Of a stretch of DNA of 43,781 nucleotides, positions 1-43,781 are shown piece by piece. The DNA comes from Gammaproteobacteria bacterium (lineage in GTDB: Bacteria > Pseudomonadota > Gammaproteobacteria > SZUA-152), in the NCBI GenBank assembly GCA_015487095.1, contig WFQM01000042.1, positions 1-43,781 of the forward strand, given 5' to 3'. Below the pieces are notes generated by a model that had not been told where the DNA came from, did not search any database, and saw only the letters and a program-made list of their open reading frames with translations. Each line of letters begins with the position of its first letter. Position 1 is the first letter of the stretch. Both the position numbers and the translations under genes were made by a program.

Positions 1-181
1 TAAGGAATGGAACACAATAACTTATATAAGTGGCGCTCTGATTTAGTTCGTATTCGTTCGTTCTGATTGAACAAAAGTGCAGGAATAGTCGTTCTATTTC
101 GAGCTTTTGTGATTGAAGAACGGGCGAAGACGGGCTGAAGCAGAGGTGCCACTTATATGAGTTATTGTGTTCCATTCCTAA
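1..181. repeat. Palindromic MITE-like element, family A
   Basis: The first 34 bases reappear as an inverted copy at 148-181, matching at 32 of 34 positions. The similarity continues inwards in weaker form: the stretch after the left arm can be aligned with the reverse complement of the stretch before the right arm almost to the centre. As a single strand the whole element could therefore fold into one long hairpin. It has no open reading frame worth naming. Its size, terminal inverted repeats and lack of coding capacity resemble a MITE. The left edge coincides with the window edge, so the true end may lie further left. It ends 71 bases before the cheY-like start codon and may affect that gene's promoter. 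Confidence 0.75.
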
Positions 182-252
182 GCCTGAAACAGATGAACTG
201 AATGATGAATTCTTGAGATGCAAACACAAGACAGGAAAAAGGAGGCATGGTT

Positions 253-618
253 ATGTCTAAAGTGTTGTTGGTAGAAGATAACGAAATGAACAGGGATATG
301 TTGTCGCGGCGTTTGGAGCGCAAAGGTTTCGATGTTGTCTATGCACAGGATGGTTGCATTGCGGTGAATTTGGCCAACTCGGAGCAACCCGAGCTGATTC
401 TCATGGATATGAGTTTGCCGGTAATGGACGGTTGGGAAGCGACACGACGCATCAAGGCAGACCCGGGGACAAAAAATATCCCGATTATCGCCTTAACCGC
501 ACACGCGATGGCAGGGGACCGTGAAAAAGCTATGAATGCAGGCTGCGAAGATTACGACACGAAACCCGTAGATTTCCCACGTCTTTTGGGAAAAATTGAA
601 TTGCTACTTGGAAGCTAA
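253..618 (+). CDS. CheY-like single-domain response regulator
   Basis: The protein is a stand-alone receiver domain of 121 residues with no output domain. It shows the acidic pair in VEDNE near the N-terminus, the phospho-acceptor aspartate in LILMDMSLPVMDGWE, the conserved threonine in ALTAHAM and the lysine in DTKPVD. Such proteins take phosphate from a histidine kinase and act by protein contact; the 'VEDNEMNRDML' start and DGWEATRRI region resemble receivers that work with hybrid kinases. I chose the second ATG, at 253, because the strong Shine-Dalgarno AAAAAGGAGG ends 7 bases before it, while the ATG at 247 is only one base away. No kinase gene is adjacent. The orphan kinase at 18403-20784 is a possible but unproven partner. 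Confidence 0.9.
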   Translation: MSKVLLVEDNEMNRDMLSRRLERKGFDVVYAQDGCIAVNLANSEQPELILMDMSLPVMDGWEATRRIKADPGTKNIPIIALTAHAMAGDREKAMNAGCEDYDTKPVDFPRLLGKIELLLGS

Positions 619-736
619 GCCCTCTTCTCTGAGCCTCTGGTTGTTATTGGTCAAAAACTCACACCATAAAATCGATACCACTGCTTGATTCGTATTTACC
701 GCTCCCTCCCCCTAAAAAGCCACTTTTAATAATTTG

Positions 737-766
737 TTTACAAAAAAAAGCCAAGGTTGCTACTAT
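737..766 (+). promoter_or_regulatory. Possible sigma-70 promoter ahead of the rsd-like gene
   Basis: TTTACA at 737-742 and TACTAT at 761-766 are separated by 18 bases and lie about 140 bases before the rsd-like start codon. The match to the -35 and -10 consensus is fair, not strong. The rest of 619-904 shows nothing I can name. Confidence 0.3.
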
Positions 767-904
767 GGGCCTGCGCGCTTGCTGGCAAGCTGCGCTCAAT
801 GATGTTATTCGGGCTTTGGTCTGGACTAATATTCAGTCACTCGCACATTTCGTCGTAGATTGCAGGCTGCCACGATGTGTTTGAAAATGTAGCAAGGGGA
901 AATT

Positions 905-1366
905 ATGCCGTCTGATACTCATACGATTCCAGAACGCCGAGCCCGTTCACATCAGGAAATCGATGATCTTGTTGAATGCCGTACTGGAGCACTGTCTCTG
1001 TACAGTGAGCTGGCCTCCAGGCAACCCTTCAAGCCTGAACAGGATACACAACGGTTATTACAAACGTTTTGTGAACGGCTTATTGATTATACCGCAAGCG
1101 CACATTTCCAGCTTTATCGTCACATCGATGAAAACCGCGAACGCCGCGAACCCATTCGGGCTATTGCCGATCAGGTTTATCCGAATATCTCTGAAATTAC
1201 TCAGAAAATTCTCGATTTTAATGACAAGTATGATTGTGAAGATCATTGCGGTGACCTCAGCCACCTTGCCGATGACCTGTCAAGCCTGGGTGAGCAATTG
1301 GCGGATCGTATTGAGCTTGAAGATCGTTTGATCGAAATTCTGGCGTCACCACGTAACGACAATTAA
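905..1366 (+). CDS. Rsd/AlgQ family anti-sigma-70 regulator
   Basis: The 153-residue helical protein matches the Rsd/AlgQ family in length and in its conserved stretches: the FCERLIDYTASAHFQLY segment at about 56-70, and SLGEQLADRIELEDRLIEIL near the C-terminus, which corresponds to the 'GEALEARFVLEDKLI' region of E. coli Rsd. Family members bind region 4 of the major sigma factor and shift RNA polymerase towards alternative sigma factors in stationary phase; AlgQ in Pseudomonas also affects alginate and siderophore genes. The N-terminal 25 residues are charged and unlike the E. coli protein. The start at 905 has an AAGGGGAA ribosome site. The gene is monocistronic and faces a convergent gene on the minus strand. 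The family call is based on remembered motifs, not on a profile search. Confidence 0.8.
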   Translation: MPSDTHTIPERRARSHQEIDDLVECRTGALSLYSELASRQPFKPEQDTQRLLQTFCERLIDYTASAHFQLYRHIDENRERREPIRAIADQVYPNISEITQKILDFNDKYDCEDHCGDLSHLADDLSSLGEQLADRIELEDRLIEILASPRNDN

Positions 1367-1416
1367 CTTTGTTGACAGTACATCTGAAAAATTAAATTGC
1401 GTAATTTTTATTCATT

Positions 1417-2109
1417 TTATCGGAATTTTCGCGAAAATCTGATCCCTATCTGTTGGTAGCTGCCGCGCTGTATGGCCAAGCTTACGCGGCCGTCGCTGTG
1501 GTCGAGCCAGGCAGCTTCCAGTCGTCCTTGCGAACCAGCCAGTTTCAGGTTTTGTGTTTGATTGGTATTTCCTGTGGTGCGATGTCGTACATCTACATCG
1601 TGATATGTCCAGCCGACGCTTAACTCCCATTGTTGGCCCAAGGGCACTTTCCCGAAGACGCCTGCTGCCCATTCGTGCCAGTCAAGCGTTATCGTCTGAC
1701 CGGCAGTTTCATTTTTTGTTTCCTGGTAAATATAATTTGCGTGAAAACCGATTTGTGGGTTGTGGCCTAAAAAGCTGCGTATTGCCAAACCTGCATGATA
1801 ACCATTAAGGCTTTTGCCTGCGCTCACCGGATCGTTATCAAGGCTCAGGTAGCTGGAGCCGGAAATCAACCCAAACTGAATCTGTGGTTCGATTAATGTG
1901 AATATTTCGATGCTGATGCGGTCCAACGAGACGTCGTATTCGTTGCTGCCTGTTTGCAGATCAAGCTTGTTGTTGGTCAGTAATAAACTGAAATCAAATG
2001 GTTTACGGAAATCAGAGTAGTACGCCGCTTCCGCAATGGTGGTGAAAATGGATAACACAGCACATGCCAATAACCGTTTTGACCGCCATGAAGGGAGGGT
2101 TTCTTTCAT
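1417..2109 (-). CDS. Putative outer-membrane beta-barrel protein, unrecognised family
   Basis: The 230-residue protein has a plausible signal peptide (KR near residues 11-12, hydrophobic 13-26, cleavage near AEA-AYY). After it come alternating polar/hydrophobic segments rich in aromatic residues and glycine, such as the IQFGLISGSSYLSL, WELSVGWTYHDVDV and VSLAIQRGSY stretches. It ends in RFSRKFR, not in the classical terminal phenylalanine-only signature, although an aromatic residue sits second from the end. This suggests an 8-12-strand barrel in the outer membrane. I do not recognise the family and assign no function. It is transcribed towards the rsd-like gene and away from the cytochrome fusion gene. 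The clear ATG start at 2109 lacks a good Shine-Dalgarno. Confidence 0.65.
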   Translation of the reverse strand: MKETLPSWRSKRLLACAVLSIFTTIAEAAYYSDFRKPFDFSLLLTNNKLDLQTGSNEYDVSLDRISIEIFTLIEPQIQFGLISGSSYLSLDNDPVSAGKSLNGYHAGLAIRSFLGHNPQIGFHANYIYQETKNETAGQTITLDWHEWAAGVFGKVPLGQQWELSVGWTYHDVDVRHRTTGNTNQTQNLKLAGSQGRLEAAWLDHSDGRVSLAIQRGSYQQIGIRFSRKFR

Positions 2110-2236
2110 AATGTCAGTTACGCTGTTTGCTGTCGTGCTCAGAATTAGTATGGCATTATTTCGAACAGAAAGTTTCGGATGAAAACCTCAGTGTGGGCTG
2201 CACACCCTGCCTGTAAAAATTTAAGTGGAGCGCGTT

Positions 2237-3556
2237 ATGCTGAACAAGCCTTTTTGCAAATTGACAATGTTTTTATGTGTACTGTTTACGTGGGTGCCGT
2301 TGGCCTGGGCCGATAATGCATTGAGTATCGTTTATTCGGGCAACCTGGACGGTGAGCTGGAGCCCTGCGGCTGTAGTGCGGAGGGAAACTTTGGCGGTAT
2401 TAAACGCCGGGCTACCCTGTTGCAACAGCTGCGTGAAGCAACACCGGACTTGCTGGTCATTTCCGCTGGAGGCTTGTTGAGTACCAATGGCCCTGGTGAC
2501 CGCCTCAAGGGTGAGTATATTCTCAAGGGTTTTGTACTGTTGAACTATGACGCCATCGGTGTGCAATGGCCTGATCTGGCTTATGGCCCGGGTTTTACGG
2601 CGGACGCATCATTGCCGTGGGTACTGAGTAACCCTGGTTCAGAAAAAGGTGCAGAGCCCCTCCCGTTTTCGACGGATCGTTTAATCACTCGCGGCAAACA
2701 ACGTGTTCGCTTTTTCAGCTGGCTGGACATTACAGATTCACCGTTGCAAAAAATGCAGGGTCAGCACGGTTTGGCTGATGCTTCCCCGAAGAAATTTCAT
2801 GCTGCTTTACAGCGCGCCAAAAAAGAAGGTGAACTCACTGTGGTGAGTACCACGTTGAGCAGCAAGCAGTTTGCCGAACAGGTCGGTCTGGATGATATTG
2901 ATGTGCTGATAGAAGGCGCAGCCTACGAAGTATACGGTGAGGCACGACGGGAAAATCATACGCTTGTCGTACAGCCGGGTTCCCGTGGCATGCGTCTTGG
3001 GCGTCTGGATTTGACGCTCAAGGCGGGGCGTATTGCGGATTGGCAGCACACGGTTTTGCCCATGCCGGACAGTATCGCCGACGCGCCGCAATTGCAGACA
3101 TGGTACGACGACTATAATGCCAAGGTGAAAGCTGACTATTTGCAACGCGTGGAGGCACGGAAGAAACAGCAGTCGGGTCAAAGTCCTTTTGTGGGAGAGG
3201 CAGTGTGTCAGACTTGTCATGAAAAACAGCATAAAACCTGGTTTGACAGTCAACACGCCATTGCTTACGAAAGTCTCGAAAATGTGAACAAGGCTTTTGA
3301 TCCCGCCTGTATCCAGTGCCATACCGTGGGATTTGATCAACCGGGTGGTTTTTTTGACATGAACGTCACAGGCCATTTAATGGGAGTGCAGTGCGAATCC
3401 TGTCACGGTGCTGGCCGTGCGCATGTAGAAGCCGCCGGGGGCAAGGCGCTGCCCAATGCTGATTGGTCCAAAGAAAAAATCTGTGCCCAGTGCCATACCC
3501 AGCCGCATAGCCCGGGTTTTGACTTTGATCGCTATTGGCCGAAAGTTGCCCACTAA
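2237..3556 (+). CDS. Periplasmic metallophosphatase-like (UshA-like) domain fused to four-haem cytochrome c
   Basis: The product has 439 residues. A signal peptide covers about 1-25 (cleavage after WA-DNA). Residues 28-280 follow the layout of the 5'-nucleotidase/UshA calcineurin-like fold, beginning with a GNLDGELEPCGC motif containing a CxC pair. Residues 320-439 hold four haem-binding CXXCH motifs: CQTCH 324-328, CIQCH 358-362, CESCH 386-390 and CAQCH 416-420. The tail resembles the cytochrome c554 group. The usual metal ligands of the phosphatase fold look replaced: GNLD in place of DxH, SAGG in place of GD, and VQWPD in place of the GNHD/E motif. The first domain may therefore bind and not hydrolyse. 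The ATG at 2237 is preferred to the GTG at 2225 because GGAG lies 6 bases before it. A role in periplasmic electron transfer is likely; the substrate is unknown. Confidence 0.8.
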   Translation: MLNKPFCKLTMFLCVLFTWVPLAWADNALSIVYSGNLDGELEPCGCSAEGNFGGIKRRATLLQQLREATPDLLVISAGGLLSTNGPGDRLKGEYILKGFVLLNYDAIGVQWPDLAYGPGFTADASLPWVLSNPGSEKGAEPLPFSTDRLITRGKQRVRFFSWLDITDSPLQKMQGQHGLADASPKKFHAALQRAKKEGELTVVSTTLSSKQFAEQVGLDDIDVLIEGAAYEVYGEARRENHTLVVQPGSRGMRLGRLDLTLKAGRIADWQHTVLPMPDSIADAPQLQTWYDDYNAKVKADYLQRVEARKKQQSGQSPFVGEAVCQTCHEKQHKTWFDSQHAIAYESLENVNKAFDPACIQCHTVGFDQPGGFFDMNVTGHLMGVQCESCHGAGRAHVEAAGGKALPNADWSKEKICAQCHTQPHSPGFDFDRYWPKVAH

Positions 3557-4494
3557 GCGTGCTTTTTTTAATGAGCAAAAGATGACGTGAGAGTTTAAAT
3601 GTTAACCTTTTGGCTTCAGTTTTTTCCCGTCATACGACATGGCTGAGGAGAGGGTACAATTTTTAGAGTCCTGTCTGGATGGTGAAAATTGACGTATTAT
3701 TTTGCCCCATTGAGAGAAACAGCGTTATTTTTTATGAAATTAAAAATGCTTGTGTTGAACTGAATGGTTCATGGAATGACATGTCAAATGATAAGAGATA
3801 TTCCCTTGTCCAGAGAACAAAAAGAGTCTCACAGTAATAGCAGCAGACAGCTTTGTCTTGTACCAGTAGGTGAGCTCCGGATTGCCCGCGAGGCTTTTTC
3901 TGGAGGCCGAACAAATTGTTTATCCGCTTCACCATTCAATATCTGCTCTACCTTCATTTCATCCGACAGTAACTGTGCGGATGAAAATTGAGTGGTGAGG
4001 TTGCGTCTGTTTTCTTCTGCGTCATAGATACTGCTACAGCCTGAAAAGATGGTCAAAAGAAGAAACAACTAAAGGTGTTGAAAAGAATACATACATACAG
4101 AGATCCAGGCCACCGCCGGAGATTCGAAATCAAGAGGATTTTAGTGTATCTGTCAAACCATCTCTTACAGAGGACGACAGCCATTCGCTGCGAGATGCAC
4201 CTCGCCTAAAAGCGCCAACTGTTGGTGCCCTGAATGCTGACAGAACAACGGAACCCGTCACTATAAAGTGGTTGATGTACTGGCTTGTAGCATATGCCCG
4301 TGGCGCACAAGTATTATGTGTCCATCCCGTGTTCAAAACCCGAAATAGATGTCTTTCCGCAGGTTCGGTATAGTTTGTGCCAGTGTGGTGCGCGCACAAA
4401 AACGCCATACAACGTCAATAACAACAATTGGTGGCCGTGTTTGCAGCCAGTTTGCGGGCAAACACCGTTTCGGGCGGATGAGGAGGGCAGGCAA
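3557..4494. other. Long intergenic region without a convincing gene
   Basis: The 938 bases between the cytochrome fusion and amt hold only short frames. A minus-strand frame at 3829-4068 starts at a TTG right after a stop codon. It encodes a lipobox-like IFSGCSS and an 80-residue product; the leader is too short and has no basic residues, so it may be the remnant of a lipoprotein gene. The amt reading frame runs back to 4294, but that extension has low-complexity, non-membrane sequence and no ribosome site, so it is treated as leader. I found no terminator with a good stem and no clear promoter. Confidence 0.5.
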
Positions 4495-5691
4495 GTGAAC
4501 AGTGTGCAAGCAGGCAGTGATGTTTTATTCATTCTTCTCGGGGCAATTATGGTGCTGGCCATGCACGCCGGGTTCGCGTTTCTGGAGGTGGGCACGGTAC
4601 GCAAAAAAAATCAGGTCAACGCACTGGTAAAAATCATTGTGGATTTTGCAGTTTCCACTATTGCCTATTTTTTTATCGGTTATGGCATTGCCTACGGCAT
4701 AGGGTTTATGGACGGGGCACAGGCGCTTTCTGAAAAAAATGGTTATGAGCTGGTTAAGTTCTTTTTTCTGCTGACTTTTGCGGCGGCCATTCCTGCCATT
4801 GTTTCTGGTGGCATTGCCGAGCGGGCGCGATTTTACCCGCAGGTGGTGGCGACCTTTTTTATCGTTGCCCTGTTGTATCCCTTTTTTGAAGGCATGACCT
4901 GGAACGGCAATTTCGGTATGCAGGACTGGATCAACGCCACCTTCGGTGCGGAATTCCATGACTTTGCCGGTTCGGTCGTAGTACATGCGATGGGTGGCTG
5001 GATTGCGCTGGGCGCGGTGTTGTTGCTGGGAGCACGCCATGGCCGTTATGACAAGGACGGCCGTATTTCTGCTCATCCTCCATCCAGCATTCCTTTTTTG
5101 GCGCTGGGCGCATGGATACTGACTGTTGGCTGGTTTGGTTTTAATGTGATGTCGGCGCAAACTATCGATGCGGTTAGTGGTCTGGTGGCGGTTAATTCCC
5201 TGATGGCCATGGTGGGCGGTATTCTTGCGGCCCTGGTGGTGGGCAAAAACGATCCGGGGTTTGTGCATAATGGTCCGCTGGCCGGACTGGTGGCCGTGTG
5301 TGCCGGTTCTGACATCATGCATCCCGGGGGGGCGCTGGTGACGGGAGCCGTCGCAGGCGGTTTGTTTGTCTGGACTTTTACCCTTACCCAGAACAAATGG
5401 AAGATTGATGATGTGCTGGGTGTTTGGCCCTTGCATGGTTTGTGTGGTGCCTGGGGCGGTATTGCTGCCGGTATCTTCGGGCTTGAGGCGCTGGGCGGTA
5501 TGGGGGGTGTGACTTTTGGTGCCCAGTTGGCAGGTACGGTACTCGGTGTGGGCATCGCCCTGGGCGGAGGTTTGCTGATTTACGGCATTGTCAAAAAGAC
5601 CACAGGCATTCGCCTCAGTCAGGAGGAAGAATATGAGGGTGCCGATCTCAGTATTCATAAAATTGCGTCTGAATCGAGCTACGAAAAATAA
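4495..5691 (+). CDS. amt: Amt family ammonium transporter
   Basis: This 398-residue, roughly 11-helix inner-membrane protein conducts ammonium or ammonia into the cell. It shows the strongly conserved start of the family ([22 protein letters not shown], then [12 protein letters not shown]), the [16 protein letters not shown] block with the pore histidine, and [21 protein letters not shown] with the second pore histidine. The cytoplasmic tail ends in [18 protein letters not shown], the part that normally contacts a PII protein. The GTG at 4495 is the start because AGGAGG at 4481-4486 lies 8 bases upstream and the N-terminus then matches the family; there is no signal peptide, as in the shorter Amt types. 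Unusually, no glnK lies next to it. It is followed by miaB after 128 bases. Confidence 0.95.
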
Positions 5692-5819
5692 CGCTGCCGG
5701 CTTTCCGTCGGCGGTTGGAGAACAGGAAAAAATCGGGCAAATATGCTAGTCTGTGCGGCTCTGTCATTTTTGAATGGTCGCTTGTCGGCCTCTGTTTTTT
5801 CGTCGATGGGCCACAGCAC

Positions 5820-7193
5820 ATGAAATCCACACGTACGCTTTACATCAAAACCTTCGGTTGCCAGATGAACGAGTACGACTCCGACAAGTTTGCGGAGCTG
5901 CTCGGTGAGAGTCACGGACTGACCCTGGTGGGTACGCCCGAAGAGGCCGATGTGTTGTTGCTCAATACCTGCTCGGTGCGCGAAAAAGCGCAGGAAAAGG
6001 TTTTTTCGCAACTGGGTATGTGGCGTGAACTCAAGGCACAGCGCCCCGGCGTGGTGATCGGCGTCGGCGGCTGCGTCGCTAGCCAGGAAGGAAGCGCCAT
6101 CCGCCAGCGCGCACCGTACGTGGATCTGATTTTCGGTCCGCAGACCTTGCACCGTCTGCCGCAGATGCTGGATGCCCTGCAACAGCAAAAAAAACCGCAG
6201 GTGGATGTCTCTTTCCCTGAAATCGAAAAATTCGACAACCTGCCCGCCCCCAAAGCCGATGGCCCCACGGCCTTTGTTTCCATCATGGAAGGGTGCAGTA
6301 AATACTGTACTTTTTGCGTGGTGCCGTATACACGCGGTGAAGAAATCAATCGTCCCTTCGATGACGTGTTGGCCGAAGTGGCGCAGCTGGCGATGCAGGG
6401 CGTGCGCGAAGTCACCTTGTTGGGACAGAACGTCAATGCCTTCCGTGGTGTCATGGATGACGGCGAAATTGCTGATCTGGCCCTGTTGATCCACTATGTG
6501 GCCGCAGTGGAAGGCATTGATCGCATTCGTTACACCACCTCACATCCCGTGGAATTGTCCGATTCGTTGATTCAGGCCTACGCCGAGGTACCAGAGCTGG
6601 TGGGTCATTTGCACCTGCCGGTACAGACCGGCGCAGACCGCATCCTGATGCAAATGAAGCGTGGTCATACCGCGCTGGAATACAAAGCCAAAGTGCGTGC
6701 TCTGCGCGAAGTGCGACCTGATTTGAGCCTGTCGTCGGACTTTATCATCGGTTTTCCCGGTGAAACCGAAGCAGATTTTCAGGCCACCATGAAGCTGATT
6801 GAAGACATCGGCTTTGATCACTCCTTCAGCTTTGTCTACAGTGCCCGCCCTGGTACTCCAGCAGCCGGGTTACCGGATGACGTGCCGCTGACAGTAAAAA
6901 AACAGCGTCTGGCTATTTTGCAGGCGCGCATCAGCGAAATGGCAGCGGCGATCAGTGCCGGAATGGTGGGTACAGTGCAGCGCATATTGGTGGAGCGCCC
7001 CTCGCGTAAAGATGCCAATGAAATGAGCGGACGCACAGAAAATAACCGCGTGGTTAACTTTGCCGGGCCACCGCGGCTCATTGGCGAATTTGTGAATGTG
7101 CGTATTACCGAAGCTATGCCCAACTCCCTGCGCGGCGAAGTTGTGTTACTGGATGACGAAAAGGCATTGGCGGTTGAGCGCAGAATGGCGTAG
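5820..7193 (+). CDS. miaB: tRNA-2-methylthio-N6-dimethylallyladenosine synthase MiaB
   Basis: MiaB adds the methylthio group to i6A37 in tRNAs reading UNN codons, using radical SAM chemistry. The 457 residues show the N-terminal UPF0004 domain with cysteines 14, 51 and 85 for the auxiliary iron-sulfur cluster. The radical SAM motif CSKYCTFC provides C159, C163 and C166, followed by VVPYTRG. A C-terminal TRAM domain ends at the [12 protein letters not shown] region. The ATG at 5820 begins the typical [19 protein letters not shown] start; the TTG-initiated extension from 5715 is not conserved-looking. It is the first gene of the miaB-ybeZ-ybeY-ybeX-lnt operon, with 12 bases to the next gene. 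Confidence 0.97.
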
Positions 7194-7205
7194 CCTGTCA
7201 CCCAT

Positions 7206-8234
7206 GTGCCAAGGAACCTCTTTCCCGATTTGAACGATCAGCCCGATTCTCGAAGTTTTACCCTCGAACCCGCCGATAATCTGCGACTGGCCAACTTGTG
7301 CGGTCAGTTCAATGAACATCTGCGTCTGGTGGAGGAGCGATTGGGCGTGGAAGTGAATAATCGTGGCAATACATTTACTGTGCTGGGTGACAGCGTCCCG
7401 GTGCAGGCTGCGGAGCAGGTGTTGATGCAGCTTTATGCCGACACCGCGCAGGGTGAGCTGAAAGCAGAGCGGGTACACCTGCTGTTGCAGGAAACACAGG
7501 CCCACGATGATGCGCATACGGGTGATGGCAAAGAAGCAGATAAATTTGATGTCAGCATTACTACTCGCCATGGCATCATTAAAGGGCGCGGTACCAGTCA
7601 GCGCCGGTATTTGCACAACGTGCTCACCCACGATATCAATTTTGGCGTGGGCCCGGCGGGCACCGGAAAAACCTATCTGGCTGTCGCCTGTGCGGTGGAA
7701 GCATTGGAAAAACAAACGGTGCAACGCATTGTGTTAGTGCGGCCAGCCGTGGAAGCCGGTGAGCGACTGGGCTTTTTGCCGGGCGACCTGGCACAAAAAG
7801 TCGATCCCTATTTGCGTCCGCTCTACGATGCGTTATATGAAATGCTGGGTTTTGAGCGGGTCGATAAGCTCATCGAGCGTAATGTCATTGAAGTCGCTCC
7901 CCTGGCTTACATGCGTGGGCGCACACTCAACGATTCGTACATTATTCTGGACGAGGCGCAAAATACCACGGTTGAACAAATGAAAATGTTTCTGACCCGC
8001 ATCGGTTTTGGTTCCACGGCGGTGGTCACGGGGGACGTCACGCAAGTGGATTTGCCCAAAAACACCCGGTCCGGGTTACGCCATGTTGTAGAGGTGTTGA
8101 AAGATGTGAAAGGTGTCAGCTTCACCTTTTTTCAGGCTCGGGATGTGGTGCGTCACCCGCTGGTGCAAAAGGTGGTGGTTGCGTATGAAGCCTACGAAAA
8201 AACCGAATCCAGCGCTGAGCCCAAAAGAAATTAA
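7206..8234 (+). CDS. ybeZ: PhoH-like ATPase YbeZ
   Basis: The 342-residue protein has an N-terminal KH-like region (about 20-90) and a PhoH P-loop ATPase domain. Walker A is GPAGTGKT at 149-156, and Walker B is the YIILDEAQN stretch near 247-255, followed by a TGDVTQVDLP segment. YbeZ is a cytoplasmic RNA-associated NTPase that partners with the endoribonuclease YbeY, encoded immediately downstream with no gap (the stop is directly followed by the ybeY ATG). The start codon is a GTG at 7206, embedded in CATGTG. A frame-shifted ATG two bases earlier is not in frame with the protein. Length is normal for the family. Confidence 0.95.
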   Translation: MPRNLFPDLNDQPDSRSFTLEPADNLRLANLCGQFNEHLRLVEERLGVEVNNRGNTFTVLGDSVPVQAAEQVLMQLYADTAQGELKAERVHLLLQETQAHDDAHTGDGKEADKFDVSITTRHGIIKGRGTSQRRYLHNVLTHDINFGVGPAGTGKTYLAVACAVEALEKQTVQRIVLVRPAVEAGERLGFLPGDLAQKVDPYLRPLYDALYEMLGFERVDKLIERNVIEVAPLAYMRGRTLNDSYIILDEAQNTTVEQMKMFLTRIGFGSTAVVTGDVTQVDLPKNTRSGLRHVVEVLKDVKGVSFTFFQARDVVRHPLVQKVVVAYEAYEKTESSAEPKRN

Positions 8235-8726
8235 ATGGTGCAGGTGGACGTGCAAACGGTGCTGGAAAATGCCGAACAACAGGGTGTACCTGATGCCGGA
8301 CACATACAAACCTGGGTGAACGCTGCCGTGCAACAGGCCGAATCAGGCGAATTGATGACAAACAAGGCGACGCAGATGACTGTGCGCATTGTCGAAACCG
8401 ATGAAATGACCGAGCTTAACCAACAGTATCGGCAAAAAGCCGGGCCGACCAATGTATTGTCTTTTCCTTTTGAATCTCCACCGGGTATGCCCACTGACCT
8501 GATGGAGCCGACACTGGGTGATGTGGTGGTGTGCGCAGCCGTGGTGATGCGTGAAGCGGCCGAACAGGGCAAAACATTGATCGCACATTGGGCGCACATG
8601 ATCGTGCATGGCACCCTGCATTTACTGGGGTATGACCACATACAGAACAATGACGCACAAAAAATGGAATCACTGGAAATTATCGTACTCGCCGGGCTGG
8701 GGTACGAGAATCCATATTCAGTATAA
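8235..8726 (+). CDS. ybeY: Endoribonuclease YbeY
   Basis: YbeY is a zinc-dependent single-strand endoribonuclease needed for 16S rRNA 3' end maturation and 70S ribosome quality control. The 163-residue product carries the diagnostic H3xH5xH zinc motif in HMIVHGTLHLLGYDH, with H125, H129 and H135. It also has the upstream TNVLSFPFE and LGDVVVC family blocks. It starts directly after the ybeZ stop codon, so translation is probably coupled. The gene to its right, ybeX, follows after 48 bases. Confidence 0.96.
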   Translation: MVQVDVQTVLENAEQQGVPDAGHIQTWVNAAVQQAESGELMTNKATQMTVRIVETDEMTELNQQYRQKAGPTNVLSFPFESPPGMPTDLMEPTLGDVVVCAAVVMREAAEQGKTLIAHWAHMIVHGTLHLLGYDHIQNNDAQKMESLEIIVLAGLGYENPYSV

Positions 8727-8774
8727 TCCCGATATAACAAAAACCACCCCATATCAGAGCATGTATAAATTATT

Positions 8775-9722
8775 ATGAGTGAAGAACAATCCGGTGGAGC
8801 CGTCGCCGATAATGGACAGCAACATGACTCCTGGCTTGGTCGGCTGACGCAATCCCTGTTGAACAAACCCTTTTCCTCTGTACCGAAGGACCGCGAGCAA
8901 CTTGCAGCGGTGCTGCGTGATGCTGAAAAAGAAGGATTGTTGAATCATGACGCCCTGGCAATGATCGAAGGTGTGCTCACCGTTGCGGATATGCAGGTGC
9001 GTGACGTGATGGTGCCGCGCTCACAAATGATCGTGGTGGAAGAGTCCGCATCGCCGGATACTTTTTTACCGGTAGTCATTGAATCCGCACACTCACGTTT
9101 TCCTGTGGTGGGTGATTCTCGGGATGAAATTGTGGGTATTCTGCTGGCCAAAGATTTGCTGGCCTATATCGGTGAGCGTGATGCACAACCCACCGAAGGC
9201 AGTGATCGTCACTTCCGGTTAAATGATTTATTACGCCCCGCCGTATTTATTCCGGAAAGCAAACGGCTCAATATTTTACTCAAGGATTTTCGTGCTAACC
9301 GTAATCACATGGCTATTGTGGTGGACGAATATGGTGGTGTAGCCGGTCTGGTGACCATTGAAGATGTGCTGGAGCAGATCGTCGGTGACATCGAAGACGA
9401 ACATGATTTTGCGGATGATGCCTTTATCGTCAAACATTCAGAGCAACAATTTACGTTGAAGGCATTGACGCCCATCGATGAGTTTAACGAGTATTTTGAA
9501 TCTGAACTCAGTGACGACGATGTAGATACGGTTGGTGGTTTACTGATGCGTGAATTTGGTCGTATGCCGGAGCGGGACGAGCAATGCACAATAGGTCGTT
9601 TTGAATTCAAGGTATTGCGTGCTGACAGTCGGCGCATTCATCTGCTGCAATTGAATGTGTTGCCGGAAGATGATGTGGAATCTCCGTCTGAATCAGACGA
9701 TGCCGTGGATAACGAAGATTAA
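8775..9722 (+). CDS. ybeX: CorC/YbeX family CBS-pair protein
   Basis: The 315-residue cytoplasmic protein has a CBS pair at about 75-190, with the RDVMVPRSQM and HMAIVVDEYGGVAGLVTIEDVLEQIVGDIEDE blocks. A C-terminal CorC/HlyC transporter-associated domain lies at about 205-300 (LDEFNEYF-like, DTVGGLLMREFGRMP). Members were linked to cobalt/magnesium efflux (CorC) and more recently to ribosome metabolism beside YbeY. It lacks the N-terminal membrane DUF21 domain of larger relatives, as expected for YbeX. The end of the gene overlaps the start of lnt. The C-terminus is strongly acidic. Confidence 0.93.
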   Translation: MSEEQSGGAVADNGQQHDSWLGRLTQSLLNKPFSSVPKDREQLAAVLRDAEKEGLLNHDALAMIEGVLTVADMQVRDVMVPRSQMIVVEESASPDTFLPVVIESAHSRFPVVGDSRDEIVGILLAKDLLAYIGERDAQPTEGSDRHFRLNDLLRPAVFIPESKRLNILLKDFRANRNHMAIVVDEYGGVAGLVTIEDVLEQIVGDIEDEHDFADDAFIVKHSEQQFTLKALTPIDEFNEYFESELSDDDVDTVGGLLMREFGRMPERDEQCTIGRFEFKVLRADSRRIHLLQLNVLPEDDVESPSESDDAVDNED

Positions 9723-11220
9723 TACCCGTCAGTACGTTATTGCTCTACTGGCAGGTGCAGGTCTGCCGCTGGCTTTTTCTCCTGTAGGTCTCTTTCCTCT
9801 TGCTGTTTTTCTGCCCGCAATACTGTTCTATTTGTGGCTGCGGTCTTCACCTCGTCAGGCTTTTATCATTGGCTACCTGTTTGGTGTCGGTTTTTTTGGT
9901 GTCGGTGTTTCCTGGGTAGCAGTGAGTTTTTACCGTTTCGGCAGTATGGGAATGGCCTTGTCGGTTGCTGCGACGTTATTGTTTGTATTATTCCTTGCAC
10001 TGTTTCCGGCATTGCTGGGTTGGGTTTCGCGGCGTTATTTTTCGGCGCTCAGTGAAAGGCGCTACTTGCTGTTACTGATTCCCGCATTATGGGTGTTTTT
10101 TGAGTGGGTGCGCGGCTGGATTTTGACCGGATTTCCATGGCTGAACCTGGGTTACAGTCAAACGGATTCGCCGTTAGTGGGTATTGTGCCTGTACTGGGT
10201 GTATATGGCACGTCCTGGGCGGTGGCGTTCAGTGCGGGCCTGCTGGTTTGTGTACTGATCAGTAAAAATAAACCACGTTATATCGCATTGGCCATATTGT
10301 CGGTATTTTGGTTGGCAGCCGGTGGTCTGGCACAAATTATGTGGTCAGAAGCCAAAGGCGTACCGTTAACGGCCAGTCTGATTCAGGGAAACGTGCCGCA
10401 AAATATAAAATGGCAGCCCGATCAGCGCGGCCCGACCATAGAGCTGTATACACGGTTAAGCAGTGATCGCTGGAATCGTGACATTATCATCTGGCCGGAA
10501 ACAGCCTTGCCAGCCTATCTCCACCAAGCGCAATCTTTTCTGGAAAACCTGGTTAGTAGAGAGCGTGAAAATGGTGGCGCAACATTATTAACCGGCTTGC
10601 CTGTCATGTCTGAGGAGAATGGCAGTGAGTATTATAATGGCGTGGTACGTGTGGGTGTTAACGATACCGGTGAGGTTTCTACGCAAATTTATCGGAAGTC
10701 ACATTTGGTGCCCTTCGGTGAATATATCCCACTCAAATCCGTGCTGGGCGGTCTGCTGGATATTCTGCAAGTCCCCATGGCGAATTTCAGTCGTGGAGCA
10801 GTGAAACAACCGTTGCTGGAGGTTGGGGATAATAAAATTGGCATGTCCATTTGTTATGAAGATGCTTTTGGAGAAGAAGTAATTCGCGCACTGCCTGCTG
10901 CATCATTATTAGTGAATGTTAGTAATGATGCCTGGTTTGGTGATTCTTTTGCGCCACATCAACATTTACAAATGGCACGTATGCGTTCCATCGAAACAGC
11001 ACGGCCGATGTTACGGGCAACCAATAATGGTGTGTCTGCGGTGATTGATCATCGTGGAAAATTATTGGCAACCTCGCCACAATTCGAAATTGCGGTACTG
11101 GACGGGGAAATTCAACCACAGCAAGGTGCAACACCCTATGTGCGGATGGGCAACTGGCCAGTGTTGTTCGCTCTGTTGGTCACGTTGCTTGTGTGCGTGT
11201 TACGTGTCCGGCGCAGTTAA
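9700..11220 (+). CDS. lnt: Apolipoprotein N-acyltransferase Lnt
   Basis: Lnt adds the third acyl chain to the N-terminal cysteine of lipoproteins in the inner membrane, the last step before Lol sorting. The 506 residues contain about six N-terminal membrane helices and a periplasmic nitrilase-fold domain. The catalytic triad is visible as E267 (WPETALPAY), K333 (KSHLVPFGEYIPL) and C385 (SICYEDAFGEE), and a final membrane helix lies at the C-terminus. I chose ATG 9700, which overlaps ybeX by 23 bases; the frame stays open to 9655 but that extension is only ybeX read in another frame. This completes the conserved miaB-ybeZYX-lnt operon and supplies acylation for the many lipoproteins encoded nearby (LpoB, YcfL, COG3014, PilP). 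Confidence 0.95.
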   Translation: MPWITKINTRQYVIALLAGAGLPLAFSPVGLFPLAVFLPAILFYLWLRSSPRQAFIIGYLFGVGFFGVGVSWVAVSFYRFGSMGMALSVAATLLFVLFLALFPALLGWVSRRYFSALSERRYLLLLIPALWVFFEWVRGWILTGFPWLNLGYSQTDSPLVGIVPVLGVYGTSWAVAFSAGLLVCVLISKNKPRYIALAILSVFWLAAGGLAQIMWSEAKGVPLTASLIQGNVPQNIKWQPDQRGPTIELYTRLSSDRWNRDIIIWPETALPAYLHQAQSFLENLVSRERENGGATLLTGLPVMSEENGSEYYNGVVRVGVNDTGEVSTQIYRKSHLVPFGEYIPLKSVLGGLLDILQVPMANFSRGAVKQPLLEVGDNKIGMSICYEDAFGEEVIRALPAASLLVNVSNDAWFGDSFAPHQHLQMARMRSIETARPMLRATNNGVSAVIDHRGKLLATSPQFEIAVLDGEIQPQQGATPYVRMGNWPVLFALLVTLLVCVLRVRRS

Positions 11221-11316
11221 ATAAACATCAGGCAATGTCGATATTTGTTTATAACGTAAATTAACTGTTCACGCATTCCGGTCAGCTGTTTCGACCAAAA
11301 ATATCAGGAGACAGCT

Positions 11317-12744
11317 ATGTCAGATGGCCAAAATCAGGAAATTTCTTTTCGTGAAAGTGTAGACCGTATGGTGGACCATGCCCTTGAAGCCATGGATTTG
11401 TCGGCTGATGTCGCTGCTGCGATTAAAGCTTGCAATGCGGTATTACAAGTTAAATTTCCCGTCAAGATTCACGGTAAAATTGAAGTTATTTCTGGCTGGC
11501 GAGCGGTACACAGCACTCATCGTCTGCCCGCCAAAGGCGGTATTCGTTATGCACCTTGCGTGAATCAGGACGAGGTGGAAGCGCTTGCGGCATTGATGAC
11601 CTACAAGTGCTCCATAGTGGATGTGCCCTTTGGGGGCTCCAAAGGTGGTCTGTTGATTGATCCGCGAAAATATGACCGGGATGAAATGGAGTTGATCACC
11701 CGGCGTTTCACACTTGAATTAGTGCGCAAGGATTTTCTGAATCCGGCCACCAACGTGCCAGCGCCGGATATGGGCACCGGTCAACGTGAAATGGCCTGGA
11801 TGGCCGACACTTACAAACACCTCAACCCGGATGATATTAACTACACCGCCTGCGTCACCGGAAAACCTGTGGAACATGGTGGTATTCAAGGGCGGACAGA
11901 AGCCACGGGGCGTGGTGTGCAATATGCCTTGCAGGAATTCTTTCGTCATGACGATGCGGTGAAAGAAGCCGGTTTGGAAGGCGGCTTGGGGGGTAAACGG
12001 GTGGTGGTGCAAGGTTTTGGCAACGTGGGTTATCACGCGTCAAAATTTTTGTTTGAAGAAGATGGCTGCAAGGTCATTGCGATTGCTGACAGCAAAGGTG
12101 TGCTGGTGAATGAGGACGGCCTCGCTATCGAAGAGGCGTATCGTTACAAGGTGGAACATAAAACGCTAAGCGGTTTTTCAGGCGGACGTTATGAAGAAGG
12201 CAGCACCGTGCGCGCACTGGAAATGGATTGTGATATTTTGATTCCTGCCGCATTGGAAGGACAAATTAATCTTGCCAATGTGGATAGAGTCGTGGCGAAA
12301 ATTATTGTAGAAGCAGCCAACGGTCCGATTACTTTTGCCGCCGATGAAAAATTGAATGAGCGCGGTACCATTGTTATTCCTGACGCTTATGCCAATGCGG
12401 GAGGTGTTATCGTTTCCTATTTTGAGTGGATTCGTAACCTGTCACACATTCGTTTTGGGCGTATGCAACGGCGTTATGATGAGATTCGTGGGCAAAATCA
12501 AATTGATGCACTGGAAGATGTGACGGGTAAGCGAGTGCCTGATCGATTCCGGAAAAAAATTAACGGCGGTGCCAGCGAACTGGATTTAGTGCGCTCGGGA
12601 CTGGACGACTCTATGCGTCAGGCCTTCCAGGAAATGCGTGCCACACGAGAGGCGAGTAAAAAAATAACCAGCTATCGTATGGCTGCATATGTTAATGCCA
12701 TTCGTAAAATTGCACGTTCATATCTGGATATTGGTGTTTATTAA
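11317..12744 (+). CDS. gdhA: Glu/Leu/Phe/Val family dehydrogenase, probably glutamate dehydrogenase
   Basis: The product (475 residues) interconverts glutamate and 2-oxoglutarate plus ammonium. It shows the substrate-binding RLPAKGGIRYAP, the catalytic lysine K109 within PFGGSKGGLLIDP, the VPAPDMGTG block, and the Rossmann motif VVVQGFGNVGYHASKFL at about 230-246. The C-terminal EAANGPIT and PDAYANAGGVIVSYFEW segments are typical of the family. A strong site CAGGAGACAG precedes the ATG. It stands alone between lnt and a minus-strand gene. Cofactor preference cannot be read safely. The length and a region near 375-430 (RMQRRYDEIR to NGGASELDLV) are somewhat longer than in the minimal bacterial enzyme. 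Confidence 0.88.
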   Translation: MSDGQNQEISFRESVDRMVDHALEAMDLSADVAAAIKACNAVLQVKFPVKIHGKIEVISGWRAVHSTHRLPAKGGIRYAPCVNQDEVEALAALMTYKCSIVDVPFGGSKGGLLIDPRKYDRDEMELITRRFTLELVRKDFLNPATNVPAPDMGTGQREMAWMADTYKHLNPDDINYTACVTGKPVEHGGIQGRTEATGRGVQYALQEFFRHDDAVKEAGLEGGLGGKRVVVQGFGNVGYHASKFLFEEDGCKVIAIADSKGVLVNEDGLAIEEAYRYKVEHKTLSGFSGGRYEEGSTVRALEMDCDILIPAALEGQINLANVDRVVAKIIVEAANGPITFAADEKLNERGTIVIPDAYANAGGVIVSYFEWIRNLSHIRFGRMQRRYDEIRGQNQIDALEDVTGKRVPDRFRKKINGGASELDLVRSGLDDSMRQAFQEMRATREASKKITSYRMAAYVNAIRKIARSYLDIGVY

Positions 12745-12847
12745 ACCGTATTTTGACTGAAGTCTGCGCAATACCAGAAGCTCTCGGACAATCGCTCCAG
12801 CCTATTGGGAGGTTATGTTGTCGTGGTACTGGTAAGTGGTGTGTTAT

Positions 12848-12906
12848 AAACGCAAAGTTTTCCGTGTTTTTCTCTGCGTCCTTTGCGCCTCTGCGACCTC
12901 TGCGTT
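12848..12906. repeat. Dispersed GCAGAG-rich repeat, copy 1
   Basis: Read on the minus strand this is a run of repeated GCAGAG-like units (AACGCAGAGGTCGCAGAGG and on), ending in GAGAAAAACAC and then a return arm. A related copy lies at 24033-24088. It lies downstream of gdhA and before the convergent DUF1451 gene, so it is in a 3' region. The remainder of 12745-12994 holds nothing else I can name. Confidence 0.6.
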
Positions 12907-12994
12907 AAATACACAGTGATCTTAAAACAGATATTTTTAGCGCTTAATCCACACTTTAAGACCCGCGTGGCATCAGTTACTAAACGCTATTAGT

Positions 12995-13549
12995 TTAGTT
13001 GCTAGAGCGTTTATACACCGTCGCATGGCATTTGGGGCAAGGTGGTATATGCCCGGTTTTGTGAAAATGTAATTGTTTCCCACAAGCACTGCACACCAGT
13101 GTGCCCGGTCCGGTAATTTCGCCTGTGTGCCATTCACCCAAACGGTTTGCACGGGCTTTTAGCTGTTCCAGTTCGATGGTGGTTTTATCCACCAGCAGAG
13201 ACAGTGAATCCCAGATTTTTCTCTCAATCTGCTCGACATCAAAACGTAACCAGTCCGCCAGTTCGCCACGTTGTTGTTTGATGTATTCCCCCGCGTCATG
13301 CAGGTCGCGCCGTAAATAAGCGCTGATCAGTTCGGCTTCATCTTTAGTAAGCTCGCCGAGGTGGATCGCCTGCTCTTTTGCAGATTCGAGGGCATCAACC
13401 AGATTGGGCACTAAATCCTTAGTGTTTTCATCAAGAAGCTGGAGGGTACGTTCCCGCATGCGCTCGTAGGCGTTAGTGTGTCCACTGTCCTCGTGGCTGG
13501 CGTCTGTTTGTTCGGGCTTTTGGTTCGGGTGCTGGGAATGGGTGTTCAT
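12995..13549 (-). CDS. Zinc-ribbon containing protein, DUF1451 (YbeL-like)
   Basis: The 184-residue protein has a long helical, probably coiled-coil N-terminal two thirds (about 25-130, rich in E, L and K). A C-terminal zinc ribbon has CSACGK at about 152-157 and CPKCH at about 170-174. This is the arrangement of DUF1451 proteins such as E. coli YbeL, whose biochemical role is unknown. In several Gammaproteobacteria the gene lies near leuS, and here leuS is 8 kb away with other genes inserted. A GGAGGGG ribosome site precedes the start. It faces gdhA convergently. Confidence 0.88.
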   Translation of the reverse strand: MNTHSQHPNQKPEQTDASHEDSGHTNAYERMRERTLQLLDENTKDLVPNLVDALESAKEQAIHLGELTKDEAELISAYLRRDLHDAGEYIKQQRGELADWLRFDVEQIERKIWDSLSLLVDKTTIELEQLKARANRLGEWHTGEITGPGTLVCSACGKQLHFHKTGHIPPCPKCHATVYKRSSN

Positions 13550-13961
13550 GATTTATGCCCCTCCATGATGACAAGTTGCATTATAAGTATGGTGGAAGGG
13601 GCTAAAGCTGTACAGTCAATATTGTGCATTTTGCGCGTGGGCTACGGGCTGACCCTGGCTGTAAAGTGGTAATAATGCATCTTGACAATGATGCTGTTAC
13701 TCGTGAGTATCGACGGGTTCGTACTAAGCCTTGATCGTTTCTCGAAATGGGTGTTAAATTGTTCAGGCACTGAGCGGTACAAGCGAGGGCATACGTCTTT
13801 TGTCTTGCATTTATAATAGGTTTTCTTGTTGTTTGTCTGCTGTATCTGCTTTGTGCTATCTGCTTACGGCATAGCAAACTTGTGTATTTTGAATTTCAGT
13901 TTTTTGTCCGGACTTAAAACAAAAGTCCCTTGTCTTTCAGTGAGTTGAACAGGAATTTTTT
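13550..13961. other. Divergent intergenic region
   Basis: The 412 bases separate the divergent DUF1451 and CsgG-like genes and should contain both promoters. A perfect TATAAT lies at 13812-13817, reading towards the CsgG-like gene, but no good -35 box sits at the right spacing, so it is only a possible -10 element. No repeat, small gene or structured RNA is evident. Confidence 0.4.
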
Positions 13962-14915
13962 ATGAATTTTTCGCACGCGTTTTCCCGGTTTTTTCATTCC
14001 CTTTTTCTCTTTGGGTTGTTGGCAATTCCGGTGGTGGCGATGGCTGCCCGGCCAACCATTGCGGTGCTGGATTTTAATACCGACAAGGCAAGTATCACCA
14101 TCGCTCCCGGTTTTGTGGTGGTACAAAACATAGAGGACACCACTCGCTTGTTGTCATCTGATCTCATGACCTATCTGGTTAAAACCAATAAATTCAATGT
14201 GGTGGAAAGAAACCGCATGAAGGACATCCTCACTGAACAGGAATTCAGTGAATCCGGGTACATCTCGCCTGAGAGCGCGGTAAAAATGGGGGAGCTCATT
14301 GGTGCCGATTATTTTGTGATGGGTAAAATTGAAATGTTGAAGGCTGGGGTAAAACGTAAAAAAATTCCTTACACCGATACCATTCGTTCCCTTTACGTTG
14401 GCAAAATGATTGTTAATGTGCGCATTGTGGATAGTCGTGGTGGCAAAATTGTTGCTGCCGAAAAATTTACCGTCGAACACGAAGACCGAAACCCGAAAGG
14501 GGAACTTACTGCTGATGAATTTTTGGAAGCATTAAAGGAAAAAACGGTAAAAGAAATCGTCAACGGCGTGGTAGCTGGTGTGTTTCCACTGAAAATAGCC
14601 AAAGTGACAGGTAATACGGTATACATCAATCGTGGTTCCGGGGTTGATTTTGAAGTGGGGGACCACTTGTCTGTACTGGCACAGGGAGAAGGATTGATCG
14701 ATCCGGATACCGGTGAGTCGCTGGGTAGTGCGGAAGAAGAAGTGGGCGTTGTGGAGGTAACCTCCATTCAGAAGAAATTCTCCAAGGCTAAAATTATCAG
14801 CGGAGAAAAGAACATCAAAAAAGGTGCGCTGGTACGAGCACGACAGGTCGAGTCTGAAGAGTCAGCACCAATGGAGCTGACCCCGGGGTCGAGTGACAAA
14901 CCGTTCAGCTGGTAA
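13962..14915 (+). CDS. CsgG/curli-assembly-like periplasmic protein
   Basis: The 317-residue protein carries a signal peptide (about 1-28, cleavage near AMA-ARP). A CsgG-like fold follows: PTIAVLDFNTD, then SSDLMTYLVKTNKFNVVERNRMKDILTEQEF and KMGELIGADYFVMGKIE, which are typical of the CsgG/FlgO/LpoB alpha-beta superfamily. Unlike curli CsgG it lacks a lipobox cysteine, so it is probably soluble in the periplasm. Residues about 205-295 form a second beta-rich segment (VTGNTVYINRGSGVDFEVGDHLSVL) resembling the extra domain found in CsgG-like proteins outside curli operons. It is first in a run with a COG3014 lipoprotein, YcfL and LpoB, suggesting a common envelope role. No csgA/csgB-like genes are present, so a curli function is not implied. 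AGGA at 13951-13954 precedes the ATG. Confidence 0.8.
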   Translation: MNFSHAFSRFFHSLFLFGLLAIPVVAMAARPTIAVLDFNTDKASITIAPGFVVVQNIEDTTRLLSSDLMTYLVKTNKFNVVERNRMKDILTEQEFSESGYISPESAVKMGELIGADYFVMGKIEMLKAGVKRKKIPYTDTIRSLYVGKMIVNVRIVDSRGGKIVAAEKFTVEHEDRNPKGELTADEFLEALKEKTVKEIVNGVVAGVFPLKIAKVTGNTVYINRGSGVDFEVGDHLSVLAQGEGLIDPDTGESLGSAEEEVGVVEVTSIQKKFSKAKIISGEKNIKKGALVRARQVESEESAPMELTPGSSDKPFSW

Positions 14916-15052
14916 TTGATTTGGGCGGTCTTTATCCGTGTCAGCATGGATTTGGAATTTAAAAACAAAAACTGTTCAAACAATAAAAAAGTCCAGGCAG
15001 GTGCCAGCAGGGGATTTGTCAGAGACTTTCAAAAGGATTCCGGGGAGGAGTC

Positions 15053-16477
15053 ATGTCTCATTTATTAGTCAGAAAACTGCCACGGCTGACGCTGTTGGTA
15101 GCTGCTGTGTTGTTGCTGGGAGGCTGTGCGGCCGGTTCAATTTTTACTTCGTATCCAAAACAGATACAGCCCATCAAAGTACAACTGGAAGCCAAGCAAT
15201 ACACGATGGCGCAGACGGCACTTGACGGGCGTCAGGATGATGCGGATAAAATTTTGTACCTCATGGAGAAAGGGCGGGTGGCGCAGCTGGCTGGAGACAC
15301 CGAGGCCAGTATCGACGATTTCAAGCAGGTTATTGAAGCCTTTGAGGAGAATGACGAAAAGGCAAAGATATCCATGTCCGATACTGCAGCACAGGGTGCC
15401 TCCCTGTTGACCAGCGACAATGCGATCCCCTACGCGGGAGAGGGTTACGAGCGGGTATTTGTGCATCAGTTTCAGGCTATGAACTACCTGATGGCCCACA
15501 ACCTGGAGGCCGCGATGGTGGAGGTGAGGCGGGCCAATCAGGAGCAGCAATATGAACTGGAGCGCTTTGAAGATGAGGTCGCCAATGCTGAAGAAGATGC
15601 CCGTGAGCAAATGGAAAAAAATGATGGTTTTATGGATTCGTTTGCATCGTTGCAGGCTGCCGCCGGGCAGGTAAAAAACTCCTTCCAGAATGCCTATACC
15701 TTTTATGTATCGGGTGTTCTGTTTGAGGCGACGGGGAAGCCCAATGATGCCTACATTGACTACAAAAAGGCACTGGAAATTTTCCCCGACAATGTTTATG
15801 TACAACGGGATGTATTACGGCTGGCGCAGTCATTGGGGATGAGGGAAGACTACGAGCGATTCAAAAAAGAATTTGGTACTGACCTCTCTCCACCAAAAAG
15901 CGATGAAGGTGAAATCGTGCTGTTGTTTGAGCATGGCTTTGCTCCGGTAAAAACGAATGTGGACATTAACCTGATCATAGACAATGGTGTGCGTTCCATC
16001 GCGTTTCCTACATATGTGGAACAATGGCAGGCTCCTTCGTTGCTGAATGTTTCGATTTCCGATGGTGCTCTGATGGGTAAAACGATAGGGGAAACCAGTC
16101 CCATCGTGAATGTGCAGGCACTGGCAGCAAAGGCGCTGGTTGAACGTCTGCCGGGGATGATGGTTCGACAGGTTTTACGAATTGTTGCCAAGGGTAAAGC
16201 GGCTGAGCAGGGTGGAAAATTGCTGGGCGATTTTGGGGCGTTGGCGATAAATGTGCTTAACGTGGTCACCGAACAGGCTGACCGGCGCAGCTGGCTGACA
16301 CTCCCTCACGACGCGCAAATTCTGCGTAGCAGCCTGCCTGAGGGGCAGTATCAGTTACAACTTCAGAATGGCACCGCAATGGGAACCATGGATATAAAAG
16401 TTGTTCCCGGCAGAAAAACCCTGATTCGGGTTGTGGCTACGGGGAACACCTTTCATACTGCATCCGTTGTGCTGTAG
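15053..16477 (+). CDS. COG3014-type TPR-like lipoprotein
   Basis: The product (474 residues) has a lipoprotein signal with lipobox LLGGC (cysteine near residue 25). It belongs by motif and context to the uncharacterised COG3014 proteins. Residues about 40-270 form helical repeats of TPR type (AKQYTMAQTALDGRQDDADKI region; FYVSGVLFEATGKPNDAYIDYKKALEIFP at about 220-248). The C-terminal half contains beta segments and a conserved GKTIGETSPIVNVQALAAKAL stretch. It is found next to YcfL and LpoB in several Gammaproteobacteria, as here, so I infer a part in envelope assembly near the PBP1b activator. GGGGAGGA gives a strong ribosome site. The function is unknown. Confidence 0.78.
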   Translation: MSHLLVRKLPRLTLLVAAVLLLGGCAAGSIFTSYPKQIQPIKVQLEAKQYTMAQTALDGRQDDADKILYLMEKGRVAQLAGDTEASIDDFKQVIEAFEENDEKAKISMSDTAAQGASLLTSDNAIPYAGEGYERVFVHQFQAMNYLMAHNLEAAMVEVRRANQEQQYELERFEDEVANAEEDAREQMEKNDGFMDSFASLQAAAGQVKNSFQNAYTFYVSGVLFEATGKPNDAYIDYKKALEIFPDNVYVQRDVLRLAQSLGMREDYERFKKEFGTDLSPPKSDEGEIVLLFEHGFAPVKTNVDINLIIDNGVRSIAFPTYVEQWQAPSLLNVSISDGALMGKTIGETSPIVNVQALAAKALVERLPGMMVRQVLRIVAKGKAAEQGGKLLGDFGALAINVLNVVTEQADRRSWLTLPHDAQILRSSLPEGQYQLQLQNGTAMGTMDIKVVPGRKTLIRVVATGNTFHTASVVL

Positions 16478-16534
16478 TGTTTGTGTTGCAATAATCGTGC
16501 TGTAACAGTTGAAACAGCGTAGGAGAATAAAACA

Positions 16535-16939
16535 ATGAATATCATGAAATTGTCGGCCCTGTTTTCAAGCGTGGTACTGCTTGCGGGGTGTGCGACATCA
16601 GGAATTGAGGCCACGGGAAAAACTGAAGGTGATCCGGAATATGCCAAACATCTGGTGATCCACAATGAACCATTGGCGAATGCAATCACCATTACTGACA
16701 TGAAATCCCGCTTTAAGGGAGACCTGCTGGAGGTGAACGTGGTACTCAGCAACCTTACCAGCTCGGATAAAAATATCCAGTACCGTTTCGCATGGTATGA
16801 CGGCGATGATTTTGAAGTGGAGCAAGAGGGGCGGTCCTGGATTCCTGTCGTGCTGCACGGAAAATCCAGTACCACTATGCATGCCGTAGCCCCCAATCCT
16901 TCTGTAAAAACCTATAAAGTCAATGTAAGGGAGTTGTAA
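16535..16939 (+). CDS. ycfL: YcfL family lipoprotein (DUF1425)
   Basis: A 134-residue lipoprotein with lipobox LLAGC (cysteine near 20), followed by a single small beta-sandwich-like domain. The conserved stretch is DLLEVNVVLSNLTSSDKNIQYRFAWYD followed by SWIPVVLHGKSSTTMHAVAPNP, which is the DUF1425/YcfL signature. In E. coli ycfL is immediately followed by lpoB (ycfM), and the same order occurs here with only 2 bases between stop and next start. The biochemical role is unknown; the association suggests peptidoglycan-linked envelope work. Confidence 0.88.
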   Translation: MNIMKLSALFSSVVLLAGCATSGIEATGKTEGDPEYAKHLVIHNEPLANAITITDMKSRFKGDLLEVNVVLSNLTSSDKNIQYRFAWYDGDDFEVEQEGRSWIPVVLHGKSSTTMHAVAPNPSVKTYKVNVREL

Positions 16940-16941
16940 AA

Positions 16942-17583
16942 ATGAGATTATCAGAACAGTCAGTTCAAACAGCAGCAGGTAAAAAGCTGAAATCAGCAGG
17001 TGTACTTCTTGTTGCTGGTTTGCTATCAGTGTCATTGGTCGGTTGCTCAAAGAGTATCAAGTACGGTGATGCTGCCGAAGTTGAAACGACCACAACCGGT
17101 TTTGGTTCAACCGATTTGCAGCAAATCGCGGCAAAAATGGTGGACTCGGTGCTAACCTTTCCACCCGTCGTGGAAATCACGGCAAAGCGCCGACCGGTAA
17201 TGTTTGTTGATACTATCAAAAACAAGACCACCGAACACATTGATACAGAATCCATTACTGATACTATTTCCACAAAACTGTTGCGCTCAGGTAAATTCCG
17301 TTTCGTGGATATGACCAAGGTCGCAGCGGTGAAACAGCAGCTTGATTACCAAAGCGATAGTGGTATGGTCAACCAGAATGCTGCCATGAAAATGGGGCAG
17401 CAAGTCGGTGCTGAATACATGTTATACGGGAACCTTTCCAGTATTGTGAAACGCAACAGCAGTCGCAAGGATGTTTATTACAAGTTCACGTTAAAACTGA
17501 TGCATTTGCAAAGCGGTATTGTTGAATGGTCTGATGAAAAAGAAATTCGTAAGTCCAAAGAAAAGTCCACGTTCGGTTTTTAG
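16942..17583 (+). CDS. lpoB: Penicillin-binding protein activator LpoB
   Basis: LpoB is an outer-membrane lipoprotein that reaches through the peptidoglycan to activate PBP1b. The 213-residue product has an unusually long charged N-terminus before the membrane stretch and lipobox LVGC (cysteine 35). A short linker and the alpha-beta C-terminal domain follow (RRPVMFVDTIKNKTTEHIDTESITDTISTKLLRSGKFRFVD; GAEYMLYGNLSSI; GIVEWSDEKEIRKS), which match the family. The proline-rich linker of E. coli LpoB is absent, making the arm shorter. AGGGAG inside the end of ycfL serves as the ribosome site, pointing to coupling. The gene for its partner PBP1b is not in the window; PBP1a is at 32084-34579. Confidence 0.88.
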   Translation: MRLSEQSVQTAAGKKLKSAGVLLVAGLLSVSLVGCSKSIKYGDAAEVETTTTGFGSTDLQQIAAKMVDSVLTFPPVVEITAKRRPVMFVDTIKNKTTEHIDTESITDTISTKLLRSGKFRFVDMTKVAAVKQQLDYQSDSGMVNQNAAMKMGQQVGAEYMLYGNLSSIVKRNSSRKDVYYKFTLKLMHLQSGIVEWSDEKEIRKSKEKSTFGF

Positions 17584-17626
17584 GCTGACGTAGCGTTGTT
17601 ATAAATAAGTGATAAACAAGCGCGTG

Positions 17627-17655
17627 AAAAAGCGGACCAATGGTCCGCTTTTTTA
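17627..17655. terminator. Bidirectional intrinsic terminator
   Basis: AAAAAGCGGACC and GGTCCGCTTTTTT form a 12-bp stem with a 3-base loop followed by a T run, and the same holds on the opposite strand. It lies between lpoB and the convergent OmpA-like gene and can end transcription of both. Confidence 0.93.
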
Positions 17656-17671
17656 TTACCTTCTCCCTTTT

Positions 17672-18286
17672 TTATAGCTGGAAAATATAGCCAATTGAAA
17701 ATAGCGAAATATTTTCTTCAGCAGGAGTAACATTGGATATAGATATGGTGGGTTTCATACTGTAGAAGTCGGCACCAAAACGCACAGCAGATCGGCCACT
17801 GATATGGTAATCGGCACCGATGCCAAAATACACATCAATGTCATCATCGCTACCGGAAACAGAGGGTGTACGTAAACCATATGCCCATCGGGCAAGTCCG
17901 ACTTTGCCAAATAGTGAGAAATCAGTGCTGGCGTGCAGTTTCCCCAGCAGGGCAACTTGTAGCACATTGACTTTTGCTTTATAGGCTCCTTCTGAAGCTT
18001 CTCCCAGATTTGCCCAGCCAAAGTCAATCGCCAGTGCTTCGTTGATGTGGAAGCCGCCGAATATGCCAAGGGCTGCGCTGGAGTCATTGGCTTCGTCATA
18101 CATGGCATTTCCGAGGCTTGCGCCAATGTACATGCTTGATGGTATGTTGGAAGACATGCTGTGTGGTCGGCTGACGATAATATCGTTAGCGGCATATGCA
18201 GATATACTGCTGCACAGTGATAGTACACCAAGGACAAGTACGCCATAGATTGTGCGTGAGTTGTGATGAGTGGTGTCAGGTTTCAT
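17672..18286 (-). CDS. OmpA-type eight-strand outer-membrane beta-barrel protein
   Basis: The 204-residue protein has a signal peptide (to about 33, SISAYA-AND), then an OmpA/OmpX-like barrel. Its strands include YIGASLGNAMY, AALGIFGGFHINEALAIDFGWANLG, VNVLQVALLGKL, FSLFGKVGLARWAYG, DVYFGIGADYHI and AVRFGADFYSM, and it ends in ISLFSIGYIFQL with the expected alternating pattern. There is no C-terminal peptidoglycan-binding domain. The start at 18286 is chosen because AAGGAG lies 6 bases upstream; the longer TTG-initiated frame would include this site. The function is unknown; similar small barrels respond to stress or bind surfaces. It shares the terminator with lpoB. Confidence 0.82.
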   Translation of the reverse strand: MKPDTTHHNSRTIYGVLVLGVLSLCSSISAYAANDIIVSRPHSMSSNIPSSMYIGASLGNAMYDEANDSSAALGIFGGFHINEALAIDFGWANLGEASEGAYKAKVNVLQVALLGKLHASTDFSLFGKVGLARWAYGLRTPSVSGSDDDIDVYFGIGADYHISGRSAVRFGADFYSMKPTISISNVTPAEENISLFSIGYIFQL

Positions 18287-18402
18287 GGGGAACTCCTTGT
18301 GAATCAATGTTAAATGGGTAGGTGCTGGAGCAAGGTGACAGAGTATGTGTCAATCGCTGAAGTTTCAACCTGAAGTAACAAACTTCCCCAAAACCTTATT
18401 AA

Positions 18403-20784
18403 TCAGTTGTGCAGAGTAAAATAAAAGGCCGCTCCTTTTCCTGTTTCCGCCGTGGCCCATACGCGCCCTGCATGGCGGTTAATAATACGTTGCACTGTGG
18501 CCAGACCAATGCCTGTGCCTTCAAATTCCCGGTCAGAATGCAGCCGTTTAAATGGGGTAAATAATCGTTCTGCGTATTTCATGTCAAAGCCTGCACCGTT
18601 GTCGCGCAGACAAAATACGGTTTCACCTTGTTCATTCTTTTTCGCATTAAAGCTTATAGTTGCATGGTCAGTTTTAGACGTGTATTTCCACGCATTGCCA
18701 ATGAGGTTTTCCAACAGTACATGTATCAGCCGGTGGTCAGCCGAGGCTAATATTTCACTTTGAATGTTAATGCTGACTTTACGGTCGGTATCGTAGTGTT
18801 GTAGTTTATTGAAAAGATCCTGGGCCATGCTGGACAAATTGAGTGACTCCCGTTCGACATTGCCACGGGATACCCGAGACAGCACCAGCAGATCATCAAT
18901 GAGTTGCCCCATGCGCTGCGCACTGCTGCGAATGCGTTGTAGTTGCTGTTGGCCTTCCTTGTTTAGTTGTTTGGTATGATCTTCCTGCAATACCCGACTG
19001 AAACCATCGATGTGACGTAGTGGTGCGCGTAAATCGTGTGACACGGAGTAGCTGAATGACTCCAGCTCCTGATTGATGTTAGTCAATTCCGTGGTGCGTT
19101 GTTCTACCAGCTCCTCTAAATGCTCGCGATGTGCTTTAAGCTCTATTTCGGTGTTGATGCGTTTGGTCACATCGTTTACCAGTGATGCAACACCGATAAC
19201 TTCTCCGTTATCTGCTACCAGAGGTGTGTTGTACCATTCGCAGGTAATATTTTTTTTGTTTTTGGTGATATTGCGGTTGGTGCTGCGGGTGCCACCATGA
19301 TTTTCCATAAGAGCCTGCCAGATGGCATCCACACAGGGTAGGGATTCATCGGAAATAATCAGTTCAGTGGCGGTTTTCCCCAGAGCTTCCTGCTTGCTGT
19401 AACCAAAGATTTTTTCTGCGGCAGGGTTCCAGTCCGTTACACAAAAATGGATGTCCCATTCGATGACGCCAAGTGGGGTTTGCTGCACATGCAAGGCCAG
19501 TTTTTGTCGTGTATTTTCGAGTCGTCGATGAATCTTGTCACGTTCAAGCTCTGCCGAGGCTCTTGCAGCAAAAATTTCCAGAATCTCGGCAAGTTGTTGT
19601 TGCAGTTTCATCGGCTTGCTGTCGAGTATTTCGATTAGGCCAATGACCCGATTGTCGCTACTAAACAGTGGGACGCCAATAAAACTGTCTACTCCCATAT
19701 CAACCAGCAACTGATCATCCGGGTACAGTTGTTGTACATTGTGGGGGTGACAGCAGCTACCCTTGTCAAGTACATTGGCACAGGGTGTGCCGAACAGGGA
19801 GTAAGACATGTTGTCTGCAATACTGCCATGAGCAAAAACCGATAAGGTATTAATGGTCTCGGGATTATCGTCATCGCGCAAACCAATAAAGGCATAATCG
19901 GCATCAAAAAGCTTGGCCAGATGGGTTACCATTTGCTGGTAAAATGCATCCCCACTTTCTGCGGAAACACCGGCCGCAATATTTTTGATGGACTCTTCTG
20001 TACGTTTGCGTTCCCTAATATCACGTATGGTGGCGATAACTGCCGGGGTGCCGGGAGCATTGCGTCCTTCCAGTTTGCGCAAGCGAACTTCTACGGGAAA
20101 TGATTTACTCTTGCTATCCTTGGCCAGCCATTCGAAGTCGAGTTCTTCACCGCTCAAGACCCGACGCATACATTCGCTCACCAGTGGTAGGCTATCAGGG
20201 TCGGCAGAGACATCAGCTATGCTGAGGTTACGCATTTCCTCCATCGTGTAATGGTAGCGCTGTGCGGCGTTGTGGTTAACGTCGAGAATACGCCCGGTGC
20301 AATCATGAATAAAAATCATGTCGGGTGAAGCGCGATACATGGCATCGAGCAACGCAGTATGTTCTTGCAGGGTTTGTTCTGCCTGTTTGTCCCTGCTGGT
20401 ATCAAACATGAAACCTTGCAACCGCGCTGGCCTGCCATCTTCGATAACGATATTGACATAATCCAGAATCCACACACTGTGGCCATCGCGGTGGATCATG
20501 CGATATTCAAAATTATAATCCTTGCCTCTTTGTGAGGCTTCCATGCAATAGACGAGAGCGGCCTGACGGTCATCGGGATGGATGTGTGTACTCCAAAAAT
20601 CTGTTTCGTACCACTGCTCCACAGGATAACCGAGTATCTTTTCTGCCTGTGGGCCTACATAGGTAAACTGGAAGGTAACAAAATCCACAATCCAGGGAAT
20701 GCCTGTGGTGGACTCAATCATGCCCCTGAAATGTTTTTCACTGATTTTGCTTTGAGACAAATTGTGTTTAATGCTTTTATTCAT
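18403..20784 (-). CDS. Soluble PAS-PAS-GAF-PAS histidine kinase (orphan)
   Basis: The 793-residue kinase has no membrane segment or signal peptide, so it senses a cytoplasmic cue. The order is PAS 1 (about 20-135, with a PAC-like end), PAS 2 (140-260), GAF (265-415), PAS 3 (425-545), a short coiled coil, HisKA with H583 in FSYSVSHDLRAPLRHIDGF, and HATPase with N697 (ENLIGNAWKYTS), DNGAGFD 728-734 and GTGIGLA 756-762. The SHDLRAPLRHIDGFS type resembles phytochrome-like and bacteriophytochrome-related kinases. GAF contains the NVLDKGSCCHPHNVQQ stretch with adjacent cysteines and histidines (residues 338-350), which may bind a ligand; no chromophore cysteine is evident. No response regulator is adjacent. 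A palindromic element starts 15 bases before the start codon. Confidence 0.92.
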   Translation of the reverse strand: MNKSIKHNLSQSKISEKHFRGMIESTTGIPWIVDFVTFQFTYVGPQAEKILGYPVEQWYETDFWSTHIHPDDRQAALVYCMEASQRGKDYNFEYRMIHRDGHSVWILDYVNIVIEDGRPARLQGFMFDTSRDKQAEQTLQEHTALLDAMYRASPDMIFIHDCTGRILDVNHNAAQRYHYTMEEMRNLSIADVSADPDSLPLVSECMRRVLSGEELDFEWLAKDSKSKSFPVEVRLRKLEGRNAPGTPAVIATIRDIRERKRTEESIKNIAAGVSAESGDAFYQQMVTHLAKLFDADYAFIGLRDDDNPETINTLSVFAHGSIADNMSYSLFGTPCANVLDKGSCCHPHNVQQLYPDDQLLVDMGVDSFIGVPLFSSDNRVIGLIEILDSKPMKLQQQLAEILEIFAARASAELERDKIHRRLENTRQKLALHVQQTPLGVIEWDIHFCVTDWNPAAEKIFGYSKQEALGKTATELIISDESLPCVDAIWQALMENHGGTRSTNRNITKNKKNITCEWYNTPLVADNGEVIGVASLVNDVTKRINTEIELKAHREHLEELVEQRTTELTNINQELESFSYSVSHDLRAPLRHIDGFSRVLQEDHTKQLNKEGQQQLQRIRSSAQRMGQLIDDLLVLSRVSRGNVERESLNLSSMAQDLFNKLQHYDTDRKVSINIQSEILASADHRLIHVLLENLIGNAWKYTSKTDHATISFNAKKNEQGETVFCLRDNGAGFDMKYAERLFTPFKRLHSDREFEGTGIGLATVQRIINRHAGRVWATAETGKGAAFYFTLHN

Positions 20785-20798
20785 TTTCGAGCCTGAGC

Positions 20799-20961
20799 CA
20801 GGAGCCTGCCCGAGAATGAAAAGCCTGCTGCGGAAAGTCCATTTTGGTCACATTCCCCGTTCATTTTCGTTAAATAGAACCACTATTCGCCTTAAATAAA
20901 CAAAAAACTGACCTCAAAATGGTTTTCCCGCGCGACGACTTTCATTCTCAGACAGGCCCTG
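20799..20961. repeat. Palindromic MITE-like element, family C
   Basis: CAGGAGCCTGCCCGAGAATG at the left returns inverted at the right (CATTCTCAGACAGGCCCTG), and the match continues through about 50 bases on each side with some mismatches, covering CCATTTTGG versus CCTCAAAATGG. It could fold into a long imperfect hairpin. It separates the kinase start codon from the neighbouring family B element. It has no coding capacity. Confidence 0.7.
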
Positions 20962-20988
20962 AGTGACGGATTGCTGTCAGAAATGATG

Positions 20989-21167
20989 ATCCTAAATTAA
21001 TCAGTTGGGCCTACTGCGAACGTCTAATGCACTCAATCTAAATGACTTTTTCGAACATTTTGAACTCACCGTATGGGTGATACGCTTTCATTCAAAATAA
21101 CCGAAAAAGTCATTGATCTTGAGCACTTTAGCCGCTCTTGCGACGGCTCAACTGATTAATTTAGGAT
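20989..21167. repeat. Palindromic MITE-like element, family B, copy 1
   Basis: The element is bounded by a perfect 19-base inverted repeat (ATCCTAAATTAATCAGTTG and its complement) and contains a second perfect 13-base inverted pair, AATGACTTTTTCG at 21041-21053 with its complement at 21102-21114. A second copy at 30581-30747 differs at about eight positions over some 163 bases. Two conserved copies with shared ends in one window support a mobile or once-mobile, non-autonomous repeat. It lies in the promoter region between the kinase gene and leuS. The remaining 21168-21400 in front of leuS shows no other feature I can name. Confidence 0.88.
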
Positions 21168-21370
21168 GATCACTGGATGCTACACAACATATCTGCACCT
21201 TCATACCGAAACTTCAGTTTATTTCCTCAAAAATACTTTGGAAACAAAGTGATGTGCCAATGAGCGGAATAGCTCGGGCAACCGGAGTTCAGCAAGCCAA
21301 TTCTGGTGCCCGGACAGGAGAGTGCGGTATCCTGTACATCTTTTTTTAAACTTTTTCAGGCACTTTATAA

Positions 21371-23878
<2,508 letters not shown>

Positions 23879-24214
23879 GACATGCCAATGAAAGATCTAC
23901 ATGATGCTCTTGCTTCCGAAGTTTTATCACTTTATAAAAGAGGCTCTTCAGCAATGTCATCAAGTTAAGCACATTTGGTCAAAAACTGGAGTTACCTGGA
24001 GGCCTGTCGCTTTCTCGAATTCAGTGCTTGTAAACGCAGAGGTCACAGAGACACAGAGAAAAACACTAAAACCTCTGTGTCTCTGCAACAGGCTCTATGT
24101 TTTTTATTTCCACTCTTAACTTGATAATATTAACCACTCCGGCTGTTCATAGTGGAAATGCCCTGCTAAATGGCTGCTTTTACGTGATTTTATACTTGAG
24201 TAGATAGCCATCCT
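23879..24214. other. Intergenic region with GCAGAG repeat, copy 2
   Basis: The 336 bases between the convergent leuS and glycosyltransferase fusion genes hold a dispersed repeat at 24033-24088. It starts AACGCAGAGGTCACAGAGAC, passes through GAGAAAAACAC and returns as CCTCTGTGTCTCTGC, so it can form a stem-loop. The first part is closely similar to the copy at 12848-12906. The rest has no convincing gene or terminator. Confidence 0.6.
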
Positions 24215-26287
24215 CTACGACGACACTCCACTGCCCAGTCGTTTCTCCCGTCGCAATGCCCACAATGCGGCATATTTATTGAACGCACCTTGTGCATAGG
24301 TCACTGCCACCACAAATCCTGCCGGCCCGTCCAAAAAACCTAACCGTATAAAGTAGATCAAAATAAAATTCCATAATGAGCGAAGCGCAGCGATGGGCAG
24401 GCCTCCGCCCCATTTGCCCGCCGCAAACCGTTTCTGTCCACCCAGCCAGGCATATTTGGCGCTTTTTTGCAGGGCATGTCCGTAATGGCGATGCGTATAG
24501 TGATACAAGCGACCTTCAAGTGTGCCTTTTTTACCCGGTGCCAGCACCACATGTTCGTGTACTTGGGCATCGGTAAAACGCGCGCCTTCGCGTTTGAATA
24601 AGCGTCGTGGCGCGCGGGCGCTGCGGCCAAAATCCATGCGATGTCCGTAGACCATTACGGCCCAGGGTGTGCGATAACCGACACATTCAGGATTGTCCGT
24701 TAATGCGGCATCAATGTCATGACGCAATTCGGGGGAAACACGTTCATCGGCATCAATGGAAAGTACCCAATCACAGCTGGCCTTTTCCAGGGCGCGCTGT
24801 TTTTGCGGGCCATAGCCGGGCCAGTCGGTTTCAAATACCTTGTCGGTATAACGCCGGGCAATGTCTACGGTGTTGTCGGAAGAGCCGCTGTCCAACACGA
24901 TGATTTCATCTGCCCAGTTGGCGACGGATTGCAGGCAGGGTTCAATGCGGTCGGCTTCGTCCTGGGCGATGATGGTGACCGACAGACTTTGTTTGCGTTT
25001 AACGGGTTCGCTGCGTGCCATGCGTGATTGCGTGCAAATAGCCGCAAAAATCACCGCCAGATAAAATGCCAAGAAACTTACCGGCCGCACTCGTTCCAGA
25101 ATCGCTTCGGAAAAACCAAAACTCATGTAGGCGACAATCAGCAACAATCCGGCCAGTGCAAGACGTTGTGTATCGGGTGTTTTACCTCGTCGGATAACAT
25201 CCATCAGTAATTTGGCGGGTATCAAAAACAGCAGCAAAATAGCCACGAAAGCGACGCTGCCTCCACCTACCATGGCGGCAAAAAACTGATTATGTGGGTG
25301 TCCCCATGTGGCAGCAGAGCGATTGCGTAAGCCCGCATCCACTAGCACTTGTGCATTTTCTTTATAGTGGCCCCAGCCCACTCCGAGCAGTGGGTTGTTT
25401 AAATAAATTTGCCACGCTGCTTGCCACATTTCCAGACGGGTACCTACAGAGCTACCGCGTGTGCCGTCATTGATGTTGCTTTGAAAGTAGGCGCTGAGAT
25501 TATCGGTGGTGCGCGTTACGGTTTTTTGTACGCCTGTGGCAGGGATAAAATAAGCCGATGCCAGAATAAGCAGTGATGCCGTTACTGCTATCCAGCGTTG
25601 CCATACTGGAATACGGGCACGGGCATACCAGGCGAAGACCAGAACCAAAAAAGGAATTGCCAGCCAACCGCCACGGGCATGGGAGAGTGCGCTGGCCAGC
25701 AAAGCCAGTAAGACGGCAAGCAGGGGAAGAATGATTTGCCAGCGGGCCCGCTCTCGAAACCAGCCAGCACCTGCCAGAGACATGACTCCCATAGCCAGAG
25801 CCAGGTCACCAAAGATGATGGGGTGGGTGATGCCTTTTGCCCGACCAATATTCATTGGCCCCCATACTTGATACATGGCAACTCCGGCGGCAACCACGGA
25901 GCCTGCTAACAAGCCATACCAGAATGCAGCGAGACTCACACCGACGCGGCGTAAAAATACATAGGCGGGAATCACCAGTAACAGGCGTGCAAACTTGCTG
26001 AGTTTTTTAACACCGGCATCATCGATACCGCCCAGCAGGGTGGTCAGTAATGCTGCCAGAAAAAAGAAACTCACGGCAAAATACAGCAGTTTTTCTTCGC
26101 GGGTTGCTTGGATGCTGCCTCGCTGTTGCCAGGCAATGCCAAACCCGGCCAGTGCCAGCAACCCGAGTCCGAGTCCGTCAGCAGGCCGCAGCACCAGTAT
26201 TAATGCGGGAAACAAAAAAATCACAGCGGCGGCAAAACCGTGTGTTATTTTGGCGGATGTCGCTTGTATTGTGATGTTGTCAGTCAC
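24215..26287 (-). CDS. Fusion of WaaL-type O-antigen ligase and family-2 LPS glycosyltransferase
   Basis: The 690-residue protein joins two envelope enzymes. Residues 1-420 are a polytopic inner-membrane ligase/polymerase (Wzy_C/WaaL type) with about ten helices, the SHARGGWLA motif at 202-210 and a periplasmic loop carrying NPLLGVGWGHYKE and the key histidines in GHPHNQFF (H330, H332). Residues about 435-690 are a cytoplasmic GT-A glycosyltransferase of the WaaE/KdtX group: SVTIIAQDEADRIEPCLQS, DEIIVLDSGSSDNT, the IDADER metal-binding motif at 511-516, and a C-terminal amphipathic region typical of core-sugar transferases. One chain might couple core-sugar addition with polymer ligation, although the two active sites would lie on opposite sides of the membrane. 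The start is a GTG without a clear ribosome site. No other LPS genes are adjacent. Confidence 0.88.
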   Translation of the reverse strand: MTDNITIQATSAKITHGFAAAVIFLFPALILVLRPADGLGLGLLALAGFGIAWQQRGSIQATREEKLLYFAVSFFFLAALLTTLLGGIDDAGVKKLSKFARLLLVIPAYVFLRRVGVSLAAFWYGLLAGSVVAAGVAMYQVWGPMNIGRAKGITHPIIFGDLALAMGVMSLAGAGWFRERARWQIILPLLAVLLALLASALSHARGGWLAIPFLVLVFAWYARARIPVWQRWIAVTASLLILASAYFIPATGVQKTVTRTTDNLSAYFQSNINDGTRGSSVGTRLEMWQAAWQIYLNNPLLGVGWGHYKENAQVLVDAGLRNRSAATWGHPHNQFFAAMVGGGSVAFVAILLLFLIPAKLLMDVIRRGKTPDTQRLALAGLLLIVAYMSFGFSEAILERVRPVSFLAFYLAVIFAAICTQSRMARSEPVKRKQSLSVTIIAQDEADRIEPCLQSVANWADEIIVLDSGSSDNTVDIARRYTDKVFETDWPGYGPQKQRALEKASCDWVLSIDADERVSPELRHDIDAALTDNPECVGYRTPWAVMVYGHRMDFGRSARAPRRLFKREGARFTDAQVHEHVVLAPGKKGTLEGRLYHYTHRHYGHALQKSAKYAWLGGQKRFAAGKWGGGLPIAALRSLWNFILIYFIRLGFLDGPAGFVVAVTYAQGAFNKYAALWALRREKRLGSGVSS

Positions 26288-26347
26288 AGAAAACCGTGAT
26301 CAATGTGGCCACAAAAGGTAAAAGTCATGCTCACGGAATAACGGTAT

Positions 26348-26548
26348 TTAGTCTTTCAACGTGTAATCTGCACCGCAATACGGACATTTGGCTTTACCGG
26401 TTTTTTCGATAGGCAGATACACTTTGGGATGCGAATTCCACAGGCTCATGCCATCCATGGGGCAGTGCAGGGGCAAGTCCGCATGGCTCACTTCGTAGTG
26501 ATTTTCCGCATTGGGCTGAATTTCAGTGCTGCTTTGTGTTTGACTCAT
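26348..26548 (-). CDS. Small CHCC zinc-finger domain protein
   Basis: The 66-residue protein ends with the CHCC zinc-finger arrangement: LHCPMDGMSLWNSHPKVYLP followed by KAKCPYCGADYTL, giving C, H, C and C ligands like those in the NDUFS6-type zinc-finger family. A serine/glutamine-rich N-terminal tail comes before it. I take ATG 26548 because a purine-rich GAAAGGGAAAG lies just before it. It is close to ilvE (35 bases) and probably co-transcribed with it; this pairing is common in Gammaproteobacteria. The exact function in bacteria is not established. Confidence 0.88.
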   Translation of the reverse strand: MSQTQSSTEIQPNAENHYEVSHADLPLHCPMDGMSLWNSHPKVYLPIEKTGKAKCPYCGADYTLKD

Positions 26549-26583
26549 ATTTCTTTCCCTTTCGACAAAATTCACCGCAGCAT

Positions 26584-27510
26584 TTATGCCACCGGTGTTA
26601 ACCAGTCCTGATGATCCGGGTGCCGACCATGCACTACGTCAAAATACAATGTTTGTAATTTTTCTGTCATTGGGCCTCGGCCACCATTGCCAATTTCACG
26701 GCGGTCCAGTTCACGAATCGGGGTGACTTCTGCGGCTGTGCCGGTAAAAAATGCTTCATCGGCGACATAGACTTCATCGCGGGTGATACGTTTTTCACGT
26801 ACTTCATAACCCAGTTCAGCAGCCAAAACCAAAATCGTTTCACGGGTGATGCCTTCCAGTGCCGAGGTCAATTCTGGTGTATAAATCACGCCATTGCGCA
26901 CCATGAAAAAATTCTCGCCACTGCCTTCAGCGACAAAACCATCCACATCCAGCAGCAAAGCTTCGTCGTAACCATCCGCCATAGCTTCTTGTAAAGCCAT
27001 GATGGAATTAATGTAATTACCGTTAGACTTGGCTTTGCACATGGTGACGTTCACATGGTGCCGGGTGAAGGATGAGGTTTTTATGCGAATACCTTTTTCC
27101 ATACCCTCGGCACCCAGATATGAGCCCCAGGCCCATGCGGCAACCATAACGTGGGTTTGCAAATTATCGGCACGCAGGCCCATACCTTCGGAGCCATAAA
27201 AACACATAGGGCGTAGATAACCACTCTCTAGTTTGTTTTCGCGCACGGCGGCGCGCTGTGCTTCGTTCAGTGTCTCTTTATCAAAAGGCATACTCATGCC
27301 CAGAATTTTCGCCGAGCGAAACAAACGGTCGGTATGTTCCTGCAAACGAAATATAGCTGGACCTTTGCTGTCAGTATTGTAGGCGCGTACACCTTCAAAC
27401 ACGCCCATGCCATAATGCAGGGTGTGAGTGAGTACATGCACTTTGGCATCACGCCAGTTCACCAGTTCACCATCCATCCAGATGACGCCATCGCGATCAT
27501 CCATCGACAT
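26584..27510 (-). CDS. ilvE: Branched-chain amino acid aminotransferase IlvE
   Basis: IlvE makes the final transamination for valine, leucine and isoleucine. The 308-residue fold-type IV PLP enzyme shows THTLHYGMGVFEGVRAY near residues 28-44, the PLP lysine K161 in AKSNGNYINSIMALQEA, and the GSGENFF block near 200. FTGTAAEVTPIRELD near 258 is also typical. I begin at ATG 27510 (SMDDRDGVIWMDGEL) because it matches the usual start and has GGGAGAAAG upstream; an in-frame ATG lies at 27525. It follows glnE on the same strand, 81 bases downstream. Confidence 0.96.
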   Translation of the reverse strand: MSMDDRDGVIWMDGELVNWRDAKVHVLTHTLHYGMGVFEGVRAYNTDSKGPAIFRLQEHTDRLFRSAKILGMSMPFDKETLNEAQRAAVRENKLESGYLRPMCFYGSEGMGLRADNLQTHVMVAAWAWGSYLGAEGMEKGIRIKTSSFTRHHVNVTMCKAKSNGNYINSIMALQEAMADGYDEALLLDVDGFVAEGSGENFFMVRNGVIYTPELTSALEGITRETILVLAAELGYEVREKRITRDEVYVADEAFFTGTAAEVTPIRELDRREIGNGGRGPMTEKLQTLYFDVVHGRHPDHQDWLTPVA

Positions 27511-27591
27511 GCTGCTTTCTCCCATTCATTTTCATGTGTTTCTGTTTGTTCTCATTTTTATCTAACTTAGGTTTAAAAAATATACGCCCGG

Positions 27592-30555
27592 TTAATCGGT
27601 GTTTTTCAGCCATGCATGCCAGATGCGTTGCACAGTATCGCGTTCTGCCGCAAACCGCCCGTCTGCCACCACCGCACGCAATTCCTGCAAGGCAAGCCGA
27701 TGCACTTCCGCCCGATAACGCCGGTAAATTTCAGCCAGGTGGTGTGCGTCTGTGGGGGGCATCAGTCCCTGTCTGGCAAAGCCGTCCAGCACCCGAACGT
27801 TGTCCGTAAATTCGCCTAATGCGGGATAATGACGTGCCCAATTCAAAACCCCGAATTGAACCATAAATTCGATATCAGCGATACCACCACGGCCCTGTTT
27901 AAGGTCAAATTCACCCTTGCGCGCACGATTCAATGATTCACGCATACGTTCGCGCATATCAATGATGTCTTTTTTTAGCGATATAACCTCTCGTGGCAAA
28001 GCGAGTATTTCCTGGCGCAAGCCATCAAAAGCCTGTTTCAATGACAGATCACCCGCGACCACTCGGGCTCGCACCAGTGCCTGATGTTCCCAGGTCCATG
28101 CCTTGTGATGCTGGTATTCGCTGAAACTGCTCAAACTGGTTACCAGCAGACCGGATGCACCGCTGGGACGCAGGCGCATATCGGTGTCATAAAGCACACC
28201 TGCCGGGGTATGGGCTGTGAGGATGTGAATAATGCGTTGTCCCAGCCGGGCATAAAACACATTGTCTGCCACCGGCTTGGGGCCGTCGGTGACCGCCATC
28301 TGGTTTTCAGCCTGATGCACAAACACCAGATCCAGGTCCGAACCGTAACCCAGTTCGATACCACCGAGTTTGCCGTAAGCGACAATGGCAAACCCTTTTG
28401 CATCCTTTTTCCGGTTAGACAGACAGGCGGGTCGTCCGTGACGCGCCAGCAAATATTTCCATGCCAGCTCCAATGTTGCCTGCAATATCAGTTCGGCAAT
28501 GGTGGTCAATTGGTCGCTGACTTGCATCAGTGGCACAGCTTCCATCACGTCAGCTGCCGCGATGCGCAATACACTCACCTGTTTGAACTGTCGCAGACTG
28601 TCCATGGCCTGCTCCAGGTCTTCGGCAGGTATCTGTTTGAGACGGCGTTGCAGTTCGGTTGTTAATTCGGCTCGATCCGGTGGGCTGTAGAGACTGCGGG
28701 GGTCGAGCAGTTCGTCCAGCAATAATGGATGATGGGCCAGTTGTTGTGCGATCCAGGGACTGGCTGCACACAAACGCACCAATTGTGACAACGCCATAGG
28801 GTGCTCACTCAACAGAGCCAGATAGGCACTGCGCCGGGCAACGGCTTCCACCAGCGTCAGCAAACGCTGTAACACAACATGTGGTGAATCAGGCCGGGGC
28901 TCCAGTGCCACCACAGCACCCAGCAACAAGGGCATCAGCCTGTCCATACGTGTGCGGCCAATACGCGACAAAGACTGATAATCCCGGGCTGATTTAAGTA
29001 CCTGCAAGCGTGACCAACTGGCGGCAGGTTGGTCATAGCCCACTTGCTGCAACAGGGCGATGGCCTCGTTTTCCTCCGGGTTACCCAACCAGAGCGTACT
29101 CAAACCTGAGCTGTCTGTATCGGCATGGCGCGTTTGCGGCGATTCAAACACCTGTTCAAAATGGTTATGTACCCGGGTCATGTGGCCGCGCAATACGGGC
29201 AAAAATTCGTCCCAGTGATCGAAGCCCATGGCAAAAGCCAGACGTTGTTGGTCCACATCGTTATCCGGTAATTGATGTGTTTGCTGATCTTGATATTCCT
29301 GCAAGCGGTGCTCGGTATTACGCAGAAATTCGTAAGCAGCCAGTAATTGTTCCACCACATAATCCGGCAGATGTTGCTGTTCTTTTAGCCAAGTCAACAC
29401 ACCTTGAATATCACGTCGTTGCAGTGCCGGTTCACGTCCACCACGCACCAGCTGAAAGGCCTGACCGATAAATTCCACTTCACGAATACCGCCCGCGCCC
29501 AGCTTGACGTGATTGTCCATGCTTTTGCGTCGCACCTCGGCGGCGACCATTTTTTTCATTTCACGCAGCGCCTCGAAAGCACCGTAATCCAGATAACGCC
29601 GAAATACGAAGGGCCGTAGAATAGTAAACAGTTGCTCACCGGCTGTTGCATCGCCCGCAACAATACGTGCCTTGATCAGCGCGTAACGCTCCCAGTCCCG
29701 GCCATGGGCCTGATAATAATTTTCCAGTGCGGCAAAACTGCATGCCAGTGCGCCGCTCTGGCCGAAGGGCCGCAGACGCATATCCACCCGAAAGACAAAA
29801 CCGTCTGCCGTGTTTTCATCCAGCGCACGTACCAGTTGTTGACCAAGACGGGTGAAAAATTGCTCGTTGCTGACATTTCGAGAAGATCCTCCGGTTGTGT
29901 TGCCTGCCTCGGGATAAACAAAAATCAAATCCACATCGGAAGAAAAATTCAGTTCACTGGCACCCAGCTTGCCCATACCCAGCACTAACAGTTGCTGTGT
30001 TTCACCCTGTTGGTTTTGTGGCTCGCCCCATTCTGCGATCAGCGTATTTTGCAGCCAGGCCAATGCACCTTGAATGCAGGCATCTGCCAGTGCAGAAACA
30101 TTGCCCATGGTTTCATTGAGATCAGCTTGTTCATCACCCTGGGAAATATCCCGCCAGGCGATGCGCACCATCTCGCGTTGGCGCACATGGCGTAATTGCC
30201 GGGCCAGAGATTCAGTATCAGTCACATCCTGCAAAGCCGTTTGTACACGCTGTTCCATTTCACCTGTTGCATAACGGCGGTGCAGGTCTCCACTGTTCAG
30301 TAAATCCAACAATAATGAGGGCTGACGCACACAGCGCTGAGCGATAAATTCGCTACAGGCCCAGGCACGGCATAATTCGCTGAGCAGTTTGTCATTCCAA
30401 ACCGGGGGAGGGATTCCATCTACTGTTATCGCCGTCACAAAATCAGCCCATTGGTATTGTACGGTTTCCCGCAAAACCACAGGCAGTGGTTCCAGAGCAG
30501 TAGTAAGGTCAGGCAGGTTATGAGGCTTTTTTGTCACAGCAAATCTCTCGTCCAT
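27592..30555 (-). CDS. glnE: Bifunctional glutamine synthetase adenylyltransferase/adenylyl-removing enzyme GlnE
   Basis: GlnE attaches and removes AMP on glutamine synthetase in response to PII and glutamine. The 987-residue protein has the normal two-catalytic-domain layout. The N-terminal adenylyl-removing nucleotidyltransferase carries GMGKLGASELNFSSDVDLIF (S206 onward) with its helical domain. The C-terminal adenylylating domain has YGKLGGIELGYGSDLDLVF (S739 onward) and KQGRGGIADIEFMVQF near the end. Both acidic GSD/SSDxD sites are intact, so both activities are probably retained. It is divergent from pilU, with a family B repeat in the shared promoter region. With Amt and Gdh it forms part of this window's nitrogen-assimilation set. 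Confidence 0.96.
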   Translation of the reverse strand: MDERFAVTKKPHNLPDLTTALEPLPVVLRETVQYQWADFVTAITVDGIPPPVWNDKLLSELCRAWACSEFIAQRCVRQPSLLLDLLNSGDLHRRYATGEMEQRVQTALQDVTDTESLARQLRHVRQREMVRIAWRDISQGDEQADLNETMGNVSALADACIQGALAWLQNTLIAEWGEPQNQQGETQQLLVLGMGKLGASELNFSSDVDLIFVYPEAGNTTGGSSRNVSNEQFFTRLGQQLVRALDENTADGFVFRVDMRLRPFGQSGALACSFAALENYYQAHGRDWERYALIKARIVAGDATAGEQLFTILRPFVFRRYLDYGAFEALREMKKMVAAEVRRKSMDNHVKLGAGGIREVEFIGQAFQLVRGGREPALQRRDIQGVLTWLKEQQHLPDYVVEQLLAAYEFLRNTEHRLQEYQDQQTHQLPDNDVDQQRLAFAMGFDHWDEFLPVLRGHMTRVHNHFEQVFESPQTRHADTDSSGLSTLWLGNPEENEAIALLQQVGYDQPAASWSRLQVLKSARDYQSLSRIGRTRMDRLMPLLLGAVVALEPRPDSPHVVLQRLLTLVEAVARRSAYLALLSEHPMALSQLVRLCAASPWIAQQLAHHPLLLDELLDPRSLYSPPDRAELTTELQRRLKQIPAEDLEQAMDSLRQFKQVSVLRIAAADVMEAVPLMQVSDQLTTIAELILQATLELAWKYLLARHGRPACLSNRKKDAKGFAIVAYGKLGGIELGYGSDLDLVFVHQAENQMAVTDGPKPVADNVFYARLGQRIIHILTAHTPAGVLYDTDMRLRPSGASGLLVTSLSSFSEYQHHKAWTWEHQALVRARVVAGDLSLKQAFDGLRQEILALPREVISLKKDIIDMRERMRESLNRARKGEFDLKQGRGGIADIEFMVQFGVLNWARHYPALGEFTDNVRVLDGFARQGLMPPTDAHHLAEIYRRYRAEVHRLALQELRAVVADGRFAAERDTVQRIWHAWLKNTD

Positions 30556-30580
30556 ACAACGGGAAGGTTAAATCTAACAC

Positions 30581-30747
30581 ATCAGTTGAGCCTGCTGCGA
30601 ACGTCTAAGGCACTCAATCTAAATGACTTTTTCGAACATTTTGAACTCACCGTATGAGTGATACGCTTTCATTCAAAATAACCGAAAAAGATCATTGATC
30701 TTGAGCACCTTAGCCGCTCTCGCGACGGCTCAACTGATTAATTCAGG
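30581..30747. repeat. Palindromic MITE-like element, family B, copy 2
   Basis: This copy aligns with 21000-21165 with about eight differences, one of them a single-base insertion. Its ends ATCAGTTGAGCC and GGCTCAACTGAT form a perfect inverted repeat; the longer outer arms seen in copy 1 are degraded here. It lies 25 bases before the glnE start codon and 88 bases before pilU, inside the shared promoter region. Confidence 0.88.
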
Positions 30748-30835
30748 TTAAAGAATGACCTTGTGTAACCGATATCAAAGTGACAATCCAATGTGCTTTT
30801 TGCGCTGAGCCAACGCTTTTCGGAGCAGGACATCA

Positions 30836-31999
30836 ATGGAAATATCTGATTACCTCAAACTCATGGTCAAGTATGAAGCCTCTGATCTGTATTTCACAGT
30901 TGGCGCACCGGTAAGCGCCAAAATTCACGGTATTCTCAAACCGCTGGAAAAAACCACGCTGCCCGCTGGGCGCGTCAAGGCATTGGCCTATGAGATGATG
31001 AATGAGGAGCAGGTCGCTCAGTTTGAACTGAAACCGGAAATGAATCTGGCCCATTCACTCCCCGGCATTGGTCGTTTCCGGGTTAATGTGTTCAAACAAC
31101 GTAATCAGGCGGCGATGGTGGTCCGGCATATCAAGACCCAGATTCCCAGTGCGCAGGAATTGGGTTTACCACCCATTCTGCAAAAAATCATTATGCAGAA
31201 ACGTGGACTGGTGCTGTTCATCGGCGGCACTGGCTCGGGAAAATCCACTTCACTGGCGGCGTTGATTGATGCCCGCAACACCAATACTTCAGGGCATATT
31301 ATCACCATTGAAGATCCCATCGAATTTATCCATAACCACAAAAAGTCCATCGTCAACCAGCGTGAAGTGGGGCTGGATACTGATTGTTATGAAGATGCGC
31401 TGAAAAATACTCTGCGCCAGGCACCGGATGTGATTCTTATTGGCGAAGTGCGCGACCGCGAAACCATGGAGCACTGTATCGCCTTTGCTGAAACCGGGCA
31501 TCTGGCCATTTCCACTCTGCATGCCAATAATTCCAACCAGGCGCTGGACCGTATTATCAACTTTTTCCCGGAAGACCGACGCAACCAGCTGCTTATGGAT
31601 TTGTCACTGAATGTGCGCGCGTTTATTTCCCAACGTCTGATTCCCACCCTGGATGGCAAACGTGCCGTCGCCGTGGAGGTCATGCTAGGCACACCACTGA
31701 TTCAGGATTTGATCCTCAAGGGTGACATTCACGGTATTCGTGACATCATGGAAAAATCCACCAATCTGGGTATGCAGACCTTCGATCAAGCCATCTTCAA
31801 GCTCTACAAAGACGGCGTGATCAGCATCGAAGAAGCGTTGCGTAATGCCGACTCACAAAATAATTTACGTTTGAAAATCAGCCTGTCGGAAGGTTCTGTG
31901 GCGGTGGATGAAAATATGAAAATCGAGATTGATCCGGATGATGTCAATGCCGTGGCAGGCAGTAAAGGTGGCTTGAACCTGACAATAGAGCCCAGGTAG
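30836..31999 (+). CDS. pilU: Type IV pilus retraction ATPase PilU
   Basis: PilU is a hexameric cytoplasmic ATPase that assists PilT in retracting type IV pili. The 387-residue protein has the PilT-like N-terminal domain, Walker A GGTGSGKS at 130-137, ASP-box region TIEDPIEF near 157-164, Walker B with ILIGEVRDRETM near 200-211, and the His-box GHLAISTLHANN near 221-232. The N-terminus DYLKLMVKYEASDLYFTVGAP and the long acidic C-terminus beyond the core point to PilU, not PilT. Usually pilT precedes pilU; here pilU stands alone opposite glnE, so pilT must lie elsewhere. AGGA at 30827-30830 is the ribosome site. Confidence 0.9.
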   Translation: MEISDYLKLMVKYEASDLYFTVGAPVSAKIHGILKPLEKTTLPAGRVKALAYEMMNEEQVAQFELKPEMNLAHSLPGIGRFRVNVFKQRNQAAMVVRHIKTQIPSAQELGLPPILQKIIMQKRGLVLFIGGTGSGKSTSLAALIDARNTNTSGHIITIEDPIEFIHNHKKSIVNQREVGLDTDCYEDALKNTLRQAPDVILIGEVRDRETMEHCIAFAETGHLAISTLHANNSNQALDRIINFFPEDRRNQLLMDLSLNVRAFISQRLIPTLDGKRAVAVEVMLGTPLIQDLILKGDIHGIRDIMEKSTNLGMQTFDQAIFKLYKDGVISIEEALRNADSQNNLRLKISLSEGSVAVDENMKIEIDPDDVNAVAGSKGGLNLTIEPR

Positions 32000-32004
32000 G
32001 GCGG

Positions 32005-32066
32005 GCATGTAGTGCGTGCCCACGCAGTGATTTCCGATCCGCGTGGGTAAAAAAGCATACCCACCC
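32005..32066. terminator. Overlapping stem-loops between convergent pilU and mrcA
   Basis: Between the two stop codons there are competing inverted repeats: GGGCA/TGCCC, CCCACGC/GCGTGGG, and GTGGGTA with TACCCAC around an A/T run. The last gives a T run in the loop and not after the stem, so a classical terminator is uncertain, but the position between convergent genes fits a role in ending transcription. Confidence 0.35.
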
Positions 32067-32083
32067 AACTTGCAAGATCCAGG

Positions 32084-34579
32084 TTAAAATAATTCTTCTG
32101 GCACACCGCCACCACTGTCCCGTGAAACGGGTGTTGTTTCATCACCACCACCAATAATCGTCGCCGGGGAGTTCTCTGTCCGCCGCTGAGGGACATTTTC
32201 TAACCGAAAGGTTTCAAAGATCCCCTCGGGATTGTTGGCACCGGCCAGCAAGCCTGTTTCCGGGTCAATGCGTACTGTCACTAGTCCTGGCGGCTGCTCC
32301 AACGGGCGTTCCGGCAAGCCTTGCAAGCCCGTGCGCATAAGCTCAATCCACATGGGCAGAGCAGCACGCCCCCCTGTTTCCCGGGCACCCAGCGGTTTGG
32401 GTTTGTCGAAACCCACCCAGGCAGTGGCCACCAGGTCCGGGGTATAGCCCGAGAACCAGGCATCCTGCTGATCATTACTGGTCCCGGTTTTACCGGCTAA
32501 ATCAGAACGTCCCAACGCTTTTGCCCGTTGTCCCGTACCCCGTTGGATTACCTCCATCATCATTGAACGCATCAGGTAGGCATTTTGCGGTGTCAATACT
32601 CGCGGGGCAATATTGACCGGAATAAACTCTTCTCGTGAGGGTGGGCCCATAAAAGGTTCGGCATCGATTTCCTGCTGACGTTTGAGACGTTCTTCGCAGC
32701 CATCACAGGCAATAAAAGGTTCAGCGCGATACAATACTTTGCCTTTGGCATCTTCAATGCTGTCGATAAAATATGGCACCGTACGGAATCCACCATTGGC
32801 AAATACCGCGTAGCCACGCACGACTTCCAGTGGCGTAACCACACCACTGCCCAGTGCCAGTGACAAATCCCGGGGCAGACGTTTTTTGTCAAAACCAAAA
32901 CGACCAGCGTAGTTAATGGTGTAACCGATACCAATGGCGCGCAACAGGCGAATAGAGACCAGATTGCGAGACTTCACCAGTGCTTTACGCAAGCGGGTCG
33001 GACCAAACACCTTGCCGCTGTAATTCTCAGGACGCCAGGTAGCTTCCAGTCCTTCATCCTCGAATACCACGGGCGCATCATTGATAAGGCTGGCAGGTGT
33101 GAAGCCCTTTTCCAATGCGGCGGAATAAAGGAAAGGTTTAAAATTGGAACCCGGTTGACGTTCCGCCTGGGTGACACGGTTGAATTTGCTGCTGGAAAAA
33201 TTGAAACCACCCACCAGGGCTCGAATGGCACCGTCATGGGGGTCAAGTGATACCAGTGCGCCTTCTACTTCGGGAATCTGTGCCAGCTGCCAACCAGCGT
33301 CGGTTTCTTTTGTGGCAGGTAGTTCGGTGATATAAATAACATCACCCCGGCTCAGTATGTCTGCCGCTTGTTTCGGTGCGGCACCTTTGCCGCCATTTTT
33401 TAATGCAGGTGCCGCCCAGGATAACCCTGGCCAATTCATACGCAACACACCACGACGCGGTTCGTAAACCACCACCGACTGCTCAACCGTTGCCAATACC
33501 AGAGCGGGTAGCAGGCCGTTAATTTCCCGCTGTGTTTTTAACAATGGCATCCACTGTTCTTCGCCACTGTCTTCCGCCAGTACGTGTTGCGTAAGCGGGC
33601 CGCGGTATCCGTGGCGTCGATCATAGGCTAGCAGGGCATCACGTTGGGCACGGTGTGCCGCCATTTGTAAGCGGGAGCCAACGCTGGTCCTGACTTTGTA
33701 ACCGGCAGAATAGGCGGCATCACCAAAACGCCGCACCATTTCGGCGCGCACCATTTCAGCAACATAGGGAGCGGTTATTTCCCGGGAAAGATCATGCAAG
33801 CGGGCATCATCCACCATAGCGCGTGCTTCATCGTGGGTCGTGTCATCAATAAACCCCAGGTCGTGCATGCGGCCTAGCACATAGTTGCGGCGCAACAGTG
33901 CCCGGGCTGGATTAATAACAGGGTTGTAACGAGATGGGGCTTTGGGCAGACCGGCAACCATTGCCAGTTGTGCCACGTTCAGTTTATCGACAGGGACACC
34001 GTAATAAACCTGTGCCGCAGCGCCCACGCCATAGGCACGATTGCCCAGATAGATTTTGTTGAGATAAAGCGTGAGGATATCCTCCTTGCTTAGCTCACGT
34101 TCAATCTTAAGTGCCAGCATGATTTCGTTGAGTTTACGCAGGTAGGTTTTTTCCCGGCTAAGGAAAAAATTACGTGCTACCTGCATGGTGATGGTGCTGC
34201 CACCCTGGCCCTTTTCGCCAGTGCGTAACAAATGAAAGGCTGCCCGTAACAGGCCTTGATAATCCACACCTGGATGCACAAAAAAGCGATTGTCTTCCGC
34301 TGCCAGTACCGCCTGCACCATGAGTTTTGGTACTTCTTCGTATTTAAGTGGTGCCCGTTTTTTTTCACCAAACTCCGCAATCAACCCCCCGTCACGGGAA
34401 TAAACTCGCAGTGGCACTTGAAATTGCACGTCTTGCAAGCTTTGCGTCGAAGGCAAACCGGGTACAATGAACAGATAAAGACCCGCCAGCACCAGGGTGG
34501 TTAAAAAAACACCAATTCCGCCAAGATAAAGTAACCAGCGTTTTTGGAATTTGAGTTTTTGAATTTTAAAAGAAGGCAT
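32084..34579 (-). CDS. mrcA: Penicillin-binding protein 1A (class A, bifunctional)
   Basis: PBP1a polymerises glycan strands and crosslinks peptides in the periplasm. The 831-residue product begins with a short cytoplasmic tail and a membrane anchor (about 16-40). The glycosyltransferase domain has catalytic E95 in VLAAEDNRFFVHPGVDYQG, then GGSTITMQVARNFFLS. An OB-like insert precedes the transpeptidase domain, where S478 lies in PGSNFKPFLYSA (SxxK), SRN acts as SxN (VKSRNLVSIR), and KTGT is in LAGKTGTSNDQQDAWF. A C-terminal tail follows. The ATG at 34579 is taken over a TTG four codons earlier. It is divergent from pilMNOPQ, the usual arrangement in Gammaproteobacteria. A likely partner activator LpoA is not in the window. 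Confidence 0.96.
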   Translation of the reverse strand: MPSFKIQKLKFQKRWLLYLGGIGVFLTTLVLAGLYLFIVPGLPSTQSLQDVQFQVPLRVYSRDGGLIAEFGEKKRAPLKYEEVPKLMVQAVLAAEDNRFFVHPGVDYQGLLRAAFHLLRTGEKGQGGSTITMQVARNFFLSREKTYLRKLNEIMLALKIERELSKEDILTLYLNKIYLGNRAYGVGAAAQVYYGVPVDKLNVAQLAMVAGLPKAPSRYNPVINPARALLRRNYVLGRMHDLGFIDDTTHDEARAMVDDARLHDLSREITAPYVAEMVRAEMVRRFGDAAYSAGYKVRTSVGSRLQMAAHRAQRDALLAYDRRHGYRGPLTQHVLAEDSGEEQWMPLLKTQREINGLLPALVLATVEQSVVVYEPRRGVLRMNWPGLSWAAPALKNGGKGAAPKQAADILSRGDVIYITELPATKETDAGWQLAQIPEVEGALVSLDPHDGAIRALVGGFNFSSSKFNRVTQAERQPGSNFKPFLYSAALEKGFTPASLINDAPVVFEDEGLEATWRPENYSGKVFGPTRLRKALVKSRNLVSIRLLRAIGIGYTINYAGRFGFDKKRLPRDLSLALGSGVVTPLEVVRGYAVFANGGFRTVPYFIDSIEDAKGKVLYRAEPFIACDGCEERLKRQQEIDAEPFMGPPSREEFIPVNIAPRVLTPQNAYLMRSMMMEVIQRGTGQRAKALGRSDLAGKTGTSNDQQDAWFSGYTPDLVATAWVGFDKPKPLGARETGGRAALPMWIELMRTGLQGLPERPLEQPPGLVTVRIDPETGLLAGANNPEGIFETFRLENVPQRRTENSPATIIGGGDETTPVSRDSGGGVPEELF

Positions 34580-34666
34580 CAAAACAAACAATTTGTGATA
34601 GTGTTCATGGATATTGACAAAGGCAGAGTATAAAACTTCTAATTAGATCAACCTAATACTAGTACT

Positions 34667-34788
34667 CTTTTAATGTAATAAGTTAAGCTTCGGCTGGCTC
34701 ATCAATATTTATGGCTGTTATTTAAGCACGGCGTCTAACTGTAAAACACCACTAAAAGATACTGGACCTTAACTTATCACATTAAAAG
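34667..34788. repeat. Palindromic element, family D, between mrcA and pilM
   Basis: A 21-base arm at 34667-34687 (CTTTTAATGT-A-ATAAGTTAAG) returns inverted at 34768-34788 with one mismatch. The 80 bases between the arms show no coding capacity. It lies in the promoter region of pilM, which starts 95 bases further on, and 87 bases beyond the mrcA start. It could be a MITE or a regulatory hairpin; only one copy is in the window. Confidence 0.65.
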
Positions 34789-34826
34789 GGCGCGATTTTT
34801 CTGATGCAATTTTTAATCTGTAGTAA

Positions 34827-35954
<1,128 letters not shown>

Positions 35955-36515
35955 ATGCCGCATATTAATCTACTCCCCTGGCGTGAAGAAGAGCGACGCG
36001 ACAAACAGCGGCAATTTATCAACATTGCGGCAGGTGCGGCAATTTTGATGGTGGGTATTATTGTCCTGGTACACCTGCGTATGAGCGGTATCATCGAAGA
36101 CCAGAATAACCGTAACCAGTTTTTGCAGGGACAGATTGTCCAGGTTGATAAAGAAATTGCGGAAATCAAAACCCTTGAAAAAGAAAAAGCCGCTTTGCTG
36201 GCACGCATGAAGGTTATCCAGGAGCTGCAAAGCAGCCGACCGGAGATCGTACATATTTTTGACGAGCTTGCCAAAACCATACCCGACAATGTTTTTTTAC
36301 TGGCAACATCCCGCAAGGATCGCGAGATCAACCTTACCGGCGTCGCAGACTCTAATGACTACGTTTCCGAGTTTATGCGCAACCTGGATAGTTCTCTCTG
36401 GTTAACCAATCCGAGATTGACCGTCATCAAGTCGGATAAAAAAGAATATCCAGGTGCAAGCTGGTTTCAGCTCACTGTTTCACAAAAAAACAGAACAAAG
36501 AAGGCTGACAAATGA
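35955..36515 (+). CDS. pilN: Type IV pilus assembly protein PilN
   Basis: PilN is a single-pass inner-membrane protein; its cytoplasmic N-terminus binds PilM and its periplasmic domain pairs with PilO. The 186-residue product begins with the diagnostic PHINLLPWREEERRDK motif. A membrane helix follows (about 25-45), then a coiled coil (about 48-90) and a ferredoxin-like periplasmic domain. The start lies directly after the pilM stop, and the end overlaps pilO by 4 bases (ATGA). Confidence 0.96.
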   Translation: MPHINLLPWREEERRDKQRQFINIAAGAAILMVGIIVLVHLRMSGIIEDQNNRNQFLQGQIVQVDKEIAEIKTLEKEKAALLARMKVIQELQSSRPEIVHIFDELAKTIPDNVFLLATSRKDREINLTGVADSNDYVSEFMRNLDSSLWLTNPRLTVIKSDKKEYPGASWFQLTVSQKNRTKKADK

Positions 36516-37153
36516 ACCTGTCTGACCTGAACAACCTCAACCTTGATCCCAATAATATTGGCAGCTGGCCGTTGGCGGCCAGAGTGATTGTTATTGTTTT
36601 ACTCTGTCTTGCCTTATTGTTTGCGGGTTATTATCTGGACACCAGTGACCAGTTGCTGGAACTGGAGACAGCGCGTGCCAAGGAATCCAGCCTGAAGCAG
36701 GAATTTGAAACGAAACAGGCCAAGGCCGCCAATCTCGGCGCTTATCAGGAACAAATGAAAGAAATGCAGCGTTCTTTTGGTGCCCTGCTACAACAACTGC
36801 CAGGCAAAACCGAGGTTGCCGGTCTGTTAGTGGATATCTCTCGCGTGGGTATTCTCAGCGGGTTGGAATTTGAGCTTTTCAAGCCCGAAGCTGAAACCCC
36901 CAAAGAGTTTTATGCTGAACTGCCCATAAAAATACGAGTTAAAGGTAGTTATCACCAGTTTGGTAACTTTGCCAGTGGCACTGCTGCATTACCACGTATT
37001 GTCACGTTGCATAATTTATCCATCACCTCCCCGAAGGGCAAAAAAGGCGAGGATAATCGTATGATCATGGAGGCGACTGCAAAAACTTACCGTTATCTTG
37101 AAAAAGACAATACCGCCAACACCAAGAAGCGCAAACGGCGGGGTAAAAAATAA
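36512..37153 (+). CDS. pilO: Type IV pilus assembly protein PilO
   Basis: PilO forms the inner-membrane heterodimer with PilN. The 213-residue product has a short cytoplasmic start (LSDLNNLNLDPNNIGSWPL), a membrane helix at about 24-43, a coiled coil at about 45-85, and a ferredoxin-like periplasmic domain with the FELFKPEAETPKEFYAELPIKIRVKGSYHQFG stretch typical of the family. The tail is lysine/arginine rich. The gene overlaps pilN by 4 bases and shares its last base with the pilP ATG, so the operon is tightly coupled. Confidence 0.96.
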   Translation: MNLSDLNNLNLDPNNIGSWPLAARVIVIVLLCLALLFAGYYLDTSDQLLELETARAKESSLKQEFETKQAKAANLGAYQEQMKEMQRSFGALLQQLPGKTEVAGLLVDISRVGILSGLEFELFKPEAETPKEFYAELPIKIRVKGSYHQFGNFASGTAALPRIVTLHNLSITSPKGKKGEDNRMIMEATAKTYRYLEKDNTANTKKRKRRGKK

Positions 37154-37689
37154 TGCACAAGCTCAAGTATAAGTATCCACGCATTCGTATTATTGTATTT
37201 GCTCTTTTTCTGGCTGTGGGATTGACCGCCTGTGGCGGTGAAGAAAATGTCGATTTGCAAACCTATGTGAGTGAAGTCAAGGCTCGACAAAAAAGCCCTA
37301 TTCCTCCTCTGCCCAAGCCGCAGACCTTTGAAGTATTTACTTACAATGATGGGGGATTAAGAGACCCCTTTGTGCCCACGGTCGAAATTTTGGCCGTAGA
37401 ATCAGACAATGGGCTGAAGCCTGATATGGACAGGGAGCGTGATGTGCTGGAACAATACGCTGTTGGCAGCCTGAAAATGATGGGTATTCTGGAAAAAAAT
37501 GGTCGTCGCTGGGCGCTGGTCCGGGCAAGTGATGGTACTTTACATCGCACCACAGCAGGTCGGCATCTTGGAAAGAATAATGGTGAAATCGTGAGGATCA
37601 CGGAAAGTCAACTTGAATTAAAGGAAATCGTTCCGGATGGGCTGGGGGGGTGGATGGAACGCATGACTACCCTGGCCGTCGGCGAATGA
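37153..37689 (+). CDS. pilP: Type IV pilus lipoprotein PilP
   Basis: PilP is an inner-membrane lipoprotein that connects PilN/PilO to the PilQ secretin. The 178-residue product has a lipoprotein signal with lipobox LTAC (cysteine 27), a disordered proline-rich stretch (RQKSPIPPLPKPQTFEVFTYN), then the beta-sandwich HR domain. GLRDPFVPTV near 69-78 and QYAVGSLKMMGILEKNGRRWALVRASDGTLHR near 104-135 are the conserved parts. Its start overlaps the pilO stop by one base. Confidence 0.96.
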   Translation: MHKLKYKYPRIRIIVFALFLAVGLTACGGEENVDLQTYVSEVKARQKSPIPPLPKPQTFEVFTYNDGGLRDPFVPTVEILAVESDNGLKPDMDRERDVLEQYAVGSLKMMGILEKNGRRWALVRASDGTLHRTTAGRHLGKNNGEIVRITESQLELKEIVPDGLGGWMERMTTLAVGE

Positions 37690-37709
37690 TGCCAGCGAGG
37701 ATTTAGTAC

Positions 37710-40346
37710 ATGGGCATTTTTAATCAGTTATTTGGGGCAAACGCTATGCGCGCAAGCGGGTACAAAACAATGAAAACAACACGCTGCTTAAGTTTATTTT
37801 TACTCTCCGGCATACTTGCATTGTTCGCAGTAATGGCGACTGCTGCCGATGAGCCCACCGTTTCACTCGATTTCATCGACTTCAAAAAACTGTCGAATGA
37901 TGCCGTTGAAATTCGCATAGCTCTATCTGCTGATGCGCCACAAACAACAGATTTCACTTCTGATAATCCTGCGAAAATTTCTCTGGATTTACCGGGCGTC
38001 AGTAATAACCTGCCCTGGAGCCTGCCTCTACCCGTTGGCATTGGCGTCACCAAAAACGTTAAAGCCGTACAGGCAAAAGGACGGACCCGTGTCGTCGTTA
38101 ATGTTGACAAGCTAGTCACTTACGAATTGCGTACGGAGGGTAAAAATATATTTCTGACTGTGGGTGAAAATGTCCCTGCTGAGCAACAAGTTGCTGTAAC
38201 AGACACTATGCCTGCGCCTGAACCCGAGCCTGCCCCACCGCCGGTAAGCAAACCAACGCCCATTGAGCGCGCTTCAGGCAATGGTGCCACCACCAGCCTG
38301 AAAAATGTTTCTTTCACCTCATTGCCGGGTGACAGTATGCAGATTCGTTTGAGCTTCTCGGGTCCGGCCAAAGCGCCAGGAAACTTTACCATCAACAATC
38401 CTGCGCGTATTGTTCTGGATTTCCCCAAAACCAGTAGCAAGCTGGGCTGGAAAAACAAAAATATCGGCATTGGTTTTGCCAAAAGTGTCACCGCCGTTGA
38501 GGCTGGTGACCGCACGCGCATTATTTTGAATCTTGTGCAGCTTATTCCCTTTGAGAGTGAAGTGTCCGGCAACAATGTCATTGTGACATTGGCGGGTAGT
38601 CGTACCGCGCAAACTCAAACTACGGCAGCCGTCAGCAATAAAGCAACGAGCGCAGCATTGTCAGCAACATCGGGGCTGCACCGTATCAATAATATTGACT
38701 TCCGCCGCGGCAAAAATGGCGAAGGTAAAATTATTGTCGGCCTCTCCGACAATAATACGCCCATTAGTACCGGTGAATCCGGCAATCAGGTTTTTGTCGA
38801 GTTTGGTGATACAGGTCTGCCTAAAAACCTGCAACAGCGCCTCGATGTGATCGATTTTGCCACTCCTGTGCAGTACATTGATGCCACTCAATCAGGAGAC
38901 CGTGTTCGTCTTGCGATTACGCCCACCGGAAATTATGAATATCTGGCCTATCACACGGGTAATAGCTACACCATTGAAGTTAAAGAAATTCCCAAAGAAA
39001 AGGCGGCAGCCGCCAGAAAAGATCAGTTTGGTTATACCGGCGAGCGACTTTCTCTGAATTTCCAGGACATTGAAGTCCGTGCAGTGCTGCAATTAATCGC
39101 CGACTTCACCAACCTGAATATGGTGACCAGTGATTCGGTGCAAGGCAATCTCACGCTGCGCCTGAAAAATGTGCCGTGGGATCAGGCTCTCGACCTTATC
39201 CTGAAAACCAAAGGTCTGGCCATGCGTAAAGCGGGTAATGTCATTATGGTTGCACCCGCACAGGAAATTGCTGCTCAGGAAAAGCTGGAACTGGAGGCCA
39301 ACAAACAGATTGAAGAACTGGCACCCATCAAAACAGAAATCATTCAAATCAACTTTGCCAAAGCCGGGGATATTGCCACCATTTTATCCGCAGAAGGCGG
39401 TACGTTATCTGAGCGGGGAAGTGCCACGATAGACCAGCGCACCAATACATTGCTGTTATCCGACACTACTGACCGCCTGGACAGTGCTCGGGAACTTATT
39501 GCCATTCTCGATATTCCGATCCGGCAGGTGATGATTGAATCACGCATTGTGATTGCCGATGATGACTTCGCCAAAGACCTCGGTGTGCGCTTCGGCGTAA
39601 CATCCGTCAACGACCGAAATGGCGATTTACTCTTTGGCTCAGGTTCACTGGACGCAACGGATAATATGGCTGGTTCTGCGTTGGACAATCTTGCCAGCGG
39701 CACTCCCAACGCGCCTTACCCTATTGAAATCCCCATGGGAGCCGGTGGCATTCCCCAGCGTATGAATGTAAACATGCCAGTGGTCGGCAACAATGCCGGG
39801 CGCATCGCGCTTTCCATACTTGGAGCGAATACTCTGCTTGATTTGGAGCTTTCTGCCTTACAGCTTGAGTCCCGAGGTGAAGTGGTTTCCAATCCGCGTG
39901 TCATTACTGCCAATCAGAAAGAAGCTCTCATTGAACAGGGTACTGAAATACCCTATCAGCGGGCAGCCTCCAGTGGAGCCACTGCTGTATCGTTCAAAAA
40001 GGCTGTTTTGAGTCTGAAGGTGACACCACAGATTACGCCCGATGATCGTATTATTCTCGACCTCAAGGTCAACAAAGACAGCGTCGGTGTACTTTTTGCT
40101 GGCATACCCAGTATCGACACCAAGGAAATTGAAACTCAGGTGCTGATGAATAATGGCGAAACAGTGGTATTAGGTGGTGTATACGAGCAAGTTACACGCA
40201 ATGAACGGGACAGTATTCCCTTCCTTGGTGACCTACCCTTCATTGGCGCCCTGTTCCGCACGACACGGGAGCGTAATGAGAAGTCTGAACTGCTCATCTT
40301 CGTCACACCCAAAATCCTCAAGGATCAATTTGCGGTAAAACCCTGA
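37710..40346 (+). CDS. pilQ: Type IV pilus secretin PilQ
   Basis: PilQ forms the outer-membrane channel for the pilus. The 878-residue product carries a signal peptide reached through either of two alternative downstream Met starts (MKTTRCLSLFLLSGILALFAVMATAA is the signal region). Three AMIN-type peptidoglycan-binding domains follow at about 45-145, 195-295 and 325-415; the third is less typical. Then come a secretin short N-terminal domain (about 445-515), a secretin N1 domain, and the secretin barrel (about 610-870). ALLFRTTRER near the end has the family ending LLIFVTPKIL. GAGGA at 37696-37700 supports ATG 37710, which gives an extended N-terminus of 20 residues before the signal-like Met. 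It is last in pilMNOPQ. Confidence 0.96.
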   Translation: MGIFNQLFGANAMRASGYKTMKTTRCLSLFLLSGILALFAVMATAADEPTVSLDFIDFKKLSNDAVEIRIALSADAPQTTDFTSDNPAKISLDLPGVSNNLPWSLPLPVGIGVTKNVKAVQAKGRTRVVVNVDKLVTYELRTEGKNIFLTVGENVPAEQQVAVTDTMPAPEPEPAPPPVSKPTPIERASGNGATTSLKNVSFTSLPGDSMQIRLSFSGPAKAPGNFTINNPARIVLDFPKTSSKLGWKNKNIGIGFAKSVTAVEAGDRTRIILNLVQLIPFESEVSGNNVIVTLAGSRTAQTQTTAAVSNKATSAALSATSGLHRINNIDFRRGKNGEGKIIVGLSDNNTPISTGESGNQVFVEFGDTGLPKNLQQRLDVIDFATPVQYIDATQSGDRVRLAITPTGNYEYLAYHTGNSYTIEVKEIPKEKAAAARKDQFGYTGERLSLNFQDIEVRAVLQLIADFTNLNMVTSDSVQGNLTLRLKNVPWDQALDLILKTKGLAMRKAGNVIMVAPAQEIAAQEKLELEANKQIEELAPIKTEIIQINFAKAGDIATILSAEGGTLSERGSATIDQRTNTLLLSDTTDRLDSARELIAILDIPIRQVMIESRIVIADDDFAKDLGVRFGVTSVNDRNGDLLFGSGSLDATDNMAGSALDNLASGTPNAPYPIEIPMGAGGIPQRMNVNMPVVGNNAGRIALSILGANTLLDLELSALQLESRGEVVSNPRVITANQKEALIEQGTEIPYQRAASSGATAVSFKKAVLSLKVTPQITPDDRIILDLKVNKDSVGVLFAGIPSIDTKEIETQVLMNNGETVVLGGVYEQVTRNERDSIPFLGDLPFIGALFRTTRERNEKSELLIFVTPKILKDQFAVKP

Positions 40347-40379
40347 TTGCAGCAAAGCTGTACCTGACAATTGCGTAAC

Positions 40380-40402
40380 GGCACTTACACTTTTTTAGTG
40401 CC
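40380..40402. terminator. Weak stem-loop after pilQ
   Basis: GGCACT and AGTGCC form a 6-bp stem around an 11-base loop containing six T. The T run is in the loop, not after the stem, so it is not a standard terminator, but it sits between convergent pilQ and the small minus-strand gene. Confidence 0.3.
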
Positions 40403-40419
40403 AGAGGTTATGTGTTTTG

Positions 40420-40689
40420 TCAGGTCAGCTTTCCAATTAATGACACCGCAACTTCGGCAAGTCCCGTAATATTTTTAATAGCATCTGCTTTTTCGCTATT
40501 TGATTTTGAGGCATCATTCACCACGCTGATCAACTCAGACAGTTTTTCTTTATCAACTTCTGCTGTCTCAATGATTGAGATGATTTCCGCTTTGGTGAGC
40601 CTGATGATGCTGGACGCCTCTGTGGAATATTCTTCAATTGCGATTCCGCGTGCTTTATTCCTGAGCGCCTGCCACTCTTGATCGTTCAT
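40420..40689 (-). CDS. Small helical protein, unrecognised, last in three-gene block
   Basis: The 89-residue protein is predominantly helical, acidic and rich in serine, glutamate and lysine, with no signal peptide, no membrane segment and no cysteine. I recognise no family. Its ATG overlaps the stop codon of the lipoprotein gene before it (ATGA), so the two are almost certainly translated together. It follows the order barrel, lipoprotein, small protein. Base composition is more A/T-rich than in pilQ, suggesting recent acquisition. Confidence 0.65.
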   Translation of the reverse strand: MNDQEWQALRNKARGIAIEEYSTEASSIIRLTKAEIISIIETAEVDKEKLSELISVVNDASKSNSEKADAIKNITGLAEVAVSLIGKLT

Positions 40690-41294
40690 TTGTCAGTCTC
40701 CTTATCCAGAGCTGATTCGAGTTTTTCAACGAGATTAATAGCTTTGCCGGATTTTTCACCATTTCTTTCGACAAAATCATCCAGTTCAGCAAAAATGTTG
40801 TTCAGATTTATATTCCCAGCAGTTGCCCTGGATAGTTTTTCATATGTTTCAGGTCTTGCTTCTTTATTCGTTACCGCAGATTGCAACAGGTTGGTAACAG
40901 AGGCATTCGCCTGATTAAGAATCGAGTAGTTTTCACTTAATTTTCCGATTAAATATACCCTTGCTTTTTCCAACTCTTCCTTTGCCGCGTTATTCTTACG
41001 GGTTATCAGAATTACATCATCAGCCACATCATTTAATCGACTTGCAGTCAGTGTTATGGAACCAGTTGGTGTGAGCGTTTCAAAATAATGGTTGAGCGCC
41101 TTTGCCATGGTTTCGTCCAGGCGGTTACGTTTAATGGAAAAGTGGAGATTTATAAGATCAATTTGAGATTGATGCTGTTTTTGTAATCCAATGCCCACTT
41201 CACTGCTTAATTTGACAGACTCTTGGGGGATTGTTGCGCAGGCAGTGAGCAGCACTATAATCAGCGCAAATATATGTGTTTTGATTTTTGTCAT
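40686..41294 (-). CDS. Coiled-coil lipoprotein, unrecognised
   Basis: The 202-residue product has a lipoprotein signal with lipobox LLTAC (cysteine 19) directly followed by ATIPQ. Almost all of the remainder is predicted helical, with heptad-like spacing of hydrophobic residues (about 30-200) and many lysines and glutamates. I know no family for it. Residue 2 after the cysteine is alanine, so retention in the inner membrane (aspartate rule) is not predicted and the protein would go to the outer membrane. It is coupled to the small gene downstream by a 4-base overlap. Confidence 0.72.
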   Translation of the reverse strand: MTKIKTHIFALIIVLLTACATIPQESVKLSSEVGIGLQKQHQSQIDLINLHFSIKRNRLDETMAKALNHYFETLTPTGSITLTASRLNDVADDVILITRKNNAAKEELEKARVYLIGKLSENYSILNQANASVTNLLQSAVTNKEARPETYEKLSRATAGNINLNNIFAELDDFVERNGEKSGKAINLVEKLESALDKETDK

Positions 41295-41477
41295 TTCCTT
41301 ATCCCTGTTAATAGTTGCTTGTTTTTATTTAATGTTACTGCCCCATAAACTTAAAACCTTGTGCGCCATACCTGGAAACATTTTTCTGTTATTTCAGCGT
41401 AGCCGAAGCCTAATGCTTGTGTTAGTTTGCGGGATGTTGTCGGCCAGCATAGAGGCGACGGATAACACTGCCGTATT

Positions 41478-42275
41478 TTAGTAATGTACTGATAACCCAA
41501 TATAGGGTCCCTGCAATGATTCACTACCCGCACTTAATTTTCTGTAACCAAACCTGGTCGACATATAGGCAGACTTTAACAAAACACTTAAATCATACTC
41601 AGCAACATTTCCTGCCCAGGATGGCCGGAACTCAAATCCTACTCTACGATAGGGGTGAATCAGAATTGGGGTGGTAATGTATAGATATGACTTCTTCTCG
41701 TTACCATGAACTTCAAGTGACCCAATTCCCCAGTCAACCTCTAAATGTGCCCCGAAAGACATTCTGTATAATCCGTAAACTCGGGTAAGTTTTAGTGAGT
41801 CTTTTGGTTGTCTCTCTCTGTAGCGTGTTTGACTATAAGCTAACGCAATAGCACCATAGCCGGTTTCAAACCGATAGTCATGTGCCTTTGTTCTGGAATC
41901 ATTACGTTGATAGCCTAAATCCAGTTTTACAAATGGTATTAGTGGTTCGCCAGCCAGTCTGAGCGGAACATTATCAAGAGACTGAGTTTTGTCACCAAGT
42001 AAAATGTTCTGCGGAGAGCCGTTAATACGATAAAAGCTATATGTACCGCCAAAAACAATAACGTGAGATATCACGTTAGATGCAATATCAGATAGAAAAC
42101 ACCCAAAACTCAATTCATCTGATTTGCAGGATTTTTTGTTACTATTACCCTCTTTCGGTTTTACGCTATCTTCAAACTCATCCAGACTGCCAGCATAAGA
42201 TGAGGAAGCCAATAGCATCCACATAAAAACCAATATACACATCAAATTATATAAACGACTCAATATCGTATTCAC
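41478..42275 (-). CDS. Putative outer-membrane barrel protein, unrecognised
   Basis: The 265-residue protein has a signal peptide (about 1-28, cleavage near SYA-GSL), an acidic, lysine-rich segment with two cysteines at about 50-58, and then a series of amphipathic strands. These include FVKLDLGYQRN, YRFETGYGAIALAYSQTRY, VYGLYRMSFGAHLEVDWGIGSLEV, SYLYITTPILI and RVGFEFRPSWAGNV, and the end GPYIGLSVHY has the alternation and terminal aromatic residue of outer-membrane barrels. I cannot name the family. The start is a GTG, with no clear ribosome site. It is 183 bases upstream of the lipoprotein gene. A/T-rich compared with the pil genes. Confidence 0.62.
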   Translation of the reverse strand: MNTILSRLYNLMCILVFMWMLLASSSYAGSLDEFEDSVKPKEGNSNKKSCKSDELSFGCFLSDIASNVISHVIVFGGTYSFYRINGSPQNILLGDKTQSLDNVPLRLAGEPLIPFVKLDLGYQRNDSRTKAHDYRFETGYGAIALAYSQTRYRERQPKDSLKLTRVYGLYRMSFGAHLEVDWGIGSLEVHGNEKKSYLYITTPILIHPYRRVGFEFRPSWAGNVAEYDLSVLLKSAYMSTRFGYRKLSAGSESLQGPYIGLSVHY

Positions 42276-42765
42276 ATATGCTAAGAATTGGGTATCAATG
42301 TCTGATGGACTATGCCGTCATTACTGAGGCAGCCGATCATGGGGATTGTATTGAAAGGGGTGGGGCTTGTCGAAGGGTGATATACCGTTATGGCTGAAAT
42401 TATGTTTGATGTGCTATTTCCCTGACCATTTTCAGGTCCATCATTCATCCGAGTTTTTTCGTTCGTCACCAATGAAATCGACCAGCCTGACGGGTGTTTG
42501 GGGCGTTTGTGATTGCGGTTGATCACGCTCAGCAGTTGAAATTTGATGAGTTCGTATTCGCACCTGAATGGATGTGTCATCGGATGCTTTCGGGGTGGGG
42601 TGATGTCAGCCCGTATGGGGTTGAATACAGGCTGGCCTGGTTTTTGCGAAGCTTTGGCATCCGTGCCTCTTTCATGTGAATCATACGCCTTGCGTACCGA
42701 ATAAGGATCGGCAAGGGTGTTAATTAATTGATGGGTGTCTCTATTTTTACGCTCTGGGCGGGCTT
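42276..42765. other. Gene-poor region with possible transposase fragment
   Basis: No convincing gene lies here. On the minus strand at 42577-42660 a 27-codon frame begins MPKLRKNQASLYSTPY, which resembles the first residues of REP-associated (IS200-like) tyrosine transposases, but the expected histidine-bearing core does not follow; at best it is a remnant. A 99-codon minus frame at 42281-42580 has no ribosome site or recognisable domain. The region begins, on the minus strand, right after the R' box of the attC site and may be a degraded cassette. Confidence 0.4.
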
Positions 42766-42829
42766 GTTCAACCAGATGATAAAGTCGCGGCTCAGCCGCG
42801 CGACTTATCCTTGTTTGTTTTTGTTATGC
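42766..42829 (-). other. Integron attC site of the EVE-HNH cassette
   Basis: Read on the minus strand: R'' box GCATAAC (containing the stop codon of the EVE-HNH gene), a 13-base spacer, arms GATAAGTCGCGCGGCT and AGCCGCGACTTTATC with unpaired extra bases, a 5-base spacer, and R' box GTTGAAC matching GTTRRRY. The site would fold as an attC hairpin. The uneven spacers are untypical, which lowers confidence. The complement of R'' (GTTATGC) equals the R' box at the other end of the cassette, as expected for a recombined cassette. Confidence 0.68.
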
Positions 42830-43528
42830 GTAATGTTCATGGCGATGACAATTCGGGCATAATGCCACTGCATTTTCAACCATGTCGTCGCCGTCATCAG
42901 CCAACCGAATTATGTGATGCACTTCGAGATACGGTTCACCCGACGATTTTTTAATAAATGGGGCGGGCTCTTTACATCGTTCGCATTTGCCACCTGCTCG
43001 CTCTAATACCTCGGCAATCACATGGGGATTCCTTCGGAATACCGATTGTACGGTTTGAATTCTTTCGGGTTTGGGCGTGGTAGTTTGTAAGTGTTTTGCG
43101 CGTTCAGATTTGCTAAGCGCTCGGGAATCATAGACATTTTGATCAAGCTCATTGATCTCGGTATCGAGAGAGGTTGGTCTGACTGAACAAATCCGGTCAT
43201 AAACTTCGGACGGAATTAATACTGCATGGTGTCCGCGGAGGTTCTGCTTCACGGGCGCCCACTTCGGCGCAAGTGCTTTGAGTTCTCCGATCGTAACAGG
43301 AGGACTGATTTCTCTGAGAAATCGTACGTCGCATCGGTAGTATTGACCTTCTTTTCTAGGGGTGGATTCAATAATCCATTCCGCCGTAATGCCTGTTCCG
43401 CCCGTGATGTATATGAACGCCTTATCGCCAAGTTTGGCTTTGGCGCTACAACTCCAGTCACTACGGGTGCCCGCACGAACTTTGCTATATTCCGTTTCAG
43501 GTTTTGCTACAAACAAGAATGCAGTCAT
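42824..43528 (-). CDS. EVE-HNH protein, probable modification-dependent restriction endonuclease
   Basis: The 234-residue protein has an N-terminal EVE (PUA-like) domain at about 1-118, of the kind that binds modified cytosine by base flipping. A charged linker follows, then a C-terminal zinc-bound HNH nuclease at about 160-234. Zinc cysteines are C182/C185 and C224/C227, and the core is LEVHHIIRLADDGDDMVENAVALCPNCH with H204/H205, N219 and H228. This layout matches known EVE-HNH enzymes such as VcaM4I, which cut DNA with 5-hydroxymethylcytosine and thereby restrict phages with modified genomes. I start at ATG 43528, 15 bases after the upstream R' box; the frame open to 43702 runs through attC and the intron and is not coding. 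The stop codon lies inside the R'' box, typical of compact integron cassettes. Confidence 0.85.
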   Translation of the reverse strand: MTAFLFVAKPETEYSKVRAGTRSDWSCSAKAKLGDKAFIYITGGTGITAEWIIESTPRKEGQYYRCDVRFLREISPPVTIGELKALAPKWAPVKQNLRGHHAVLIPSEVYDRICSVRPTSLDTEINELDQNVYDSRALSKSERAKHLQTTTPKPERIQTVQSVFRRNPHVIAEVLERAGGKCERCKEPAPFIKKSSGEPYLEVHHIIRLADDGDDMVENAVALCPNCHRHEHYA

Positions 43529-43543
43529 AGTGCTCTCACTTAC

Positions 43544-43634
43544 GCATAACGCCAATATCAGCGGCAGCCTAAAGTGGCGCGAATTTTTGCGACAGCAAAA
43601 TTCGTGACGCTTTAGGCTGTCCGCTGAATATTTT
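43544..43634 (-). other. Integron attC site interrupted by a group II intron
   Basis: On the minus strand the site ends in R' box GTTATGC (43550-43544). Before it stands a long imperfect palindrome: AGCGGACAGCCTAAAGCGTC and CACGAATTTTGC return as GCAAAAATTCGCGCCACTTTAGGC and CTGCCGCTGATAT-like sequence, with single extra-helical bases. Such unpaired bases are characteristic of attC. The outer R'' box should stand just beyond 43634 but is replaced by intron sequence. It belongs to a preceding cassette outside the window. Confidence 0.78.
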
Positions 43635-43781
43635 GTGTACGCCCAGCATGGGCATGAACTAATGAGGTGAAAGTCCTCTGTAGGAAGATCACCGTCGAAC
43701 ACCGTGTTGTTAGTAGACGATAACTACTAGCGAATGGCAAGGGCCAACCCGCGAGGGGCGGTCTGAAGGAAGCCGGATGCA
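43635..43781 (+). mobile_element. 5' end of group II intron (IIC-attC type), truncated by window end
   Basis: The sequence begins GTGTACGCCC, folds at once into a GCCCA/TGGGC hairpin, and continues with GAGGTGAAAGTCCTC, GGGCCAACCCGCGAGGGG and CTGAAGGAAGCCGGATGCA. These are conserved pieces of domain I in bacterial group II introns. It is in the outer R box of an attC hairpin and antisense to the cassettes, which is the documented target of the IIC-attC subgroup. The exact 5' splice site is either 43635 (GTGTA start) or 43637 (leaving TTTTGT as the 5' exon, which would fit a TTGT|T target). The reverse transcriptase gene must be beyond the window. Confidence 0.85.

Follow-up and report, generated by a model that had tools for sequence, protein, structure and literature searches.

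We conclude that the minus-strand gene next to pilQ, close to the right end of the window (the whole stretch of DNA analyzed here, 43,781 nucleotides from a Gammaproteobacteria bacterium), is probably a truncated single-gene integron cassette with a type IV-like EVE-HNH cargo, lying in an array that was later damaged by an IS91-family element and a group II intron. According to this model, an integron integrase would have inserted the cassette behind another cassette, whose attC lies at 43544-43634, at the end of an array beside pilQ. A modified base, probably a cytosine, would be flipped out by the EVE domain of the encoded protein, and the DNA carrying it would then be cut by the McrA-type HNH domain, so that phage with modified DNA would be restricted. 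We reconstruct the subsequent events in the following order: an IS91-family element would have joined the R'' box of the cassette, deleting the rest of its attC, and a group II intron would have entered the upstream attC. Because these two elements damaged the array, the cassette is probably no longer excisable. The features on which this model is built are as follows.

42613 to 42751, no strand assigned: dispersed repeat; homology to the sister pilQ locus stops at 42751.
42754 to 42819, minus strand: 66-bp solo end (transposase-3'/ori side) of an IS91-family element, apparently replacing the remainder of the attC.
42823 to 42829, minus strand: R'' box GCATAAC, with the stop codon inside; sole apparent remnant of the cassette's own attC.
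42824 to 43528, minus strand: cassette gene, encoding 234 aa with an EVE-fold N-terminal domain, a helical linker and a McrA-type HNH nuclease.
43544 to 43634, minus strand: attC of the upstream cassette, with R' GTTATGC at 43550-43544; the covariance model match (43544-43642) extends into the intron.
43635 to 43781, plus strand: 5' end of a group II intron (IIC-attC type, assigned through relatives), in the attC bottom strand and leaving the contig; start placed to within 1-2 nt.

The cassette gene runs in an intact frame from an ATG at 43528 to a TAA at 42824-42826. Its start lies 15 nt beyond the R' box GTTATGC (43550-43544), 21 nt away from the recombination point, and its stop lies within GCATAAC, both as originally predicted and both visible in the sequence. 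The matching ends that had been claimed for the unit are also present, and the match is longer than was claimed: reverse complementation of GTTATGCGTAA (43550-43540) gives exactly TTACGCATAAC (42833-42823), a match of 11 nt in a search of about 950 bp, in which a 10-nt end match is expected by chance about 0.001 times. Such an inverted match fits a cassette that was once a circle. The 5' end of the unit falls at the G|TT point of the upstream attC (43544-43642), and this TT... end is complementary over the same 11 nt to the unit's own R'' box; at the 3' end only R'' is left of an attC, and we have therefore filed the cassette as truncated, not functional.

We searched for attC sites with a covariance model (R1) built from 13 attC of five sister genomes, with the window left out. 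The model finds one clear site in the window, at 43544-43642 on the minus strand (57.0 bits, E 2.7e-12), and this site is the top of its seven matches across the whole assembly; the putative downstream attC at 42766-42829 scores 4.0 bits (E 4.5, filters off). The original prediction of a complete integron cassette thus stands with respect to the cassette, given its ends and the upstream attC, and falls with respect to its completeness. The upstream attC is homologous to the first attC behind intI in a related locus (L101). Matches to R1 are present in all 12 genomes of the genus, and integron integrases scoring above the curated cut-off, with ordinary cassette arrays, are present in eight of the 12. 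No intact intI above the cut-off was found in the window's assembly (96.8% complete), which yielded two fragments only: one containing the integron-specific patch as well as an in-frame TAG (G000:C16:4718-4921) and one that is an N-terminal piece (G000:C30:3469-3612); the contig itself ends in a repeat. A common motif, ACAGATTCTGTATATTGNACTG|TTAG, stands directly before cassettes at about 3820-3860 in L017 (G000:C8) and at about 2080 in L118, with no integrase near, and may represent an orphan attI or else a secondary site.

A search of the window against Rfam at the gathering threshold gave no match; at the right edge RF02001 matches in part (23.7 bits, E 0.0066), truncated where the contig stops. 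An intron copy in L051, about 95% identical to the intron end of the window, scores 134.9 bits against RF02001, and in L101 the 3' end of an intron, with domain V, adjoins an R''-like box. Introns of the group IIC-attC type run opposite to the cassettes and insert into the bottom strand of attC, close to TTGT at R'' (PMC7923331). The intron of the window resembles them in orientation and in insertion site, which is in the attC bottom strand beside R'' (sequence 43620-43645); only about 147 nt of it are in the window, and its assignment to the class rests on relatives. Separately, L003 (G000:C327) contains a second cassette-like gene, with a SET domain, together with an attC-like hairpin and then a group II intron 5' end.

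The damage to the array raises the possibility, which we consider doubtful, that the gene is a dead or silent relic, that is, an intact frame without a promoter in a decaying array. The state of intI, the truncated attC and the marks left by the intron and the IS91-family element would all fit such a relic, as would the often weak expression of cassettes distant from the array promoter (reviewed in PMC12409362), but the reading frame is intact with all catalytic residues kept, and some integron genes of V. parahaemolyticus have expression of their own (PMC12409362). The truncated cassette, with a gene that would be expressed, is the preferred reading.

The cargo had been claimed to be an EVE domain joined to an HNH nuclease, and this is borne out. 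The EVE domain occupies about residues 1-115 and the McrA-type HNH domain about residues 165-234, with the helical linker between them. The HNH family PF01844 matches at E 9.6e-12; the EVE family PF01878 (E 1.7e-4, 22.1 bits) falls just below its cut-off of 23 and is supported by the predicted fold. The AlphaFold model, computed from a 36-sequence alignment, has a pLDDT of 85.1 (a single-sequence fold, with a pLDDT of 46, was discarded), and its best Foldseek matches are EcoKMcrA (6ghc, 2.2e-9), VcaM4I (6yex, 7.3e-7) and the EVE proteins 1zce, 2eve and THYN1 (5j3e); the fold of the EVE domain is matched by 1zce, 2eve, 5j3e and 6yex. By sequence, the protein matches EcoKMcrA at E 1.4e-21 and the PADLOC type IV model at E 1.9e-22. 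Residues C182, C185, H204, H205, N219, C224, C227 and H228, which cover the catalytic and zinc sites of the HNH domain, are invariant across the 36 sequences. An initial scan of genome contigs with the single cassette protein returned no relatives, and a search with the N-terminal 126 aa alone found none among plasmids, viral contigs or 398 genomes of the phylum. On a Pseudoalteromonas megaplasmid (L037, 5905-6672) there is a relative of residues 30-234 at 36%; its neighbors are a WYL-domain gene and a large gene for a reverse transcriptase, and a defense island is therefore possible there.

By analogy with characterized enzymes, the cargo is most probably a type IV-like restriction endonuclease that depends on DNA modification, and it may prefer hydroxymethylcytosine. 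In VcaM4I, 5mC or 5hmC is flipped into the pocket of the EVE domain (PMC7897488; base-flipping pocket residues P24, W82 and Y130). This enzyme has the same N-terminal EVE fold and C-terminal HNH in one protein, and the Foldseek match to 6yex is full-length; it differs in that sequence similarity to the cassette protein is below phmmer detection and in that its reported residues are H224, N241 and D250, whereas the cassette nuclease has the H-N-H and the Cys4 site of the McrA type. EcoKMcrA (6ghc), a type IV enzyme, shares the C-terminal HNH with identical catalytic and zinc-site residues, but the match is limited to about residues 124-234, and EcoKMcrA has 287 aa, as against 234 aa with an EVE-type N-terminus in the cassette protein. 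A census of the EVE-HNH architecture has been published (PMC7641849). That the protein is instead a nuclease whose N-terminal domain reads RNA or some other ligand, or a toxin, or a helper of another system, seems to us improbable: its joint EVE and McrA-HNH architecture equals that of characterized restriction enzymes (PMC7897488) and the cassette holds no partner gene, set against an N-terminal domain without close relatives, the YTH domains (m6A readers) that Foldseek also returns, and the placing of EVE domains in several processes by Bell et al. (PMC7641849).

Most of the stretch that had been taken for the cassette's own attC (42766-42829) is the 66-bp end of an IS91-family element. The block at 42754-42819 has 22 further copies in four sister genomes (G371, G197, G376 and G378), 20 of which stand directly after TAAC, as in the R'' core of attC, with varying bases before it. 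Full copies of the element, of about 2.3 kb (L127 and L117), contain a tyrosine recombinase gene and an IS91-family transposase (L127:3356-4408; Y2_Tnp 148.8 bits, Zn_Tnp_IS91 81.3 bits), and in two homologous cassettes without the element a full attC begins exactly at the insertion point (L117 compared with L101, and L124 with L151/L159). The copies after variable TAAC, the transposase in the full copies and the empty sites together identify the block as an IS91 end, a 66-bp remnant. In a cassette-closure test, matches of 7 nt were too common in 3 kb to prove insertion of IS91 in attC by themselves, so that the two empty sites were given more weight. The window's copy of the end comes after GCATAACAAAAAC, which places it a few bases farther from the box than most copies are. 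A search of the window's genome for Y2_Tnp returned nothing, which is weak evidence because the search had no positive control. That the 66-bp block might be the attC of the genus was rejected, since full copies lead into the IS91 transposase and the true attC family was identified. For at least two insertions, the IS91-family end falls precisely within an attC R'' box.

As we read the sequence, then, the attC of the cassette has lost L'', L' and R', and an IS91-family terminus stands in their place. The mobility attributed to the unit is accordingly not upheld, with the R'' box as the only survivor of the attC and no intact intI in the assembly. It is very unlikely that the unit is a complete mobile cassette with its attC at 42766-42829 (R'' GCATAAC, R' GTTGAAC), movable given an integrase: the stretch does resemble a short attC by eye, with AAC, GTTGAAC and a GC hairpin in which one base is bulged, and the IS91 end might work as an attC mimic, but the covariance score given above is against it, the same 66 bp with its constant "R'" joins many different R'' boxes, its full copies run into the IS91 transposase, and homologous cassettes without the block carry a normal attC at that point.

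The claimed setting next to pilQ is correct. The gene at 37710 to 40346 on the plus strand that we take to be pilQ, a name given from its sequence and from knowledge of the family, ends a pilNOPQ run and lies outside the cassette. The pilQ region of the sister genome G376 shares 94% identity with the window as far as window position 42751, and beyond the equivalent of that position there is a different cassette, with an attC of 29.0 bits; pilQ thus adjoins a cassette region in two species. Because the sister genome has another cassette at the equivalent place, the pilus locus looks like a neighbor of the array boundary, not a functional partner of the cassette. At the pilQ locus of the sister species (L107, about 5354-6603; G376:C82) there is a serine-hydrolase gene with an attC. 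The repeat at 42613-42751 is likely tied to RAYT/REP-type transposases; dispersed repeats of the window at 42284-42748 are common to many sites of the genus, near RAYT-like transposase genes. Three minus-strand genes (40420-42275) separate pilQ from the cassette, none with a Pfam family above the cut-off.

We also asked how McrA-type HNH genes are carried elsewhere, using 80 relatives of the HNH domain collected from genomes. Across the 90 loci that were scanned, model R1 has 33 matches with E<0.5, every one on the strand of the gene, as against two matches in 70 viral relatives. Nine McrA-type HNH genes are found as single-gene cassettes: in L186 and L192 the gene lies between two attC, with an 11-nt match of the ends; L217, L191 and L212 have shorter end matches; and an attC is present at one side of the gene in L207, L180, L182 and L188 (that of L188 being, on its own, weak, at E 0.37). 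The TAA lies within an R''-like TAAC in seven of these nine. Over the 80 loci, end matches of at least 7 at TAA-C stops were observed seven times, against a mean of 1.4 and a maximum of 6 in 300 permutations. Compared pairwise, ten cassette-borne proteins have similar nuclease ends in all 45 pairs (60.6-74.6% identity) and similar N-terminal parts in one of the 45, and for nine of the ten no Pfam family was found in the N-terminal part. Because the attC model was trained on one genus, we regard this recurrent pattern as a well-supported lead and not as a census. Two broader propositions, taken jointly, seem to us evenly balanced between right and wrong: that the McrA-type HNH nucleases form a modular, integron-adapted defense family, in which one conserved nuclease end recurs in single-gene cassettes with interchangeable and mostly undescribed sensor domains, present in many bacterial groups and usually with the stop in R''; and that one IS91-family element of the genus prefers attC R'' boxes and hence immobilizes cassettes.

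Defense cassettes and EVE-HNH enzymes are each known already. Defense genes in integrons were reported in 2025 (Darracq, Getz and Kieffer, as cited through PMC12409362 and PMC12444791), and size-reduced type II and type IV systems are among those described in integrons (PMC12409362). As far as the accounts in these sources go, the cassette of the window is like the phage-defense cassettes of sedentary and mobile integrons in being a small single-gene defense candidate, and differs in its truncated attC, in the absence of a visible intact integrase and in that its activity is predicted. The modular packaging of McrA-HNH and the habit of IS91 in attC may be new; our literature search yielded no account of McrA-HNH as a recurring family of cassettes or of IS91 in attC, and the key 2025 papers may cover them.

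The locus corrects a tempting misreading, in which an IS91 end is mistaken for an attC, and indicates that mobile elements striking an attC can freeze cassettes. The combination of one nuclease with many unrelated sensor domains yields a short list of undescribed domains that can be tested gene by gene, and these N-terminal domains may recognize modified phage DNA.
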